NCBI RefSeq assembly: GCF_014075995.1
Contig: NZ_CP055153.1
Location: 1,178,001-1,242,000, forward strand
DNA length: 64,000 nucleotides
DNA from: Adhaeribacter radiodurans
GTDB taxonomy: Bacteria; Bacteroidota; Bacteroidia; Cytophagales; Hymenobacteraceae
Direction: 5' to 3'
In this document: piece after piece, positions 1 through 64,000 of the stretch
Layout of the letters: every line of letters starts with the position of its first letter
Numbering within the stretch: the first letter of the stretch is position 1
Made by a program: the position numbers and the translations under genes
Notes under the pieces: model-generated
Databases searched by the model: none
Told to the model about the DNA's origin: nothing
What the model saw: the letters and a program-made list of their open reading frames with translations, nothing else

Positions 1-794
1 GGGGTTGCTTGTTCTTCTACGATAGTAACATTGGTAAAGCCCATTTTAGCCAGAATGCTAGGCACTAAAGTAATGCCCGTACCGTGCAAAGGCGTATACA
101 CAATTTTTAAATCGTGCTGCCGATGAATAGCTTCGTGCGAAATAGATAAACCAGCTACGCGTTCCAGGTAAGCTTCGTCAACCTCTTCGCCAATTAACTG
201 GATGTTTTCTGCCTTAGGCTCAAATTTTATGTCTTCAATCGATTTAATGGCATTTACTTCGTTGATGATATTTTTATCGTGCGGCGCTACCACCTGACCA
301 CCATCGTTCCAGTAAGCTTTGTAGCCATTGTATTCTTTGGGGTTGTGCGAGGCGGTTAAAACTACGCCGCTGTGACACCCTAAGTGCCGGATAGCAAAAG
401 AAAGTTCGGGCGTAGGACGCAGCTCTTTAAAGAAATATACTTTAATATCGTTGGCGCTAAAAACATCGGCCACAATGCGGGCAAACTCCGGGCTGTTGTT
501 ACGGCTATCATGGGCAATGGCTACTTTTACTTGTTCATCCGGGAAAGATTTTTTTAAATAATTACTTAAACCTTGCGTGGCAGCACCCAGAGTATAACGG
601 TTCATGCGGTTACTACCTACGCCCATTAAGCCGCGCAGGCCGCCGGTGCCAAATTCTAAATCGCGGTAAAACGCATCTGTTAACGATTCGTTTTGGGTAC
701 CGTTCATTAATTCCCGAATCTGGGCTTTGGTTACGTCGTCGTAAGGACCGTTCAACCAGGAGTCAATTTTACTTTGGATAGCTGGGTCAATCAT
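1..794 (-). CDS. Phospho-sugar mutase (phosphoglucomutase/phosphomannomutase family), N-terminal part
   Basis: The frame opens with ATG at 794 and runs off the left edge, giving about 264 N-terminal residues, roughly half of the usual 550-600. It begins MIDPAIQSKIDSWLNGPYDD. It carries the catalytic phosphoserine loop TASHNP (in VVLTASHNPKEYNGYKAYW) and the early motif FGTGGLRGLMGVGSNRMN. This domain-1 arrangement is typical of the alpha-D-phosphohexomutase superfamily, which interconverts hexose 1- and 6-phosphates in the cytoplasm. Substrate preference (glucose, mannose or pentose phosphate) cannot be read from this part. No partner gene is adjacent on the visible side; the next gene upstream is hpd on the same strand, 341 bases away. 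Confidence 0.9.
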   Translation of the reverse strand, partial: MIDPAIQSKIDSWLNGPYDDVTKAQIRELMNGTQNESLTDAFYRDLEFGTGGLRGLMGVGSNRMNRYTLGAATQGLSNYLKKSFPDEQVKVAIAHDSRNNSPEFARIVADVFSANDIKVYFFKELRPTPELSFAIRHLGCHSGVVLTASHNPKEYNGYKAYWNDGGQVVAPHDKNIINEVNAIKSIEDIKFEPKAENIQLIGEEVDEAYLERVAGLSISHEAIHRQHDLKIVYTPLHGTGITLVPSILAKMGFTNVTIVEEQAT

Positions 795-1135
795 AGTTTT
801 GTCGGAAAATTTATTTCGTGATTATAAATTAAAACTTTTAAAATTAGTATACGGAGAGTTTATAAATATAATTTCCCCTAATTGCAAAATTGTATGCTAT
901 ACAAGCAGTATGGTTTATTTAATGAAAATTTATTGCTAACTACTTTTAAAATAAAGAGACATAATTATCTAGCTATTAGAAATTAAACATAATTAAACAA
1001 TATTCTTGCTTAATCAGTAAAACCAATACCCGTTTTAGGCAAATAGTCTTTCAGTTACTTATAATTCAAGTATGATTTCTTCCTAAACCTAATCTAGAGA
1101 AGAAAACATATTTAGAAGGCACTTAGATTTACTTA
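795..1135. other. AT-rich intergenic region, no gene seen
   Basis: This spacer lies between two minus-strand genes and must hold the promoter of the phospho-sugar mutase. I see no convincing Bacteroidota promoter in minus orientation, no strong terminator for the dioxygenase gene, and no RNA gene. Confidence 0.5.
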
Positions 1136-2242
1136 CTACAAATTTCCGCGCCGGGCTTGTTCGCGTTCAATGGCTTCGAACAAAGCTTTAAAATTTCCTT
1201 TTCCGAAAGATTTAGCACCTTTCCGTTGAATTATCTCGTAAAATACGGTAGGCCTATCTTCTACGGGTTTAGTAAAAATTTGAAGCAAATAACCTTCCTC
1301 GTCTCGGTCTACCAATAAATTTAAATCTTTAATGGCATTTATTTCTTCGTCAATAGTTCCCACCCGTTCCATCAAATCCTCGTAATAAGTGGCGGGTACT
1401 TCCAAAAATTCAACACCCCGTTTTCGTAGTTCGGCCACGGTAAATAAAATGTTATCGGTAGCCAACGCAATATGTTGCACCCCCGGGCTATGATAAAAAT
1501 CTAAATACTCTTCAATCTGGGATTTCTTTTTGCCTTCGGCGGGCTCATTAATCGGGAATTTTACGTAGCCATTACCGTTCGATACTACCTTCGACATTAG
1601 GGCTGTATAATCCGTCGAAATATCGTTATCATCAAACGTAATTAATAATTTAAAGCCCATTACTTTTTCGTAAAATTCTACCCACTTATTCATTTCGCCC
1701 CAGCCAACGTTGCCTACACAATGGTCGATGTATTTTAAACCAACGGGGTTTACTGGGAGCGCACTTTTTCTTTGGATAAAGCCGGGCATAAACGGACCGT
1801 TATAATTTCGTCGTTCTACGAATGCATGAATGGTTTCGCCGTAAGTATGGATAGAAGCAGTAGTTACTTCTCCAAATTCATCCCGGATAGTTTGCGGTTC
1901 TGCGGCTGCTTTAGCACCACGCGCAATGGTTTCCCGAAAAGATTTTTCGGCATCGTCTACCCACAAAGCCAATACTTTTACCCCATCGCCGTGAAGTAGA
2001 ACGTGCCGCGCAATAGCAGAGTCGGGTAGGAGGGAGGTAGTAAACACCAACCGGATTTTACCTTGCTGTACCACGTAGCTGGCTTGGTCGCGCCGCCCCG
2101 TTTCCGGGCCCGCATAGGCAATTAGTTCAAAACCAAAAGCGGTTTGGTAGTAATAAGCTGCTTGTTTGGCATTACCCACGTAAAACTCAATGTGATCGGA
2201 GCCGTTTAAGGGCAAAAAGTCGGACGAAGAATTAGCATGCAT
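1136..2242 (-). CDS. hpd: 4-hydroxyphenylpyruvate dioxygenase
   Basis: This Fe(II) enzyme converts 4-hydroxyphenylpyruvate to homogentisate in tyrosine catabolism. The open frame extends upstream to 2308, but the extra 22 residues look unlike the family. ATG at 2242 (MHANSSSDFLPLNGSDHIEF) gives 368 residues, the normal length. Two vicinal-oxygen-chelate domains are visible, at about residues 12-140 and 165-345. The three iron ligands fit His174 (YIDHCVG), His257 (VQHIALATDN) and Glu336 (VFYEIIQRKG). The C-terminal FYEIIQRKGAKSFGKGNFKALFEA block is diagnostic. No other tyrosine-degradation gene is in the window, so it stands alone here. Confidence 0.96.
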   Translation of the reverse strand: MHANSSSDFLPLNGSDHIEFYVGNAKQAAYYYQTAFGFELIAYAGPETGRRDQASYVVQQGKIRLVFTTSLLPDSAIARHVLLHGDGVKVLALWVDDAEKSFRETIARGAKAAAEPQTIRDEFGEVTTASIHTYGETIHAFVERRNYNGPFMPGFIQRKSALPVNPVGLKYIDHCVGNVGWGEMNKWVEFYEKVMGFKLLITFDDNDISTDYTALMSKVVSNGNGYVKFPINEPAEGKKKSQIEEYLDFYHSPGVQHIALATDNILFTVAELRKRGVEFLEVPATYYEDLMERVGTIDEEINAIKDLNLLVDRDEEGYLLQIFTKPVEDRPTVFYEIIQRKGAKSFGKGNFKALFEAIEREQARRGNL

Positions 2243-2389
2243 ACTTTTACAGAATAATTCTTGATTTAAACATTTTACTTGCCGTTGGTAAACCACCGGA
2301 AAACACACATTGCAGGTTCAAATTATTTATTATTTACTTGCAATTGCTAATACATGTTTTAAAATTTGTAGAAATCATAGCAGGCACTC

Positions 2390-2788
2390 ATGAACATTAA
2401 AGATTTAAATGAATCTCTTATAGCCATTATTCAAAAAAAGCATGAACTAGGTAAGCTTACTTACGACGACGGTCGGTACGACGATGTGGAAGAAGAACTA
2501 CACGACCTGGAAGATGACTTTAATGAAAAATTTGGCGATTACTTAGAAGATATACTCATCCAGGTACACGATAAAGTTTGTCCGGACACGGATGTATTGC
2601 TGCCTACTGCTTATTTACCTACTCAATTAGCCAGCGATGATAACACAACTATTTCGTCGAAAGAAGGAGTTTGGGTAGATACCGAAGAATACCCGGATCG
2701 CGAAGCCCGCCTGGTATTGGTTCCAAACCCTACAAGATTAGTTTTGTCAGTGGGCAAAAACGTACGTAAAGAAGTCTGGAAGGCTTAA
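2390..2788 (+). CDS. Small conserved acidic protein of unknown function
   Basis: The product has 132 residues, no signal peptide and no membrane segment, so it is probably cytoplasmic. It opens with a helical, very acidic N-terminal half (MNIKDLNESLIAIIQKKHEL, then a DVEEELHDLEDDFNEKFGDYLEDIL stretch). A more mixed C-terminal half follows, ending with an Arg/Val-rich segment and VGKNVRKEVWKA. I do not recognise a named domain, and no catalytic motif is evident. The gene is divergent from hpd with 147 bases between starts, and a strong hairpin terminator follows 23 bases after its stop, so it is probably a monocistronic unit. Similar acidic orphan proteins are common in Cytophagales; the function is unknown. 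Confidence 0.8.
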   Translation: MNIKDLNESLIAIIQKKHELGKLTYDDGRYDDVEEELHDLEDDFNEKFGDYLEDILIQVHDKVCPDTDVLLPTAYLPTQLASDDNTTISSKEGVWVDTEEYPDREARLVLVPNPTRLVLSVGKNVRKEVWKA

Positions 2789-2811
2789 TACTTAATTTAA
2801 ACTAATTAACA

Positions 2812-2847
2812 AAAATCCGGAACGGTTAAACTGTTCCGGATTTTTTT
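2812..2847 (+). terminator. Rho-independent terminator after the small acidic protein
   Basis: The arms AAAAATCCGGAACGGTT and AACTGTTCCGGATTTTT pair over about 17 bp with one G-U wobble and a minimal loop, followed by a T run. Confidence 0.85.
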
Positions 2848-3076
2848 ATTTTCTATTTCTCTGTACAATTTTTTATAAGCCAAAACTACAGTACTGCTCT
2901 AATCTTATTCGCGCGATTTAAAAGTTAACAGTAGGTATATTATAATAAAGTAGTACACCTAAAAGCGCAGTACATCTATACTCAAATAAAGTAAAAAAAT
3001 CAAGAGATTAATTTTCTTCTTCCAGTCGAGGAAGTTTGCCTTTTTAAAATATACCTTAATTTAATTGATTTTTACT

Positions 3077-3107
3077 ATTGTAAAATTTACAATAAGTACT
3101 AAATTTG
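3077..3107 (+). promoter_or_regulatory. Promoter of the susC-susD unit, overlapped by a 17-bp palindrome
   Basis: TTG at 3078-3080 lies 19 bases before TAAATTTG at 3100-3107. This matches the Bacteroidota consensus TTG (-33) and TAnnTTTG (-7) for the primary sigma factor. The perfect palindrome ATTGTAAAATTTACAAT (3077-3093, arms of 8 around one base) covers the -33 element and part of the spacer, the classic place for a repressor operator. The predicted start near 3114 would give a leader of about 335 bases before susC. The promoter is a sequence match and the operator role is inferred. Confidence 0.65.
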
Positions 3108-3450
3108 TTAGAACTGATTTTAAATATTATTAAAGAAAAGGCTGTTTTTAAGTTATGAAATTAGTTTATTTTTATTGTTTAGGTAAGTAATTAAACAAAT
3201 TTTCAATAAATGCCCATCATTAAAAAATAATATGTAAGTAAGCTCCATTTATGATGAAATATTATTATAAGTAAATATATCGTGTCCTCTCTCCCTATTT
3301 AGGGTTGTCCCCTCAGAAACTGTCTTCCTTTTTAATAAATATTAATTACTAAAAGAGAAGCGGTAATCATGAGGCTAGAAACAAGTATAATTTCCCTTAA
3401 AAAGATTAGAATCTCTAACTAGTAAACCAATTAATTTAAATAAAAAGTGT
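3108..3450 (+). other. Long untranslated leader ahead of susC
   Basis: No ORF is supported here. The stretch is AT-rich except for about 3280-3330, which is pyrimidine-rich and contains a small perfect hairpin CCCTA-TT-TAGGG at 3293-3304. If the promoter at 3077-3107 is right, all of this is 5' untranslated RNA. No known riboswitch was recognised. Confidence 0.45.
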
Positions 3451-6400
3451 ATGCACAAATCTAGACTCATTTTTTACCTACTAACATTTTGCCTGGGAGT
3501 CTTCGGGGCAATAAATGTTCAGGCCCAAGGAAGGCAAATTACCGGAACCGTTACATCGGCCAAAGACAAGCAGGCTATTATCGGGGCAACTATCCTGGTT
3601 AAAAATACTACCACCGGTACTACCACCGATGCAGAAGGGAAATTTAGCTTGAACGTTCCGGATAATGCGACTTTGGTAATTAGTTATATTGGTTATACCA
3701 ACCGCGAAATTCCAGTAGGTAATCAAACAGCTATTAATATTACGCTGGAAGAAAATTCGGAAGCACTGGAAGAAGTAGTAGTTACAGCCTTTGGTATTAA
3801 GCGCGATGCTAAAAAACTAGGTTATGCTACATCTACTGTAAATACTGAGCAGTTAACAACTACCCGCACCACCAACGTGGGTAATAGTTTAGTAGGTAAG
3901 GTGCCTGGTTTACAGGTGCAGGCGCCACCTAGCGGTCCAGGCGGTTCTTCAAAAATCCGGATCCGGGGACAAGCTTCTTTCGGAGCTAACAACTCTCCTT
4001 TGATTATTGTAAACGGGGTGCCGATTAACAACTCTACTGGCGGCTCGGCTAACAGCGGCGGAACAGGTTATAACGGCGAAGCTCGTACTGATACCGGCGA
4101 TGGTCTGCAAAGTATTAACCCCGACGATATTGAATCCATGACGGTATTAAAAGGAGCGGCTGCTTCGGCGCTTTATGGTTTTAGAGCGGCAAATGGCGCT
4201 ATTATTATTACCACTAAATCTGGTAAAGGCCAAACCGGTATTGGGGTAGAGCTTAACTCTAACTTCCAGGCCGATCAGGCTTTAGATTATACCGATTTTC
4301 AATACGAATACGGCCAGGGCGAAAACGGCATCCGGCCGCAAGTACTCGAAGGCGGCCCTAACGCGGCCCGTGGTCCATCGACTGGTACAGGTACCTGGAG
4401 CTTTGGCGAGCGTTTTGATGGCCAGCCCACTATTGCCGTAGATGGTCAAATGCATCCTTACAGCCCTTATAAAAACCGGGTGAAAGATTTTTATCGCACT
4501 GGTACCACCTGGACTAATTCGGTTGCTTTAAGCGGCGGCAGCGATAAAGGTAATTTCCGTTTATCTTTCGCCAATACCAATGCTAACAGCATTATTCCAA
4601 ACTCGGAGTTCAACAAGAAGATTTTAAATTTTGGTTTAACTTATAACCTGACCGATAAGCTATCTACGCAGTTTAACGCCAACTACTCGAACGAGTACAA
4701 CAAAAATCCTCCCGTTGTAGCGCAGCAGGATTATAACATTAACCAAACAGTTTATACCATTGCCAATAGCATAGATGTAGCCTGGCTGGAAGCGGCTTAC
4801 CAGAATGCCGCTGGTAACGAAATTCACCCATCCCGTTTCACGAACCGTACTAACCCGTACTGGAGTATTAATAAGCGTTTAGAGGAAAACCGCCGCGACC
4901 GGATTTTTGGTAATGCGTCAATCCGTTATCAGTTTACTCCCTGGTTATACGCGCAAGGTCGGGTAGGGCAGGATTATTTTACTAACCCCTACAATGCCAA
5001 TCGCCCAACGGGTACAGCCTTCTTAGTTTCGGCCACTACAGGGTTTAACGGTAACTTTTACCAAAGAGAAAATACCTTCCGCGAACGCAACTTAGACTTC
5101 TTAGTTGGGCTTAACCGCGAATTTGGCAAGTTTGGTATTGATGCTACCTTCGGAGGTAACTCCATGGACATTAAAACTACCAGCCTGGGTACGTCGGTAA
5201 CTAACTTCTACGTGCGTGACCTGTATACCATCGGCAACGGCCAGGTAAAAGAGCCTACTGCGTCTTATTCCCAGAACCGGGTAAACTCCTTGTTTGGTAC
5301 CGTAGATTTCTCGTTTAATAACTACTTGTTTTTAAATTTAACGGGCCGTAACGACTGGTTCTCTACTTTAAATCCTGAGTCGAACAACTATCTGTATCCA
5401 TCTATCAGCTCCAGCTTTGTGTTCAGTCAGGCGTTCCCAAGTTTGCCAGCCTGGTTAAACTATGGTAAGGTTCGGGTAGCTTACGCCGAAGTAGGCGGTG
5501 CGACCGATCCGTATTCTAACGCTTTATTCTATAACATCAACGCGAACCCGTTATCAATTAATGGCAGCAACTATGCTTTAGGTAATATTTCTGGTTCTGT
5601 TAGCCCGAACCCGAACTTACGGCCATTGAGCGTGCGCGAAGCCGAGGCTGGTATTGAATTAAGAACTATGGATAACCGCATTAATTTAGACTTTAGCGTT
5701 TACCGGAAAAACACCGTGGATGAAATCCTGAACGTGGATATCTCGAATACTTCTGGTTATAACCAAACTAAAGTAAACGTAGGTAAATTAAGAAACCAAG
5801 GTATTGAGGCTTTATTAACTTTAGAACCCGTACGTTCCGAAGCTATTACCTGGACCAGTGCCTTTAACTTTACTATTAACAAAAGCGAAGTTCTGGAGCT
5901 GGCTAATAACCAAACCCGCTTCGACGTAGCCAATGCGCAAGATTTAGGTGCCTTTATCGGTTATGTGTCGCACGAAGTTGGCAAGCCTTTAGCTTCTTTG
6001 CGTGGTTTTGATTACAAGCGTGATGACCAAGGCCGTATTTTAACTGCCAACGGTCGTTTTTCACAGGGTAATTTAGTGACTTACGGCAGCGCCATTCCTA
6101 CGCACACTGGTGGTTGGTTAAACACCGTTAATTTCAAAGGTTTCCGCTTATTTGCTCAAATTGATTTTAAAGCGGGTCATAAGTTAATTTCTAACTCTAA
6201 CTTTAACTGGTACCGCCATGGCTTGCACAAAGCCTCTTTGGTTGGCCGCGAAGGTGGGGTAGTAATGCCAGATGCGGTAAACGCCGATGGAACGCCCAAC
6301 ACTACTCCCGTACCAGCTCAAGAATTTTACAATAACTACCGCAGCGTAAACGTAACTACCCCATTTGTTTACAACGCTAGCTTCGTGCGTTGGAGAACCT

Positions 6401-6618
6401 TGTCTTTAGGCTATGACTTAACACGGTTCGTGAACAAGTCATTTGTGAAAGGTTTAGCCGTTAATGCCTTTGTAAACAACGTTTTCATTATTAAAAAATA
6501 TGTCGACAACCTGGATCCGGAAACCCAATTCTCCGCATCTGACCTTAACACTGGTTTAGAGGCGCATGCCATGCCTACTACCCGCAGTTATGGTTTAAAC
6601 ATTAATATTAAGCTTTAA
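3451..6618 (+). CDS. SusC/RagA-family TonB-linked outer-membrane transporter
   Basis: The protein has 1055 residues, the usual size for SusC. It would form the TonB-dependent barrel that, with its SusD lid, imports oligomeric nutrients across the outer membrane. In order it shows a Sec signal peptide (about 1-25, ending VQAQ), a carboxypeptidase-regulatory-like domain (GRQITGTVTSAKDKQAIIGA, about 27-110), a TonB-box-like EALEEVVVTAFGIKR, the family motif KLGYATS, and a plug domain ending LYGFRAANGAIIITTKSGK. A long beta-barrel closes at the C terminus (TTRSYGLNINIKL). The susD partner follows after 6 bases (15 if its internal start is used). Ligand specificity cannot be read from the sequence. 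The RraA and enolase-superfamily genes downstream suggest a sugar-acid-like ligand, which is inference. Confidence 0.96.
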   Translation: MHKSRLIFYLLTFCLGVFGAINVQAQGRQITGTVTSAKDKQAIIGATILVKNTTTGTTTDAEGKFSLNVPDNATLVISYIGYTNREIPVGNQTAINITLEENSEALEEVVVTAFGIKRDAKKLGYATSTVNTEQLTTTRTTNVGNSLVGKVPGLQVQAPPSGPGGSSKIRIRGQASFGANNSPLIIVNGVPINNSTGGSANSGGTGYNGEARTDTGDGLQSINPDDIESMTVLKGAAASALYGFRAANGAIIITTKSGKGQTGIGVELNSNFQADQALDYTDFQYEYGQGENGIRPQVLEGGPNAARGPSTGTGTWSFGERFDGQPTIAVDGQMHPYSPYKNRVKDFYRTGTTWTNSVALSGGSDKGNFRLSFANTNANSIIPNSEFNKKILNFGLTYNLTDKLSTQFNANYSNEYNKNPPVVAQQDYNINQTVYTIANSIDVAWLEAAYQNAAGNEIHPSRFTNRTNPYWSINKRLEENRRDRIFGNASIRYQFTPWLYAQGRVGQDYFTNPYNANRPTGTAFLVSATTGFNGNFYQRENTFRERNLDFLVGLNREFGKFGIDATFGGNSMDIKTTSLGTSVTNFYVRDLYTIGNGQVKEPTASYSQNRVNSLFGTVDFSFNNYLFLNLTGRNDWFSTLNPESNNYLYPSISSSFVFSQAFPSLPAWLNYGKVRVAYAEVGGATDPYSNALFYNINANPLSINGSNYALGNISGSVSPNPNLRPLSVREAEAGIELRTMDNRINLDFSVYRKNTVDEILNVDISNTSGYNQTKVNVGKLRNQGIEALLTLEPVRSEAITWTSAFNFTINKSEVLELANNQTRFDVANAQDLGAFIGYVSHEVGKPLASLRGFDYKRDDQGRILTANGRFSQGNLVTYGSAIPTHTGGWLNTVNFKGFRLFAQIDFKAGHKLISNSNFNWYRHGLHKASLVGREGGVVMPDAVNADGTPNTTPVPAQEFYNNYRSVNVTTPFVYNASFVRWRTLSLGYDLTRFVNKSFVKGLAVNAFVNNVFIIKKYVDNLDPETQFSASDLNTGLEAHAMPTTRSYGLNINIKL

Positions 6619-6633
6619 GCAATTATGATTTAC

Positions 6634-8151
6634 ATGAAAAAATATATATCCCTGGCATTTGCCGCTTTATTATTAAGCGTGAGTAGCTGCGACAAGGATT
6701 TCGAAGAAATTAACACTAATCCTAACCAGGCCCTCGACCTAGACCCAGTCTATTTATTAAACAACGCCCAATTTGCCTCGGGTAACCAATCCATGCATTT
6801 TTATGAAGGCAATATTGTGCAACAGGTAAATACGCCTTTTACTGGGGTAGTGGAGGCTGGTAACCACAACGTGCTTAACGATGCCAACACCCGCTCTTTA
6901 TGGAATGGCTTGTACGAAGGACCGGTACGAAATACGGTAGCCATTATCGAAAAAACCAAGGCAGATCCAGAGAAGAGTAACCTCTACAATATGGCCCGTA
7001 TTTTAAAGGCTTATAACTTTATTGTACTGGTAGATACGTACGGCGACGTACCTTACTTTGAAGCGGGTAAAGGTTTTCTGGAAAGCACTTACCTACCAAA
7101 ATACGACGATCAGAAAGCCATTTACGATGATATCCTGAAGGAATTAGAAGAAGCTACCGCTGCTTTGGACCCCGCTAAACCTACAGTTACCGGTGGCGAT
7201 ATTTTCTACAATGGCAATGTTGAAAAATGGAAGAAATTAGGTAATTCCTTGTTGTTGCGCGCAGCCATGCGTTTCACCGAATTAGACCCAGCCAAAGCAG
7301 ATCAGTGGGTAGACAAAGCCGTGGCTGGACCATTAATGGTTTCTAACGAGGATAACGCTTTTGTTAAGTTTAACTCGCCCGCTTACGTGCACCCAACCAC
7401 TGCCGGACTTACCGCTACTGAAAAAGCTAACTTCTTCGCTGGTGAGCCTTTTGTTAACTACCTGAAAACCTACAACGATCCCCGGTCGCCTTACATTGTG
7501 GTGCGGTACTCGCAACGCGGTTCCGATACTGGTGGCGATATGAACACGAATTTGGCGGATCAGTTTGGCTTGCCTTACGGGTATTCGGATGTAACCTTAC
7601 CAACTGCTCCGGGTTACCGCGGTTCTTTGGATGCCTACTCGCAATTCCGTCGTAACACCGTATTAAACCAAAATTCGCCGGAGTTTTTAGTAACCTTCGC
7701 TCAAACTCAATTATTATTGGCTGAAGCAGCTCAAAGAGGATTTATTGACGGTGATGCTAAAAACTACTATGAAACCGGTATTAAAGCGCACATGGACCAA
7801 CTAAAAGGCTATGATGCTACCATTGATATTCCGGAGGACGTGAAAAATGCTTACGTGCAGCAACCCGGTATTTTGTTCGATCCGGCTACTGCTTTGGAGC
7901 AAATTAATACGCAGTATTGGGTAGCTTCTTTCCGGAGCTGGTCCGAAGCCTGGGCTAACTTCCGCCGTACGGAGCTGCCTAGATTGCAGCCTATTAACTA
8001 TCCTGGCGAAGATGTTTCGGTAAAAGGAGGCTTTATCCGTCGCTTAGTTTATCCGAACCGCGAAGTATCCGTGAACCAGGCCAACGTGAACGAAGCCATT
8101 ACCCGCATGGGCCCTAATGTATTGGGTACCCGTTTGTTCTGGGATAAATAG
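6634..8151 (+). CDS. SusD/RagB-family nutrient-binding outer-membrane lipoprotein
   Basis: This is the surface lipoprotein that caps the SusC barrel and binds the nutrient. Two starts are possible, ATG 6625 and ATG 6634. I prefer 6634 because it gives a compact signal MKKYISLAFAALLLSVSSC with the lipobox Cys at residue 19. Mature acidic residues follow the Cys (CDKDFEEINTNPNQ), typical of surface-exported Bacteroidota lipoproteins. The rest fits the SusD-like TPR fold of the group with the EEINTNPN signature and a C-terminal WVASFRSWSEAWANFRRTELPRL block. The length of about 505 residues is normal. It is co-transcribed with susC and ends at a strong hairpin. Confidence 0.95.
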   Translation: MKKYISLAFAALLLSVSSCDKDFEEINTNPNQALDLDPVYLLNNAQFASGNQSMHFYEGNIVQQVNTPFTGVVEAGNHNVLNDANTRSLWNGLYEGPVRNTVAIIEKTKADPEKSNLYNMARILKAYNFIVLVDTYGDVPYFEAGKGFLESTYLPKYDDQKAIYDDILKELEEATAALDPAKPTVTGGDIFYNGNVEKWKKLGNSLLLRAAMRFTELDPAKADQWVDKAVAGPLMVSNEDNAFVKFNSPAYVHPTTAGLTATEKANFFAGEPFVNYLKTYNDPRSPYIVVRYSQRGSDTGGDMNTNLADQFGLPYGYSDVTLPTAPGYRGSLDAYSQFRRNTVLNQNSPEFLVTFAQTQLLLAEAAQRGFIDGDAKNYYETGIKAHMDQLKGYDATIDIPEDVKNAYVQQPGILFDPATALEQINTQYWVASFRSWSEAWANFRRTELPRLQPINYPGEDVSVKGGFIRRLVYPNREVSVNQANVNEAITRMGPNVLGTRLFWDK

Positions 8152-8198
8152 TTTTAAAATCCGCCTGGTTGCTGCTTGTAATCAGGCGGATTTTAAAA
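8152..8198 (+). terminator. Hairpin terminator after susD
   Basis: TTTTAAAATCCGCCTG pairs with CAGGCGGATTTTAAAA around a 15-base middle that can extend the stem by three pairs. It begins one base after the stop codon, so the susCD unit probably ends here or is attenuated before the rraA-like gene. Confidence 0.85.
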
Positions 8199-8332
8199 TT
8201 TTTACTTTTTACCGCATTAAAATTTAGTTTGAACACAGGTGAAAAGCAAAAATTCAGATTATCTACAATATTAAAATAATATCTTACCACGCATAAAGCA
8301 GAATTTACATTCGCTATCCCATTTTTTGGCAA

Positions 8333-9298
8333 ATGAAAAAAGTATTTACTCTACTATTACTGGCTTCCTTTTTTATTCCTGTTTCTTTAACGCAAGCGCA
8401 ACAGATTTCGAAAGAAGAACTTGTTTTTTTAACCCCGGAATGGAAGGGGGAGCGCTTTCCGGATGGTCGTCCCAAAGTTTCGGATGACATTCTGAAGCGC
8501 ATGAAAGCGGTAAGTATTGAAGAAGCCTGGGCTACTATGGGAGGCACCCAATTTAATTACCAATTAGCAGAAGATTGGCCTGTTCGAATCAATCCGGACA
8601 GTGTACTAGTTGGCCGTGCATTTACTACTACATTTATGCCGTATCGCCCGGATATGTGGAAAGTAATAGACGAACGCGGTAAAAAAGAAGGCCGCCGTAA
8701 CCAGAACGTGTGGGGGGTAGAGCAACTGCAAAAAGGCGATGTATACGTGGGAAGTCAGTTTGGCTTGCACAAAAACGGACCTACCATTGGCGACCGCGTA
8801 GCCGCCGATATTTACAGAAGAACCGGTAATGGTATTATCTACGACGGTGCTATCCGGGATATTGAAGGATTAAAAGCCATGGGCCGGTTTACTTCCTATG
8901 TTACCAGCTATTCCCCCTCGTACCATAACCCGCGCAGCGATTTAAATACCATGATTATGGGCATTAACCAACCTACCCGCATCCGGCAGGTAACAGTTAT
9001 GCCGGGCGATATAGTATTGGGTAAAGAAGGTGTAGTTATTTTCATTCCGCCGCACTTGGCAGAAAAAGTAGTGAAAGCATCTGAAAAAACCCGCCTGGAA
9101 GACATGTTTGCCCATATTCGTACCGCAGAAGGTAAATATACCGCCGGGCAAATGGACGCGAACTGGCCGGCTGAAATTCAGAAAGATTATCTGGCCTGGT
9201 TAAAAGCCAGCGTGAAAGATAAAAAAATGAAATTACCGGTTGCTAAAGCTCAAGTCGAGGAAATTATAGCAACCAGTAGTGTTAATAATGTATTTTAA
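8333..9298 (+). CDS. Secreted RraA-family protein 1 (putative 2-keto-acid aldolase fold)
   Basis: The protein has 321 residues. A Sec signal peptide (MKKVFTLLLLASFFIPVSLT, cleavage near QAQ at about 23) is followed by a linker with LTPEWKGERFPDGRPKVSDD. The RraA/HMG-CHA aldolase domain then runs from about 90 to 265. The family core is intact: TIGDRVAADIYRR (Gly153-Asp154), GAIRD with Arg175-Asp176, the pyruvate/metal-binding pair in known RraA-type aldolases, and PGDIVLGKEGVVIFIPPHLA. Canonical RraA proteins are about 160 residues and cytoplasmic, so both the export signal and the N-terminal extension are unusual. Two paralogues lie downstream. It is followed after 41 bases by a Tat-exported enolase-superfamily gene. 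Aldolase activity is inferred, not shown. Confidence 0.88.
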   Translation: MKKVFTLLLLASFFIPVSLTQAQQISKEELVFLTPEWKGERFPDGRPKVSDDILKRMKAVSIEEAWATMGGTQFNYQLAEDWPVRINPDSVLVGRAFTTTFMPYRPDMWKVIDERGKKEGRRNQNVWGVEQLQKGDVYVGSQFGLHKNGPTIGDRVAADIYRRTGNGIIYDGAIRDIEGLKAMGRFTSYVTSYSPSYHNPRSDLNTMIMGINQPTRIRQVTVMPGDIVLGKEGVVIFIPPHLAEKVVKASEKTRLEDMFAHIRTAEGKYTAGQMDANWPAEIQKDYLAWLKASVKDKKMKLPVAKAQVEEIIATSSVNNVF

Positions 9299-9339
9299 AC
9301 TTTAACCTAAACACTTAGAAAATTCCTAATTTAAAATAT

Positions 9340-10632
9340 ATGTCAAATAAGCAAAATCGCCGCTCCTTTTTAGGTAAGCTTTCATTAGCTGGGGCTGCTG
9401 GTCTGTTAGGCGCTCCGGCCCTGGCTTCGGCTGGTACTGGTTTAGTTGGTGCTAAAGAAAGAACTTCGCACGCTTCCGCTCCCTCTGATCTGAAAATTAC
9501 CGATGTAACCTGTGCTTTTATTAAAGGTGGCCACGATTTAATTGTAAAGATTTCAACCAACCAAGGTATTGTAGGTTGGGGACAAGGGGTAGATGCCGTA
9601 GCCGGAACTTACTATATGGTAAAGCAATTGGGCAGCCGCTTAAAAGGCCAAAACCCATTAAACCCGAACCGCATTCAGGAAGATATGCGGAAAGGGGCTT
9701 TCTTTGGTGGCGCCCAGTCGGGGGTTTATGTAGCCGTAATGGGAGCAATCGAATCCGCTCTTTGGGATGTTACGGGTAAAGCATTAGGCCTGCCAGTTTA
9801 CCAATTATTAGGCGGTAAATTCCGCGATAAAATCCGGGTATATTGCGACACCGCGCTTTATACTTCACGTAACCCTACCCCCGATGATTATGCCAAATCA
9901 GCAAAAGGTGCCGTTGATAAAGGGTATACGGCAGTTAAGTTTGACATTGACGAAGGCAACGACCCGAACAAATACGACCGTTATAACTGGACTGCCAGCC
10001 CCGCTGAGCTAGACCGGATGTACAATGCCATTGCAGCGGTTCGGAAGTCAGTAGGACCCAAGATTGATATTTGCGTGGATATGCACGGCCGTTACGATGC
10101 CACTACGGGCCACAGAGTAGCTAAACTGATGGAGCCTTTAAACCTGATGTTTTTAGAGGAGCCCATTCCGGCCGATAACATGGACGTGTATAAAGAAATT
10201 ACTAAAAGCACCTCTACTCCGATTTGTGCCGGCGAAAACATGTATTTAGCTTACGGCTTTACCAAGGTTTTAGCAGATGGCGGGGTGGATATTATCATGC
10301 CGGATTTACAAAAAGTAGGTGGGTTAGGAGAAGGACAACGCATTGCTAATTTATCCAACTTGTATTATGTGCCTTTCTCGCCGCACATGGTAGCTACTTT
10401 CCTGGGAGCCATGGCCTCGGCTCACGTTTGTGCTTCCGTGCCAAACTTCCATATTCTGGAGTGGCAAACTTACATGGATACCGAGCAGATTTACAAAGAC
10501 GTAGTAAAATACGACAAACCATTCATAGAAAAAGGGTTTCTTACTGTTTCGGATAAACCAGGTGTTGGCGTAGATATTAATGAAGAAGGCTTGAAAAAAT
10601 ACCATCCGAAGGATATACCATTCTTTGTGTAA
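9340..10632 (+). CDS. Tat-exported enolase-superfamily protein 1 (galactonate-dehydratase-like)
   Basis: The protein has 430 residues. The twin-arginine signal RRSFLGK (residues 7-13) is followed by the hydrophobic AGAAGLLGAPALA. The mandelate racemase/muconate lactonizing enzyme N-terminal capping domain covers about 50-160, and the TIM barrel follows. Likely catalytic residues are Lys200-Phe-Asp202, Asp247-Met-His249 in VDMHGRYD, Glu273/Glu274 in FLEEP, Glu299 in CAGEN, Asp322 in MPDLQKVGG and His349 in FSPHM. The DxHGR signature resembles D-galactonate dehydratase-type members, which dehydrate sugar acids to 2-keto-3-deoxy acids. The substrate is unknown. The Tat signal predicts folding in the cytoplasm and action in the periplasm. 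It sits between secreted RraA 1 and a second enolase-superfamily gene. Confidence 0.9.
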   Translation: MSNKQNRRSFLGKLSLAGAAGLLGAPALASAGTGLVGAKERTSHASAPSDLKITDVTCAFIKGGHDLIVKISTNQGIVGWGQGVDAVAGTYYMVKQLGSRLKGQNPLNPNRIQEDMRKGAFFGGAQSGVYVAVMGAIESALWDVTGKALGLPVYQLLGGKFRDKIRVYCDTALYTSRNPTPDDYAKSAKGAVDKGYTAVKFDIDEGNDPNKYDRYNWTASPAELDRMYNAIAAVRKSVGPKIDICVDMHGRYDATTGHRVAKLMEPLNLMFLEEPIPADNMDVYKEITKSTSTPICAGENMYLAYGFTKVLADGGVDIIMPDLQKVGGLGEGQRIANLSNLYYVPFSPHMVATFLGAMASAHVCASVPNFHILEWQTYMDTEQIYKDVVKYDKPFIEKGFLTVSDKPGVGVDINEEGLKKYHPKDIPFFV

Positions 10633-10707
10633 AACATTCCTGCTTAAACTACTAAACTTTAATTTTTTTAAATTTTATTTTCATTACGCCTAAATTTTTA
10701 AAACTTT

Positions 10708-12207
10708 ATGAAAAGCATATTACAGAAGATTATTGCCCAGAACAAACAACAGGAGAAAGAAACGGCCGATGCCATGCAGGCCGAAATTAAAGATCCGCAA
10801 ACATCAGACAGTCGCCGCTCTTTTTTAAAAAAATCAGCTTTAGGTGGTATCTCGCTGGGTGCTTTTATGGGCCTTTCTTTTGAAGATACCATTGCTCAAA
10901 CTACTTCTAAAGTTAAGCGGGCATCTAATCCTTCGGAGTTAAAAATTACAGATATGCGTTATGCCTTAACCAGTGTGTTGGGCGGTACGGCTATTATCCG
11001 GATTGATACTAACCAAGGTATTTATGGTTTAGGCGAAGTACGGGACGGGGCAGATCCACGGTATGCGTTAATGCTGAAAAGCCGCATTCTGGGCATGAAC
11101 CCTTGTAACGTGGAAATGATTTTTAAAGCCATTAAGCAGTTTGGTGGTCAAAGCCGGCAGGCTGGTGGTGTTTGCGCTGTAGAAATGGCCCTTTGGGATT
11201 TATGCGGTAAAGCGTATAACGTACCCGCCTGGCAATTACTAGGTGGCCGCTACCGCGATAAAGTTCGCTTATACGCCGATACGCCGGAAGCGGGTTCGCC
11301 GGAAGAACAAGCTAAATTAATTAAATTCCGGACAGAGGATCAAGGATATACCTGGCTGAAAATGGATATTTCCATTGGCGAACTAAAAGGCAAACCCGGC
11401 ACCGTGGTAAACTCTAAATTCTGGGAAAATGCGCAGGGCAACTTGGCGCAGTGGGGCGACCAAAGCAATTACATGTCTTATGGCAATACCTTGCACCCAT
11501 TCACGCAAATTCAAATTACCGATAAAGGCTTTGAAGAATTGGCTAAAATTGCGGAAAATGTGCGCAGCATGGTGGGTTACGATATTCCGATTTCTACGGA
11601 CCACTACGGCCACTTCGATCATAACAACGGTATCCGGTTAGGTAAAGCTTTAGAAAAATACCGCTTAGCCTGGTTAGAAGATATCATCTCCTGGGAATAT
11701 ACTGATCATTGGAAAACCATATCGGATGCTTTAGAAACTCCAACTACTACCGGCGAAGATATTTACCTGCTGAAATACTTTAAGCCTTTAATTGACAAAA
11801 AAGCGGTTGATATTATTCACCCGGATTTAGCTAGTTCTGGTGGTTTATTGGAAACCAAGCGCATCGGTGATTACGCCGAAGAAGCGGGTATTGCCATGGC
11901 TATGCACCAGGCCGGTACGCCGGTATCATTTATGGCCAACGTGCATTGCGCGGCGGCTACGCAAAACTTCCTGGCGCTGGAGCACCACTCCGTAGATTTA
12001 CCTTGGTGGGAAAGTTTAGTAAAAACTACCGATGGCAGAAAAATGATTACCAAAGGTTACGCCAATGTACCGTTATCTGCTCCTGGGTTAGGCATTGAGC
12101 TAAACGAAGATGTGGTAAAACAACACCTGGATAAAAGAGATAAAACGTTTTTTGCCCCAACCAAAGAGTGGGATGAAAGACGTTCGCATGACCGTATATT
12201 TAGTTAA
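10708..12207 (+). CDS. Tat-exported enolase-superfamily protein 2
   Basis: The protein has 499 residues. A 35-residue hydrophilic N-region precedes the Tat motif SRRSFLKK (35-42) and the hydrophobic SALGGISLGAFMGL, with AQA-like cleavage near TIAQ. The enolase-superfamily domains follow from about 75. Candidate active-site residues are Lys218-Met-Asp220, Asp298-His299 in STDHYGHFD, Glu324 in WLEDI, Glu350 in TGEDIYL, Asp373 in HPDLASSGG and His400 in MHQAGTP. These depart from the DxHGR and LEEP pattern of the neighbour, so a different substrate is likely. It is a close paralogue of the gene at 16250. A strong terminator follows 4 bases after the stop. The dehydratase role is inferred from the family. 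Confidence 0.9.
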   Translation: MKSILQKIIAQNKQQEKETADAMQAEIKDPQTSDSRRSFLKKSALGGISLGAFMGLSFEDTIAQTTSKVKRASNPSELKITDMRYALTSVLGGTAIIRIDTNQGIYGLGEVRDGADPRYALMLKSRILGMNPCNVEMIFKAIKQFGGQSRQAGGVCAVEMALWDLCGKAYNVPAWQLLGGRYRDKVRLYADTPEAGSPEEQAKLIKFRTEDQGYTWLKMDISIGELKGKPGTVVNSKFWENAQGNLAQWGDQSNYMSYGNTLHPFTQIQITDKGFEELAKIAENVRSMVGYDIPISTDHYGHFDHNNGIRLGKALEKYRLAWLEDIISWEYTDHWKTISDALETPTTTGEDIYLLKYFKPLIDKKAVDIIHPDLASSGGLLETKRIGDYAEEAGIAMAMHQAGTPVSFMANVHCAAATQNFLALEHHSVDLPWWESLVKTTDGRKMITKGYANVPLSAPGLGIELNEDVVKQHLDKRDKTFFAPTKEWDERRSHDRIFS

Positions 12208-12210
12208 TTT

Positions 12211-12253
12211 AAAAATAAAGCGGATGGCCTTGCGGCTTTCCGCTTTATTTTTT
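12211..12253 (+). terminator. Terminator after enolase-superfamily gene 2
   Basis: AAAAATAAAGCGGA (12211-12224) and TCCGCTTTATTTTT (12239-12252) form a perfect 14-bp stem ending in a T run. Confidence 0.85.
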
Positions 12254-12320
12254 AGCTTTTATTTAAAAAGCCACTTCAGGCACCAGGAAAATTATTTCGT
12301 TACGAATAATAGTTTATACT

Positions 12321-13451
12321 TTGAAAAAGAACAGCATTTATAAAGTAGCCCTGGGGGTAGCAGCCGTTGCTCTGCTGGCGGCACTTGTATTTATTTTTAG
12401 CGGCAACAACGCGCAGGCGGGTCCTTTATTTATTTTATTTTTTGTTGCTTTAGGAGTTGGTTTCCGGGGTTTTGCCGTTACAAAAGGCTTTGCCTATACC
12501 ATGATGATTTTTGCTGCGGTAACTACCGCGCTCAATTTTCCGCAGTATTTCGTGGAAGTAAACGGATTTAAATTTGCCGCACTCATTACGCCACTTATTC
12601 AAATAATTATGTTTGGCATGGGTACCGAAATGGGTTTGAAAGATTTTGCCGGCGTTTTAAAAATGCCGAAAGCAGTATTAATTGGCTTAGTAGGTCACTT
12701 TACGGTAATGCCTTTGCTGGGATTTTCTCTTGCCAAAGCGTTTGGTTTTCCCCCGGAAATCGCGGCGGGTGTAGTTTTAATTGGCAGCATGCCTTGCGGC
12801 TTAGCGTCTAACGTAATGTCGTACCTGGCTAATGCGAATTTGGCTTTATCGGTAACCCTTACTGCAGTAGCTACTTTGCTGGCTCCTTTCTTAACTCCTA
12901 TGTGGATGAAAATTCTTGGTGGTCAGTTTGTGGAAGTGGATGTTCTGGATATGATGTGGGATATCGTGAAAATGGTGATTTTCCCGATTGGTGGCGGTTT
13001 GTTGTTCAACAAGTTTTTTAAAGGCAAAGCCGACTGGGTAGATAAAGCCATGCCTTTGGTTTCAATGATCGGGATTGCCTTTATTATTACCATTATTACG
13101 GCAGCTGGTCGCGATAACCTGATTGTTATTGGTCCGGCTTTAATCGTGTGCGCCCTTATCCATAATACCGGTGGTTATTTGTTCGGCTACTGGATTGGCC
13201 GTTTGTTTGGTTTAAAAGAGCGCGATGCCCGTACAATTGCCATTGAGGTGGGTATGCAAAACGGCGGTTTAGCTTCTGGATTGGCCAAAGAAATGGGGAA
13301 AGCCGCAACCATTGGTTTAGCTCCCGCAGTATTTGGTCCGTTAATGAACATAACCGGCTCTATCCTGGCCTCTTACTGGCACCGCAAACCGCCCCGCGAC
13401 GAGGAGGAAACCTTAAACCTGGAAGTGAATGAGCTAGCCGTTAAATCTTAA
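12321..13451 (+). CDS. Bile acid:sodium symporter (BASS) family transporter
   Basis: The protein has 376 residues with about ten hydrophobic segments, an inner-membrane carrier of the BASS fold. Known members move bile acids, pyruvate, pantoate or 2-keto acids with sodium. The start is a TTG at 12321 (reading MKKNSIYKVALGVAAVALLA). The first in-frame ATG falls inside the second hydrophobic region and would delete the first membrane helix, so TTG is preferred. Family-like features are the GTEMGLKDFAGVLKMPKAVL segment, GSMPCGLASNVMSYLANAN and EVGMQNGGLASGLAKEMG, the last resembling the sodium-site crossover. The C terminus is charged and cytoplasmic-looking. Placement among exported dehydratase- and aldolase-like genes suggests uptake of an organic acid product, which is inference. 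Confidence 0.9.
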   Translation: MKKNSIYKVALGVAAVALLAALVFIFSGNNAQAGPLFILFFVALGVGFRGFAVTKGFAYTMMIFAAVTTALNFPQYFVEVNGFKFAALITPLIQIIMFGMGTEMGLKDFAGVLKMPKAVLIGLVGHFTVMPLLGFSLAKAFGFPPEIAAGVVLIGSMPCGLASNVMSYLANANLALSVTLTAVATLLAPFLTPMWMKILGGQFVEVDVLDMMWDIVKMVIFPIGGGLLFNKFFKGKADWVDKAMPLVSMIGIAFIITIITAAGRDNLIVIGPALIVCALIHNTGGYLFGYWIGRLFGLKERDARTIAIEVGMQNGGLASGLAKEMGKAATIGLAPAVFGPLMNITGSILASYWHRKPPRDEEETLNLEVNELAVKS

Positions 13452-13519
13452 GCGGCATGCACCAGGTAAAATCCAGGAACCGGTAAAATTAAAAATTTTT
13501 ACAAATTGTAGATTTTTAG

Positions 13520-13951
13520 ATGAAAAAAATATATGTCTTGTGCCTCCTTTGGGTAGGACTTTCTTGGAGTAGTTGGGCGCAAACCGCCGATGAAAAGCAA
13601 GTAGCCGCTGCCGTAGAAATTTTTAAAAATGCCTTAACCACTGCCGATAAAAAATTGCTGGAGTCTATAACTGCCGACGAGCTAAGCTATGGACACTCCA
13701 GCGGAAAAGTAGAAGATAAGGCTGCTTTTGTGAATGGCGTATTAAACGACCCGATTAAGTTTAATATTATTGATTTACAAGATCAAACCATCCGGGTGGC
13801 GGGTAATACGGCTTTGGTGCGGCACGCTTTTAATGCCAAGATTACGAATAACGGTACGCCCGGCGAAATCAAAATCCGGAATTTACTGGTATGGCAAAAG
13901 CAGAAAGGGCAATGGAAACTTCTGGCCCGGCAAGCTTTTAAAGTGCCTTGA
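13520..13951 (+). CDS. Secreted NTF2-like (SnoaL/DUF4440-type) small protein
   Basis: The protein has 143 residues. The signal peptide MKKIYVLCLLWVGLSWSSWA has its cleavage point before QTADEKQ. One NTF2-like cone-shaped domain follows (about 22-140), with typical markers: an N-terminal helix (VAAAVEIFKNALTTADKKLL), the SYGHSSGKVEDKAAFV segment, IIDLQDQTIRVAGNTALVRH and a final LLVWQKQKGQWKLLARQAFK strand pair. Such domains bind small molecules or act as isomerase/dehydratase-like enzymes, but no catalytic set can be assigned. It lies 68 bases after the BASS gene and 129 bases before RraA 2, on the same strand, so it belongs to the island. Confidence 0.85.
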   Translation: MKKIYVLCLLWVGLSWSSWAQTADEKQVAAAVEIFKNALTTADKKLLESITADELSYGHSSGKVEDKAAFVNGVLNDPIKFNIIDLQDQTIRVAGNTALVRHAFNAKITNNGTPGEIKIRNLLVWQKQKGQWKLLARQAFKVP

Positions 13952-14080
13952 TTTTTAAATTTTAATCATTTTGGCTATGCCATACTGAGGTTTAATTAGG
14001 TTGTAATAATAGGAATTGCTCCCGTAAAAACCACAATAAATTATCTCACAACTTCCTTAATTTTAATAAACGAAAGTATA

Positions 14081-15013
14081 ATGAATAAGAAATTATTGCT
14101 AGTTGGCGCTCTTGCTTTAAGCGGATTTTTGGCAAATGCGCAAGTACGGGTAGGCTCCACGTCCGAAACAGTAAAAGCCTTGACTTCTAACTGGAAAGGC
14201 GAGCGTTTTCCGGATGGTCGCCCCAAAGTATCGGATTTAGTTTTGGAGCGTTTACAGAATTGTACTTTAGAACAAATTTGGGGTTATTTGGGCAATAAAG
14301 GCTACCGCAACCAGGTAGAGAAAAACTGGGTTATTTTAAAACCCGGCGAAACCATGACGGGCCGGGTAGTTACGGCGCAGTTTATGCCCACTCGCCCCGA
14401 CCTGGATAGTTTGGTAAGAGCCCAGGGCAAAGCCGAAGGCCGTTCGCAAAAAGGTGGTATTAACATCTGGCCCATCGATATTTTAACCAAAGGCGATATT
14501 TACGTGGCCGATGGATATGGTAAAGTAAAAGACGGTACTTTAATTGGCTCCAGCTTAGGTAACGCGATTTACGGCAAAACTGGCAAAGGCGTTATTTTTT
14601 ACGGCTCTATCCGCGACATGCAAGAATTAAAAGATACCAAAGGCTTTAACGCCTGGGTAAAAGGCCACGACCCGTCGTACATCAAAGACATGACGCCAGC
14701 TTCCATTAACGCACCTATCCGGATTGGCGAAGTTACCGTTTTCCCCGGGGATGTGGTGTTTGCGAACGAATATGGCGTGGTGTTTATTCCGGCGCACTTA
14801 GTAGAAGGTTTGGTTTCAGCTTCCGAAATGACCGCACTGCGCGACGAGTTTGAGCGGGTACTTTTAACGCAAGGCAAATATCCTTCCGGCGAAATTCACG
14901 GCGATTGGTCCGATAAAATTAAAGATGAGTTTAGAACCTGGATCGGAAAATATCCGAAGAAATTAGCCATCACGAAGAAAGACATTGAGGCTTACTTAGC
15001 TAAAGGTCATTAA
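14081..15013 (+). CDS. Secreted RraA-family protein 2
   Basis: The protein has 310 residues with a signal peptide (MNKKLLLVGALALSGFLANA, cleavage before QVR). It shares the SNWKGERFPDGRPKVSD linker with its two paralogues. The RraA domain retains Arg178-Asp179 (YGSIRDMQEL), GDIYVADGYGKVKDGT and PGDVVFANEYGVVFIPAHL. The Gly-Asp of classical RraA enzymes (GD in IGDRVA of paralogue 1) is Gly156-Ser157 here. That change in a position near the metal/pyruvate site could mean altered chemistry. Canonical RraA-type aldolases cleave 4-hydroxy-2-keto acids to pyruvate; whether this exported form does so is unknown. A long hairpin follows about 90 bases after the stop. Confidence 0.86.
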   Translation: MNKKLLLVGALALSGFLANAQVRVGSTSETVKALTSNWKGERFPDGRPKVSDLVLERLQNCTLEQIWGYLGNKGYRNQVEKNWVILKPGETMTGRVVTAQFMPTRPDLDSLVRAQGKAEGRSQKGGINIWPIDILTKGDIYVADGYGKVKDGTLIGSSLGNAIYGKTGKGVIFYGSIRDMQELKDTKGFNAWVKGHDPSYIKDMTPASINAPIRIGEVTVFPGDVVFANEYGVVFIPAHLVEGLVSASEMTALRDEFERVLLTQGKYPSGEIHGDWSDKIKDEFRTWIGKYPKKLAITKKDIEAYLAKGH

Positions 15014-15105
15014 TCAATAAAAGCTAATTGTTGCTTTTAAACAGATGCTTTTTTAATTTTTTGCGTTTGTTTTTTATTTGGCCTTTTATTTCATAAGATT
15101 ATAGC

Positions 15106-15160
15106 CTGGTTAGTTAGCCAAATCTGTCTTAAGATTTAGTTAACTAACCAGCTTGTTTTT
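15106..15160 (+). terminator. Long hairpin between RraA genes 2 and 3 (terminator or attenuator)
   Basis: CTGGTTAGTTA (15106-15116) pairs perfectly with TAACTAACCAG (15141-15151). The stem continues inward through AAATCT/AGATTT with a short internal mismatch and a six-base loop. CTTGTTTTT follows. Its position shows that the upstream alternative start at 15153 of the next gene is not used. Confidence 0.75.
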
Positions 15161-15188
15161 ACCAATCATTCATTTAATTACAAACCTA

Positions 15189-16121
15189 ATGAATTTTAAA
15201 ATTTCATTCGTAGTACTTTCTGCTGTAAGCCTTTTTGGTTTTAAATCTTTACATGCCCAAACAATTTCAAAAGAAGAACTTACCTTTTTAACTTCGGAGT
15301 GGAAGGGCGAGCGCTTCCCGGATGGTCGCCCGAAAGTGGCGGAAAGCTTATTGGAAAGAGCGAAGAAAGTTGGTATTGCCGATGCCTGGACCGTTTTAAA
15401 AAATGAAGGTTACCTGAACCAATACGAAGGCAACTGGAAAACTGTAGACGATGTAACGCCGGTAGTAGGTCGGGCGGTAACCGCCCAGTTTATGCCTAGC
15501 CGCCCCGATGTAGAAAAAAGCATTCTGGACCGTGGTCAGAAAGTACAGGGTCGCAAAGGCGCTTCTAACTCCTGGCCCATTGATGTACTCGTGAAAGGCG
15601 ATGTGTATGTAGCCGATGGTTTTGGTAAAATTGGCGGGGGAACCTTAATGGGCGCTACGCTGGCTAATTCTATTTATAATAAATCGGGTAATGGTGTTGT
15701 GTTTAACGCGGCTGCTCGCGACCTCGAAGAAATTCAAACCATAAAAGGATTCAACGCATTTGTGCGCGATTGGCACCCGTCGTTTTTAGAAGGCAGCGTG
15801 TTAACCGGTTTAAATACACCCATCCGGATGGGCAACGTAATGGTAATGCCTGGCGATTTAGTAATTGCCAAGCGCGAAGGTGTATTGTTTATTCCGGCGC
15901 ATTTGGCTGAACAAGTTATTAGTACCTGCGAATTCGTAATCCGGAAAGATAAGTTTGGTATTGAAATGATTAAAGCCGGTAAATATTCTGCCGGCCAAAT
16001 TGATAGTCAATGGAACGATCAGTTGAAAAATGATTTTCTGAAATGGTTAGGCCAACATCCCGAATTGGGCACCATGACCAAAGCCGAAGTAGACAAAGTA
16101 ATGAGCAAAAGAACCTGGTAA
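15189..16121 (+). CDS. Secreted RraA-family protein 3
   Basis: With the start at ATG 15189 the protein has 310 residues and a clean signal peptide (MNFKISFVVLSAVSLFGFKS, cleavage near LHAQ). An in-frame ATG at 15153 would add 12 residues but sits in the tail of a terminator hairpin. The paralogue linker TSEWKGERFPDGRPKVAES is present. The RraA domain keeps Arg177-Asp178 (NAAARDLEEI) and PGDLVIAKREGVLFIPAHLA, but the classical Gly-Asp is Gly155-Ala156. Together with RraA 1 and 2 it forms a triplicated family with stepwise divergence at this position. It is closed by its own terminator and followed by the third enolase-superfamily gene. Confidence 0.87.
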   Translation: MNFKISFVVLSAVSLFGFKSLHAQTISKEELTFLTSEWKGERFPDGRPKVAESLLERAKKVGIADAWTVLKNEGYLNQYEGNWKTVDDVTPVVGRAVTAQFMPSRPDVEKSILDRGQKVQGRKGASNSWPIDVLVKGDVYVADGFGKIGGGTLMGATLANSIYNKSGNGVVFNAAARDLEEIQTIKGFNAFVRDWHPSFLEGSVLTGLNTPIRMGNVMVMPGDLVIAKREGVLFIPAHLAEQVISTCEFVIRKDKFGIEMIKAGKYSAGQIDSQWNDQLKNDFLKWLGQHPELGTMTKAEVDKVMSKRTW

Positions 16122-16139
16122 ATTTTTTTTTAAATTTTT

Positions 16140-16170
16140 AAAAAGCTGAAAGAAATTTCAGCTTTTTTTA
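16140..16170 (+). terminator. Terminator after RraA gene 3
   Basis: AAAAAGCTGAAA and TTTCAGCTTTTT form a perfect 12-bp stem (16140-16151 with 16156-16167) closed by a GAAA tetraloop, and T residues follow. Confidence 0.88.
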
Positions 16171-16249
16171 TTTCTACACCAATTTAATCTTGTTTGTAGC
16201 TTGCTTTTTTAGTATCATCAGCAATAAAAATCATAAACAGCTAAAGTAA

Positions 16250-17764
16250 ATGAAGAGCATACTTCAACAATTAATGGCTGCTAATCAGGCCAACGAGAAT
16301 GGACAAAAAATGGCTGCGCAAGCCGAAATGAGTAATCCGCTCACAACCCCCGCCCGACGAAATTTTTTAAAAAGGACTGCGTTGGGTGGTATTTCTTTAG
16401 CTGGTTTCCTGAATTTTTCGCTGGAAGATACCCTGGCCCAAAGTACCGCCAAAGTAAACCGGGCTTCGAACCCTTCGGAATTAAAAATAACGGATATGCG
16501 CTACGCTACGGTTTCGAATGGAACCTCGTTCACCAACGCGCGCAACGTTATCATCCGGATAGATACCAACCAGGGTATTTATGGTTTAGGCGAAGTACGG
16601 GATGGGGGAGATGCCCGCTACGCGCTGTTTCTGAAAAGCCGGCTTCTGGGTCAAAATCCTTGCAACGTTGAAATGCTCTTTAAAACAATTAAGCAATTTG
16701 GTAATCATGGCCGTTTGGGCGGCGGCGTTAGCGGCGTAGAAATGGCGCTCTGGGATTTAGCGGGTAAAGCGTACGGCGTTCCGGTTTGGCAACTGTTGGG
16801 CGGGCGTTATCGCGATCAGGTGCGGCTTTATTCGTACGTGCCCGGGCACTCGGTTACGAACATGGACGTGGCCAAATTTAAAGCCGATATTAAACACCGC
16901 ATGGAAGAGCAAGGGTTTACCTGGTTAAAAATGCACCCCGGTATACAAGTGTACAGTAGTATTCTGGGAACTACGGTAAATACCAAGTTTGTACCTGGCT
17001 TCGGCACCGATGATCTGAGTTTTGGTTCCTACCAAAGTACGCGCCATCCGTTTACCGCCATTCAGGTAACCGACAAAGGACTAGACTTGCTGGCCAAATA
17101 CGTGGATACTATTCGGTCTATTGTGGGTTACGAGGTTCCATTATCCGCCGATCACATGGGGCATTTCGACGTGAATAACTGTATTCGGGTAGCGCGGGCC
17201 CTTGAACCTTTCCGGATGGCCTCCCTGGAGGATTTTGTGCCTTGGGATAGCACCGACCAGTTAAAAACCATTACCGATGCCATCACCACGCCCACCATGA
17301 CTGGCGAGGATATTTACTTAAAAGAAACCTTCCAGAAGCTCTGCGATGTGCGCGCCGTAGATATTGTGCAACCCGATATGGGAAGTTCCGGCGGTATTCT
17401 GGAAACTAAAAAGATTGGCGATTACGCCGAAGAAAAAGGTGTAGCCATGGGCCTGCATTTTGCCGGTACCCCCGTTTGCTTTATGGCTAATGTACACAGC
17501 GCCGCTGCTACCCAAAACGTATTAGCCCTGGAAGTACCAAACCAGATAGTCGATAATCCGTGGTGGCCCACTTTAGTAAAAATGGTAGGCAAACAACCAT
17601 TGTACACCAAAGGCTTCGCGCACGTACCTTTAGATGCACCTGGTTTAGGCGTAGAATTAAACGACGAAGTGATGAAGCAACATCTGCATAAAGAAGACAC
17701 TACCTATTTCCGGCCAACACCCGAGTGGAACGAAAAACGCTCCCACGACCGGATTTTTAGTTAA
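16250..17764 (+). CDS. Tat-exported enolase-superfamily protein 3
   Basis: The protein has 504 residues and is a paralogue of the gene at 10708, sharing MKSILQ at the start, a 35-residue hydrophilic N-region, the Tat motif ARRNFLKR (35-42) and the end WNEKRSHDRIFS. Predicted active-site residues are Lys227-Met-His229, Asp301-His302 in SADHMGHFD, Glu327 in SLEDF, Glu353 in TGEDIYL, Asp376 in QPDMGSSGG and His403 in LHFAGTP. The second residue after the catalytic Lys is His here but Asp in the paralogue, so the two probably differ in substrate or stereochemistry. Insertions (ILGTTVNTKFVPGFGTDDLS region) distinguish both from protein 1. A 15-bp terminator closes the island. Confidence 0.9.
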   Translation: MKSILQQLMAANQANENGQKMAAQAEMSNPLTTPARRNFLKRTALGGISLAGFLNFSLEDTLAQSTAKVNRASNPSELKITDMRYATVSNGTSFTNARNVIIRIDTNQGIYGLGEVRDGGDARYALFLKSRLLGQNPCNVEMLFKTIKQFGNHGRLGGGVSGVEMALWDLAGKAYGVPVWQLLGGRYRDQVRLYSYVPGHSVTNMDVAKFKADIKHRMEEQGFTWLKMHPGIQVYSSILGTTVNTKFVPGFGTDDLSFGSYQSTRHPFTAIQVTDKGLDLLAKYVDTIRSIVGYEVPLSADHMGHFDVNNCIRVARALEPFRMASLEDFVPWDSTDQLKTITDAITTPTMTGEDIYLKETFQKLCDVRAVDIVQPDMGSSGGILETKKIGDYAEEKGVAMGLHFAGTPVCFMANVHSAAATQNVLALEVPNQIVDNPWWPTLVKMVGKQPLYTKGFAHVPLDAPGLGVELNDEVMKQHLHKEDTTYFRPTPEWNEKRSHDRIFS

Positions 17765-17786
17765 GTTTAAACTTTGACTAACAGTA

Positions 17787-17820
17787 ACAAGAAAGCCGGA
17801 AAATGTTCCGGCTTTCTTGT
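17787..17820. terminator. Bidirectional terminator between the island and trpS
   Basis: ACAAGAAAGCCGGAA and TTCCGGCTTTCTTGT form a perfect 15-bp stem around AATG. It lies between converging genes, so it can serve both, though the T run is weak on either side. Confidence 0.8.
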
Positions 17821-17881
17821 TGAATTCCATTATAGTAGTGAATCAAAAATTTTAAAATTCCCCGAAGTTATTTCCGTAATT

Positions 17882-18862
17882 TTATGCTTGGGCATTGTAG
17901 CCTAACCGTTGCCGTACCCGCGCGAGTACCTGCGAGCCAATGACCCGGGCTTTGGCTGCACCTTCGGCTAGCTTCTGATCTACTTCGGGTAGGTTGTTCA
18001 TGTAATAGTTAAATAACTCCCGTTCCCGCTTAAATTTAGTAATAATTAACTCGTATAAAGCTTGTTTCGCGTGCCCGTAACCGTAATTACCAGCCAAATA
18101 ATTAGCACGCATTTTTTCCGTTTCTTCCGACGAGGCTAACAAAGCATACAAAGTAAAAGTCGTATCGTTTTCCGGATCTTTAGGTTCTGCTAAGGTTTTA
18201 CTATCGGATATGATCGACATGATAGTTTTCCGTAAAGCCTTATCCTCTACAAAAATATCGATAATGTTACCGTACGATTTACTCATTTTAGTACCATCTG
18301 TACCCGGAATAGTCATTACTGTTTCGTCTATTTTGGCTTGTGGTACTACAAAGGTTTGACCATACGTATTATTAAAGGCATTGGCAATGTCGCGAGCTAT
18401 TTCCAAATGTTGCATTTGGTCTTTCCCTACCGGTATAAATTCAGCCTCATACAAAAGAATATCAGCAGTCATAAGAACCGGGTAGGTAAATACACCTGCA
18501 TTTACATCAGATAGGCGGTTTAATTTATCTTTAAAGGAATGAGCATTGGCCAGCATGGGATACGGTGCCAGGCAGCTCAGGTACCAGGTAAGTTCGGTAA
18601 CTTCAGGTAAATCCGATTGCCGGTAAAATATATTGCGATTAGTATCAAACCCAAAAGCTAACCACGCGGCAGCTACCGCATACGTGTTCTGACGCAATAG
18701 CTGGGCATCGCGCACCGAAGTGAGCGAGTGCATATCCGCAATAAAATAAAGTGAATCGTTGGCAGAGTTTTTAGAAAGCTCAATAGCCGGAATGATGGCG
18801 CCTAACAGGTTGCCTAAATGCGGCCGTCCGGAGCTTTGAATGCCAGTTAAAATACGCGACAT
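17882..18862 (-). CDS. trpS: Tryptophanyl-tRNA synthetase
   Basis: The protein has 326 residues, the normal size for bacterial class I TrpRS, and charges tRNA-Trp in the cytoplasm. The N terminus MSRILTGIQSSGRPHLGNLL holds the HIGH-equivalent PHLGN and the conserved TGIQSSG stretch. The KMSKS loop is exact (GTDGTKMSKSYGN). The specificity region LYFIADMHSLT and PVGKDQMQHLEIARDIA are also typical. The gene appears monocistronic: its start is about 200 bases from the next gene, in a spacer with short degenerate repeats. Confidence 0.97.
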   Translation of the reverse strand: MSRILTGIQSSGRPHLGNLLGAIIPAIELSKNSANDSLYFIADMHSLTSVRDAQLLRQNTYAVAAAWLAFGFDTNRNIFYRQSDLPEVTELTWYLSCLAPYPMLANAHSFKDKLNRLSDVNAGVFTYPVLMTADILLYEAEFIPVGKDQMQHLEIARDIANAFNNTYGQTFVVPQAKIDETVMTIPGTDGTKMSKSYGNIIDIFVEDKALRKTIMSIISDSKTLAEPKDPENDTTFTLYALLASSEETEKMRANYLAGNYGYGHAKQALYELIITKFKRERELFNYYMNNLPEVDQKLAEGAAKARVIGSQVLARVRQRLGYNAQA

Positions 18863-18884
18863 ACTATAATTAAATTTTTGGCAA

Positions 18885-18940
18885 GTTAGTTATGAAAGTT
18901 GCAGGTTGCAAGTTACAGGTGGAAAGGTTAGAAAGTTGGC
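18885..18940. repeat. Degenerate 7-8-base tandem repeat upstream of trpS
   Basis: Successive units begin GTT or GTG and end in A/G: GTTGCAG, GTTGCAA, GTTACAG, GTGGAAAG, GTTAGAAA. The units vary in sequence but keep the phase. Related repeats occur at 25977 and 32965. Confidence 0.55.
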
Positions 18941-19063
18941 ATATTCAGAAACTACAAATAGTACTTCATCAAAAGCACCAAATTTCATAAATATTAGAAG
19001 ATATACTACGCTAATAATCGCAAGAACTTGATAAATCTTATTTTTTGATTTTCAACCTAAAAC

Positions 19064-19864
19064 CTACAACTCGCTTTTGTCTAGTACGGCTTCGTGTTGA
19101 ATTTCTTCGGAAAGGTGATTCCCAAGGTAGCGGTCAATAGCAAAATGAGCCAGGTATAAAAGAGGCGTAAGAACTACAGCTACCACAAATTTATACATAT
19201 AATTAATGGTAGCTACTGCCAAAACTTGTTTTAAAGGCCAATTCCCAAACAAATAAAAAGCCACGAACAATACCACCAGCGAATCGATTAGCTGCGACAC
19301 TAACGTGGAACCTGTGGCTCGTAACCAGATTTTGCGGCTACCGGTAACCCTGCGTAACCAATGAAAAACCGAAGCATCTAAGAATTGCGAAATTAAAAAT
19401 GCCGTTACTGATCCGATAATAATGCCCGAGCTCTGGCGAAAAATACTGTTGAAAGCAAAATTAATATTAAATGGATGGCCAGCGGCATCTTTGTTATTTA
19501 CATCTAACCAGAACTGCGCTGGGGGCAAGGCACCAATAACGGTAATTACTAAAAACATATACAAAATCAGCAGTACCGTAATAACACTAATTTTTTTAAC
19601 GCCCTCTTTCCCAAAATACTCATTAATAATATCGGTACTAATAAATACTATGGGCCATATTACTACGCCGGCGGTTAAATTAAAATCTAAGTTAAATCCG
19701 GGTAAAACTGGAATTTGAGCTCCTGGTAAACCAAAAATTGCCTCTGCCGAAAATATTTTAACTCCAATTAATTCTGCTAATAAAGCATTCGCCAGAAAAA
19801 TACTGCATAAAATTAAAAATAAGGTGTTTCGTTTTCGATGGGCAGATAAAGCTAACTTAGCCAT
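19064..19864 (-). CDS. Queuosine precursor transporter (YhhQ/DUF165 family)
   Basis: This is an integral inner-membrane protein of 266 residues with about six hydrophobic segments. Family markers are the early ANALLAELIGVKIFS segment, GVVIWPIVFISTDIINEYFG and KIWLRATGSTLVSQLIDSLVVLFVAF, where the TDIINEY and LVSQLIDS blocks are typical of the YhhQ group. Known members import 7-cyano- or 7-aminomethyl-7-deazaguanine for queuosine in tRNA. The C terminus is hydrophilic and acidic. It is minus-strand and stands alone between trpS and rnz. No preQ1 riboswitch was recognised upstream. Confidence 0.9.
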   Translation of the reverse strand: MAKLALSAHRKRNTLFLILCSIFLANALLAELIGVKIFSAEAIFGLPGAQIPVLPGFNLDFNLTAGVVIWPIVFISTDIINEYFGKEGVKKISVITVLLILYMFLVITVIGALPPAQFWLDVNNKDAAGHPFNINFAFNSIFRQSSGIIIGSVTAFLISQFLDASVFHWLRRVTGSRKIWLRATGSTLVSQLIDSLVVLFVAFYLFGNWPLKQVLAVATINYMYKFVVAVVLTPLLYLAHFAIDRYLGNHLSEEIQHEAVLDKSEL

Positions 19865-20064
19865 AGTAAATTTTTGCCAGCTAAATTACGCGAAGAAGTC
19901 AAAAATAAAAGAGGGAAAAGCTATTTATTTGCTTCATTATCTTAATTATTCGCTCTCCTATATGTAAGTAAAAAGACTAGCGAATTATTATTACTAAAAG
20001 CTTAAATGCCCGAATAGAGATGCTTGTTTTGAGTTGAATTTATAGAGATTCGAAAATTAACGGT

Positions 20065-20982
20065 TTACTCTAAAATACTGATGGTTTTGCCTTCGGTGGC
20101 CAGTTGCGTGTTGTCGAAAACAGATTTAGCTTCGAGCAGAAGAGGAGTTAAATCGCGGTAGCGTACCGAAAAATGACCAATTAATAAGCGTTTCACCTCG
20201 GCCTTTCGCGCCAAAGTAGCTGCCTGAAGAGCTGTGGAGTGCATTGTGTAGGCTGCTTGCTCCTTGAGTTCGTCCAGAAAAGTAGCTTCGTGGTACAATA
20301 AATCAACTTGTTTAATGTACGGCAGAATATCTTCTTTATAGCGGGTGTCAGAACAGTAAGCGTATGAACGGCTACGGTTTGGTTCGCTGGTTACATCGGC
20401 GTTTGCTACCAGTAAATTGCCAGTTTCATCTAAAATGTCTTCGCCGGCTTTAAGCCGCACTAACTGGGCTGGGGTTAAAAAGCCAGGTAATTTATCTTTA
20501 ATTAAATGCCTTAGTTTAGGTTTTTCCCGGAATAAAAAGCCGCAGCAATCTATCCGGTGCTGCATGGGCAAGGTGTGTACCGTAATGGCTTTGTCTTCAA
20601 ATACCTGCGCGTGAACCGTAGTATCGAGTTCGTGATAAGTAAGTTTAAAGCTTAGTTGGGTATGAGAATACCTGAATTGTGTAGTGAGTATTTCGTCTAA
20701 ACCTGCGGGACCAAATAAATTTAAGGGCTGCGTGCGTTGTTGCAGGTGCATAGTGGAGAGCAATCCAAACAAACCGAAAAAATGATCGCCGTGGAGATGG
20801 CTGATGAAGATATTAGAAATGCGCTGATGCTTTACTTTGTAACGCATCAGCTGCATTTGGGTATTTTCGCCGCAATCAATTAGATTAATTTGATTGCCTA
20901 TGGTTAAAACCTGAGCGGTATGATGACGATCGGGAGAAGGAGTGGCGGAAGAACTGCCTAGTATTTTAAGCTCAAATTCCAA
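20065..20982 (-). CDS. rnz: Ribonuclease Z
   Basis: The protein has 305 residues, a metallo-beta-lactamase-fold endonuclease that trims tRNA 3' ends. Zinc ligands are visible in SHLHGDHFFGLFGLLSTMHL (the HxHxDH motif). Further His/Asp ligands lie in YCSDTRYKEDI, in YHEATFLDELKEQAAYTMHSTA, and in RLLIGHFSVRYRD. The early FELKILGSSSATPSPDRHHTAQVL strand is typical of RNase Z. It starts 17 bases after the STAS gene, so the two are probably co-transcribed, an order I associate with Bacteroidota. Confidence 0.95.
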   Translation of the reverse strand: MEFELKILGSSSATPSPDRHHTAQVLTIGNQINLIDCGENTQMQLMRYKVKHQRISNIFISHLHGDHFFGLFGLLSTMHLQQRTQPLNLFGPAGLDEILTTQFRYSHTQLSFKLTYHELDTTVHAQVFEDKAITVHTLPMQHRIDCCGFLFREKPKLRHLIKDKLPGFLTPAQLVRLKAGEDILDETGNLLVANADVTSEPNRSRSYAYCSDTRYKEDILPYIKQVDLLYHEATFLDELKEQAAYTMHSTALQAATLARKAEVKRLLIGHFSVRYRDLTPLLLEAKSVFDNTQLATEGKTISILE

Positions 20983-20999
20983 TACTTCCGCTGCTTACC

Positions 21000-21377
21000 T
21001 TATTCTTCTTTGTTTGTTAAATCGCGCTCGATCTCGTGTAAAAATACCCGGTCAATAGCTTCTTCTACGGTAGGTAAAATGTTTAATACAGATTCTAATT
21101 TAGAAATAGTAATTAATTTCATTACGTGATCTTGTAAACCAGCTAGAATTAATAAACCATTAGAAGAATTACATAAACGATTAGCAATTAAGATAGAGCT
21201 TAAACCGGATGAATCGGTATATTTTACGTTGCTTAAATCCAGAATAAGGTTGGAGATACCTTCGGCGTTAAGTTTAACAAATTCTGATTTTAAATCTGGG
21301 GCAATAGTTGTATCTAATTTCTTCTCATCAATGGTGATGATAGTATAATTTTCTTTTTTATCAATGGTGTATTTCAT
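21000..21377 (-). CDS. STAS-domain protein (anti-sigma factor antagonist type)
   Basis: The protein is a single STAS domain of 125 residues (MKYTIDKKENYTIITIDEKK, ending with an acidic/Lys tail DLTNKEE). The phosphoacceptor loop is NVKYTDSSGLSSILIANRL, with the DSSG motif whose Ser is phosphorylated by anti-sigma kinases in the SpoIIAA family. No kinase or sigma gene is adjacent, so a partner-switching role is inferred. It sits 17 bases upstream of rnz and 84 bases downstream of purC on the same strand. Confidence 0.9.
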   Translation of the reverse strand: MKYTIDKKENYTIITIDEKKLDTTIAPDLKSEFVKLNAEGISNLILDLSNVKYTDSSGLSSILIANRLCNSSNGLLILAGLQDHVMKLITISKLESVLNILPTVEEAIDRVFLHEIERDLTNKEE

Positions 21378-21461
21378 AAGAACTGAAATAATGTTTAGAG
21401 TGCGAATGTACTAAAAAAAATTAATATTTTATAATATAAAAGGGTAACTCAAGCCCTATAG

Positions 21462-22394
21462 TTAAACATTTTGCAATATACTAGCCTCTATTCGCGCAAG
21501 TGCCTGATTATAATCCGTCTTCTGGAAAGGCGTGCCGGTAACCACTTCAAATAGCTCAATATAGCGTTCAGAGATGCTTTGAATCCAGTCATCGTCCATC
21601 TCTGGAACGCGTTGATTAGCCTTTCCCTGAAAGTCGTTTTCTATTAACCATTTACGAACAAACTCCTTCGATAATTGTTTTTGCGTTTGGCCATCTTTTT
21701 GTCTTTCGGTGTAACCATCCGCATAAAAATAGCGCGAAGAGTCGGGGGTATGCACTTCGTCAATCAGGTAAATTTTTTCATCTACTTTCCCAAACTCGTA
21801 CTTAGTATCTACCAGCAATAATCCCTGTTGGGCGGCCATTTCGGTACCCCGGGTAAACAGTTGACGCGTGTAATTTTCGAGTTGGCGGTAATCTTCTTCA
21901 GATACGATCCCGGTTGCTATAATATCCTCCGGCGAAATATCTTCGTCGTGGCCTTCGGCGGCTTTGGTGGTTGGGGTAATAATAGGTTCCGGTAGTTTGT
22001 CGTTTTCGCGTAGTCCCTCTGGTAAACTGGCCCCGCAAATTGCCCGTTTGCCGCTCTGGTATTCGCGCCAGGCATGGCCTGCCAGGTACCCCCGGATTAC
22101 CATTTCTACTTTAAATGGTTCGCAATTTATCCCGATTGTTACATTGGGATCAGGATGGGACAATACCCAGTTGGGCACAATATCCGAAGTAGCTTTTAAA
22201 AACGTGGCTGCAATTTGATTTAGTACTTGTCCTTTAAACGGAATGGCGCGGGGTAATACCACATCAAAAGCCGATATGCGGTCAGTAGCAACTACCGCCA
22301 GCTTATCCTGAAAGTAATAGACATCCCGAACTTTGCCCCGGTAAAAACCTGTCTGTTTAGCGAAATGAAAGTTTGTCTCTTTAAGAGCCTGCAT
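21462..22394 (-). CDS. purC: Phosphoribosylaminoimidazole-succinocarboxamide synthase
   Basis: The protein has about 310 residues (start at 22394 or 22397; the two Met codons are adjacent). It joins CAIR and aspartate in purine synthesis using ATP. Signature stretches are [58 protein letters not shown] and [20 protein letters not shown]. The length fits the longer bacterial form rather than the 240-residue enterobacterial one. The next gene (STAS) follows at 84 bases. No purine box or riboswitch was recognised upstream. Confidence 0.96.
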
Positions 22395-22645
22395 CAAAAT
22401 TTTTCTTCTGAGTGGGTTGTAAAGTTAGTAAGATATTCTGAAGTCCAAAATAGGTCAAAATACGGATAAGGGTTTGCCGAAGAGGTTTATATATACCTAT
22501 ATTTTGTGTTAATACAGCGTTTATTCAATTATTTAACTAATCTGTTTAATAAATGAAATGTAGGTTACGGCAAATTTTAAAAACTCGTAATTTTTGTTTT
22601 ACTAAATTATTTACTTAAATGCCAAAAAAGTTAACTTATTTTTAG

Positions 22646-22678
22646 CAAAAACAAAAAAGCCTGTATTAAACAGGCTTT
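22646..22678 (-). terminator. Terminator after lysA
   Basis: AAAGCCTGT and ACAGGCTTT pair perfectly around a five-base loop. On the minus strand the stem runs into TTTTTTGTTTTT. It lies 24 bases past the lysA stop. The remaining 22398-22645 spacer is AT-rich with nothing recognised. Confidence 0.85.
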
Positions 22679-22701
22679 CTCCCAATATATAAAGTTAGAT
22701 T

Positions 22702-23844
22702 TTACTTGTAAATAGCTGGAGCTTTTTCCCGTAAATTATAGTTCGAGGCCATAACTTCGGCGTACGCTCCTGCCGTGCGGATGGCAATTAAGTCGTGGCG
22801 TTTGGTCTCAGGCAGAGCAACATTCTGAGCAAAGCAATCCGATGATTCGCAGATTGGCCCTACCACATCGTAAACTTGCTCCGGTAAATTACTGGTTAAG
22901 TTATCAATTTTGTGGTACGCCTGGTAGAGCATCGGGCGAATTAATTCCGTCATGCCGGCATCCAGAATAGCAAAATTTTTCTTTTGACCTTTTTTAATGT
23001 AAAGTACTTTAGATAATAAGGTGCCACATTGAGCAACCAAGGCTCGACCTAACTCAAAATGTACTACTTGACCCGGTTGTACGGCCAAATGCTCGTTAAA
23101 AATAGCAAAGTACGCCGCAAAATCTGGGATTGGATTTTCCTCAGGGGCGTGATAATCTACGCCCAAACCACCTCCCACATTCAAATGCTTTAAATTAAAG
23201 GCTTGTTCGCGGAACCATTGTTGAATTTCGTTCACCCGGAGACTTAATTTTTCAAAAACAACCAGGTCTGTGATTTGCGAACCAATGTGAAAATGTATAC
23301 CAATTAATTCCAGATTAGGTAAGCGCCGCAGCAAGGCCAAGACATCGGCCAACTCCCAGGTATTAATGCCAAATTTATTTTCTTCGAGACCAGTGGTTAT
23401 GTATTTGTGCGTATTGGCGTTTACGTTCGGGTTGATACGCAAGGCAATCCGGGCAATTTTATTTTGCTGCTGTGCCAGTTCGCTGATAATTTCCAATTCC
23501 TGCATCGATTCGCAGTTAAAGCAGAAAATATCATGCTCTAAGGCAAAATTAATTTCAGCATCAGATTTACCCACTCCCGCAAAAACAATTTGGTCTGCCC
23601 TAAAACCAGTGGCTAAAGCTTGTTTAATTTCGTTACCACTTACACAGTCCGCCCCAAAACCTGCCTGCTGAATTAATTTTAAAATGGGCTCGTTGCTATT
23701 TGCTTTTAAGGCATAATGCACATGGTAGCCATAACGGTTAGCTTCGGTACGGGCTGCCTGTAAAGTTTGCTGTAATAAATTAAGATCGTAGAAATAAAAG
23801 GGCGTGTTTTGCCCATTCCAGTTTTGCTGGGTCAGATTAAGCAT
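22702..23844 (-). CDS. lysA: Diaminopimelate decarboxylase
   Basis: The protein has 380 residues and performs the last step of lysine synthesis, meso-DAP to lysine. The PLP lysine lies in VHYALKANSNEP. Other conserved blocks are FGADCVSGNEIKQAL, IGIHFHIGSQI, LNVGGGLGVDY and the C-terminal GPICESSDCFAQN with the CESxD active-site Cys. The chosen start, ATG 23844, overlaps the end of lysC by 8 bases (ATGCTTAA), which suggests translational coupling. An upstream in-frame ATG at 23868 would overlap more deeply. The protein ends with GAYAEVMASNYNLREKAP, typical of the family. Confidence 0.96.
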   Translation of the reverse strand: MLNLTQQNWNGQNTPFYFYDLNLLQQTLQAARTEANRYGYHVHYALKANSNEPILKLIQQAGFGADCVSGNEIKQALATGFRADQIVFAGVGKSDAEINFALEHDIFCFNCESMQELEIISELAQQQNKIARIALRINPNVNANTHKYITTGLEENKFGINTWELADVLALLRRLPNLELIGIHFHIGSQITDLVVFEKLSLRVNEIQQWFREQAFNLKHLNVGGGLGVDYHAPEENPIPDFAAYFAIFNEHLAVQPGQVVHFELGRALVAQCGTLLSKVLYIKKGQKKNFAILDAGMTELIRPMLYQAYHKIDNLTSNLPEQVYDVVGPICESSDCFAQNVALPETKRHDLIAIRTAGAYAEVMASNYNLREKAPAIYK

Positions 23845-25168
23845 GTGCGGGTTCCCTTTCAAATACACCTTCGTTTAAAGCTACTAAAGCTCGTTTTTTA
23901 TCGGTGGTACTAATTAATAAGCTAATGTTGTTTTTACTGCCGCCGTAAGAAATCATGCGCAGAGGAATATTTTTTAAAGCTTCAAATATTTTTACTGTAG
24001 TACCGGGTACTTCTTCAATTGAGTCGCCTACTAAGCAAATAATAGTTTGACTTTCATCTACCTGCACCGAACCAAATTCTTTTAATTCCGCAATTATATC
24101 CGACAAGTGTTTTGTATTATCAATGGTTAAGGATACGGCTACTTCCGAAGTCGTAATCATATCGATAGGGGTTTTATATTCTTCAAATACTTCAAAAATC
24201 CGCCGTAAAAAACCATAAGCAAGCAGCATCCGGCTAGATTTTACATTAATGGCCACAATGCCGTCTTTAGCGGCTACGGCCTTTATGCTCTTGCCCGACG
24301 ATAGCGACGAAATGGTAGTCCCCTTTGCTTCCGGCTGCATAGTGTTGAGCAATTTTACCGGTATGTTTTTTTGCTTAGCAGGTAAAACGCTGGAAGGATG
24401 CAGAATTTTAACACCAAAATAAGCTAACTCGGCTGCTTCATCGAACGATAACCCGGCAATTGGATAGGTGTTCCGTACAATACGCGGATCGTTATTGTGC
24501 ATGCCGTCAATATCGGTCCAGATTTGGATTTCGGTGGCTTTTACAGCGGCTCCAATCAGCGAAGCCGAGTAATCGCTGCCACCGCGTTTTAAATTATCTA
24601 TTTCCCCGAACGAATTACGACAAATATAGCCTTGCGTAACGAAAAGATTATTATGGGGATGTTTGGCTAAAGTAGTACTTAATTCTTGCTGCAAAAATTT
24701 AGTGTCTGGTTCCTCATTTTCGTCTATGCGCATAAAATTGAGGGCCGGCAACAAAACAGAGTCCAGGTTCATTTCCTCCAGTAGAAACTGAAATAAAGCC
24801 GTAGAAAGTAATTCGCCCTGGGCTAAAATAGCCCGTTCTTCGCGAATAGAAAAAGGACCTGTTGCCATTGATTTAATAAAATCAAAGTGAGAAATTACTA
24901 AATCCAGTGCTGCAAATTTTTTCTTTTCGGTGGTATACAAACCTTTTATTACTTCCCGGTAAATTTTATATAAATTTTCGGTAAGTTGAAGCGCTTCCTG
25001 GGTTTGTTGTTGGTAAAACTTACCGGCAATTTCGACCAGCTTATTCGTAGTACCCGACATAGCCGATAATACCACAATTTTACGATACTCGTCGTTAACC
25101 AGGTTGGCTACCAATTTCATGTTTTGGGGAGAACCTACCGAGGTGCCGCCAAACTTTAAAATTTTCAT
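23837..25168 (-). CDS. lysC: Aspartate kinase
   Basis: The protein has about 443 residues from ATG 25168 (MKILKFGGTSVGSPQNMK). A frame extension to 25192 adds eight residues without family character. It phosphorylates aspartate, the entry step to lysine, threonine and methionine. The kinase domain shows KFGGTSVG, VVLSAMSGTTNKLVE, the GGSDYSA substrate loop and WTDIDGMHNNDPRIV. Two ACT-type regulatory domains follow from about 300 (IDMITTSEVAVSLTIDN and VCLVGDS-like segments), so feedback control by an amino acid is likely. It is monofunctional, without homoserine dehydrogenase, and is coupled to lysA downstream. Confidence 0.96.
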   Translation of the reverse strand: MKILKFGGTSVGSPQNMKLVANLVNDEYRKIVVLSAMSGTTNKLVEIAGKFYQQQTQEALQLTENLYKIYREVIKGLYTTEKKKFAALDLVISHFDFIKSMATGPFSIREERAILAQGELLSTALFQFLLEEMNLDSVLLPALNFMRIDENEEPDTKFLQQELSTTLAKHPHNNLFVTQGYICRNSFGEIDNLKRGGSDYSASLIGAAVKATEIQIWTDIDGMHNNDPRIVRNTYPIAGLSFDEAAELAYFGVKILHPSSVLPAKQKNIPVKLLNTMQPEAKGTTISSLSSGKSIKAVAAKDGIVAINVKSSRMLLAYGFLRRIFEVFEEYKTPIDMITTSEVAVSLTIDNTKHLSDIIAELKEFGSVQVDESQTIICLVGDSIEEVPGTTVKIFEALKNIPLRMISYGGSKNNISLLISTTDKKRALVALNEGVFEREPAHA

Positions 25169-25442
25169 TAACAGGCAATTTATTTGTAGCAATGTGTCGC
25201 AAAACTACTAAATTCAGGGAGAAGCTGCTGAATTTTTTAGACTATTTGTTAAATAATTGTTAAAATTTTAGCTAATTACCTTTCTATTTACAAATATTAA
25301 TTAGCAACCAATTAGATTAGGTTAAAATTAAGAAATTCATAAAAAATTACCCTGGCAAGTCTACCATTGTTTTTACTCCCCGGCTTAAGCTGTCTTAAAT
25401 AGCTTATTCTATGAACTTTATTGAAGAATAGGTAAAACATTA

Positions 25443-25461
25443 TTCACTGTAATTCAGTAAA
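25443..25461. promoter_or_regulatory. Candidate BlaI-type operator upstream of an unknown gene
   Basis: TTCACTGTAATTCAGTAAA matches 16 of 19 bases of the palindrome upstream of blaI (36399-36417). It lies 49 bases before the ATG at 25511; the blaI copy lies 47 bases before its own ATG. The operator role is inferred from this similarity. The rest of the 25169-25510 spacer holds nothing recognised. Confidence 0.4.
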
Positions 25462-25510
25462 ATTATCTCTAAATATTTCCTTCCTACATTACGTTTAACT
25501 ACACTTGATT

Positions 25511-25969
25511 ATGGATGATTACAACTACGCCCATTCCGATACGGATTTAGATATTATATCTAAAAAAGAATTTTGGAAATTATTAAAAACTGGGCTAGTA
25601 ATTGATGCCCGGGCCGGTGGACTTATTTTGGGGCCTTCTATTGAACAAGGCGGCATTGATTGTGTGGCCGAAACACCCGAAGGTTTTACTAAAATTGGTA
25701 AAATCGAAGGCGGCGTTTTTATTGTTAATTCTTTAGCCAATAAGAACTACAGCGATAAATTACAGACATTTAACGCATATGATACCTTGTTTTACGAAGA
25801 TGAACCGGTCGATTACATTATTTCTCCTACAACCTGCGTCTATAATACGTTTGGGATAGAAGATAAATTGGTGTGGTTAAGAGGAGATGAATTTATCGTA
25901 AATAAATATGCTTCTTTTAAGTTTTTAAAAGAAATCGAAGAAATAAATTACTTTGATTTTCGGGTGTGA
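25511..25969 (+). CDS. Conserved hypothetical protein, possible toxin-immunity or regulatory type
   Basis: The protein has 152 residues from ATG 25511 (MDDYNYAHSDTDLDIISKKE); a TTG six bases earlier in frame is less likely. There is no signal peptide or membrane helix. It reads as a mixed alpha/beta cytoplasmic protein with VIDARAGGLILGPSIEQGGID, an aromatic-rich middle (YDTLFYEDEPVDYII) and IEEINYFDFRV at the end. No family is recognised, and the toxin-immunity idea rests only on its small acidic character. It is the only plus-strand gene among housekeeping genes of the opposite strand. A BlaI-like palindrome sits in its promoter region, and a period-8 repeat begins 7 bases after its stop. 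Confidence 0.75.
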   Translation: MDDYNYAHSDTDLDIISKKEFWKLLKTGLVIDARAGGLILGPSIEQGGIDCVAETPEGFTKIGKIEGGVFIVNSLANKNYSDKLQTFNAYDTLFYEDEPVDYIISPTTCVYNTFGIEDKLVWLRGDEFIVNKYASFKFLKEIEEINYFDFRV

Positions 25970-25976
25970 TGAATTA

Positions 25977-26032
25977 GTTGAAAAGTTTGAAAGTTAAAAG
26001 GTTATAAAGTTGAAAGATTGTAAAGTTTTTAT
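25977..26032. repeat. Degenerate period-8 tandem repeat
   Basis: Units GTTTGAAA, GTTAAAAG, GTTATAAA, GTTGAAAG, ATTGTAAA and GTTTTTAT follow each other without gaps, with the consensus GTTnnAAA. Confidence 0.6.
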
Positions 26033-26120
26033 TTAGATGTTTCCACTCTGTTTAGCTATTTTCTCTGATTCCTATTAATTATTGGCTTTTAACTAAGGTC
26101 CATCAACTATGGACTATTAA

Positions 26121-27314
26121 CTAAATTCCTTTCCTGATAATTAAAGCGGAGGCATTGCCGCCAAAACCAGCTGCTAACAATAGAACTCGCCGGATAACTT
26201 TGGGATTTTGCTGCTCCGGGATAAACACCGGGTAAGGAAATTTTAAAATTTTTTGATTTTCTAAAATCCAAAGCGCATATTCTAAACTAAGGGCAGCCGA
26301 AGCTCCCAATGTGTGCCCAATTAATAACTTATTCGAAGTGAGCACAGGTATGTTCTCCCCAAAAACTGCTTTAATCGCGGTTATTTCGGCGGCATCCCCA
26401 GCTGCGGTACCGGGGGCGTGTAGTACAATAGCATCAATCGTTTGATCATAAGCAGGTAATTGTTGCAATGCTCCCCCCATCGCTTTTTGAAAGTTTAAGC
26501 CTTCCCGTGAAATGCCGGTTTTACTCGTGATTTTCTCAAACCCAAACCCAATAGCTTCCAGCAGAATAGAATCGATTGTTAATTGATTCTCCGAATTGCG
26601 CTCCAAAGCAAACAAAGCGGCGCCTTCGCCTAGTACAAACGTATTTTGCTTTTCTGCATTTAAAGGGCGGCACCAGTAGTTATGGACTGGTTCTTTAGCG
26701 TAAATACCAATGGCTTGCATCTGGGCCACGGTAAAAGGCGTAAGCGGCGCTTCGGCGGCACCGGCCAAAAAACGCGTGGCCATGCCGGATTGTAACCAGG
26801 CAAACCCATTGGCTATGGCCTGCAAAGCTGTACTACAGGTAACCGAGTGGCTGATAACGGGGCCTTCCGTTTGCAAATCGTTGGCAACCCAACTCGAAAT
26901 ATTGCCTAAAGTTGTGGTAGGAGACGTTTGAGAAGATAATTGCGCCGGGTTGTTCCGGAAATCTTCCAGGTATTGCTCCATTAAACCGGTAGCGCCACGC
27001 GAAGATCCAATGTTCACGGCTATCTCGTTTTCGGCGTGCCAACCAGCTTGGGTAATAGCCTGCCTGGCTGCGTGCATTGCCAGCAAAACCGTCCGGTCCA
27101 GATTTTTGTACATTTTATTTTCCTGTCGGAGAGCGGTCACATGGTCTTCCGTTTCGGGGGATAATGCCGCCGCCGGAGCCGGATAATTTTTAAAAATTTT
27201 TAAATATATCCGGGAAGCAGCGTCCAAGTACGCTTTATTTACTTCCTGCGGGGTAGCACCCAAAGGCGAAATAGAGCCTAAGCCTTTTAAAGTGATGTAG
27301 CTTTTTTGTGTCAA
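26121..27314 (-). CDS. Beta-ketoacyl synthase (KAS I/II type) of the biotin operon
   Basis: The protein has 397 residues with a thiolase-fold condensing enzyme architecture. The full KAS triad is present: Cys160 (SVTCSTALQAI), His299 (LHAPGTAAGDAAE, a variant of HGTGTxxGD) and His334 (IGHTLGASAAL), plus Lys329. It starts one base after the bioA stop as the last gene of bioB-F-D-A-kas. No bioC, bioH, bioI, bioW or bioZ is in the window. A role in making the pimeloyl precursor is therefore plausible but inferred; a spare fatty-acid FabF is the alternative. It lacks the N-terminal RVVVTG motif of housekeeping FabF. Confidence 0.85.
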   Translation of the reverse strand: MTQKSYITLKGLGSISPLGATPQEVNKAYLDAASRIYLKIFKNYPAPAAALSPETEDHVTALRQENKMYKNLDRTVLLAMHAARQAITQAGWHAENEIAVNIGSSRGATGLMEQYLEDFRNNPAQLSSQTSPTTTLGNISSWVANDLQTEGPVISHSVTCSTALQAIANGFAWLQSGMATRFLAGAAEAPLTPFTVAQMQAIGIYAKEPVHNYWCRPLNAEKQNTFVLGEGAALFALERNSENQLTIDSILLEAIGFGFEKITSKTGISREGLNFQKAMGGALQQLPAYDQTIDAIVLHAPGTAAGDAAEITAIKAVFGENIPVLTSNKLLIGHTLGASAALSLEYALWILENQKILKFPYPVFIPEQQNPKVIRRVLLLAAGFGGNASALIIRKGI

Positions 27315-27315
27315 A

Positions 27316-28596
27316 TCAGTTTTCTGCCATTAAAGTAAGCATGCCCGAAACTACCTGGTAAATTTGCGCTAGTTGCGCATTGGTAGTACAGTAAGGCGGC
27401 ATCACGTAGATAATATTACCCAGCGGACGTAAGATAACCTGGTTGTCCAGGGCAAATTGATACAATTTTTGGCGGATGTTGTTAAAGTACGAAGTTTCCC
27501 CGGCGTTAAATTCAAGAGCTAATACAGTCCCTAATTGCCGGCATTCTTTTAGGATTGGGTGATGGGCAATTTGAGCCCGAAATTGTTCGTGTTGCTGGCA
27601 AATTCTTTTAATATTATTCTGGCAAGAATCTTCCACAAATAAATCCAGGCTGGCCAGGGCAGTGGCACAAGCAATGGGATTGGCCGTAAAAGAATGACCG
27701 TGAAAAAATGTTTTGCCTGGATTATCGCTTAAAAAAGCTTCGTAAATAGCCGCAGTGCAACTGGTTACACCCAGAGCCATCACCCCCCCGGTTAAACCTT
27801 TGGAAAAGCACATGATATCCGGCTTATTTTTTAAATAATCAGTGGCAAAGTTTCTTCCGGTTCTTCCAAAACCAGTCATAACTTCATCGGCAATGGTAAT
27901 TACGTTATGCTTTTGGCAAATTTCCAGCAGTTCATCCAAAATAGCCGGTTGGTACATGACCATGCCGGCGGTACCGAGCAATAACGGCTCGAAGATAAAG
28001 GCCGCTACAGCGTTATTTTTTAAAATTTCTTCAATCTGCGATAATACCAGTTGTTCTTTGCCCACTACAGGCACATCCAGAAAATCAACTTCGAATAAAT
28101 ACTGCACAAAGGGCTGGGTAAACGCACTGCGGCTACTTACCGACATTGCCCCAAAAGTATCGCCGTGGTACGAATCCCGGAAAGCAATAATTCTGCGTTT
28201 GGGCGTGCCCGCATTCTCCCAGTATTGAATTGCCATTTTTAAAGCTACTTCTACGGCCGTAGAACCGTTATCGGAATAAAAAATCCGCCTTTGGTTTTGG
28301 GGCAGAATGGTCAGTAATTTTTCGGCTAATTCAACGGCGGGTTGGTGCGTAAATCCGGCAAATATAACGTGGTCCAGGGTTTTAACCTGCTGCGCTATTT
28401 TTTCGGCGATGTAAGGGTGGGAGTGGCCGTGAATATTCACCCACCACGACGATACGGCATCCAGGTAAACGTCGCCGGACTCAGCGTATAATAAACTGCC
28501 TTCGCCGCGCACAATGCCAATGGGCAAAGCGGCGGTTTGCATTTGGGTATAGGGGTGCCAGATAATTTCGCGGTCGCGGGTTGCTAAATTCTTCAT
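27316..28596 (-). CDS. bioA: Adenosylmethionine-8-amino-7-oxononanoate aminotransferase
   Basis: The protein has 426 residues from ATG 28596, which overlaps the bioD stop as ATGA; an ATG at 28611 would add five residues. This PLP enzyme makes 7,8-diaminopelargonate using SAM as amino donor. Typical stretches are IIWHPYTQMQ at the start, SSWWVNIHGHSHPYI, FYSDNGSTAVEVALKMAIQYW, RDSYHGDTFGAMSVS, VITIADEVMTGFGRTG and the PLP lysine in MCFSKGLTGG. FHGHSFTANPIACA near the C terminus fits. It is co-translated with its neighbours. Confidence 0.96.
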   Translation of the reverse strand: MKNLATRDREIIWHPYTQMQTAALPIGIVRGEGSLLYAESGDVYLDAVSSWWVNIHGHSHPYIAEKIAQQVKTLDHVIFAGFTHQPAVELAEKLLTILPQNQRRIFYSDNGSTAVEVALKMAIQYWENAGTPKRRIIAFRDSYHGDTFGAMSVSSRSAFTQPFVQYLFEVDFLDVPVVGKEQLVLSQIEEILKNNAVAAFIFEPLLLGTAGMVMYQPAILDELLEICQKHNVITIADEVMTGFGRTGRNFATDYLKNKPDIMCFSKGLTGGVMALGVTSCTAAIYEAFLSDNPGKTFFHGHSFTANPIACATALASLDLFVEDSCQNNIKRICQQHEQFRAQIAHHPILKECRQLGTVLALEFNAGETSYFNNIRQKLYQFALDNQVILRPLGNIIYVMPPYCTTNAQLAQIYQVVSGMLTLMAEN

Positions 28597-29207
28597 AAAT
28601 TTGGTCGCCATTGGGCAGCATAATGCTGTACCATGGCAAGGTTTATTTCGGTTTCCGGCAGCAATGCGCCTAACTTGGGTACTCTGGTGTACTGCGTAAT
28701 ATAATCTTCGGAAGAAGGTGTAGGAGGACCGTTAAAGATGATGCCCTTAATAGGAATCTGACGCTGCTGCAAGCAAAGAATAGAAAGTAAAGTATGGTTA
28801 ATGCTGCCCAGGTAATTTTGTGAAACCAGAATTACTTCGGCCTGCAGTTGGGCAATTAAATCAATAATTAAAAATTCAGCGGTTAAAGGCACCAGCAATC
28901 CGCCGGCTCCTTCAATTACTAAATGGTTTGTAGCTTCCGGTAAAATAAATTTATCAGGGTTTATTTCGATGTTCTCGGCGGCGGCGGCCAGGTGCGGCGA
29001 AGCCGGCATGTGAAACCGGTATGCTTCCGGATAGAAACAGGATTGTGCATTAGAAACCAGTTCTTTTACCCGGTCAGTGTCCGTAAATTCTAAATTTCCG
29101 GCTTGTACAGGTTTCCAATAATCGGCTTGTAAGGCTTCGGTTAAAATGGCGGCTACCAAGGTTTTACCTACATCGGTGCCAATACCGGTTACAAATATTT
29201 TTTTCAA
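28593..29207 (-). CDS. bioD: Dethiobiotin synthetase
   Basis: The protein has 204 residues and closes the ureido ring of dethiobiotin with ATP and CO2. The P-loop is at the N terminus (FVTGIGTDVGKTLVAAIL). DYWKPVQAG supplies the substrate Lys. VIEGAGGLLVPL is the conserved active-site loop, and VSQNYLGSINHTLLS follows. It overlaps bioF by four bases upstream (ATGA, 29204-29207) and bioA by four bases downstream, which points to one translationally coupled operon. Confidence 0.96.
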   Translation of the reverse strand: MKKIFVTGIGTDVGKTLVAAILTEALQADYWKPVQAGNLEFTDTDRVKELVSNAQSCFYPEAYRFHMPASPHLAAAAENIEINPDKFILPEATNHLVIEGAGGLLVPLTAEFLIIDLIAQLQAEVILVSQNYLGSINHTLLSILCLQQRQIPIKGIIFNGPPTPSSEDYITQYTRVPKLGALLPETEINLAMVQHYAAQWRPNL

Positions 29208-30331
29208 AAATTTAAAAATTCAGTGTGTTGTAATAACAAATCTACTTCTTCCTGGGAGTTATAAGCGTGAACTATGATACGCAATCGTTCTTTACCGGCG
29301 GGTACCGTCGGACTGAAAACCGGTCGTACATCCACATTTGCCTCTTGTAATTGCGCACTTACTTTTTGGAGTTGCGCTACATCATTACTGAAAATACAAT
29401 TAATTGGACCCGGATTTTTTAAAAAAAGTCCCATAGCCGCTTCTAATTTCTGGTTCAGGTACCCGGAAAGTTGCATCACATGTTGCCGCTCAGCCTGGAG
29501 CGAGGGTAAAAAGCTGTAAGCCGTTTTAATAGCTAATATATTATGCAGCGGTAAGGCCGTACTGTAAATAAAAGGGCGGCTAAAGTTAATGAGGTACTCG
29601 CGTAAGTTAGTAGAACCCACAACTGCGGCGCCATGGCTGCCAATGGCTTTGCCAAAGGTCATGATGCGGGCAAATACTTTGTTTACTAGATTTTGTTCTA
29701 CCACCAAGCCTTCCCCATTTGGCCCGAATAAACCGTTGGAATGCGCTTCGTCTACGATTAGGTAGGCGCCTTGTTCTTCGCAAAAAGCAGCGAGTTCAGG
29801 TAAGGGAGCCTGGTCGCCGTCCATGGAATAAATAGATTCTACGGCAACGTAGACATTTCCCGCGGCGTGCTTCCATTTGCGGCTTAAATCTTCCAGGGAA
29901 TTGTGCTTAAAAGAATACGCCTTCGCTAAATTCAACCGGATACCTTCTTTAATGGATGCATGGCTGACTTCGTCGTAAAATATGGTATCGCCCCGTTGCG
30001 GCACCGCCGAAAAAATGCCCAGATTAGCTACATACCCCGAATTAAATAACAGTGCCGCTTCGGCCTGGTGAAAAGTAGCCAGTTGCGCTTCGAGCAGTTC
30101 GTATACGGGATGGTTGCCAGATAAAAGCCGGGAACCGGTAGCGCCCATTAAGTAATCCGAAAATTGTTCAACTTCCCGGGCCACTAATTTTTTTAAAGCT
30201 GTAGACCGGGCTAAGCCTAAATAATCATTCGAGCAAAAATCAATCTTCACCTGGCTGGTTTTAAGACGACGGTAAGTGCCTTGAAACTGCCGGTTATTTA
30301 ATTTTTGCTGTAAGTTATGCGGGAATTGCAT
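29204..30331 (-). CDS. bioF: 8-amino-7-oxononanoate synthase
   Basis: The protein has 375 residues, an alpha-oxoamine synthase that condenses pimeloyl thioester and alanine. Conserved features are FCSNDYLGLA, GATGSRLLSGNHPVYELLE, FYDEVSHASIKEGI, VDEAHSNGLFGPNGEG and the PLP lysine Lys228 in TFGKAIGSHGAAVVG. Close relatives include 2-amino-3-ketobutyrate ligase, but the operon context fixes the assignment. Its start is 3 bases after the bioB stop, and its end overlaps the bioD start. Confidence 0.96.
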   Translation of the reverse strand: MQFPHNLQQKLNNRQFQGTYRRLKTSQVKIDFCSNDYLGLARSTALKKLVAREVEQFSDYLMGATGSRLLSGNHPVYELLEAQLATFHQAEAALLFNSGYVANLGIFSAVPQRGDTIFYDEVSHASIKEGIRLNLAKAYSFKHNSLEDLSRKWKHAAGNVYVAVESIYSMDGDQAPLPELAAFCEEQGAYLIVDEAHSNGLFGPNGEGLVVEQNLVNKVFARIMTFGKAIGSHGAAVVGSTNLREYLINFSRPFIYSTALPLHNILAIKTAYSFLPSLQAERQHVMQLSGYLNQKLEAAMGLFLKNPGPINCIFSNDVAQLQKVSAQLQEANVDVRPVFSPTVPAGKERLRIIVHAYNSQEEVDLLLQHTEFLNF

Positions 30332-30334
30332 GGC

Positions 30335-31327
30335 TTAATTAGCCGGTTCCAACGCATTTTTAAAAGCCTTACGCGGCTCTAAACCGAGTAGCTCAAACAT
30401 GGCCAGGTCTTCGTTAAAGTCTGGGTTAGGCGTAGTAAGTAGTTTTTCGCCGGAGAAAATTGAATTAACTCCCGCCAAAAAGCACAGGGCTTGTTCGGTA
30501 ACGCTCATGGTATTGCGGCCCGCTGATAAGCGCACCATGGCTTTGGGCATGGTTATGCGAGCCGTAGCTATCATCCGGATCATATCCCAGACAGATACCC
30601 GGGGTTGATTCTCTAGTGGTGTACCAGCAACCGGAACTAAAGCATTTACCGGCACTGATTCAGGATGCTCGGGCATGGTAGCCAATACGTGCAGCATTTC
30701 AATGCGGTCTTCGGTAGTTTCGCCTAGGCCAATTATGCCACCGCTACACACCGAAATACCGGCTTTGCGCACGTGATCAATGGTATTTAAGCGGTCTTCG
30801 TATTTACGGGTAGTAATAATATTACTATAATGGTCGCCGGACGTATCCAGGTTATGGTTGTAGGCGTATAAACCGGCTTGTTTTAAGCGCTCGGCCTGGT
30901 ACTCATTTACCATGCCTAAGGTGCAGCATACTTCTAAGCCCATGTCGTTTACCTGGGTAACCATGCCTAATACGCGGTCAAAATCGCGGTTATCGCGCAC
31001 TTCACGCCAGGCAGCTCCCATACAGAAACGGGTAGAACCGGCATTTTTAGCGCGGGTAGCCGCTTCCAGTACTTCTTCGTCTTTTAACAAGCCATGGGCT
31101 TTTACGCCGGTTTGGTAGCGGGCCGCCTGCGGACAATACGCGCAATCTTCGGGACAGCCCCCGGTTTTTACCGAAAGTAAGGTACAAACCTGCACTTCAC
31201 TACCTGTTTGGTGCTGGCGGTGTACATTCGCGGCTTCTACTATAAGTTCGAGTAACGGTTTGTTATAAATTCCCCGAATCTCTTCAATCTCCCAATCGGT
31301 GCGGATGCTGTAATTTGTGTTGGACAT
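30335..31327 (-). CDS. bioB: Biotin synthase
   Basis: The protein has about 330 residues from ATG 31327; an ATG at 31339 would add four. This radical-SAM enzyme inserts sulfur into dethiobiotin. The 4Fe-4S motif is exact ([16 protein letters not shown]). Other motifs are [50 protein letters not shown]-like and [19 protein letters not shown], which hold the second-cluster ligands. It is the first gene of the biotin operon. I saw no clear BirA- or BioQ-type operator in the 31328-31583 leader. Confidence 0.97.
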
Positions 31328-31583
31328 GGCCTGTAACATTAATATTTCGAAAGTAAAGAAGAATTTACTATTTTAAAAAATTACTATAACAATGGAATTG
31401 CCGTTTTTTCTTTAACTATCAGGTTCTGAAAATCTAAAAATATGGTAGTTATCCCCGTGTTTTTAAATTTTTTAATTTTTTATGTGCCCGGCGCAAGTTC
31501 TACTCCACTAAGACTTGTCCCAAAAAAGGAGCTTTGTTCGAAAAGTCAGATAAATAAATTCTGAGCTAGAAAGAGGTAGCGGT

Positions 31584-31623
31584 ATAAAATAAAGAGCGGC
31601 TGATGAAGATGATCAGCCGCTCT
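31584..31623 (-). terminator. Terminator after murA
   Basis: AGAGCGGCTGAT and ATCAGCCGCTCT form a perfect 12-bp stem with a seven-base loop; on the minus strand a T-rich tail follows. It separates murA from the biotin operon. Confidence 0.85.
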
Positions 31624-31650
31624 CTGTTTAAAAATTTAAAAATTTTAACA

Positions 31651-32958
31651 CTACAATCGTCTGATATCGGCACCAATGGCGTTTAAACGTTTATCAATGT
31701 ATTGGTAGCCGCGGTCAATTTGCTCTACGTTCTCAATTACACTTTTACCTTCTGCGGATAAAGCCGCGATGAGTAAAGCGACACCGGCCCGGATATCCGG
31801 CGACGTCATGTTAATGCCGCGGAGCGAAACTTTACGGTTGTGGCCGATAACGGTAGCCCGGTGCGGATCGCATAAAATAATCTGGGCGCCCATATCGATT
31901 AACTTGTCCACGAAAAATAAGCGGCTCTCGAACATTTTCTGGTGGATGAGTACCGTGCCTTTCGCCTGGGTAGCTGTAACCAAAGCCACACTAATCAAGT
32001 CGGGGGTAAAACCGGGCCAGATGGCATCCGCAATGGTTAATATACTGCCGTCGATGTAGGTGTCTATTTCGTAAGAATCCTGCGCCGGAATGTAGATGTC
32101 ATCGCCCCGGAACTCCATTTGAATTCCTAAACGACGGAAAGTGTCCGGGATAATGCCTAGTTCCTGAATCTGAGCATCTTTTATCGTGATTTCGGAACCC
32201 GTCATACCAGCCAAACCAATAAAAGAACCAATCTCGATCATGTCGGGTAACATGCGGTGTTCGGTGCCTCCCAGTTTTTCAACGCCTTCAATCACGAGTA
32301 AATTAGAGCCAATGCCGTTAATTTTAGCGCCCATGCGCACCAACATCCGGCATAATTGCTGCAAATAAGGTTCGCAAGCGGCATTGTAAATGGTTGTGGT
32401 GCCTTCGGCCAGCACAGCGCCCATTACAATGTTAGCCGTTCCGGTTACCGAAGCCTCATCGAGCAGCATATAAGCGCCCTTTAATTTGTTTGGGGCCGTA
32501 ATCTGGAAGAAAGAGTCCTGAGAGTCGTAATTAAAGGTAGCGCCTAACTTTTTTAAACCATTAAAATGGGTATCCATGGGACGACGGCCGATTTTATCGC
32601 CGCCGGGTTTTGGCAATGCGCATACGCCGAAACGCGCCAGCATGGGACCCATAATCATTACGGAACCCCGCAAAGCGCGGCCTTGGGCCGCATATTGTTC
32701 CGTTTTTAAATAATCCAGGTTAATATCATCGGCAGTAAACGTGTAAGTAGAGGCATCTTTCTTTTCTACTTTTACGCCTAAATCAGCTAAAATCTGGATT
32801 AATTTATTTACATCCCGAATGTCCGGCACATTAGAAATTGTTACGGTTTCGGAGGTAAGTAATACGGCACATAAAATTTGCAAAGCTTCGTTTTTGGCGC
32901 CCTGCGGAATAATTTCTCCTTTTAGTTTATTGCCACCAATTACTTCAAAACAGGCCAT
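31651..32958 (-). CDS. murA: UDP-N-acetylglucosamine 1-carboxyvinyltransferase with Asp at the active-site Cys position
   Basis: The protein has 435 residues and catalyses the first committed step of peptidoglycan synthesis, transfer of enolpyruvate to UDP-GlcNAc. The EPSP-synthase-type inside-out barrel is complete: IPQGAKNEALQILCAVLLT (substrate Lys/Asn), RALRGSVMIMGPMLARFG and PDMIEIGSFIGLAGMTGSE. The loop that carries Cys115 in E. coli reads PKPGGDKIGRRPMDTHF here, so position 121 is Asp. This swap is known in naturally fosfomycin-insensitive MurA enzymes. It is minus-strand and probably monocistronic, with a terminator 28 bases after the stop. Confidence 0.96.
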   Translation of the reverse strand: MACFEVIGGNKLKGEIIPQGAKNEALQILCAVLLTSETVTISNVPDIRDVNKLIQILADLGVKVEKKDASTYTFTADDINLDYLKTEQYAAQGRALRGSVMIMGPMLARFGVCALPKPGGDKIGRRPMDTHFNGLKKLGATFNYDSQDSFFQITAPNKLKGAYMLLDEASVTGTANIVMGAVLAEGTTTIYNAACEPYLQQLCRMLVRMGAKINGIGSNLLVIEGVEKLGGTEHRMLPDMIEIGSFIGLAGMTGSEITIKDAQIQELGIIPDTFRRLGIQMEFRGDDIYIPAQDSYEIDTYIDGSILTIADAIWPGFTPDLISVALVTATQAKGTVLIHQKMFESRLFFVDKLIDMGAQIILCDPHRATVIGHNRKVSLRGINMTSPDIRAGVALLIAALSAEGKSVIENVEQIDRGYQYIDKRLNAIGADIRRL

Positions 32959-32964
32959 TTAAAT

Positions 32965-32999
32965 GAGTTAAGAGTTATGAGTTAAGAGTTATAAGTAAG
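32965..32999. repeat. Heptamer tandem repeat upstream of murA
   Basis: Units GAGTTAA, GAGTTAT, GAGTTAA, GAGTTAT, AAGTAAG run in strict period 7, as two copies of a 14-mer plus one degraded unit. The stretch begins 6 bases from the murA start. Confidence 0.7.
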
Positions 33000-33221
33000 A
33001 TACTTCAGGCAAATTATAGCCTAAAACACGAACCTAAACTATATACAAGTTATGCTAGAAATGGGAATATTAGGTCTTCTGCAAAGTTGACCGGGTAAAT
33101 ACTGCTAATAATAAGCGGTGCCATTGTTTGTGTCTTCACAAACAACTTTAAAAGTCCTCTTTTGCGGAAGTTAGATTTAAAATGATCATCAACAACGAAC
33201 AAGCAACCACAAACAATAAAG

Positions 33222-33878
33222 CTATTGTTGCTTTTTGCGTTGCTGTTGTTTGTTGTCCTGCATCTTCTTCCGGTTATTATTGTTGTTGTTATTGGAAGAA
33301 CTATTTTGATGTGCGGCTTTGGCACTTACCTCGAACAAATTGTTAGCTTCTATTCTGGCCAGATCCATGTTTAATTTACCGCCGGAAAGCTCGCGAATGT
33401 TGTTTAGGATGATTTCGTCGGTGATGGAATCTTTATTATAGGTACGGTAAAGCGTTTTCATGAGCTTGCCTAACGAAATAATAGCGGCATCCTGCTCGTC
33501 TTTGTCTTTTATTTCAATGGCTTTGTTAATTAAGTGCTCCACGTTTTTGCCGTAGTGTTTGTACTTCGGAATATCGCGAGGAATTTCCATGTGCGATGGT
33601 TTATCGTTGAGGTATTCCATGGCGCTTAACGGATACGGGCAATCTACATCCAATTTGCCATCTGACATGACAAACAAATGGTTCCACAGCTTTTGCTGCA
33701 TGTCCTGAATATCCCGGATTGATGGATTAAGTTTCGCCATCAAGTTCACGAGCAATTGCGCGCTGCGGCTGCGTTGCGCCCGATCCTCAATGGATAAGAT
33801 GTAAGAAACGATATTCTGAACATTTCTGCCGTATTCCCGCAGCAGCAGTTCTTGTTTAAAACTGGAATTAGCAATCAT
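33222..33878 (-). CDS. DUF4290 family protein
   Basis: The protein has 218 residues. The N-terminal 180 match the Bacteroidota-specific DUF4290 family as I know it: LLLREYGRNVQNIVSYILSI, LVNLMAKLNPSIRDIQDMQQKLWNHLF, and MEYLNDKPSHMEIPRDIPKYKHYGKNVEHLI. It is helical, without a signal peptide, and its role is unknown. The C terminus is a low-complexity tail of Ser/Asn runs, then Lys/Gln/Arg (KKMQDNKQQQRKKQQ), which looks like an unstructured nucleic-acid- or ribosome-binding extension. In this window it lies between murA and pcrA on the same strand. Confidence 0.88.
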   Translation of the reverse strand: MIANSSFKQELLLREYGRNVQNIVSYILSIEDRAQRSRSAQLLVNLMAKLNPSIRDIQDMQQKLWNHLFVMSDGKLDVDCPYPLSAMEYLNDKPSHMEIPRDIPKYKHYGKNVEHLINKAIEIKDKDEQDAAIISLGKLMKTLYRTYNKDSITDEIILNNIRELSGGKLNMDLARIEANNLFEVSAKAAHQNSSSNNNNNNNRKKMQDNKQQQRKKQQ

Positions 33879-33907
33879 AAGGTAAAGGTAAGAATTTTTT
33901 GGATGTT

Positions 33908-34020
33908 AGATGTTGGATATTAGATATTAGACTTTTTAAATTTTTAACTCCGCACTAGATCTTAGATGCTTTTTTATCTAAATTTTATATCTAAAGTCAA
34001 ACATCCAATATCCAACATCT
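33908..34020. repeat. Heptamer-based 28-bp inverted repeat between DUF4290 and pcrA
   Basis: The left arm (33908-33935) and right arm (33993-34020) match in 25 of 28 bases in inverted orientation with a 57-base centre. Each arm is itself a run of heptamers such as GATGTTG, GATATTA, GATATTA. The right arm ends one base before the pcrA stop codon. Confidence 0.75.
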
Positions 34021-34021
34021 A

Positions 34022-36250
34022 TTATTCGTGTATGCGTAATTTGGCGAAGCTGAGGAGTAAGGTTTTTTCGCCGGCTTCTTCAAACTCAATAATGGCTTTG
34101 GTGCTGTTGCCTTGGGTATCCATTTTAGATACCACCCCGAAACCAAATTTAGGATGTTCTACGCGCATACCCGCTTGTAAGTTGGCAGTATCGCTGGGTA
34201 CAAAATCAGCGGGCGGCACGTAGTTCGTGGCTTTCTTTGCCACAGGTGTAGCCGGAATCAGATTGCTTTTGCGTTTTAAAACTTTATCGAAAACTCCCGG
34301 ACCTTCGCCGTACTGGAAATTTAAAAATCTTGGGTCTATTTCATCAATAAACCGGCTTTTCTCGCAAGCCCGCAAATTGCCCCACTGGTACCGGCTGGTA
34401 GCGTAGGAGAGCGTTAATCTTTTTTCGGCGCGGGTAATAGCTACGTAAAATAACCTGCGTTCCTCTTCTAAATCAGCCCGGGTAGTGAGCATCATCTGGC
34501 TCGGAAATAAGTTTTCTTCCATCCCCACAATGTGCACGTTTCTAAATTCCAAACCTTTAGCCGAGTGAATAGTCATCATGGTTACGTATTCGCTGCCATC
34601 GTCCTGTTGTTTGTCGGCATCGGTAATTAAAGCAATGTCCTGCAAAAAGGCCGACAAGCTTTTGTCTTCTTTTTCCGGGTCATCCACAAATTCTTTAATC
34701 CCGTTGAGCAATTCCTGAATGTTTTCGTAGCGGGCCAGACCTTCAATAGATTTATCGGCGTACAGCTCTTCTACGATGCCGGATTGTTTGGCAATGTGCT
34801 TGGCTACCTCAAAGGCATCCTGGTGCTCGGCCATAATGGCGAAGCTCTTAATCTTGGTGGCAAAATCTTCGATGGGAGCGGCTACCCGACCGGTTAAAAA
34901 GCTCTTCGCGTTGCTAACCACTTCCCAAATGGTATGATTAGTCTCGTTGGCCGAAACAATGATTTTCTCGATGGTAGTATCGCCAATGCCGCGTTTGGGA
35001 TAGTTAATTACGCGACGCAAGGCTTGCTCATCGTTAGGATTAACCGTAAGGCGGAGGTAGGCAATTAAGTCTTTAATTTCTTTACGCTGGTAGAACGATA
35101 ATCCCCCGATAATGCGATACTTTATGTTCATTTTGCGCAACGCTTCTTCCATGGCCCGGCTTTGGGCATTGGTGCGGTACAAAATCGCAAAATCTTCGTA
35201 AGATAAGTGGTTGTTCATCTTCTCCTCGAAAATGGCATTCGCTACTAATTTGCCTTCTTCGTTGTCGGAGTTGGCTTTTAATACTTCAATCAGCGGACCT
35301 TCTTCGTTGTCGGTGAAAACATCTTTACGAAGCTGGGCTTTGTTGTTTTTAATAACTGAATTAGCCGCGTATACAATGTTTTTGGTAGACCGGTAATTTT
35401 GCTCCAGTTTAAATACCTCCAGTTCCGGATAATCGCGTTCGTAATTTAAAATATTCTGAATATCGGCTCCCCGGAAGGCGTAAATACTTTGGGCATCGTC
35501 GCCTACTACACAAATATTGCGGTTTTTGGCGGCCAGTTTGCGGGTTATCAGGTACTGCGAGTAGTTGGTGTCCTGGTACTCATCTACCATCACGTATTTA
35601 AAAATATTCTGGTATTTATTCAGGGCGTCTACATGGTCTTTGAACAACACGTTGGTGTTAAACAACAAATCGTCGAAATCCATGGCACCGGCCTTAAAGC
35701 AGCGACTTTGGTAAGCCTGGTAAATTTCACCGATTTTTGGTCGCATGGCGGCTTCGTCGTCGGCCTGAATGGTAGCATCCTGGCGGTATTGCGCTACGGT
35801 AATTAGCTTGTTTTTAGCGGCCGAAATCCGTCCCAGTACCATCCCCGGTTTATACAGTTTTTCGTCGAGGTTCATTTCTTTTACGATGTTCCGGATCAGG
35901 GTTTTAGAATCGTCGGTATCGTAAATGGTAAAGTTGCTGGGGTAACCAATTTTAGGCGCTTCGGACCGCAGAATTTTCGCAAACACCGAGTGGAACGTGC
36001 CCATCCAGATGTTTTTGGCTTCGTTGCCAATAACTTTCTCAATCCGGTGCCGCATTTCTTTGGCGGCTTTGTTGGTAAAAGTTAACGATAAAATATTAAA
36101 AGGATCTACGCCTTTACTGATTAAGTGAGCAATCCGGTAGGTTAATACCCGGGTTTTGCCGGAACCAGCGCCGGCTATAATCATTACCGGCCCGTCGGTG
36201 TGCAGTACGGCGGCTCTTTGTGATTCGTTTAGTAATTTCAGGTAATCCAT
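34022..36250 (-). CDS. pcrA: ATP-dependent DNA helicase, UvrD/PcrA type
   Basis: The protein has 742 residues, a superfamily 1A 3'-5' helicase. Motifs in order are the Q motif LNESQRAAV, Walker A GAGSGKT (27-33), TFTNKAAKEM, the Walker B region MVDEYQDTN, VVGDDAQSIYAFRGA (motif III), LEQNYRST (IV), VTMMTIHSAKGLEF (V) and FYVAITRAEKRLTLSYA (VI). The C-terminal 50 residues (MRVEHPKFGFGVVSKMDTQG) form the tudor-like domain of PcrA that contacts RNA polymerase. This identifies it as PcrA/UvrD rather than Rep or AddA. It acts in repair and replication-conflict resolution. Confidence 0.95.
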   Translation of the reverse strand: MDYLKLLNESQRAAVLHTDGPVMIIAGAGSGKTRVLTYRIAHLISKGVDPFNILSLTFTNKAAKEMRHRIEKVIGNEAKNIWMGTFHSVFAKILRSEAPKIGYPSNFTIYDTDDSKTLIRNIVKEMNLDEKLYKPGMVLGRISAAKNKLITVAQYRQDATIQADDEAAMRPKIGEIYQAYQSRCFKAGAMDFDDLLFNTNVLFKDHVDALNKYQNIFKYVMVDEYQDTNYSQYLITRKLAAKNRNICVVGDDAQSIYAFRGADIQNILNYERDYPELEVFKLEQNYRSTKNIVYAANSVIKNNKAQLRKDVFTDNEEGPLIEVLKANSDNEEGKLVANAIFEEKMNNHLSYEDFAILYRTNAQSRAMEEALRKMNIKYRIIGGLSFYQRKEIKDLIAYLRLTVNPNDEQALRRVINYPKRGIGDTTIEKIIVSANETNHTIWEVVSNAKSFLTGRVAAPIEDFATKIKSFAIMAEHQDAFEVAKHIAKQSGIVEELYADKSIEGLARYENIQELLNGIKEFVDDPEKEDKSLSAFLQDIALITDADKQQDDGSEYVTMMTIHSAKGLEFRNVHIVGMEENLFPSQMMLTTRADLEEERRLFYVAITRAEKRLTLSYATSRYQWGNLRACEKSRFIDEIDPRFLNFQYGEGPGVFDKVLKRKSNLIPATPVAKKATNYVPPADFVPSDTANLQAGMRVEHPKFGFGVVSKMDTQGNSTKAIIEFEEAGEKTLLLSFAKLRIHE

Positions 36251-36398
36251 TCGCTTCAGGGCTGTCTGGGAAATAGCTTGGCAAGTTAAAAAAAATATGT
36301 GGTACTCTCTCTTATTCTAACACGCAAACTACCTGGTTCAGTTTCTTAAAATTTCTATCTAATCACTTCTGAAAATAAAATTTACTAAAAATTTTATA

Positions 36399-36417
36399 TT
36401 TACTAAAATTCAGTAAA
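36399..36417. promoter_or_regulatory. Candidate BlaI autoregulatory operator
   Basis: TTTACTAAAATTCAGTAAA is a near-perfect palindrome (8 of 9 paired positions around one base) 47 bases before the blaI start. A further half-site, TTTACTAAAA, sits at 36381-36390. It resembles TACTA-n-TAGTA type BlaI-family operators; binding is inferred. Confidence 0.6.
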
Positions 36418-36464
36418 ATCACGAACTATTCGTAGTATTTGGAAGTAAAATTATAAGCAACTAT

Positions 36465-36830
36465 ATGGAAAAGCTAACTGCCCCGGAAGAACAAGCCATG
36501 CAAGCCGTCTGGAAAACCGGGGAAGCCCATGTGAAATTATTTTTAGAACAGATAAAAGAGCCGCGACCACCTTATACCACCCTTGCCTCCACGATTAAAA
36601 ACCTCGAGAAAAAAGGTTATTTGAGCAGCCGTTTAGTGGGTAATACTTATTTGTATCAGCCGGCCATTTCGGAGGCCGAATACAAAAAGAAGTTTATGAG
36701 CGGCGTTGTGCAGAACTACTTTGCCAATTCTTATAAAGAATTGGTTAACTTTTTCGTGGAGCAAAAAAAATTATCGGCCGATGAGTTGAAGGAAATAATA
36801 GACATGATTGAGGGAAAAGATAAAAATTAA
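36465..36830 (+). CDS. BlaI/MecI/CopY-family transcriptional repressor
   Basis: The protein has 121 residues. The N-terminal winged helix (MEKLTAPEEQAMQAVWKTGE, then the YTTLASTIKNLEKKGYLSSR recognition helix and wing) is typical. A C-terminal dimerisation helix region follows (FVEQKKLSADELKEIIDMIE). In this family a BlaR1-type membrane metalloprotease normally follows and cleaves BlaI on antibiotic or metal sensing. Here only a broken remnant of such a gene lies 9 bases downstream. A strong palindrome 47 bases upstream suggests autorepression. Confidence 0.93.
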   Translation: MEKLTAPEEQAMQAVWKTGEAHVKLFLEQIKEPRPPYTTLASTIKNLEKKGYLSSRLVGNTYLYQPAISEAEYKKKFMSGVVQNYFANSYKELVNFFVEQKKLSADELKEIIDMIEGKDKN

Positions 36831-36839
36831 AAAACAACC

Positions 36840-37141
36840 ATGCCGTTCTTATTATCTTATTTGCTGATAGTAACTTTTTGCCTCAGGGCAATTTACTTGT
36901 TTTACTGCTTTATTTTAAGGCCGCTTACTTTTTTAATTGGAACCGGCGGTATTTATTGGTCGGTACGGGCTTATGTTTTTTATTCTTCCTAATTGCTCTA
37001 TCTGGTATATGGGAAAGCATTGATTAGCCAGTAGTAAACAAGTATATACCTTCTGTGGTAGCGTTGATTAAGTATGGGATGGTAGATAAAACCAATTATT
37101 TTAGGAAATTGGGCTACTTTTTAGCTAAGTCATTGAATTAA
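36840..37141 (+). pseudogene. Decayed BlaR1-like (M56 peptidase) N-terminal remnant
   Basis: ATG 36840 reads MPFLLSYLLIVTFCLRAIYL, then FYCFILRPLTF, matching the first membrane helix of Bacteroidota BlaR1-like proteins. At the T-run after CTTAC the expected NWNR motif continues only in another frame (FNWNRRYLLVGTGLCFLFFL), so a frameshift is visible. That frame then meets TAG at 37025-37027 and goes on open (PVVNKYIPSVVALIKYG) to TAA at 37139. No HExxH protease motif, sensor or TonB domain is present. It follows blaI by 9 bases, the normal blaI-blaR1 arrangement. The identification rests on my recall of the family, so it is moderately sure. Confidence 0.65.
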
Positions 37142-37212
37142 ATAACAAAAACTTAACAATTTGTTAACAGGTATACAGGATAGTCTATTCTCTTAAACTG
37201 ACCTTGATTCTC

Positions 37213-37220
37213 TATTTTTG
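37213..37220 (+). promoter_or_regulatory. Possible -7 element of the porin gene
   Basis: TATTTTTG fits TAnnTTTG, 73 bases ahead of the porin ATG, but no TTG is found at the expected -33 distance, so support is partial. Confidence 0.35.
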
Positions 37221-37292
37221 TAAAATTTTTAAAGTTAGGGCGTTCTCACCACCCTTTATCCGCGCCTACTTTAAAAACAAAAGAGACTAAAA

Positions 37293-38672
37293 ATGAAAAA
37301 CAACGTTTGGTTGCTCCAACTAAAAAAGAGCAATTGGTGCTACTTTACAGCCTTTTTACTGGTAAATACTTTTATATTCCGGGCTTCGGCTCAACAAGGG
37401 GTTCAGGATTCTACTATTTCACAAGGCGAAGGGATATACTCGGTTTTTAAAAAATTCGAAAATTTAAAATTCAGCGGTTACATTCAACCACAGTTCCAAG
37501 TGGCGCAAAGTGCGGGTACCCCGAGCTTTGCCGGCGGCGATTTTGCGGCTAATTCTAATAGCCGGTTTATGTTGCGGCGGGGCCGGGTCAGGATGGAATA
37601 TACCATGCTTCATAAAGATAATTTGCCTTCGGTTTCGTTTGCGTTTCAATTTGATATTAATGAGCGCAGAATACAAATCCGGGATTTTTATGGGAAAATA
37701 TACGAAAACCGATTTAATAAATTTCATTTAACCACAGGCATGTTCTCCCGGCCTTTCGGGTTCGAGGTAAATTATTCTTCGTCGCAGCGGGAATCTCCGG
37801 AACGGGGCCGCATGTCGCAAACTTTATTCCGGAACGAACGGGATTTAGGGTTGATGCTAAGCTTGGAACCCCAGCGCAAAGATGATGCTCTAAAAAATCT
37901 CCGGATCGAGGCTGGCTTGTTTAATGGCACCGGGGTAGCAGCCCCTACCGACTACGACAGCCACAAAGATTTTATTGGCCGTGTATCTTTAAAGCCCACC
38001 GAGGTAGCAAAAAATTTAACTTTTTCCGGCAGTGTTTCGCACTACAATGGGGGCATGCGCCAGTTCGGGAAACAAGTGTATCGCTTACATAATACCGCAA
38101 CCGGACCCGTGTTTCAGGTAGATTCTGCGGAAACCAACATTGGTAAAATTGCTACCCGGCGTTATTATGGAGCCGATGTGCAGTTAAAAATTCTAAATAA
38201 ATGGGGCACCACCGAACTGCGCGGCGAATTTATAACGGGCCGACAACCCGGTCTTGCTTCCACTTCCGAAGTGCCAGCTATCGAACCCATTGCCGAGGAG
38301 GTTACTATCATAAATAATCAGCCATTTACCCGTAAAGTAAACCTGCCTATTTACCACCGTAAATTTAACGGCGCTTATTTTTATCTTATACAGGATATTA
38401 AAACTAACCGCGACCAAATTGCAATTAAGTACGATTGGTACGATCCAAACCAAGAAGTAAAAAACCGCGAAATAGGCCGCCCGGGTGACAACACCACCGA
38501 AGCCGATATTAAGTTCAGCACGCTAAGCGGCGGGTATATTCATAATTTTAATAACAACGTGCGCCTTACTATTTGGTACGATTGGGTGAAAAACCAGGCG
38601 ACGCAATTACCCAAATACTCCCACGACTATAAAGACAACATTTTAACGATCCGGATGATGTACCGCTTTTAA
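37293..38672 (+). CDS. Phosphate-selective porin O/P family outer-membrane protein
   Basis: The protein has 459 residues. The signal peptide is long-ended (charged MKNNVWLLQLKKSN, hydrophobic YFTAFLLVNTFIF, cleavage near ASAQ). A short amphipathic segment (EGIYSVFKKFENLKFSGYIQ) is followed by alternating strands of a beta-barrel ending in the terminal aromatic motif MMYRF. The FSGYIQPQFQ opening, RFMLRRGRVRMEYTM and FGKQVYRLHN segments fit the OprP/OprO group, which passes phosphate or polyphosphate. The solute here is not determinable from the sequence. No phosphate genes are adjacent. Confidence 0.88.
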   Translation: MKNNVWLLQLKKSNWCYFTAFLLVNTFIFRASAQQGVQDSTISQGEGIYSVFKKFENLKFSGYIQPQFQVAQSAGTPSFAGGDFAANSNSRFMLRRGRVRMEYTMLHKDNLPSVSFAFQFDINERRIQIRDFYGKIYENRFNKFHLTTGMFSRPFGFEVNYSSSQRESPERGRMSQTLFRNERDLGLMLSLEPQRKDDALKNLRIEAGLFNGTGVAAPTDYDSHKDFIGRVSLKPTEVAKNLTFSGSVSHYNGGMRQFGKQVYRLHNTATGPVFQVDSAETNIGKIATRRYYGADVQLKILNKWGTTELRGEFITGRQPGLASTSEVPAIEPIAEEVTIINNQPFTRKVNLPIYHRKFNGAYFYLIQDIKTNRDQIAIKYDWYDPNQEVKNREIGRPGDNTTEADIKFSTLSGGYIHNFNNNVRLTIWYDWVKNQATQLPKYSHDYKDNILTIRMMYRF

Positions 38673-38692
38673 GCTTTGGTTTAATACAGAAG

Positions 38693-38731
38693 AATAAAGC
38701 CGGTAGGTTCTTAAAACTTACCTAGTTTATT
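38693..38731. terminator. Bidirectional terminator between converging genes
   Basis: GGTAGGTT (38702-38709) pairs with AACTTACC (38715-38722), flanked by AATAAA and TTTATT arms that extend the stem past a three-base internal loop. It lies between the porin and dehydrogenase stops. Confidence 0.7.
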
Positions 38732-38740
38732 TTATTGATT

Positions 38741-41380
38741 TTACCGCTGAATAAAAAATACCTTGGAAAACCTGGTTTCTCCTTGCATAATTTTGAGAAC
38801 ATAAAGGCCGGCAGGTAAATTGGCTAAAGGTAGTTGAATAGTATTCTGACCTGAAACCGACGTAACGGGAGCTTTCAGATTTACTAAATTCCCCTGGTTA
38901 TTATAAAGCTGCAGCGTGTACTCTTGTTCCGGTATAAACGGAATTACAAGGTTTAAATAAGAATTGGCCGGATTTGGATAAATCTGCAAAGCAGCAGCAG
39001 GAGTAGTGAGTTCTTCTTGAGTAGTCAGTTCCAGGGTAGAAGTATTCTGGGATACTAATAAATAATCGATATTGGGGCCGCTGGTACCCGTGCTAGTAGC
39101 CCGAATTTTATTTAAGCCCCCATTTAAATTAATTTCCAGGTTTTTATTTGACCACGAAGTCCAGGCGCCGGTAGATGTAAAGTTAAGCGCTTCGGCGGCA
39201 ACCGTGTTGTTCACCTGAACCCTTAAATTACGGGAACCACTCGCTAATGCGTAGCGGAAATTTAATTGATATTTACCCGCTCTTGGTACATTTACGGTCC
39301 ACTCTACATAATCACCGGCAGCATTTATGTAATCAGCGTAACCCGTGCCAGCGTAACCCGCCTGTATAGAAGCTACCTGCACTCCCTGAAGAAGGGCTTT
39401 TTCGGCCTCTAGCTGTACCGGGTCAAATTTTTCCTGATACACAGCCGTATACGTTACATTATTCCGTGGTGTGGCAATGGTTTGATTGGCTGGCTCACTG
39501 TGCAGCCATTTAGCAAAGACGTAGGTTTTACCATTTAAGGTTTGCGGTGATACCGGACCAATTGTTCTTTCAATCCCTTCTACGCTGCTCACTGAAAGAG
39601 GAGCGGTAACAGGCTGCCCATCTAAAGTTACTTTAAGTCCGGCCGGTTGCGTAGCGAGTGCGATGGTAGATAAGTACGGATGAATATCCCGGTAAACAGT
39701 ATCGGTTAAACCTTTAGAGTCTTTTACCACGGCATAAATCCGGTACCATACATTAGCGGCTACTTCTCCGCTGGTCGGAATCACAAAAGAGCCATTTCTC
39801 ACACCATCTGCTATGGGTGGACCATCGTGTACGTGCGTGTCGTGGTGAAAATTTACGAACCAGGAAAAATTCCTGGCTGGTAGCGTACCATCTTCTGCAT
39901 CAGTGGCCGAACCGGCAAACCGAATGGTATCGCCCGCATGGTAGAAAAAATTGTTAGCAGGAGTATTAATTACAGCAACCGGTGCATTATTAAAGGGAGT
40001 AACTTTTAAAGTAGCCAGGTTACTGATGGCGCTACCTACTTTATTTTTAACGATTACGCGGTAATTACCGGCATTAGCCATTGTGGTACGGGCAATTGTA
40101 TAACTTGGGCCGGTAGCCCCCGGAATATTTGCTCCGTTCTTTTGCCATTGGTAGGTGAGAGTGGGCGTACCCGTAGCCACTACCTGAAAAGTAGTGGGTT
40201 GTCCGGCCGATACAGTAACACTGGTTGGTTGTTGCACTACTTTAGGAGCCGCATTGGTGGTATAAATAATTTTATAAAGCGCACTTGAATTTCTTTGGAG
40301 ATAATAAAGATTGCCATCGTTCCCCACACTAATACCCAATGAATTGGTGTTTAAGCCAGTAGCAAAAGGTTTCCGGACAGGGGTAGAGCCACTTAAATCG
40401 AGCACGTTAATCCAGTTATTACACAAATCCTGAAAAAAATAATTGCCCCAGTAAGTAGCTGGATAATTAGTATTAGTTGGATTGAAAAATACCCCACCCG
40501 AAATGGCGCAACCCGTGCCGTCCGTATCTGCGTGCGGATAAGCGTACACGGGATTAGCATAATCTGGATTAATGCTAAAGCCTTCGGTAATAGGCCAGCC
40601 AAAATTTTTACCACCGGTAGTAGCATCGTTAATTTCTTCCCAGGTAACCTGACCAACATCGTTTACGAATATTTTCCCGGTTCTGGGCTGGATGGAAAAG
40701 GTGTAAGGATTGCGGAGACCATAGGCCCAAACTCTTTTACGCTGGGACGATCCGGTTTTAAACGGATTGCCGTTGGGAACCGAACCATCGGTGTTTATCC
40801 GCAGGATTTTACCGTGATAGATGTCCAGGCTTTGAGAATTAGCGGACCGGTTGTTGTCGCCGATTGCCACGAATAACTTACCATCTTTGCCGAAATGCAG
40901 GGCGCCCCCGTTGTGGTTAACCGCCGTACTAAGCGTATCCAGATTTAATAAAACTACTTCACTACCGGGTACTACCTCATCGCCATTAGCAGTAAACCGG
41001 CTAATTCGGTTTCGGGAAGCGTCGGCTAAGGTATAATAAGCGTAAAGGTATTGGTTATTGGTAAAATCCGGATCTAAGGCCAGACCAATTAAGCCGCGTT
41101 CTCCGTTGGAGTTAACACTTAAATCCATAAAATAATTAGGCAGCAACTCGCCGTTTTTGACTATGCGTACCTCGCCTCTTTGCTGCGCCACAAAAATTCT
41201 TCCGTCCGGCGCAAAAGCCATGGTAGTGGGTTTATTAATTCCTTTCGTTACCAGTACTTGCGTAAAACCGGCAGGAAACGATTGCGCTTGCAGCCAATGG
41301 TTATTTACTAATAAACCAACCAGAACGAAAAAAAAGAATAAAGCATTTTTTCTGGATTTTGTAGAGTTTCCTGGATGCAT
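38741..41380 (-). CDS. T9SS-exported sorbosone/glucose dehydrogenase-like multidomain protein
   Basis: The protein has 879 residues. After a signal peptide (about 1-33) comes a six-bladed glucose/sorbosone dehydrogenase propeller (about 40-370) with KPTTMAFAPDGRIFVAQQRG, AVNHNGGALHFGKDGKLFVA, and WAYGLRNPYTFSIQ. An Ig-like domain (about 375-460, PKVVQQPTSVTVSAGQ), a PKD-like segment (about 465-570), and a CBM6-type carbohydrate-binding domain (about 660-785, GTGYADYINAAGDYVEW) follow. The C-terminal type A sorting domain (LQIYPNPANSYLNLVI, then ending in SKVFFIQR) sends it through type IX secretion to the cell surface or outside. It probably oxidises a polysaccharide-linked sugar; cofactor PQQ is inferred from the family. 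A promoter is visible upstream. Confidence 0.93.
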   Translation of the reverse strand: MHPGNSTKSRKNALFFFFVLVGLLVNNHWLQAQSFPAGFTQVLVTKGINKPTTMAFAPDGRIFVAQQRGEVRIVKNGELLPNYFMDLSVNSNGERGLIGLALDPDFTNNQYLYAYYTLADASRNRISRFTANGDEVVPGSEVVLLNLDTLSTAVNHNGGALHFGKDGKLFVAIGDNNRSANSQSLDIYHGKILRINTDGSVPNGNPFKTGSSQRKRVWAYGLRNPYTFSIQPRTGKIFVNDVGQVTWEEINDATTGGKNFGWPITEGFSINPDYANPVYAYPHADTDGTGCAISGGVFFNPTNTNYPATYWGNYFFQDLCNNWINVLDLSGSTPVRKPFATGLNTNSLGISVGNDGNLYYLQRNSSALYKIIYTTNAAPKVVQQPTSVTVSAGQPTTFQVVATGTPTLTYQWQKNGANIPGATGPSYTIARTTMANAGNYRVIVKNKVGSAISNLATLKVTPFNNAPVAVINTPANNFFYHAGDTIRFAGSATDAEDGTLPARNFSWFVNFHHDTHVHDGPPIADGVRNGSFVIPTSGEVAANVWYRIYAVVKDSKGLTDTVYRDIHPYLSTIALATQPAGLKVTLDGQPVTAPLSVSSVEGIERTIGPVSPQTLNGKTYVFAKWLHSEPANQTIATPRNNVTYTAVYQEKFDPVQLEAEKALLQGVQVASIQAGYAGTGYADYINAAGDYVEWTVNVPRAGKYQLNFRYALASGSRNLRVQVNNTVAAEALNFTSTGAWTSWSNKNLEINLNGGLNKIRATSTGTSGPNIDYLLVSQNTSTLELTTQEELTTPAAALQIYPNPANSYLNLVIPFIPEQEYTLQLYNNQGNLVNLKAPVTSVSGQNTIQLPLANLPAGLYVLKIMQGETRFSKVFFIQR

Positions 41381-41529
41381 AAGAATCAGAGTTTAACTAC
41401 CTTATTTTACTAGTCGCGCCGGACTTAGTTGCCCTTGTTAATTTAGTGAATTTCTCTTTATTCTTTGAATATCAATGGTTTAAATATTTATGAATTAGCT
41501 TGAATTGATTATTAAAGTACTACTGTTTG

Positions 41530-41558
41530 CAAAGATAATTTTACTAATTACCGGCAAA
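41530..41558 (-). promoter_or_regulatory. Promoter of the sorbosone-dehydrogenase-like gene
   Basis: On the minus strand TTTG at -33 (41555-41558) and TATCTTTG at -7 (41530-41537) are separated by 17 bases, matching the Bacteroidota TTTG/TAnnTTTG consensus. The predicted start is near 41523, about 140 bases before the ATG. The rest of the 41381-41730 spacer holds nothing else. Confidence 0.6.
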
Positions 41559-41730
41559 TGTCCGTTCTAATTCCTTGGTTTTGCTAATCTTTGGATGTTC
41601 TGTAAGCAATGTTTTGTTAGCTTTAAAGAAGGAATAAATTACTGCGCTACACCAATTCTCCTTTCGCAAAAGGTTCACTTAACCTAATTAATTTACTAAA
41701 ATGATGATTTACTTTTCTGATTTTGGGTAA

Positions 41731-42465
41731 TTAAAGGTAAGCGTATTTTGCAATTAGTTTTTCTAAATTCAGTTGAATATCATTTAACGTATTGCCACCG
41801 TGGTAGCACACTAGTTGTTGAATATTCAATGCCTGAAGCTTTTTAATAGAATCCACGGCTCTTTTTAAATCCAGCGTAAAATCAGGGTTAGAAATTTCCA
41901 GTTCCCCGTTTTCGATTACTACAGCGTCGGCGGCAATAAGGGTTTTACATTCTGGCAGGTAAAGAGAAATATGGCCGGGCATATGGCCAGGAGTTTTAAT
42001 TACCCGAACTCCTCTTAAAAAGGGTAGTTCTTCTTCGGTAAAAGTAGCGTCTACAGGTACTGGCTGAATTTGCTTGAGCATTTCCTGAAAGGCCAAAGCG
42101 CCTGGTTTTTGCTCTTCGGGTAGGGAGTTATACAAGGCTTCGGCTTGTTGTAACCGTAAAGATTTTTTCTGGCCATTAATGTAAGGCTCTTCTATTTCGG
42201 GGGAGTATATTTTTAAAGCGGGGTATTTTTCTTTTAATTCATACAGACAGCCCACGTGATCTATATCGTGATGCGTGATGATAATGCCCGTTAGATTTTG
42301 CAACGATAAATTATGTTGCTGAAGGGCCTTTTCGAGTAAAGGAATAAAGCCCGGATAGCCACAATCAATTAAAATGAGTTCCGCTTCGTTTTGTAATATT
42401 ACAGGGTAAAGCACATTTTCTACCCCCTTAAAGTTATAGCGAACTTCTAAAACGTAATGTTTCAT
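41731..42465 (-). CDS. MBL-fold metallo-hydrolase
   Basis: The protein has 244 residues, cytoplasmic, no signal. The metallo-beta-lactamase metal motif reads ITHHDIDHVG, the HxDxDH variant seen in many family members. Other ligands lie in KTPGHMPGHISLYLPECKTLIAADAV (the His and Asp of motifs 3-4) and CYHGGNTL near the end. Substrate is unknown; such proteins include lactonases, glyoxalase II-like and N-acyl homoserine lactonase-type enzymes. It starts with MKHYVLEVRYNFKGVENVLY. No operon partner is evident, as the neighbours are 325 bases or more away. Confidence 0.9.
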   Translation of the reverse strand: MKHYVLEVRYNFKGVENVLYPVILQNEAELILIDCGYPGFIPLLEKALQQHNLSLQNLTGIIITHHDIDHVGCLYELKEKYPALKIYSPEIEEPYINGQKKSLRLQQAEALYNSLPEEQKPGALAFQEMLKQIQPVPVDATFTEEELPFLRGVRVIKTPGHMPGHISLYLPECKTLIAADAVVIENGELEISNPDFTLDLKRAVDSIKKLQALNIQQLVCYHGGNTLNDIQLNLEKLIAKYAYL

Positions 42466-42737
42466 GCGACCTTTTATTCTGCTTTTACTGTGGCATTTAG
42501 TAGTTTAAAATACGGGTAGTTAATGGTTTTCTCCTAACCAAATCGTATCCGGAGAAACTGCTACTTTTTTGTTAACTTTTTAAAAGTCAAAATTCCCGCA
42601 TTTCCCCGAATTCATAACAACCAATCACGATGGAGCCGATTTTCATGGAGAAAAGTTTTAGGGGAATACAATCGGTTAACTTAATTGGGAACGAATAATT
42701 TGCCTGCTTTGTAGCTCATGCCTGTTTATTCATTATT

Positions 42738-42788
42738 AAGTTCAACTATTATTGCCTTGCCTATAACTTGCCAACAATAGTTGAACTT
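42738..42788 (-). terminator. Possible terminator after the GNAT gene
   Basis: AAGTTCAACTATT and AATAGTTGAACTT form a perfect 13-bp stem around a 25-base loop, 3 bases past the acetyltransferase stop. The T tail is weak. The other bases of 42466-42737 hold nothing recognised. Confidence 0.5.
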
Positions 42789-42791
42789 TGA

Positions 42792-43313
42792 CTAAAGTAT
42801 TTGCGAAACATCTTCCCAAATATATCGGCATACCTGCGCCTTGGTCTGGTCGCTGTTTTGGGTTTCTATGGTTTGAAAGTTTTTTCCGCCCATTCGATCA
42901 TAAAAAGCTCTCGCATTTCTGTTTAACTCAAAAACCCACAAATACATGCTTGGAAATTCGGCGTGGCTTTTTATGTATTTAGCACTTTCTTTCAGGAGCA
43001 AGGCACCAATACCGGATTTTTGCAGATTTTTAGTAACGTGTAAGTTGTCGATTAAGGATCCGAAAACAGGATCATTATTTAAGAAAATACCAGAAAAGCC
43101 CACTAAGTTTTCGTCAGCAATAGCCAGTATTATTTTTTGGTTTTCGCTGGGGTTTTGCAGTCTTTGGTGCCAAACTTCTAAACGTTCCTGCTCTACTTCT
43201 TTATCTAAATAATAGTCGCTCATTATTCCCCGGTAATGTTGTTGCCAACTGGCCGCATGGAGTTTCGCAATAGCAGCATAATCGGAAAATTGGGCATCTC
43301 GAAATTGAATCAT
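42792..43313 (-). CDS. GNAT-family N-acetyltransferase
   Basis: The protein has 173 residues, one GNAT domain. The acetyl-CoA loop is LQKSGIGALLLKESAKYIKS (R/Q-x-x-G-x-G/A motif A). The preceding strand LIDNLHVTKN and the terminal LWVFELNRNARAFYDRMGG with the conserved Asn and Tyr are typical. Function is probably N-acetylation of a small molecule or protein; the acceptor is unknown. It is tightly followed upstream by the MDR oxidoreductase gene (31 bases), so these two minus-strand genes may be co-transcribed. Confidence 0.9.
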   Translation of the reverse strand: MIQFRDAQFSDYAAIAKLHAASWQQHYRGIMSDYYLDKEVEQERLEVWHQRLQNPSENQKIILAIADENLVGFSGIFLNNDPVFGSLIDNLHVTKNLQKSGIGALLLKESAKYIKSHAEFPSMYLWVFELNRNARAFYDRMGGKNFQTIETQNSDQTKAQVCRYIWEDVSQIL

Positions 43314-43344
43314 GGAGTGCGATATTGTAAAAATTAGCTGATTA

Positions 43345-44292
43345 TTACTCCGCTACCGTTAGCACCACTTTGCCCCGGGTTCTGCCGGTTTCAATTTGCT
43401 CGTGGGCTTTGGCCATCTCTTCCAGCGGAAAAGTGTGTTCAATAACTGGTTTTAATATTCTCTGTTCTAATAGATTGGCTAGCACTTCCATATCGGCGCC
43501 ACTGGAGTGTACCAGGTAATTCTTGGCCGTGATTCCTTTTTCATTAATCTGGCTGGTTAAGTTTTCTTTTACCCCGCCAACAATAGAAATAAGATTGCCG
43601 CCTTTTTTTACTACGTTAACAGATGCCGCCGTAGTATCGCCACCAACCGTATCAAATACAAGATCAACGTCCTGTACTGCTTCCTCCAGAGATTGGGATT
43701 TATAATCAATAAAATTATCTACTCCTAATTCTTTTAAAAAAGAAGCATTACCTGCCGATGCAGTGCCGCTAACTGTTACGCCCAAGTGTTTTGCCAGTTG
43801 CACGGCAAAATGACCAACGCCGCCCGCCGCCGCGTGCATGAGCAGGTGCTGACCTTTTTGAAGGTTGGCTTCGTGTACCATCACCTGGTAAGCCGTAAGA
43901 GCCGCTAAGGTGGTAGCAGCAGCCTGAGCATGACTTATATTTTGAGGTTTGCGCGCCAGATGGTCTGCCGGAGCCACTACGTATTCGGCGTAAGCTTTTC
44001 CCTTGCCGGGAAAGTTAACCATACCAAATACTTCGTCGCCTTCTTTCCACGCCGTTACATTGGCACCAATAGCGGTAACAACCCCCGAAATATCCCAGCC
44101 CAAAATAACGGGTGGCGTTTCATTAAGCATTTTGTGAAAAGTGCCGCCTTTTCTGGTTTTAATATCTACGGGGTTAATGCTAATAGCATAAACCTTTACC
44201 AGCACCTCGTTGTCGGCTGGTTGTGGTATTTCTAGGTCCTGAAGCTTCAGGTTTTCTACACCTCCCGGGTTCTCCGTAATAATTGCTTTCAT
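43345..44292 (-). CDS. NADP-dependent medium-chain oxidoreductase (quinone oxidoreductase-like)
   Basis: The protein has 315 residues. The GroES-like N-terminal domain (MKAITTENPGG-like start through ILGWDISGVVTAIGANVTAW and DEVFGMV) is followed by the Rossmann domain with the AAAGGVGHFAVQLAKHLG motif, which binds NAD(P)H. No structural or catalytic zinc Cys set is present, fitting the zinc-independent quinone-reductase branch. LVFDTVGGDTTAASVNVVKKGG and EHTFPLEEMAKAHEQIETGRTRGKVVLTV complete the family. It probably reduces quinones or enones in the cytoplasm. Confidence 0.92.
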   Translation of the reverse strand: MKAIITENPGGVENLKLQDLEIPQPADNEVLVKVYAISINPVDIKTRKGGTFHKMLNETPPVILGWDISGVVTAIGANVTAWKEGDEVFGMVNFPGKGKAYAEYVVAPADHLARKPQNISHAQAAATTLAALTAYQVMVHEANLQKGQHLLMHAAAGGVGHFAVQLAKHLGVTVSGTASAGNASFLKELGVDNFIDYKSQSLEEAVQDVDLVFDTVGGDTTAASVNVVKKGGNLISIVGGVKENLTSQINEKGITAKNYLVHSSGADMEVLANLLEQRILKPVIEHTFPLEEMAKAHEQIETGRTRGKVVLTVAE

Positions 44293-44587
44293 CTTAACTA
44301 TTTAAATCTTTTTAGCTTAACAATAATTTGGGCAACTTAGCAATAAAACCAACTTAGCGCGTTGTAAACTACTACAACTCTTAGGTTAATAATAGATGTT
44401 CGTTTAACCCCAGTTTTGGCTTTTTTACCTCTTTTATTTTCTGAATGGCAGAAAAAACCAAGAATAAATACAGACTTTAAACTTCTTATTCTTACTATAA
44501 TTTACTAAATCTGGCGAATAAGAAGTTTACCTTGTTCCTATCGTTTGGGTTATGGCAACAAACCTTATTTGTGACACCTGAGATTTA

Positions 44588-45127
44588 TTATTTATACCTT
44601 ATTGGTAGCATGTTCATTTTTAGTAATACTAAAAGTAAAATTAGTAAGGCAGTTCCGGTTGCTGCAATTGCGTTTATAAATTTTTGTGCTTTAACGTTGT
44701 TATGAAATGCTTTTGTAATTGCTTTACAAAGTAATAATCCAATTACTCCACCTAAAGTATTCGTTAATATATCTGTAATATCAAAAGCACCAATGGCTAA
44801 AATAAATTGAAGTCCTTCCACTAGTAAACTAATCAGGAAAAAGAAGAAAAGTTTTTTCGAAAATACCCATCTTTCCAAAAGTATTTCCCCATAAATCCCA
44901 AGGGGTACAAAAATTACTACATTCAAAATAATTTCACTAACATCCATCTTACCATTTAAAATTAATGGTTCACTAAACGGAATTAAGTTTACACTTCGAT
45001 TTTCTATGTAAGAAAATCGGATTCCTAATTTAAATAGTAAAATCCAGGATAATACAATCAAATAAATCACAAACAATAAGGAAGTTAACCTGTTTGCTGC
45101 CCTGGTAACTTTCGATTGTTCATCCAT
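44588..45127 (-). CDS. VanZ-family membrane protein
   Basis: The protein has 179 residues with four or five hydrophobic segments. The VanZ pattern is clear: an N-terminal helix (LLFVIYLIVLSWILLFKLGI), a SVNLIPF block, DVSEIILNVVIFVPLGIYGEIL, LLVEGLQFILAIGAFDITDILTNTLGGVIGLLL with the conserved DITDIxxNxxG. The family is loosely linked to teicoplanin resistance but its biochemical role is unknown, so resistance should not be assumed. It is a single gene flanked by unrelated ones. Confidence 0.92.
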   Translation of the reverse strand: MDEQSKVTRAANRLTSLLFVIYLIVLSWILLFKLGIRFSYIENRSVNLIPFSEPLILNGKMDVSEIILNVVIFVPLGIYGEILLERWVFSKKLFFFFLISLLVEGLQFILAIGAFDITDILTNTLGGVIGLLLCKAITKAFHNNVKAQKFINAIAATGTALLILLLVLLKMNMLPIRYK

Positions 45128-45236
45128 TTTTTTTGCAAATTCGTGCTTATAATAATAAGTAAAAAGACACTAATAGCAAGTCAGTAGATGTTACGAATAT
45201 TCTCTTGACGTGGAATGATATACCGAATAGGTAGTG

Positions 45237-46031
45237 TTACAAAATAGATCGGATTAAACCGCCATCAGCACGGATGGAAGCGCCATTGGTAGCAGCAGAA
45301 AGCGGGCTGGCAAAATAAGCAACGGTATCGGCAATTTCTTCTACCTCAGCGAAACGCCGCAAAAGCGAAGTAGGCCGCATGTGGTTAAAGAAATCTACTT
45401 CTACCTGATCTACGTTAGTGTTGCCCGCCTTAGCCAAATCTTCTATAAAACCGCCTACTCCTCTAGACCGGGTAGGTCCGGGTAAAATGGAATTTACTGT
45501 AACCTGGGTGCCCTTGGTTAGTTCGGCCAGGCCGCGGCTAATAGCTACTTGAGCGGTTTTGGTCATGCCATAATGAATCATCTCATCCGGGATAAACACG
45601 GCCGACTCGCTGGAAATAAAAATTATCCGGCCCCAATTTTTAGTTAGCATTTTCGGGAAGTAATGCCGGCACAACCGAACTCCGCTCATAACGTTTACTT
45701 CAAAAAAACGGAACCAATCTTCATCCGGAATCTCCGCAAAAGGTTTCGGTTCAAAAATGCCGACGTTGTTAATTAAAATGTCTACTTCCGGAAGCGCTTG
45801 CAGCAACTTATCTACGTCTTCTACTTTCGAGAAATCAGCCGCAATACCGGAAACCTGGGCTTGGGTAAATTCAGATTGTAATTGCTTTACCGCCTGATCT
45901 ACATTTTCCGGAGTACGGCCGTTTAGTACTACCTGGGCGCCTTCTGCCAAAAGTCTTCTGACAATGGCAAAACCTATTCCGGCGGTTGAGCCACTTACAA
46001 ATGCTATTTTATCTTTGATTTTTAAATCCAT
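45237..46031 (-). CDS. Short-chain dehydrogenase/reductase
   Basis: The protein has 264 residues, classical SDR. The cofactor motif is SGSTAGIGFAIVRRLL (TGxxxGIG type), with NNVGIFEPKPF (NNAG equivalent), Ser in IIFISSESAVFI and the YxxxK pair in MIHYGMTKTAQVAISRGLAEL. Arg of NGRTPENV after beta-2 suggests NADP preference. Substrate unknown. It is a single minus-strand gene, and I saw no promoter in the 46032-46355 spacer. Confidence 0.92.
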   Translation of the reverse strand: MDLKIKDKIAFVSGSTAGIGFAIVRRLLAEGAQVVLNGRTPENVDQAVKQLQSEFTQAQVSGIAADFSKVEDVDKLLQALPEVDILINNVGIFEPKPFAEIPDEDWFRFFEVNVMSGVRLCRHYFPKMLTKNWGRIIFISSESAVFIPDEMIHYGMTKTAQVAISRGLAELTKGTQVTVNSILPGPTRSRGVGGFIEDLAKAGNTNVDQVEVDFFNHMRPTSLLRRFAEVEEIADTVAYFASPLSAATNGASIRADGGLIRSIL

Positions 46032-46355
46032 TTTTACTAAATTTTATGTGTTGCAGAATTTGAAAGCTAATTTAAACGGGAAGACTAACCAGTCAGATTC
46101 TTTTGGGAGTTAACAAAACAGTGGATTATTTGTTGTAGAAGAGAGTATTTGGTAAATCTTTTCCGGAAGAATAAGTATACTAAATATATTATAACGCGTA
46201 TGTAAACCTAATACCAGACCTGACTGAGGTAGGAAAGTTGGCAGTATTGCTGGAACGATAAGAAGCGCCGGAAAACGGATGGAGCCAACGTAAGGAAATT
46301 AAACGGGTTGGGTTTAGCAGGAAATAATTTATACAACTATAAATCTTAATAAGCT
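46032..46355. other. Intergenic region between divergent genes, nothing recognised
   Basis: The region separates the divergent SDR and DUF4199 genes and must hold both promoters. There is a higher-GC stretch about 46220-46320, without an ORF or a clear hairpin. No TAnnTTTG element is convincing. Confidence 0.4.
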
Positions 46356-46820
46356 ATGGCTAATACTACCATTTCCACCGAAAGTTTTGGCATTCGTTAC
46401 GGCATTATTGCCGCTGCTGCCATGATTGCTTACTTCCTGTTTATTAATGTTGTTAATTTACAAGACCTTGAAATTGTACGGTTTGCCAGTAATATTTTTA
46501 TTTTGGTAGCCGTAATTTGGGCCATTAATGCTTATAGGCAACGTTATCACGGCTCAGTACCTTACTTACCCGGCTTGGCTATTGGTTTTCTGGTTGGGTT
46601 GGTTAGTTCAGTTATATACGCGTTTTTTATCTATGTGTACGCCAAGTTCCTGAACCCGGATTATGCTACTGTTTTAAAAACCCAGGATTATTACGGTTCG
46701 GTATTATCGCCGATGATGCTGGCAGGCGCTATCACAATTTTAGGTACAGCCGTAGGTACCATGACCGGTTATATCATGATGATGGCTTACGATAATTCCG
46801 GAGCCCGAACTACAGATTAA
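46356..46820 (+). CDS. DUF4199 family membrane protein
   Basis: The protein has 154 residues with four hydrophobic segments (about 12-35, 40-60, 75-98, 122-145). Short linkers include AINAYRQRYHGSVPYLPGLA and YAKFLNPDYATVLKTQDYYG. This matches the Bacteroidota DUF4199 topology and central YxxN/K pattern as I know it. Function is unknown. A terminator follows 27 bases after the stop, so the gene is monocistronic. Confidence 0.85.
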   Translation: MANTTISTESFGIRYGIIAAAAMIAYFLFINVVNLQDLEIVRFASNIFILVAVIWAINAYRQRYHGSVPYLPGLAIGFLVGLVSSVIYAFFIYVYAKFLNPDYATVLKTQDYYGSVLSPMMLAGAITILGTAVGTMTGYIMMMAYDNSGARTTD

Positions 46821-46847
46821 AGCAGATGAATTAAATTTTGAATTTAT

Positions 46848-46874
46848 AAAACCGGGAATAACACCGGTTTTTTT
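46848..46874 (+). terminator. Terminator after the DUF4199 gene
   Basis: AAAACCGG and CCGGTTTT pair over eight bases around an eight-base loop, and a T run follows (46868-46874). Confidence 0.8.
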
Positions 46875-47250
46875 ATGCGCATCCTGTTAGGTATATCTTT
46901 GCTTTCTGTTTAATTAAAACCATTTCCTTTAGCTCAATTTGCTAAACTCAACAAGTCGGTTAACTTCTTGTACTAGTTTGCTTTTTAGGATTAGGAAGCT
47001 AAGAAAAAGATAGCAGTTTGGCTGTGGAGGGCCTTCTAAGGTTCCGGTTCTGCACAGCAGAATTCCAACTCAAGCAGGAAAGGAAGCTTAGACAGCACGA
47101 AAGAGCCAAACGAGGACCGCCGGTGCCGGCAAACTTAGACCGTTGAACCGCATCAGTACCGCCAACTGGAGCCTTACAAAGGCTCCACAAATAATCCTCT
47201 TATAGAAAGATAGATTAGAAACAGTTTGTTGACAATACTTGGTATAATTA
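46875..47250. other. GC-richer non-coding segment with hairpins, possible RNA or repeat relic
   Basis: No credible protein is encoded. About 46990-47190 is clearly GC-richer than the flanks and carries perfect small hairpins: TGGAGCC-TTACAAA-GGCTCCA at 47167-47187 and GCCGG-TG-CCGGC near 47121-47132. Open frames on the minus strand here look like spurious reading of a structured sequence. It may be an RNA gene or a degraded mobile repeat. Confidence 0.35.
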
Positions 47251-48012
47251 CTAAATAAAAAACAAGTTTCCTTCTTTAAGGCCAGCCTCATACTTTTCTT
47301 TATCAAACCGGTACAAATAAGGCGATTTATGGGCCCCACCTTTCCGGCGAGTAGGGAGCCGTTCTAAAATCCCTAAACCCAGCAGCTTTCTTTGGAAATT
47401 CCGAGGATCTAGTTTGCGGTCCAGGATGGTTTCGTAGAGCTTTTGCAGTTCGGGTAAGGTAAATTCGTGGGGTAGTAAATTGTAACCAATGGGTTGCCAG
47501 CTAAGTTGGTGGCGTAAGGCTTGCAGCGCCACCTGAATAATGTGATTATGATCAAAAAGTAATTTCGGAATATCCTGAATATCCCACCATTGGCATTCAT
47601 CGGTGTAGGCATCTGGGGTAGGAGTAACGCTGGAATAATCGACTAAGGCATAATAACCAATAGAAACCGCCCGCTCGTACCAGAGATTGGGATCGAAAAT
47701 CAGTTTTAATTTTTCCTGAATTTCGGCCCGATTGTAACGTTCTACTTCGCCAAAAACATGAAATTGCTGCAGAAAAATCTGATCCAAACCGGTTCGTTCT
47801 TTTAAGATCCGTTGAGCTGCGGCATTTACCGATTCGTTTTGCCGGACGGGACCACCCGGTAAACTCCATTCCTGAGTATTTTTCCAGCGCAGCAGCAACA
47901 CCCGCAACTGATTATTATGAAAACCTAAAATAATGCAATCTAAGGTAAGTTGGGGAATCAACGAGGTATTTTCATCCGCAAATTTTGGGTCGGATTCCTT
48001 TTGTTTAGTCAT
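47251..48012 (-). CDS. Nudix/winged-helix transcriptional regulator (NrtR/AraR-like)
   Basis: The protein has 253 residues. A Nudix-fold domain (about 20-160) is fused to a C-terminal winged helix (about 175-245) with FTLPELQKLYETILDRKLDPRNFQRKLLGLG and ILERLPTRRKGGAHKSPYLYRF. The Nudix box, starting GPVRQNESVNAAAQ, keeps Gly and Glu60 and Arg68 but has ILKERTGL instead of E-x-E-E, so it is probably not catalytic. Such proteins sense ADP-ribose or sugars and repress DNA; in Bacteroidota, AraR controls arabinose genes. It is divergent from an esterase cluster, and two matching operators lie between. Confidence 0.88.
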   Translation of the reverse strand: MTKQKESDPKFADENTSLIPQLTLDCIILGFHNNQLRVLLLRWKNTQEWSLPGGPVRQNESVNAAAQRILKERTGLDQIFLQQFHVFGEVERYNRAEIQEKLKLIFDPNLWYERAVSIGYYALVDYSSVTPTPDAYTDECQWWDIQDIPKLLFDHNHIIQVALQALRHQLSWQPIGYNLLPHEFTLPELQKLYETILDRKLDPRNFQRKLLGLGILERLPTRRKGGAHKSPYLYRFDKEKYEAGLKEGNLFFI

Positions 48013-48031
48013 TCAGTAAAATGATTTTTAT

Positions 48032-48048
48032 TATGTTACTTTGACATA
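48032..48048. promoter_or_regulatory. Regulator operator copy 1
   Basis: TATGTTACTTTGACATA is an imperfect palindrome ending TATGT and ACATA. It matches the reverse complement of copy 2 in 16 of 17 bases. The role is inferred from its position between the Nudix regulator and the esterase genes. Confidence 0.6.
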
Positions 48049-48069
48049 TTCAAAAAAAGTTTCTATTAT

Positions 48070-48086
48070 TATGTCAAAATAACATA
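48070..48086. promoter_or_regulatory. Regulator operator copy 2
   Basis: TATGTCAAAATAACATA is the inverted counterpart of copy 1, with 38 bases centre to centre. Paired inverted sites of this kind are typical of a dimeric repressor covering two divergent promoters. Confidence 0.6.
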
Positions 48087-48126
48087 ATATAATTGAATCT
48101 TCTGTTCTAATCTAATTTAATTCCGC

Positions 48127-49782
48127 ATGGGTATGGTAAAAAAGTTTGTTTTTTGTTTTCTGGTAACTCTCCCACTGTTGTCGTTCACTTACGCGCAAAG
48201 TAAAAGCAATACCGGGTTGAGTGCGAACCAGGCTAAAACCGCGAATGGTCTGGTAGAAGGAACGCAGGAAAAAAGCGGCATTCGGGTGTTTAAAGGTTTG
48301 CCTTTTGCGGCACCTCCGGTAGGCGAATTCCGTTGGCGGGAACCACAACCCGTTAAAAATTGGTCGGGAGTACGGCCGGCCAAGCAATTTGGCCCTAGAG
48401 CTATGCAGTTAGCCGTATTCGGCGACATGGGTTTCCGCTCCAACGGCATGAACGAAGATTGTTTGTACCTGAACGTTTGGACGCCGGCTAAAACCGGTAA
48501 AGAAAAACTGCCGGTACTCGTTTACTTTTTTGGTGGTGGCTTTGTGGCCGGCGATGGTTCTGAACCTCGTTACGATGGCGAGAGTATGGCTAAAAAAGGC
48601 ATGGTAGCAGTTACAATTAATTACCGACTTGGCGTATTCGGCTTTATGTCGCATCCCGAATTAACAAAAGAATCCCCGCATCACGCTTCCGGCAACTACG
48701 GTTACCTCGACCAGAATGCCGCTTTGCGATGGGTAAAACAAAATATTGCGGCTTTTGGCGGCGACCCGGCCAAAGTAACTATTGCCGGCGAATCGGCAGG
48801 TTCTATTTCGGTGAGCGCGCAAATGGCTTCGCCTTTATCTAAAGGATTATTCGCGCAAGCTATAGGGGAGAGCGGTGCTGCCGTTAATTCTGGTTTAGAT
48901 CCTGTTCCATTGGCCGAAGGCGAACAACAAGGAATAAAATTTGCCACTAATCAAGGCGCGAGTACATTAGCTGCTTTGCGGGCTATGCCAGCTCAGCAAT
49001 TGTTAGAGGCGGCCGGTAAACTAGGAATTCCGGGTTTCCATTCTACTATCGATAATTATTTCTTCCCCAAATCGGCTACGGCAATTTTTAGTGCCGGCGA
49101 ACAATCCAAGGTGCCGTTATTAGCCGGCTGGAACTCCGAAGAAATGACGCCTATGTTTGTACTCGGGCGAGAAAAACCAACTCCGGAAAATTTTAAAGCC
49201 GCCGTGGAGAAAATGTACGCGGGTCAAGCCAATGAAATTTTAAAAGCTTACCCGGGCACTACCGAAGAAGAAGTTTTACAATCGGCTACAAACCTGGCCA
49301 GTGACCGCTTTATTGCTTACAGTACCTGGAAGTGGTTAGATTTACACAGCCAAACCAGTGGTAAACCGGTATACCGTTATTTGTTTTCCCGCCCAAGACC
49401 TGCTATGACGCCGGAAATGGGTAATGCTTCGGCTGGTTTAGCGGGAGGAGTAGTGAAAGATAATTCGGCCAATGCGGTTACTTTGCCCCCTGCTAAAGGA
49501 GCTGTACACGCCGCAGAAATTGAATACGCATTAGGTAATTTGCCCTACAATAAAGTCTACGCCTGGACACCGGAAGATTACAAAGTTTCGAAAACCATGC
49601 AAAGCTACTTCGCTAATTTTATTAAAACAGGTAATCCTAACGGAACTGGCCTACCTAACTGGCCGGCTATGAAACCGGGTAGCCCGGCTCAGGTAATGAA
49701 TCTGGATGTAAATACAAAAGCTGAAGCAGACCAAACCCGGGAGCGTTACCAATTACTGGATCAACTCCAGACTAAAAAGTAA
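48127..49782 (+). CDS. Secreted type B carboxylesterase 1
   Basis: The protein has 551 residues (MGMVKKFVFCFLVTLPLLSF, signal cleavage near TYAQ; ATG 48133 would shorten it by two residues). The alpha/beta-hydrolase of the carboxylesterase/lipase family shows GLPFAAPPVGEFRWREP, NEDCLYLNVWTP, VLVYFFGGGFVAGD and the nucleophile Ser223 in GESAGSISV. The catalytic His lies in GAVHAAEIEYALG. It should cut ester bonds of exported or surface substrates. It heads the plus-strand esterase set opposite the Nudix regulator and has a close paralogue at 51866. Confidence 0.94.
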   Translation: MGMVKKFVFCFLVTLPLLSFTYAQSKSNTGLSANQAKTANGLVEGTQEKSGIRVFKGLPFAAPPVGEFRWREPQPVKNWSGVRPAKQFGPRAMQLAVFGDMGFRSNGMNEDCLYLNVWTPAKTGKEKLPVLVYFFGGGFVAGDGSEPRYDGESMAKKGMVAVTINYRLGVFGFMSHPELTKESPHHASGNYGYLDQNAALRWVKQNIAAFGGDPAKVTIAGESAGSISVSAQMASPLSKGLFAQAIGESGAAVNSGLDPVPLAEGEQQGIKFATNQGASTLAALRAMPAQQLLEAAGKLGIPGFHSTIDNYFFPKSATAIFSAGEQSKVPLLAGWNSEEMTPMFVLGREKPTPENFKAAVEKMYAGQANEILKAYPGTTEEEVLQSATNLASDRFIAYSTWKWLDLHSQTSGKPVYRYLFSRPRPAMTPEMGNASAGLAGGVVKDNSANAVTLPPAKGAVHAAEIEYALGNLPYNKVYAWTPEDYKVSKTMQSYFANFIKTGNPNGTGLPNWPAMKPGSPAQVMNLDVNTKAEADQTRERYQLLDQLQTKK

Positions 49783-49798
49783 ATTTTTTAAACAAAAC

Positions 49799-49855
49799 TG
49801 TAACAAAGGAAAACCTGAGACTCCTGGTTTTGGGCTCAGGTTTTCCTTTGTTACA
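49799..49855 (+). terminator. Very long perfect hairpin after esterase gene 1
   Basis: The arms at 49799-49819 and 49835-49855 pair perfectly for 21 bases, with a 15-base loop. The inner part is rich in A/T and G-C pairs, but there is no T run afterwards. It may be a terminator, an mRNA stabiliser, or a relic of a mobile repeat. Confidence 0.7.
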
Positions 49856-50014
49856 ATGCACTCCCTTTCATTTCTTAACACTAACCAACTTTTAAATTTA
49901 CTGACTCAAAGTTTTTTTATAGAGCAAATTGCATCCGTAGGTCTTACAAACAGAAATTATCTCGCTTTTCAGTAAATAATCTTTACTTTTCCTTCTACTT
50001 ACCAAATTAAATTT

Positions 50015-50890
50015 ATGAAATTTTTATACTCTTTTCTTTTAGCAATTTTATTACTGCCCGCCGGTTATGTTTCCGCTGCCAAAGTAGATTCGCTGGATAT
50101 TCCGAGTGCAGCCATGAACAAAACGTATAAGGCCGCGGTGGTGCTGCCAAATGCTTATGCCAAAAGTAAAGCTGCTTTTCCGGTGCTGTACTTATTGCAC
50201 GGTGGGGGCGGGCATTTCAGCGATTGGCTCCGGCAAACTCCCGATAAGCAATTACTGCATAAATTAGCCGATCAGTACAAGATTATTATTGTAACTCCCG
50301 AAGGCGAAAGATTAGGAGGTTATTTAGATAGCCCTTTCCAGAAAGATAATCTCTTCGAAACATACATTACCAAAGAAGTAATTACTAAAATTGATAATAC
50401 CTACCGTACTATTCGCGACCGTAAGGGCCGGGTAATTACGGGTTTAAGTATGGGCGGTCACGGCTCACTTTACCTGGCTACCCGACACCCCGATCTTTAC
50501 TGCGCGGCCGGTAGCATGAGTGGTGCACTGGATTTGAACTCCGCCAATTGGAAAATAACGCCGGAATTTGCTAAGCAAATTGAACCCGGCTTTACGCGTA
50601 TTTTAGGCCCATTAGGTTCCAAGCCCGATTATTACGCGGCTAATTCGGTGGTGTACATGACTAATAAAATGAAGGAGAACGACGTAAAATTAATTATTGA
50701 TTGTGGAGTAGATGATTTTTTAATTGAGCCCAACCGGGAACTACACCGGCGGCTGGTTTACGAGAAAGTTCCGCACGATTATACCGAACGACCAGGAGGC
50801 CATACCTGGGATTATTGGGAAAACTCTTTACCGAATCACATACTTTTCTTCTATCAGATTTTGAAAAATAACAGCGTGGCGGTACTTTAA
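50015..50890 (+). CDS. Secreted esterase-D-family hydrolase 1
   Basis: The protein has 291 residues with a signal peptide (MKFLYSFLLAILLLPAGYVS, cleavage near AA). The Esterase-D/feruloyl-esterase type alpha/beta-hydrolase shows FPVLYLLHGGGGHFSDWLR (oxyanion-hole block), nucleophile Ser145 in TGLSMGGHGSLYLA, Asp in CGVDDFLIEPNRELH and His in RPGGHTWDYWENSL. Relatives remove acetyl or feruloyl groups from plant cell-wall sugars. It is followed after 76 bases by a paralogue. The substrate is inferred from the family. Confidence 0.92.
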   Translation: MKFLYSFLLAILLLPAGYVSAAKVDSLDIPSAAMNKTYKAAVVLPNAYAKSKAAFPVLYLLHGGGGHFSDWLRQTPDKQLLHKLADQYKIIIVTPEGERLGGYLDSPFQKDNLFETYITKEVITKIDNTYRTIRDRKGRVITGLSMGGHGSLYLATRHPDLYCAAGSMSGALDLNSANWKITPEFAKQIEPGFTRILGPLGSKPDYYAANSVVYMTNKMKENDVKLIIDCGVDDFLIEPNRELHRRLVYEKVPHDYTERPGGHTWDYWENSLPNHILFFYQILKNNSVAVL

Positions 50891-50966
50891 AAATTACTTT
50901 TTGAATAGATATGCCTACGTTGATTTTGTCACCGGGAGCTTAGTAGAATCTAATTGTTTATTTAAC

Positions 50967-51854
50967 ATGAATTTAGTAAAAAATTTATTGCTGGTTGGTT
51001 TTAGCTGGTGCTTTTTTGCTTCTACCAGTCAGGCGGCTAAGGTAGATACCCTGGATATTTCCAGTAAAGTAATGCAGAAAAATATCCGGGCCGCCGTGGT
51101 TCTGCCGGCCAGTTATAAAAAAGCTAAGAAGCCTTATCCCGTGTTGTATTTGCTGCATGGGGGCACTGGTAATTTCCGCGATTGGTTAACGAAAACTCCG
51201 GATAAAACTTTGCTGCACCGCCTAGCTGATCAGTATAATTTAATAATTGTTACCCCAGACGGTGGCCCCACCAGTTATTATTTTGATAGCCCCCTGGATA
51301 AAACGAGCCAGTACGAAACGTTTATTTCAAAAGAACTACTCGAAAAAATAGATGGCACTTACCGCACGGTGCACGAGCGAAAAGGTAGAATAATTGCTGG
51401 TCTTTCTATGGGCGGCCACGGCGCTATTTATATTGCCACCAAACATCCGGATCTTTACTGTGCCGCTGGTAGCATGAGTGGGGTAATGAATATTAATACA
51501 GCTACCTGGAAAGTACCAGCTGAGTTTGCCCAATCGCGGGCACAAAATTTTGCGCGTTTGCTGGGAGCACCGCAAGATTCTTTAAATCCTTATTCTGCTT
51601 ATACCGCCGTAGGAATGACCGACCAGATAAAGGCGAGTGGTTTAAAATTGATTTTTGACTGCGGGGTAGATGATTTTTTAATTGAACCTAACCGCGATTT
51701 ACACCGGCGTTTAACTGCCAACAAAACCCCGCACGATTATACCGAAAGACCCGGCGGACACACCTGGCAATATTGGGAAAATGCCTTACCTTACCAATTG
51801 ATATTTTTTCATAAAGTACTAGTGGCAAATGGTGTTGCCATTCCTTTGTCTTAA
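50967..51854 (+). CDS. Secreted esterase-D-family hydrolase 2
   Basis: From ATG 50967 the protein has 295 residues with a good signal peptide (MNLVKNLLLVGFSWCFFAST, cleavage near SQA); a TTG at 50901 would give a non-signal N terminus and is rejected. It is a tandem paralogue of the 50015 gene: YPVLYLLHGGTGNFRDWLT, Ser147 in GLSMGGHGAIYIA, CGVDDFLIEPNRDLH and RPGGHTWQYWENAL. The duplication with substitutions between the two suggests different acyl or sugar preferences. Carboxylesterase 2 follows after 11 bases, so the genes are co-transcribed. Confidence 0.92.
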   Translation: MNLVKNLLLVGFSWCFFASTSQAAKVDTLDISSKVMQKNIRAAVVLPASYKKAKKPYPVLYLLHGGTGNFRDWLTKTPDKTLLHRLADQYNLIIVTPDGGPTSYYFDSPLDKTSQYETFISKELLEKIDGTYRTVHERKGRIIAGLSMGGHGAIYIATKHPDLYCAAGSMSGVMNINTATWKVPAEFAQSRAQNFARLLGAPQDSLNPYSAYTAVGMTDQIKASGLKLIFDCGVDDFLIEPNRDLHRRLTANKTPHDYTERPGGHTWQYWENALPYQLIFFHKVLVANGVAIPLS

Positions 51855-51865
51855 TTGATAACCTT

Positions 51866-53416
51866 ATGTTTGTGACCGTACAAATAGTAATTTATTTTTT
51901 ACTAAACTTCCTTTTTGCACCTGTTAATCCAAAGCCTCTTGCCCTGGGGGTTGTAAAAACGCAGGCTGGTTTAGTTTCCGGAATAAAAAATCAAGCGGGT
52001 GATGTAGCTATTTATAGGGGAATTCCATTTGCGGCCCCACCCATAAAAGACTTACGTTGGAAAGCTCCCCAACCCGTAAAACCTTGGTCGGGAGTGAAGC
52101 GCTGCGAAGTTTTTGGCCCTAGCCCCATGCAAGCTGATCCGGCCCCGTTTAGCATGTGGAGTGCTGAATTCTTAATTCCGAAAGAACCTATCAGCGAAGA
52201 TTGTTTGTACCTGAATGTTTGGTCGGGTGTGAAATCTGCTGCCGAAAAAAGACCGGTGCTGGTTTGGATTTACGGGGGAGGATTTAATAGTGGCGGCAGT
52301 GCCGTACCCATTTACGACGGCGAAGCCTTGGCTCAAAAAGGAATTGTGTTTGTAAGTATTAATTACCGGGTAGGAATTTTTGGTTTCTTTGCGCATCCGG
52401 ATTTAAGCAAAGAATCGGGTAAAAATGCTTCGGGAAATTACGGCTTACTGGATCAAATAGCGGCGTTGCAGTGGGTTCAGAAAAATATTGCGGCTTTTGG
52501 CGGCGATCCTAAGAATGTAACTATTGCTGGTCAATCGGCTGGGTCCATGAGTGTAAACTGCCTGGTTGCGTCGCCTTTAGCGAAAAATTTATTTGTAAAA
52601 GCCATTGCACAAAGCGGAGCCAATTTTTCAAGAGGTACTACTACCCTCCAGCAAGCCGAACAAGATGGTGTAAAACTAGCCCAAACGGTAAATGTTACCT
52701 CTCTGGCCGATTTAAGAGCTAAGCCAGCCAAAGAGTTAATGCAGCAAACGCAAGCCAGACGCGGGCCAATTATAGATGGTTATGTTTTACCAATGCCAAT
52801 AGCCGAAATATTTGCTGCTGGCCAAGAAAACAAAGTAGCTTTATTAACTGGCTGGAACGAAGACGAAGGTTTAGTATTTGGTCCGTTAAAAACCGCCGAG
52901 GAATTTCGGAAACAGGCCGAACAGCAATATGGAGCAGAAGCTAAAACATTTCTGGAACATTATCCGGCCGGGGATGAAGCCCAAGCTATTAATTCACAGT
53001 ACAGATTATCGCGGGATATGATTTTTGGCGTGCAAAATTATACTTGGGCCAATGTGCAAAGCCAGCAGGAAAAGCAAAAAGTTTTTGTTTATCGCTTTAC
53101 CCGCAAAGTACCGGCCACCGGCGAGTACGTTAAATACGGCGCTTTCCATACCGGAGAGGTGCCTTACGCTTATAACAACTTAAAATTCGTAGACCGGCCG
53201 TGGCAACCCGTAGATCAGCAATTAGCTAGTTCTATGTCTGCTTATTGGGCCAATTTTATTAAAAATGGAAATCCAAACGGAGCAGGTTTACCCGAATGGC
53301 CGGCTTATAATCCTAAAAATAACCAAATCATGATTTTAGACGAGAAACTTACTTCTCGGCCACTACCCGATAAATCAGCTTTAGATTTTATAGCAACTAA
53401 AATGGAAAGTAAATAG
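51866..53416 (+). CDS. Secreted type B carboxylesterase 2
   Basis: The protein has 516 residues with a short hydrophobic N-terminal signal (MFVTVQIVIYFLLNFLFAPV). It is the second carboxylesterase/lipase-family enzyme of the cluster: GIPFAAPPIKDLRWKAPQP, SEDCLYLNVWSG, VLVWIYGGGFNSGG, and Ser224 in IAGQSAGSMSV (Gln instead of Glu before the Ser). The catalytic His is probably in GAFHTGEVPYAYNN. The Glu to Gln change before the nucleophile Ser marks it off from paralogue 1. It is 11 bases downstream of the second esterase-D gene. Confidence 0.93.
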   Translation: MFVTVQIVIYFLLNFLFAPVNPKPLALGVVKTQAGLVSGIKNQAGDVAIYRGIPFAAPPIKDLRWKAPQPVKPWSGVKRCEVFGPSPMQADPAPFSMWSAEFLIPKEPISEDCLYLNVWSGVKSAAEKRPVLVWIYGGGFNSGGSAVPIYDGEALAQKGIVFVSINYRVGIFGFFAHPDLSKESGKNASGNYGLLDQIAALQWVQKNIAAFGGDPKNVTIAGQSAGSMSVNCLVASPLAKNLFVKAIAQSGANFSRGTTTLQQAEQDGVKLAQTVNVTSLADLRAKPAKELMQQTQARRGPIIDGYVLPMPIAEIFAAGQENKVALLTGWNEDEGLVFGPLKTAEEFRKQAEQQYGAEAKTFLEHYPAGDEAQAINSQYRLSRDMIFGVQNYTWANVQSQQEKQKVFVYRFTRKVPATGEYVKYGAFHTGEVPYAYNNLKFVDRPWQPVDQQLASSMSAYWANFIKNGNPNGAGLPEWPAYNPKNNQIMILDEKLTSRPLPDKSALDFIATKMESK

Positions 53417-53552
53417 CTAAATAAAGGAAAAGGCAGGTTTATTAAATACGTTTTCTGGTATTGTTATTCAACTTTATTGTTATTAGGCTTGAATCTGTAA
53501 GAAATAAACAATAGCTTTAATCGCACTTATTCAATTTTAAAATTAGATTTTC

Positions 53553-54167
53553 ATGCATCACAAATCACTTGTTAAAACCTTCTTTCTCCTTTTACTGGCT
53601 ACGTTCACTATTCAAGCCCAGGCTCAAACCAAATTGTTTAATGGTAAAAATTTAGATGGCTGGAAAGTGCACGGCACCGAAAAATGGTACGTAGATAAAG
53701 GGGAGCTTGTCTGCGAAAGTGGCCCGGACAAACAATACGGTTACCTGGCTACCGATAAAACCTACAAAGATTTTGAGTTAACTGTGGAGTTTAAACAAGA
53801 GGCAGACGGTAATAGCGGCGTATTTTTTCATTCTTCGCTCGATGGAACGAAAGTTTCGGGCTGGCAAGCAGAAGTAGCTCCTCCCGGTAAAAGTACCGGC
53901 GGCATTTACGAATCGTACGGCCGGGGTTGGTTGATTAAACCAGACCCGGAAAAAGATAAGGCTCTTAAAATGGGCGATTGGAATAAAATGAAAGTTCGGG
54001 TAGTGGGTAACCAGGTAACTACCTGGGTAAACGGCACCCAGATGGTAGAGTTAACCGATGAACAAATTGGGAGCAAAGACGGAGTTATTGCCCTCCAAAT
54101 TCACGATGGCGGCGGTATAAAAGTGCGCTGGCGGAATATCCGGGTAAAAGAACTAAGTAAATCTTAG
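53553..54167 (+). CDS. Secreted DUF1080 (3-keto-disaccharide hydrolase-type) protein
   Basis: The protein has 204 residues with a signal peptide (MHHKSLVKTFFLLLLATFTI, cleavage near QAQAQ). The single DUF1080 concanavalin-like domain is complete: LFNGKNLDGWKVHGTEKWYVDKGELVCE, FELTVEFKQEADGNSGVFFHSSLDG, GGIYESYGRGWLIKP, MKVRVVGNQVTTWVNGTQMVEL, and IALQIHDGGGIKVRWRNIRVKEL. The family includes 3-keto-glycoside hydrolases in Bacteroidota and is common beside glycan-degradation genes. It is the last gene of the esterase cluster and closes with a hairpin 24 bases past its stop. Confidence 0.93.
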   Translation: MHHKSLVKTFFLLLLATFTIQAQAQTKLFNGKNLDGWKVHGTEKWYVDKGELVCESGPDKQYGYLATDKTYKDFELTVEFKQEADGNSGVFFHSSLDGTKVSGWQAEVAPPGKSTGGIYESYGRGWLIKPDPEKDKALKMGDWNKMKVRVVGNQVTTWVNGTQMVELTDEQIGSKDGVIALQIHDGGGIKVRWRNIRVKELSKS

Positions 54168-54191
54168 AGTATATTTTTCAACTTTTTTCTG

Positions 54192-54228
54192 ATCAATGCC
54201 ATTCCGAAAGGAGTGGCATTGATTTTTT
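54192..54228 (+). terminator. Terminator after the DUF1080 gene
   Basis: ATCAATGCCA pairs with TGGCATTGAT, extended by TCC/GGA past one mismatch with a GAAA loop, and ends in a T run. Confidence 0.85.
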
Positions 54229-54405
54229 AGGGAAGAATGTAAATTAAAAAACTTCACTTTAAAGTTGTAGGTGGTAGTAATTAACTAAGATAACACAAGT
54301 TTGAGCTTAAACGAAGCTAATATCCTGAAAAGCAACTTAAGTGATCTGGATGTAAAGTTTAGTTTTCTGGGCAAAGTAGTTGGTATGTTCTACCTTCCAT
54401 TATGG

Positions 54406-54523
54406 CTTCCATTATGGCGCGGAAGTTACATTTCGTGCCTTACTTAATTGCTTTTTTCTAACAGGAGAAGCTTTTCTGGTTTATTGGAAAGGCACAGAAG
54501 TAACTTCCGCGCCATTGTGGAAG
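54406..54523. repeat. MITE-like imperfect inverted repeat
   Basis: The left arm (54406-54441) and right arm (54489-54523) are near-mirror copies, with the shared core ATGGCGCGGAAGTTAC and ending GTGCCTT. They differ at a few positions and one arm is a base longer. A 47-base AT-rich centre lies between. A 12-base direct repeat (TTCCATTATGGC) precedes the left arm. No transposase is encoded. The remaining 54229-54758 spacer shows no gene. Confidence 0.6.
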
Positions 54524-54758
54524 AATTAAATAAACAAGTGTTCCTAAGCGAAGTTTTAACCAGAGAGGGGATGGGGTGAGGCAAGGCAAAAAAGGTTTGC
54601 TGGTCAGGAGGCAAGCTCAGCCTTACTAAAAAGCATTAGCACTGCTGCCTGGAGACTTGAACAATCTCCATCAACAAACAATTATTAACCCATTCGTTTA
54701 CAAATTAGCTCAAATTAAGTTAACTTAAGAGACCATTCTTTTCTTAATACTCAAACCT

Positions 54759-56702
54759 TTGTTTCGCATCTTTCCAATCCTCTTACTGGTTCTGAGTTTG
54801 GCGCCACTTGCCTGGGGCCAAAAATTCCAATGGGTAAAACAAGGGGGTGGAGCGGGTTTCGATGAGGGAAGTAGTTTATGCGTAGATGCCGCCGGAAATA
54901 GCTACGTAATTGGTACTTTTAGCGATACAGCCCAATTTGGTGATTTTACCGTTACGCCTACTTCTCTGGTAATTGATTTTAGCAAAGATGCTGTATTTAT
55001 GGCCAAATACGATCTGAAAGGGCAGGAAATATGGGCTAGAAAAATAAGCGACTCTAACCTTGACTTCGGGAACGACATTGAGGTAGATAGTTTGGGCAAT
55101 TTGTACGTGTCAGGAGGATTTAGCGGTACGGTTCAGTTCGGCAACACTACCTTAATCAGTTCTGGGTATGGAGATATGTTCTTCGCCAAGTACGACACCA
55201 ATGGTAATTTTATCTGGGCAAAAAGGGGAGGTGGGTCTAGTTTTACTGTTGCGAATAACATTGCTTTGGATGGTAAAGGAAACAGTTATGTAACCGGTTA
55301 CTTTCGGGCGAGCGCTGCATTCGGAAATTTCAGGTTAACCAGTTCGGGTAGGGACGATGCATTTTTAGTAAAATACGATAGCAATGGTAATGTTTTATGG
55401 GCTAAAAACGCCGGGGGAAACGCTATTACCGGCAGTGCAGTAGGAACCAACGCCGTGGTAACTCCTGCCGGCGATTGTTATTTAACGGGGTTCTTTTACA
55501 GTTCGGTTACCTTCGATGCGATTACGTTACCCGGCAGTAATAACCAGGAATTAAAAAAAAACGTGTTTCTGGCAAAATACGACACCGAAGGTAATGTACG
55601 TTGGGCAAATCAGATTGATAATCCCGAAGAAGATATTCCCGGAGGTTTAGCCGTAGATGCTGCGGGTAATTGTTACGCTATTGGTAGTTTTATTGGTTCC
55701 GCCACATTCGGTAGTATTTCTTTAACCAGCCACGGTGCCGAAGATGCTTTTGTGGCAAAGTATGATCCGGCGGGTAAGGCACTTTGGGCAAGAAACATAG
55801 GCGGACCAGATTCCGACAAAGGAATAGACTTGACTTACCAGAAAGGAAAAATATTTCTAACGGGTACTTTTAGTAATTCCGTAATTTTTCAGGATACGGT
55901 TTTAACGAGTAAAGGCGCTGCAGATTTATTTATTACGCAGTGGAATGAAATCGGCCAGGAAATTTTTACTGTACCAGCAGGCGGGGCGGCGCAGGATAAT
56001 GTTCGTAAAATTGCTTTAGATTCTACCGGCAATGCTTACGTGGCAGGAAGTTTCGAAGCAACCAGCTATTTTGGCGCTATCTCCATTATCAGCCAGGGCA
56101 GTTTAGATGTATTCGTAGCTAAATTTGGTCAGCCTTATTCCGAACCTAATAGTAAGCCTTCTATTACTATCCAATCTTTCGCTGAGTTTAATTATTGCGC
56201 AGGTCCGGTGGTCTACGTTCCTTTTCGTACCAGTGGATTTTTTGAGGCGGACAATTCCTTTGTGGCCCAACTCTCCGATGCGGCGGGTTCCTTTGCTTCT
56301 CCTGTTATTATTGGTACCGGCTCTACTAGTCCTTTACTGGCTACTATTCCGGCAAATACGATGGCGGGCAGTGGTTATCGGATTCGTGTAGTGGCAGTTT
56401 CGCCAGCCATTAGCAGCAATGCCAGCGAAACTGCTTTAAACATATTTCCGCTGGGCTTAGGAGCTGCCATTCCTAATATTATTACACCCAACAACGATGG
56501 TTTAAATGATACTTTTGCTCTGGCTTTATCTTGTCAAAAAGTAGATTTAAAAGTATATAACCGCTGGGGCAAACTGGTTTACGAACAGGCCGAGTACCAA
56601 AATACCTGGAACGGTGCCAACCTTCCGGAAGGTACTTACTATTACCAGTTGCATTCCTCTAACGGGCTAAGCTGGAAAGGCTGGGTCGAGATAAGTCATT
56701 AG
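54759..56702 (+). CDS. T9SS type B cargo protein with SBBP-type repeats
   Basis: The protein has 647 residues with a TTG start at 54759 (no good ATG precedes the signal peptide MFRIFPILLLVLSLAPLAWG). Seven repeats of about 50 residues follow, each with a YVxGxF motif then xFG and a polar tail (NSYVIGTFSDTAQFGDF, NLYVSGGFSGTVQFGN, NSYVTGYFRASAAFGN, and so on), forming a beta-propeller-like SBBP domain up to about 470. A C-terminal gliding-motility/CHU-type domain (IITPNNDGLNDTFALAL, then KVYNRWGKLVYEQ, YQNTWNGANLPEGTYYY) marks type IX secretion type B. Surface adhesion is plausible but unproved. Confidence 0.9.
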   Translation: MFRIFPILLLVLSLAPLAWGQKFQWVKQGGGAGFDEGSSLCVDAAGNSYVIGTFSDTAQFGDFTVTPTSLVIDFSKDAVFMAKYDLKGQEIWARKISDSNLDFGNDIEVDSLGNLYVSGGFSGTVQFGNTTLISSGYGDMFFAKYDTNGNFIWAKRGGGSSFTVANNIALDGKGNSYVTGYFRASAAFGNFRLTSSGRDDAFLVKYDSNGNVLWAKNAGGNAITGSAVGTNAVVTPAGDCYLTGFFYSSVTFDAITLPGSNNQELKKNVFLAKYDTEGNVRWANQIDNPEEDIPGGLAVDAAGNCYAIGSFIGSATFGSISLTSHGAEDAFVAKYDPAGKALWARNIGGPDSDKGIDLTYQKGKIFLTGTFSNSVIFQDTVLTSKGAADLFITQWNEIGQEIFTVPAGGAAQDNVRKIALDSTGNAYVAGSFEATSYFGAISIISQGSLDVFVAKFGQPYSEPNSKPSITIQSFAEFNYCAGPVVYVPFRTSGFFEADNSFVAQLSDAAGSFASPVIIGTGSTSPLLATIPANTMAGSGYRIRVVAVSPAISSNASETALNIFPLGLGAAIPNIITPNNDGLNDTFALALSCQKVDLKVYNRWGKLVYEQAEYQNTWNGANLPEGTYYYQLHSSNGLSWKGWVEISH

Positions 56703-56781
56703 AATTGGGCGGGTGATTTTCTCTTTAGAATAACTTCTAGAGGGAATTAGTAATTTTTATTAAAACTCTATAAATACACAA

Positions 56782-56809
56782 GCCCCGTAAATTATAGGAT
56801 TTACAGGGC
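56782..56809. terminator. Hairpin between converging genes
   Basis: GCCCCGTAAAT and ATTTACAGGGC pair with one mismatch around a six-base loop. The gene to the left ends at 56702 and that to the right at 56837, so it may serve either strand. Confidence 0.55.
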
Positions 56810-56836
56810 CTGGGCTTGGTTTACTTGTTTCTTAGT

Positions 56837-57067
56837 TTATCGGGTGAAATATTTTCTTTGCAAATCCTCGGGTAAACCAATTCCTTCGAATCGGTAATTG
56901 CCGGTTTGCGTTTTCGCGAACTCCGTCCGTCGGGCATGTTCGTAAAGCGGGTGTGCCGATTCTTCGGCCCGGCAATCCTGGCAAAGCATATGAACGTTAA
57001 ACCACGAAGCACGAAGCGAATCTGCTTCCGCCCCGCAGCGATGACAAATTTGTTTACAATAGCGCAT
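56837..57067 (-). CDS. Small CxxC...CxxC zinc-finger-type protein
   Basis: The protein has 76 residues. Two Cys pairs, HRCGAEADSL (with the preceding CKQIC) and LCQDCRAEE, with SWFNVHMLCQDC between, form a likely zinc-binding ribbon. The C-terminal TGNYRFEGIGLPEDLQRKY is conserved in small phage- and chromosome-encoded proteins I recall. A shorter frame at 56821-57012 is a shadow. There is no signal peptide, so it is cytoplasmic, perhaps nucleic-acid- or protein-binding. Function is unknown. Confidence 0.75.
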   Translation of the reverse strand: MRYCKQICHRCGAEADSLRASWFNVHMLCQDCRAEESAHPLYEHARRTEFAKTQTGNYRFEGIGLPEDLQRKYFTR

Positions 57068-57626
57068 GATCTTTATTAAGTTTGGTTGGGTGGTGGATTA
57101 AGGTTGTGGTTCTATATTATTTAAAAACTTTGTACAGGTAAAAACAAACTATTCAAAAAGAAAGGAAACATTAAGAACAGTTACTTTATCTTTTTGCCCA
57201 TTTAATGTTCCGGTTCAATGGTAATGCCTGTTGCCTAATTTTTTCTTAGAATAATCAATAATTACTATATACAAACAAGATGCCAGCTATTACCTGCTTA
57301 AATTCTCTTTTTTGCTTTTAAAAAATTAATTTCGGGTAAAGCCTTTATCTATTAATATCCGGTAATTAGTTCAGGTTAACAGGTGATTATAAATTGTTTT
57401 AGAAATTCTTCTATAAAAGACAATGTAAGCACCAAAAGACTGGTTTAAAGCTTACATAAATTTGAGTTACTGGGTAATAAAGAATGGATTAGATTAGTAA
57501 ATTTAGGGTAGGATAACAGAAAACTATACCTTCATCCGCGGCTCACTTTAAATTTTTGTTAAGTTTCAGTTACAGGTTAAAAACCCAAATTCGCCCATGT
57601 AATTTTACGCCTTAACTTTTTATACC
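57068..57626. other. Long AT-rich intergenic region between divergent genes
   Basis: No gene is supported. TAAATTTG at 57457-57464 fits the -7 consensus for the gene at 57627 but no TTG lies at the right distance, so I do not list it as a promoter. No repeats or hairpins are notable. Confidence 0.4.
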
Positions 57627-60080
57627 ATGAAGAAACAGCTTTATTCCTTGGTTTTATTTTTTGTTTTTATGGGTGTTGGGTTTACAGGTACTGCCCAGAC
57701 TCCAACAAATAATCCGGAAGCAAAGAATGTACTGCTGCCAAATGGCTGGTCTTTAAGTCCGGCCGGACGTTCCTTACCTTTGGGCGATTTGCCATTAAAC
57801 TTACAGTTAGCCCCTTCTAAAAAATTGTTGGCGGTTACTAACAACGGCCACGGCAACCAAATCATTCAGCTTATTAATCCTAAAACCGAAAAATTGCTGG
57901 ATGAGAAAGTAATTAAGAAATCCTGGTACGGATTAAAATTTAGTGCCGATAGTAAAAAATTGTACGTTTCGGGTGGCAACGATAACCGCATTTTGGTATA
58001 TCCCATTCAAAACAACAAATTAGGAACAGCCGATACGATAGCTTTAGGACAGCCCTGGCCCAAAGAAAAAATTAGCCCGACTGGCCTGGATGTAGACGAT
58101 AAAAGAAAATTGCTTTACTCGGTTACCAAAGACGATAGTACTTTGTACGTAGTGGATTTAACTACCGGAAAAACCCGGCAAAAAGTAAAATTGGGTTCCG
58201 AAGCTTACGCCTGTTTGCTTTCGCCGGATAAAACCGAATTGTATATTTCGCTGTGGGGCGGCGATAAATTGGCCATATTTAACATTAATACTCAAAAAAT
58301 TACCACTGAGATTAAAACTGAAAATCACCCGAATGAATTGCTGTTAACTAAATCGGGCAAGTACTTGTTCGTGGCCAATGCCAGTGATAATTCAGTTTCA
58401 GTAATAGATATTAAAGCTCGTAAAGTAATCGAAATTATTTCGGCTGCCCTGTATCCTACTAAATTAACGGGTTCTACTACCAATGCTTTGGCCTTAGCGC
58501 CCGATGAAAAAACCTTATACATTGGCAATGCCGATAACAACTGCGTGGCAGTTTTTAACGTGGAGGAGCCAGGTAAAAGCAGCGCTAAAGGCTTTATCCC
58601 AACGGGTTGGTATCCGACTAATATTAAAACTTTAGGCAAAAAAATAATGGTAGCTAATGGTAAGGGCTTTTCGTCACTGCCTAATCCGGCGGGGCCGCAA
58701 CCCGTTAAAGTAACGGATAATAGCGGTTCGCACCGGGGAGTTACAGATAAACAGGAAGTGCAATACATTGGTGGTTTATTTAAAGGAACCTTATCTTTTA
58801 TCGACCGGCCGAAAGAAGAACAGCTAAAGATTTACTCGCAACAAGTATATAAAAATACCCCGTTTAACCTACAAGCCGAAGCGCAAGCGAAAAGCGAACC
58901 GGGTAATCCTATACCTGGCAAGCTAGGGGAGAAATCGCCGATTAAGTACGTTTTTTACGTGATTAAAGAAAACCGGACCTACGACCAGATTTTAGGTGAT
59001 ATGAAAGAAGGCAACGGCGACCCCAATTTGTGTTTGTTTCCCGAAAAAGTTACGCCCAATCACCACGCGCTAGCCCGCGAATTTGTATTGCTCGATAATT
59101 TTTACGTGAATGCCGAAGTAAGTGCCGATGGGCATAACTGGAGTATGGCCGCTTACGCGAACGATTACGTGGAGAAAACCTGGCCTACGAGTTATAGCGG
59201 CCGGGGCGGAACCTACGATTACGAAGGAAGCCGGAAAATTGCTTATCCCCGCGATGGCTTTATCTGGGATTATTGTTTACGGGCCGGCGTAAGCTATCGC
59301 AGTTACGGCGAATTTGCGAATAAAGGAAAAACCAGTTTAAAGTCGTTACGAGGGCATATTTGCAAAGCGGCTCCCGGTTTTGATATGGATATTAAAGATG
59401 TAGAGCGGGTCCGGATCTGGAAGCAGGATTTTGATTCTTTGCTGGCAAAAAACGCGGTGCCGCAATTTAGTACCATTCGCTTGTCTAACGACCATACCAG
59501 CGGCCAGCGCAAAGGCAAAATTACTCCTATTGCGGCCGTTGCCGATAATGATTTGGCATTGGGTCAGTTGGTAGAACATATTTCTAAGAGCGGAATCTGG
59601 AAGGAATCGGCCATTTTTGTGCTCGAAGACGATGCCCAAAACGGTCCTGATCACATTGATGCCCACCGTTCGCCGGCCTTTGTTATTAGTCCGTATACCA
59701 AACGCAATTCAGTTAATCATACCATGTATACCACTTCCGGGGTGTTGCGGACCATGGAGTTAATTCTGGGTTTACCACCCATGAGCCAGTACGATGCTGC
59801 GGCTTTACCTCTGTTTGGTTGTTTTTCGTCACAACCTGATTTAACGGGTTATAGTGCCAAGCCAGCGCAGGTAGACCTGGAAGAACGAAACGTAGCCTGG
59901 AATAAAAGTGCGGAACGGTCGGAGCATTTTAATCTGGCCGCTGAAGATTCTGCGCCGGATCTGGATTTGAACGAAGTAGTCTGGAAATCAATAAAGGGCG
60001 AAGATTCCGTAATGCCGGCGCCTCGCCGTAGTGCCTTCTTAAAATTGAAAGCAGAGGAAGAAAACGAGGAGGAGGATTGA
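57627..60080 (+). CDS. Secreted YncE-propeller/phosphoesterase fusion protein
   Basis: The protein has 817 residues. After the signal peptide (MKKQLYSLVLFFVFMGVGFT, cleavage near GTAQ) comes a seven-bladed YncE-type propeller (about 35-400; repeated DDSTLYVVDLTTGKTRQ-like and GKYLFVANASDNSVSVID units). A phosphoesterase domain of the acid phosphatase/phospholipase C group (about 440-740) follows: VFYVIKENRTYDQILGDM, ADGHNWSMAAYANDYVEK, TIRLSNDHTSG, and EDDAQNGPDHIDAHRSP with metal-binding Asp/His/Asn. The tail is acidic. It should be a surface or periplasmic phosphoesterase; the substrate is unknown. Confidence 0.92.
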   Translation: MKKQLYSLVLFFVFMGVGFTGTAQTPTNNPEAKNVLLPNGWSLSPAGRSLPLGDLPLNLQLAPSKKLLAVTNNGHGNQIIQLINPKTEKLLDEKVIKKSWYGLKFSADSKKLYVSGGNDNRILVYPIQNNKLGTADTIALGQPWPKEKISPTGLDVDDKRKLLYSVTKDDSTLYVVDLTTGKTRQKVKLGSEAYACLLSPDKTELYISLWGGDKLAIFNINTQKITTEIKTENHPNELLLTKSGKYLFVANASDNSVSVIDIKARKVIEIISAALYPTKLTGSTTNALALAPDEKTLYIGNADNNCVAVFNVEEPGKSSAKGFIPTGWYPTNIKTLGKKIMVANGKGFSSLPNPAGPQPVKVTDNSGSHRGVTDKQEVQYIGGLFKGTLSFIDRPKEEQLKIYSQQVYKNTPFNLQAEAQAKSEPGNPIPGKLGEKSPIKYVFYVIKENRTYDQILGDMKEGNGDPNLCLFPEKVTPNHHALAREFVLLDNFYVNAEVSADGHNWSMAAYANDYVEKTWPTSYSGRGGTYDYEGSRKIAYPRDGFIWDYCLRAGVSYRSYGEFANKGKTSLKSLRGHICKAAPGFDMDIKDVERVRIWKQDFDSLLAKNAVPQFSTIRLSNDHTSGQRKGKITPIAAVADNDLALGQLVEHISKSGIWKESAIFVLEDDAQNGPDHIDAHRSPAFVISPYTKRNSVNHTMYTTSGVLRTMELILGLPPMSQYDAAALPLFGCFSSQPDLTGYSAKPAQVDLEERNVAWNKSAERSEHFNLAAEDSAPDLDLNEVVWKSIKGEDSVMPAPRRSAFLKLKAEEENEEED

Positions 60081-60162
60081 TGGGTTGAATATTCTATTTT
60101 TTAGTAAATCTAAATGGCGCTACTCACAGTAAATTAGGTGGATCAATCAGGTAAGTATTGGC

Positions 60163-60708
60163 ATGAGTCATTACAAAGTAAAAGCAGCAGTTAATTTATT
60201 AGATTCGGACGTTAAAGCTATTCTAAACTTTTGGGAAATGACGAACGGGCAGAATATGACTCCGGACGTTTTTAAAGAAAAATTTAAAAATTCTGAATTT
60301 CATTTATTAAAAGATCATTCCTCGAACCTAAGAGCCGTAGCCCGAATGAATTTTGATTTTAAACTTAAGATAGATGACCAAACCTACACTTACCCTGAAT
60401 TTGGCGGTTTTGTAGCCAAGCCCAGAAGCAAAGGGTACGGTACTGAATTATTAGTCAATCTAATTCAAAATTTAAAAAAAAGGAAAATAGAAGCGCTTGG
60501 GTTTTGTGAAAAACCACTGCGGCTGTATTATGAAAAATGCGGCATCCAGATTCTTTACGATCAAGCTAAATTTTTAAGAGAAGCCGGCGAAAACGACTGG
60601 GTTATTTCCAGCGATGATGATATTTTAGATTTAACGTTATCACCGGCCAGTGTACAACTTCTGCAAAGTTTAAACTCTGCTAATTTGGCTTATCTGATTG
60701 ATGATTAG
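60163..60708 (+). CDS. GNAT-family N-acetyltransferase
   Basis: The protein has 181 residues. The GNAT core includes YPEFGGFVAKPRSKGYGTELLVNLIQNLKK, with the acetyl-CoA loop RSKGYGTE and beta-4/5 strands, and LGFCEKPLRLYYEKCGIQILYD with the typical Tyr region. The N-terminal region reads MSHYKVKAAVNLLDSDVKAI. The acceptor is unknown. It is a single plus-strand gene, converging on the DUF4180 gene 75 bases away. Confidence 0.85.
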   Translation: MSHYKVKAAVNLLDSDVKAILNFWEMTNGQNMTPDVFKEKFKNSEFHLLKDHSSNLRAVARMNFDFKLKIDDQTYTYPEFGGFVAKPRSKGYGTELLVNLIQNLKKRKIEALGFCEKPLRLYYEKCGIQILYDQAKFLREAGENDWVISSDDDILDLTLSPASVQLLQSLNSANLAYLIDD

Positions 60709-60783
60709 AAATAGTAACTCGTGTTTTCTGGTTTACTACTAAACTAGGCGCAAAGCTTCTTTCAGAAAAAGATGTTTAAACAG

Positions 60784-61143
60784 TTACTTTGTTAAAGAGG
60801 CTTTTGCTGCTTCTGTTGAGCTTACAAAGTAAATTCTACCTACTTTATTACTTTCGTAGATAAAATCTTTTAAACTCTTACTGGCATATTGCGCGAAGTC
60901 ACCTACCAACGCGAGTTTCATGTTATAAGTAGAAAACTTTTGCAGAATTTCACCAGCGATACCCGTTTTTAAGTCAAAAAAATCAGGCGTAATATTAGCT
61001 GCCCGAATAATTATTTTTTGCGCGCCTTGGTAACCGCAATTTGCTATAATGTCTAAAGCATCTTGTGCATTTTTGATTATGATATCTTCGGCAATAATTT
61101 CGGCGATGCTATTATCCTCCGTACCCGTAATATTTATTTCCAT
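60784..61143 (-). CDS. DUF4180 family protein
   Basis: The protein has 119 residues, no signal. The layout matches DUF4180 as I know it: IKNAQDALDIIANCGYQGAQ, then RAANITPDFFDLKTGIAGEILQKF, and KLALVGDFAQYASKSLKDFIYESNKVGRIYFV at the C terminus. This looks like a small STAS- or anti-sigma-antagonist-like alpha/beta fold of unknown role. A single gene, minus strand. Confidence 0.88.
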   Translation of the reverse strand: MEINITGTEDNSIAEIIAEDIIIKNAQDALDIIANCGYQGAQKIIIRAANITPDFFDLKTGIAGEILQKFSTYNMKLALVGDFAQYASKSLKDFIYESNKVGRIYFVSSTEAAKASLTK

Positions 61144-61311
61144 TATTTAGGTGAATATTTCTGAGACGAAGTAAATGCTTAATTTAATTAAAACTACTTA
61201 TTTAATTATTATTGTTCTGTTGCCGCTCAAACTGTTATTGCTTAAAAAAATTAATGCCATAAAATCAACCTGGGTTTTTATCATCGGCCCATTTACCTGA
61301 AAAATAGACTA

Positions 61312-61884
61312 CTAGTACTTAATCATTAAATTAGTGTTTGCGGTTAAAGGTTTTTCCTGCCATTGATTTTTAGTTATTTGAAACCAGTAGTGTTCTACTC
61401 CTTCGTAGTAAAACTTTAAAATAATATGAAACCCTACTTTTTCTAAAACTTTACGAGAGCCGCTATTTCTTACATCTGTCATGGCAAAAACTTCATTCAA
61501 ATTAAGCTTATCAAAGGCGTAAGTTAAGGTGGCAAGAGCCGTTTCGGTGGCATAGCCCTCTCCCCAGTATTTTTGAATAAACCGGTAGCCTAAATCGTAA
61601 TAGTTGGTGTGGTTGTTAATGGTTTGGGTAATAAGTTTTAGGCCAGACCAACCCAGAAACTCGTTGGTGCTTCTATCGATTACGGCCCAACGCGCAATGC
61701 CATTATCCTGGTACTGTTGCCTGATAAACTGAATAGTTTTCTGAGCTTGTTCTAAATTATTAATTGGCTTATTTCCTAAAAACGCGTGAACTTCCGGATC
61801 GGAGTCTAAAAGGAAAATTCCTGCTTCATCTTCCGGCAGCATTTCCCGCAAAATTAGCCGGTCTGTTTCAACAAAAATTTTCAT
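61312..61884 (-). CDS. RimJ/RimL-type GNAT acetyltransferase
   Basis: The protein has 190 residues. The N-terminal MKIFVETDRLILREMLPEDE is the RimJ/RimL-type opening. RWAVIDRSTNEFLGWSGLKLI, GYRFIQKYWGEGYATETALATLTYAFDKLNLNEVFAMTDVRNSGSRKVLEKVGF contain the acetyl-CoA loop and the Asn-x-x-S-x-x-V-L-E-K-x-G-F signature. It acetylates an amino group of a ribosomal protein, antibiotic or metabolite; the acceptor is not assignable. It lies with another GNAT gene at 60163 and a flavoprotein-like gene beyond it. Confidence 0.9.
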   Translation of the reverse strand: MKIFVETDRLILREMLPEDEAGIFLLDSDPEVHAFLGNKPINNLEQAQKTIQFIRQQYQDNGIARWAVIDRSTNEFLGWSGLKLITQTINNHTNYYDLGYRFIQKYWGEGYATETALATLTYAFDKLNLNEVFAMTDVRNSGSRKVLEKVGFHIILKFYYEGVEHYWFQITKNQWQEKPLTANTNLMIKY

Positions 61885-61997
61885 GGTTGTATTTAGAATA
61901 ACTGGCTTTAAAAGAAGTTTACCGGAATTGACCTGGCAATTTGATTACATTTTTTAAATTCTGTTACTGACTAAAAAATTACTCGGCAACTCTGGTG

Positions 61998-62459
61998 CTA
62001 CCGTAATGGCTGAACGTTATAGGTTTTCATTGCGCTTTCAATTTGTTCTTCCTCGGTTGTTTCCGGGTATAACGCGTATTTAGGCGCTACAATTTGCTTT
62101 ACACGTGTAACTTCCATTTTTATAATGGCAGCAATCGGGAATTTTTCGCCAGCTAGAGTGGCTAAAGGAATAACCAAAGTTTGAAAATCGGGGTGGAATT
62201 TACTAATTATTTCAGCTTTCCCTTTCAACTGAAATCCTTTCTGAACAAAAATATCAATGAAGCTCACGCAAACATTTTCATTTTTTTGAATATTACGGAT
62301 GCTTTGGGGCGAGGCAATATGAGCAATTAAAAGAGTTGATTCATCATAAAAAGTAAAAATCTCTTTAGGCGATACATTCGGAATGCCCTCTTCTGACACA
62401 GTGGCTAGCCAGCATAATATGCTCTTACTTGCGTATCTTCTTATTTCATCAGTTATCAT
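61998..62459 (-). CDS. Pyridoxamine 5'-phosphate oxidase-family (flavin-binding) protein
   Basis: From ATG 62459 the protein has 153 residues (MITDEIRRYASKSILCWLAT); a frame extension to 62546 lacks family character. The split-barrel flavin/heme-binding fold is suggested by CWLATVSEEGIPNVSPKEIFTF, LLIAHIASPQSIRNIQKNENVCVSFIDIFVQKGFQLKGKAEII and MEVTRVKQIVAPKYAL. The family binds FMN or F420 and reduces or oxidises small substrates. The function of this member is unknown. Confidence 0.88.
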   Translation of the reverse strand: MITDEIRRYASKSILCWLATVSEEGIPNVSPKEIFTFYDESTLLIAHIASPQSIRNIQKNENVCVSFIDIFVQKGFQLKGKAEIISKFHPDFQTLVIPLATLAGEKFPIAAIIKMEVTRVKQIVAPKYALYPETTEEEQIESAMKTYNVQPLR

Positions 62460-62725
62460 ACAAATTTCTGATTTTGGGTTCGCTTGAAAATTAGACTGGA
62501 CCGCAGCTGGAACTCTCAGAATACCAATGTTCCATAAAAGCACCAAAATTGATTAGAAGCCATTAACGTAGATTAAGAACTTCTGCCACAATCTATTTAA
62601 GTCCACCACTTTTAAAAACAAACACAAAGCTACTTATTACAAAAATATATAAACAACAAAGCCTTTAGAAATAAGAGGTTTACAAGTTGTATAGGTAAAA
62701 GATTAGCCTAGATGCTTTACTAAAA

Positions 62726-64000
62726 TTACTTGGTGCCGGATAATTCTTTACCTGTTTCTGCTACTTGCGAATTACTAACGAAAGAAATGGATTTACTATC
62801 CGGCGACCAGGAGTTTACATTAATAGTGCCTTGCCCGCCGTACAAATACGCGACTACTCTTGGGGCTCCGCCGCTAGTAGATACTAAACGTAGCGTTACT
62901 CGTTGGTAAGAAGGGTGGGAGTTTGGGTCGATATCCGTCGGGAAAGAAATATAAGCAATCCATTTGCCATCCGGCGAAATATGCGGGAACCAGTTATGGT
63001 TTTCGTCGAAGGTAATTTGTTCTTTGCCGCTGCCATCAGGTTTCATGCGCCAGATTTGCATGGTACCCGTTGGGTTGGCGTTATAGTAAATAAACTTTCC
63101 GTCCGGTGAATATTCCGGTCCGTCTACGTGGCCGGTAATGTTGGTAGTTAAAGGTTTTTCATTGCCCGTAGCCACGTTTACCTGGTACAAATTATAAATT
63201 TTACTATTATTCCGTTGAGCCACAATGGTTACTTCCTTGTTATTAGTCGCCCAACCGTGCCAGTACGAAGGCGATTGTTCCGTTACCATTTTGGGTGTGC
63301 CGCCGGTTAAAGGCAACACATACACGTAAGAACCACCGCCCGTAGCTCCTTCCTTGTTGCTGCTAATAGCCAGTTGTTTGCGGTCGAAGGAAATTCCATG
63401 ATCATTATTAATTTTAGAGATAGCACCGGTGTTTAATTTTTCCGGAGTTCCGCCGTTTACCGGAATGGTATACAAAGAGCCGCCTTCGTTAAACAGCAGT
63501 TTTTTGCCATCGGGCATCCAGTTGGGAGCTTCAAATTTACCGGAAGATTCGTGAATAACTTTTCTTTTTCCATCGGCTAAGGTCATGGTTTCCAAGCGGC
63601 AGCCTAAGGTGGGTTGTGATTTAGGAAGTGTTTTCTGGATTTGCGGATTAGGGTGGTAAATACTGGCCACCGGCTTATCGATTCTAACATTCCAAACACG
63701 GGCTTCTTCTACTGCTTCGGGGTTGTGCGACGAAATAAATAAACCGGCTAGTACCGCATCGGGCATATCGGGCATGTCGTGGGAACCAACTTCTTGCAAC
63801 GGTTCGCCCCAGTTAGCTACCCGCATAATCATTTTTTTACCGCTACGTTCCAATTGTACTATCTGAAAAACGGTTTTCTTCGGATAAAAAATTTCGTCCT
63901 GAGGGTCTCGCATGTAGGCGCCGCGCAAAGGCCGCCATTGTAAAACGGTAAGCCCATCGCCATGTATCACGGCATTCATGCTGGCCGCCGCTTCGTCCGC
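62726..64000 (-). CDS. TolB-like PD40/WD40 beta-propeller protein, 3' part
   Basis: The frame is open to the right edge at 64000; the first ATG visible is at 63979, but the codons ADEAAAS before it and mid-protein-looking HGDGLTVLQWRPLRG suggest the true start is outside. About 424 residues are visible. An N-terminal segment resembling a jelly-roll-like domain (about 1-110) precedes PD40-type blades with SGKFEAPNWMPDGKKLLFNE, GPEYSPDGKFIYYNANPTG and HISPDGKWIAYISFP repeats. The TolB-like propeller is probably periplasmic or secreted; the role is unknown. Confidence 0.85.
   Translation of the reverse strand, partial: ADEAAASMNAVIHGDGLTVLQWRPLRGAYMRDPQDEIFYPKKTVFQIVQLERSGKKMIMRVANWGEPLQEVGSHDMPDMPDAVLAGLFISSHNPEAVEEARVWNVRIDKPVASIYHPNPQIQKTLPKSQPTLGCRLETMTLADGKRKVIHESSGKFEAPNWMPDGKKLLFNEGGSLYTIPVNGGTPEKLNTGAISKINNDHGISFDRKQLAISSNKEGATGGGSYVYVLPLTGGTPKMVTEQSPSYWHGWATNNKEVTIVAQRNNSKIYNLYQVNVATGNEKPLTTNITGHVDGPEYSPDGKFIYYNANPTGTMQIWRMKPDGSGKEQITFDENHNWFPHISPDGKWIAYISFPTDIDPNSHPSYQRVTLRLVSTSGGAPRVVAYLYGGQGTINVNSWSPDSKSISFVSNSQVAETGKELSGTK

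Follow-up and report, generated by a model that had tools for sequence, protein, structure and literature searches.

Central steps of sugar-acid breakdown are commonly regarded as cytoplasmic. The locus described here, which lies in a 64,000-nucleotide stretch of the Adhaeribacter radiodurans genome (the window; contig NZ_CP055153.1), raises the question of whether such steps can be carried out beyond the inner membrane, and its gene set appears to send normally cytoplasmic enzyme types across that membrane, both in this soil bacterium and in several Bacteroidota relatives. A preliminary description had listed a susCD pair, three RraA proteins with Sec-type leaders, three enolase-superfamily proteins with Tat-type leaders, and a BASS carrier, and this inventory agrees with the Pfam and NCBIfam domains and the leaders. 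Its limits are also exact, as RraA1 starts at position 8333 and the third enolase-superfamily gene finishes at position 17764, while an exported NTF2/DUF4440 protein at 13520-13951 had been overlooked. All ten genes lie on the same strand:

3451..6618, + strand: susC, SusC-type TonB-linked outer-membrane transporter (TIGR04056, 654.8 bits, above cut-off; CarbopepD_reg_2 and Plug domains)
6625..8151, + strand: susD, SusD-like protein (PF12771, 281.4 bits), separated from susC by 6 bp
8152..8198, + strand: terminator- or attenuator-like hairpin in the susD–rraA1 gap (20-pair stem, then a T-rich tail)
8333..9298, + strand: RraA1 (P0001), Sec-type leader (PF03737; motif D..RD..G, D-X20-R-D form)
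9340..10632, + strand: ENOL1 (P0002), Tat-type leader, galactonate-dehydratase-like (MR_MLE_N/C; strand 3 D-x-H-G-R)
10708..12207, + strand: ENOL2 (P0003), Tat-type leader with a long n-region (variant D-H-Y-G-H)
12321..13451, + strand: BASS-family carrier (P0004), PanS-like (PF01758, 140.6 bits; PanS model, 237.4 bits, cut-off 400)
13520..13951, + strand: exported NTF2/SnoaL-like (DUF4440) protein (PF14534, 63.5 bits)
14081..15013, + strand: RraA2 (P0005), Sec-type leader (S-X20-R-D-X2-E form)
15189..16121, + strand: RraA3 (P0006), Sec-type leader (PF03737, 64 bits; A-X20-R-D-X2-E form)
16250..17764, + strand: ENOL3 (P0007), Tat-type leader (variant D-H-M-G-H; 62-63% identity to ENOL2)

The RraA3 reading frame begins with TTG at 15153, and the ATG at 15189, 12 codons further in, was judged from the translation to be the likelier start. 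The hairpin is suggestive only, because the number of terminator-like matches across the region (21) equals the mean after shuffling (21.0). The locus shares with Sus-type polysaccharide utilisation loci the SusC and SusD pair; unlike them, however, it has no carbohydrate-active enzyme among its ten genes according to Pfam.

A hydrophobic leader with its end near Ala-Gln starts each of RraA1, RraA2, and RraA3, and twin-arginine motifs are found at the N-termini of ENOL1 (RRSFL), ENOL2 (RRSFL), and ENOL3 (RRNFL). The same genome encodes TatC (215 bits). Export signals were called from motif and hydrophobicity alone, and the search for a conserved neighbourhood with signal peptides that had been proposed earlier finds such leaders to be general: a hydrophobic 12-mer lies upstream of the GER anchor in 149 of 151 exported-type RraA proteins (from a set of 164, 13 without the anchor being left out), and an RRxFL-type motif occurs in 131/138 enolase-superfamily proteins. 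RNase E regulation was set aside as a role for the window RraA proteins because they carry leaders and lie beside exported enzymes.

Conservation of the neighbourhood was assessed in an even sample of the phylum, consisting of 34 strong exported-RraA loci outside the window's genome with approximately 9-10 kb per side, some ended by a contig edge. Enolase genes lie near 24/34 of these loci versus 0/20 loci with other RraA (Fisher p 1e-7), and BASS genes near 17/34 versus 0/20 (Fisher p 5e-5), where kinship is ignored in both tests and the loci are non-independent because only 24 genomes supply them. The controls, 20 of approximately 33 weaker-match RraA loci in the phylum, form a mixed set, with FlDet-like RraA in 6/20 loci and leader-like starts in 10 of 21 control RraA (mostly another exported family), and therefore control for the RraA family and not for export. 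Chance clustering is ruled out by these control loci, so that the neighbourhood is, as had been claimed, conserved beyond chance. Neither the carrier nor SusCD is a fixed member of the set, given the BASS count above and a SusD gene near just 2/34 loci. A second set, the best 80 of at least 566 loci, holds the closest relatives, and its percentages (SusC near 26/80, sigma factor near 14/80, FecR near 18/80) are therefore no phylum average. Both sets together are referred to below as the 114 exported loci.

At some exported-RraA loci, the enolase is replaced by an exported UxuA or DgaE-type ammonia-lyase, and genes for these two families and for a PQQ dehydrogenase either replace or accompany the enolase genes. 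Such neighbours point towards sugar acids. From the reactions typical of UxuA and DgaE enzymes, which the names of the models do not spell out, a 2-keto-3-deoxy acid is the expected product of the enolase, UxuA, and DgaE-type families alike. None of these three KDG-forming families was detected at 7/80 and 6/34 exported loci, several of which sit at contig ends. Neighbour families were detected by profiles built from clusters and seeds, with a subset of members verified by Pfam or NCBIfam, and reading frames were the longest from ATG, GTG, or TTG; the high-GC locus L164 looks miscalled, and genes may have been missed there.

All three enolase-superfamily proteins have MR_MLE_N and MR_MLE_C domains above cut-off, together with the Asp/Glu/Glu metal ligands of the superfamily. 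Their best NCBIfam match is galactonate dehydratase (NF010624; 257.6 bits for ENOL1, 167.2 for ENOL2, and 184 for ENOL3, all below the cut-off of 311), and the solved chain nearest to ENOL1 by sequence is 2qq6. The strand-3 Asp, the first Glu, and the strand-7 His are conserved in 105/105 enolase sequences, and the second Glu and the strand-8 Glu in 103/105. In the strand numbering of the superfamily, D-x-H on strand 3 is the dehydratase signature. The short type keeps this His in 25/27 sequences, ENOL1 included, whereas in the long type (499-504 aa), to which ENOL2 and ENOL3 belong, the motif becomes D-H-Y or D-H-M, with His at +2 in 2/78 sequences and at +1 in 76/78. Two of the three window enolases (ENOL2 and ENOL3) thus have a changed active-site motif, and the three may not all carry out standard chemistry. 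D-galactonate and D-mannonate dehydratases (PRK14017, ManD) have the fold of the window enolases and the D-x-H of ENOL1; the window proteins differ in their Tat-type leaders, in scores below the equivalog cut-offs, and in the lack of D-x-H in ENOL2 and ENOL3.

The RraA fold is present in RraA1, RraA2, and RraA3 (PF03737, RraA-like; 50.4, 69.3, and 64 bits, respectively, against a cut-off of 24.5) and matches HMG/CHA aldolase, although the latter has approximately 20% identity to RraA in structural alignment and serves aromatic 4,5-cleavage. All three carry R-D with an acidic metal-site partner, either as D-X20-R-D or as small-X20-R-D-X2-E. R-D is kept in 164/165 RraA sequences, and exactly one of the two acid forms is found in 157/165, with neither acid in 7 and both in 1. 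These motif strings were reportedly set out by Mazurkewich in 2014, with Gly at the small position of the second form, as opposed to mostly Ser or Ala here. In the tree, 32 exported RraA rows form a single clade (100/100) apart from the FlDet-like rows L172-L177, which stand in for FlDet itself, and the link from exported RraA to alphaproteobacterial RraA paired with MR is weak (93/62). Viral contigs queried with RraA2 gave no relative. Judging from fold and metal-site motif, both shared with class II pyruvate aldolases, RraA is a putative aldolase. The motif is no proof of this role, because FlDet, an RraA-family protein of Flavobacterium sp. UMI-01, was assayed as a 2-keto-3-deoxy-D-glucarate dehydratase/decarboxylase that has no action on KDG and is unaffected by EDTA, while Mg, Co, and Ni activate it (PMC8563752). 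The proposal that RraA forms pyruvate as an aldolase thus draws support from fold and motif and is weakened by this assayed relative.

What can be read from the DNA comprises predicted families, export signals, a conserved neighbourhood, replacement by unrelated families, and a metal-site motif. We consider it probable (roughly 60%) that the locus encodes a sugar-acid catabolic module relocated across the inner membrane, in which a 2-keto-3-deoxy acid is the substrate of RraA. SusCD would bring a ligand bearing a sugar acid into the periplasm, and in some relatives the PQQ dehydrogenase, whose gene is seen near the set, may oxidise an aldose to the aldonate. Tat-exported metal-dependent dehydratases of the enolase superfamily, or UxuA at some relatives, would then remove water to give the 2-keto-3-deoxy acid, as their families suggest. 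Sec-exported RraA would act on this acid, and BASS would carry the resulting 2-oxo acid into the cytoplasm. Retro-aldol cleavage to pyruvate and an aldehyde is the likeliest single reaction for RraA, at somewhat less than even odds; a second dehydration ranks next as the reaction of RraA and is in our view rather unlikely. Only tentatively do we suggest a whole non-phosphorylative Entner-Doudoroff-type route outside the cytoplasm, in which a cytoplasmic RraA-dehydratase set has been moved across the membrane: PQQ-dependent aldose oxidation, dehydration by Tat-exported enolase-superfamily proteins or UxuA (or, where amino-sugar acids are the substrate, deamination through an exported DgaE-type lyase and RidA), aldol cleavage catalysed by exported RraA, and pyruvate import by BASS, the commonest enolase partner having a new strand-3 variant. 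The exported acid-sugar path put forward in the preliminary description accordingly survives in its conserved neighbourhood and export signals, and less well in aldolase activity, entry of the small product only, and uniform enolase chemistry.

Export is the unusual feature of this arrangement, because leaderless RraA-dehydratase pairs occur in Alphaproteobacteria (leaders examined for L192-L196). Rhizobium ABC-MR-RraA operons (L193, L197, and L198), known here from their genes, likewise place an enolase-superfamily gene immediately before RraA and have sugar ABC genes upstream; however, MR and RraA of L193 are leaderless, and ABC import takes the place of SusCD and BASS. The plasmid regions compared, 13 in number, were hand-picked from two lists of 502 records. 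For SAR202, which has numerous enolase-superfamily paralogues, non-phosphorylative paths of the cytoplasmic kind have been proposed (PMC10444878). Among the matches listed, no description of exported RraA with exported sugar-acid dehydratases was found in the open-licence literature.

The odds of the relocated module overlap with those of two alternatives, because both share most of it. It is conceivable, if unlikely, that RraA in the same exported set removes water a second time, whether or not it also decarboxylates, and so yields an alpha-keto semialdehyde in a Weimberg-type path without aldol cleavage. FlDet makes alpha-ketoglutaric semialdehyde (KGSA) and resembles the window RraA proteins in family, in phylum, and in their proposed substrate, a 2-keto-3-deoxy sugar acid, whereas it is a protein of 237 aa from cell extract with a leaderless N-terminus and an ALDH partner (PMC8563752). 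The FlDet-like RraA adjoining ALDH at L176 and the Rhizobium MR-RraA-ALDH set (L201) are consistent with this path, as is a KGSA-dehydrogenase-like gene in the window genome with 55% identity to that of L176; this gene, however, lies in another locus, where an ABC importer for sugars and an FAH-type gene are its neighbours. The L176-type ALDH is found in 1/114 exported loci (L024), which disfavours KGSA as the usual product. Moreover, exported RraA forms a clade separate from the FlDet-like rows (RraA2 has 25% identity to the L176 protein), and at L200 RraA is unneeded as a dehydratase because a DapA-type gene and an ALDH already adjoin AraD and RraA.

Ranked after this, and improbable in our judgement, is import of the intact 2-keto-3-deoxy acid by BASS for KDG kinase and KDPG aldolase, with exported RraA as an accessory that handles lactones, enols, or side-products. 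Such uptake, which would contradict the earlier claim that only a small product enters the cell, would fit the KdgK-like genes near L037, L047, L065, and L152 and the Eda-like genes near L037 and L152 (domain scans covered both of these genes at L152 and the kinase at L037). It would also fit MFS carriers near 6/80 loci, one of which (L045) was scanned and is nearest a D-galactonate transporter model, below cut-off. These 4/114 loci are few, however, and KdgK-like genes also occur near 2/20 controls (L172 and L175). The window genome has KdgK-like and Eda-like genes side by side, but in a different SusCD locus with an MFS carrier, and the near-universal R-D motif of RraA, together with its 4 copies in this genome, argues against an accessory role.

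Very unlikely is a path for aromatic or lignin-derived acids, in which RraA would be a genuine HMG/CHA aldolase and lactonization would fall to the enolase-superfamily proteins; the fold match and an RraA protein in a Dyadobacter benzoate gene list (PMC12584681) favour it, but the ten genes of the locus include no dioxygenase or other aromatic-ring gene, the partners in relatives belong to the UxuA, DgaE, PQQ dehydrogenase, and KdgK families, and the enolases best match galactonate dehydratase. That the family names mislead and the exported proteins bind or sense without turnover is hardly credible given the retained enolase catalytic residues and the RraA metal-site acid on one side or the other, even though NCBIfam models include RNase E regulators, E. 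coli RraA is not known to act as a lyase, and the long enolase clade has a changed strand 3.

If the relocated module is real, these Bacteroidota perform carbon-skeleton chemistry ahead of uptake, with a bearing on the products shared with neighbours and on sugar-acid turnover in soils. It would also offer a route to function for many exported proteins whose only label is that of the RraA or the mandelate racemase family, and the long enolase clade presents an active-site variant of its superfamily that lends itself to testing. Homologues of the NTF2/DUF4440 protein lie near 8/80 and 3/34 exported loci.

On re-reading the window genes, we confirmed the set named in the preliminary description: three RraA genes, three enolase-superfamily genes, susCD, and a BASS carrier gene. 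The run comprises ten genes with intergenic gaps of 6 to 181 bp, and Pfam found no carbohydrate-active enzyme among them.

3451-6618, + strand, susC
6625-8151, + strand, susD
8333-9298, + strand, rraA1
9340-10632, + strand, enol1 (enolase superfamily)
10708-12207, + strand, enol2 (enolase superfamily)
12321-13451, + strand, bass (BASS carrier)
13520-13951, + strand, NTF2/DUF4440 gene, exported-type product
14081-15013, + strand, rraA2
15153-16121, + strand, rraA3 (ORF opens at 15153, likely ATG at 15189)
16250-17764, + strand, enol3 (enolase superfamily)

Between susD and rraA1, a terminator-like hairpin (8152-8198; 20-pair stem, T-rich tail) is possibly an attenuator, such matches occurring at shuffle level in the region. 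The host genome spans 6.94 Mb in 2 contigs, and the nearest named relative locus among the matches listed is that of Adhaeribacter rhizoryzae (L014), whose RraA2 is 91% identical.

With fair confidence, the window genes can be read from sequence as an exported sugar-acid set, and this part of the earlier interpretation is supported. Its further proposals, that RraA acts as an aldolase in the periplasm and that only a small product is taken up, stay putative. No description of exported RraA with exported sugar-acid enzymes was found in the open-licence literature, among the matches listed.

Export is predicted from motifs and hydrophobicity for the RraA, enolase-superfamily, and UxuA proteins. 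RraA1-3 carry hydrophobic N-terminal leaders, all three window enolase-superfamily proteins carry twin-arginine motifs, and the genome encodes TatC. From the loci we examined 164 exported-type RraA and left out 13 that have no anchor. Of the 151 scored, 149 have a hydrophobic 12-mer upstream of the anchor; one miss is truncated and the other falls slightly below the cut. An RRxFL-type motif occurs in 131/138 enolase-superfamily proteins, the seven misses being three truncated sequences, two with RRDAM, and two without a leader (L085 and L086, the former nearest to the glucarate dehydratase model, below its cut-off). UxuA has an export motif in 13 of 14 cases.

The neighbourhood is conserved. 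Among the best 80 of at least 566 relatives of exported RraA in species genomes, the neighbours include enolase-superfamily genes at 70 loci, BASS at 41, SusC at 26, SusD at 24, FecR at 18, sigma factors at 14, UxuA at 10, NTF2 at 8, MFS at 6, PQQ dehydrogenase at 5, and DgaE at 2, with enolase, UxuA, or DgaE at 73; at 68, RraA has an enolase gene no more than 500 bp away (58 same strand, 10 opposite). To reach past close relatives, we searched an even sample of 392 phylum genomes, of which 46 matched, 25 (window genome included) at E < 1e-75, and read 34 loci from 24 genomes, leaving out the window genome. Near these 34 were enolase (24; 23 within 500 bp, 20 same strand and 3 opposite), BASS (17), SusC (5), SusD (2), UxuA (4), DgaE (4), and PQQ dehydrogenase (4), with any of the three dehydratase or lyase families at 28. 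SusCD thus often accompanies RraA in the closest relatives but seldom does so in the even sample. At the 20 control loci, drawn from about 33 weaker RraA matches, no enolase, UxuA, DgaE, PQQ, or BASS gene was found, SusC was near 3, and FecR near 1 (Fisher p, even sample against controls and ignoring kinship: enolase 1e-7, BASS 5e-5). In Adhaeribacter aquaticus (L027), three RraA genes stand amid nine enolase-superfamily genes on one strand, one enolase being cut by the locus end.

The enzyme families beside RraA stand in for one another. Enolase is absent where UxuA is present at L050, L064, and L030, the last ordered SusC-SusD-UxuA-RraA-PQQ-RraA-BASS. Four further loci without enolase (L140, L141, L145, and L165) have, in the vicinity of RraA, BASS, an exported amidohydrolase, and a Tat-type DgaE-family PLP enzyme matched best by TIGR01437, though short of its cut-off. 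RidA accompanies them at all except L141, where it was not found. Both DgaE and enolase occur at L053 and L057. Together with the four loci lacking enolase, these two may represent an exported amino-sugar-acid route through a DgaE-type ammonia-lyase. Characterised enzymes from three unrelated families, the enolase-superfamily sugar-acid dehydratases, UxuA, and the glucosaminate ammonia-lyases, produce 2-keto-3-deoxy acids. Because these three families meet at RraA, often with BASS, RraA would handle a 2-keto-3-deoxy acid, and this meeting is the strongest argument for that predicted substrate. PQQ dehydrogenases lie near 9 of 114 exported loci (the 80 and the 34), with cytochrome c domains in the one scanned.

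As to what enters the cell, the window BASS is nearest to the PanS model, at a score below its cut-off. KDG-kinase-like genes occur near L037, L047, L065, and L152 and KDPG-aldolase-like genes near L037 and L152, while the window genome holds an adjacent KdgK-Eda pair within another SusCD locus. Elsewhere in that genome (L209, C2:4886001-4904000), an FAH-type gene, an alpha-ketoglutaric semialdehyde dehydrogenase-like gene, and a sugar ABC importer, named by eye from translations, adjoin and resemble the final part of a cytoplasmic pentose oxidation. Uptake of pyruvate thus has a live alternative, in which the 2-keto-3-deoxy acid is imported whole, although a KDG-kinase-like gene is also near 2 of the 20 control loci (L172 and L175).

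Cytoplasmic-type counterparts of the exported set occur on plasmids. RraA2 matched 502 plasmid records by tblastn, mostly Rhizobium and Sinorhizobium, from which 13 regions were hand-picked (12 annotated; L204 unannotated). RraA adjoins an enolase-superfamily gene in L193, L197, L198, and L201, as does an unannotated RraA match in L196, and adjoins L-arabinonate dehydratase (AraD) in L192, L194, and L195; L200 reads AraD-DapA-ALDH-RraA and L192 includes RraA-NTF2-UxuA. In L199 about 5.5 kb separates RraA from the enolase-superfamily gene, and in the annotated regions L202 and L203 no dehydratase gene stands beside RraA. Several pairs are accompanied by ABC genes. By the measure used for the exported set, no leader scored above the cut of 1.8 on the RraA, NTF2, UxuA, AraD, or mandelate racemase-type proteins of L192-L196 (highest 1.72, L195 RraA). 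Such pairs thus exist inside cells; the pairing is common to both sides, whereas predicted export is the Bacteroidota difference.

A fourth RraA, elsewhere in the window genome, begins with a leader like those of RraA1-3; the profiles used found no enolase or BASS gene around it. The genome also has five PQQ dehydrogenase genes, two of them at a second locus (L133/L134, C2:2262001-2302000) that carries one PQQ dehydrogenase, sigma, FecR, SusCD, three Tat-type UxuA genes, and NTF2, followed by a further PQQ dehydrogenase, three enolase-superfamily genes, SusC, and SusD. Homologues of the window NTF2/DUF4440 protein occur near 11 of 114 exported loci and at this UxuA locus (L133); in Terrarubrum (L192) a gene annotated as nuclear transport factor 2 family, alike by annotation, adjoins UxuA and RraA. 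A second Bacteroidota RraA family with leader-like starts and the motif RVADVxDxxDxVGL (L178, L179, L181, L183-L186, and L188-L190) forms one clade (support 100/100), with no enolase or BASS genes nearby. Finally, in five genomes of one class (L172-L175 and L177), a leaderless RraA resembling FlDet, an assayed Bacteroidota 2-keto-3-deoxy-D-glucarate dehydratase/decarboxylase, adjoins members of one protein family, about 315 aa long and with a signal-like start.
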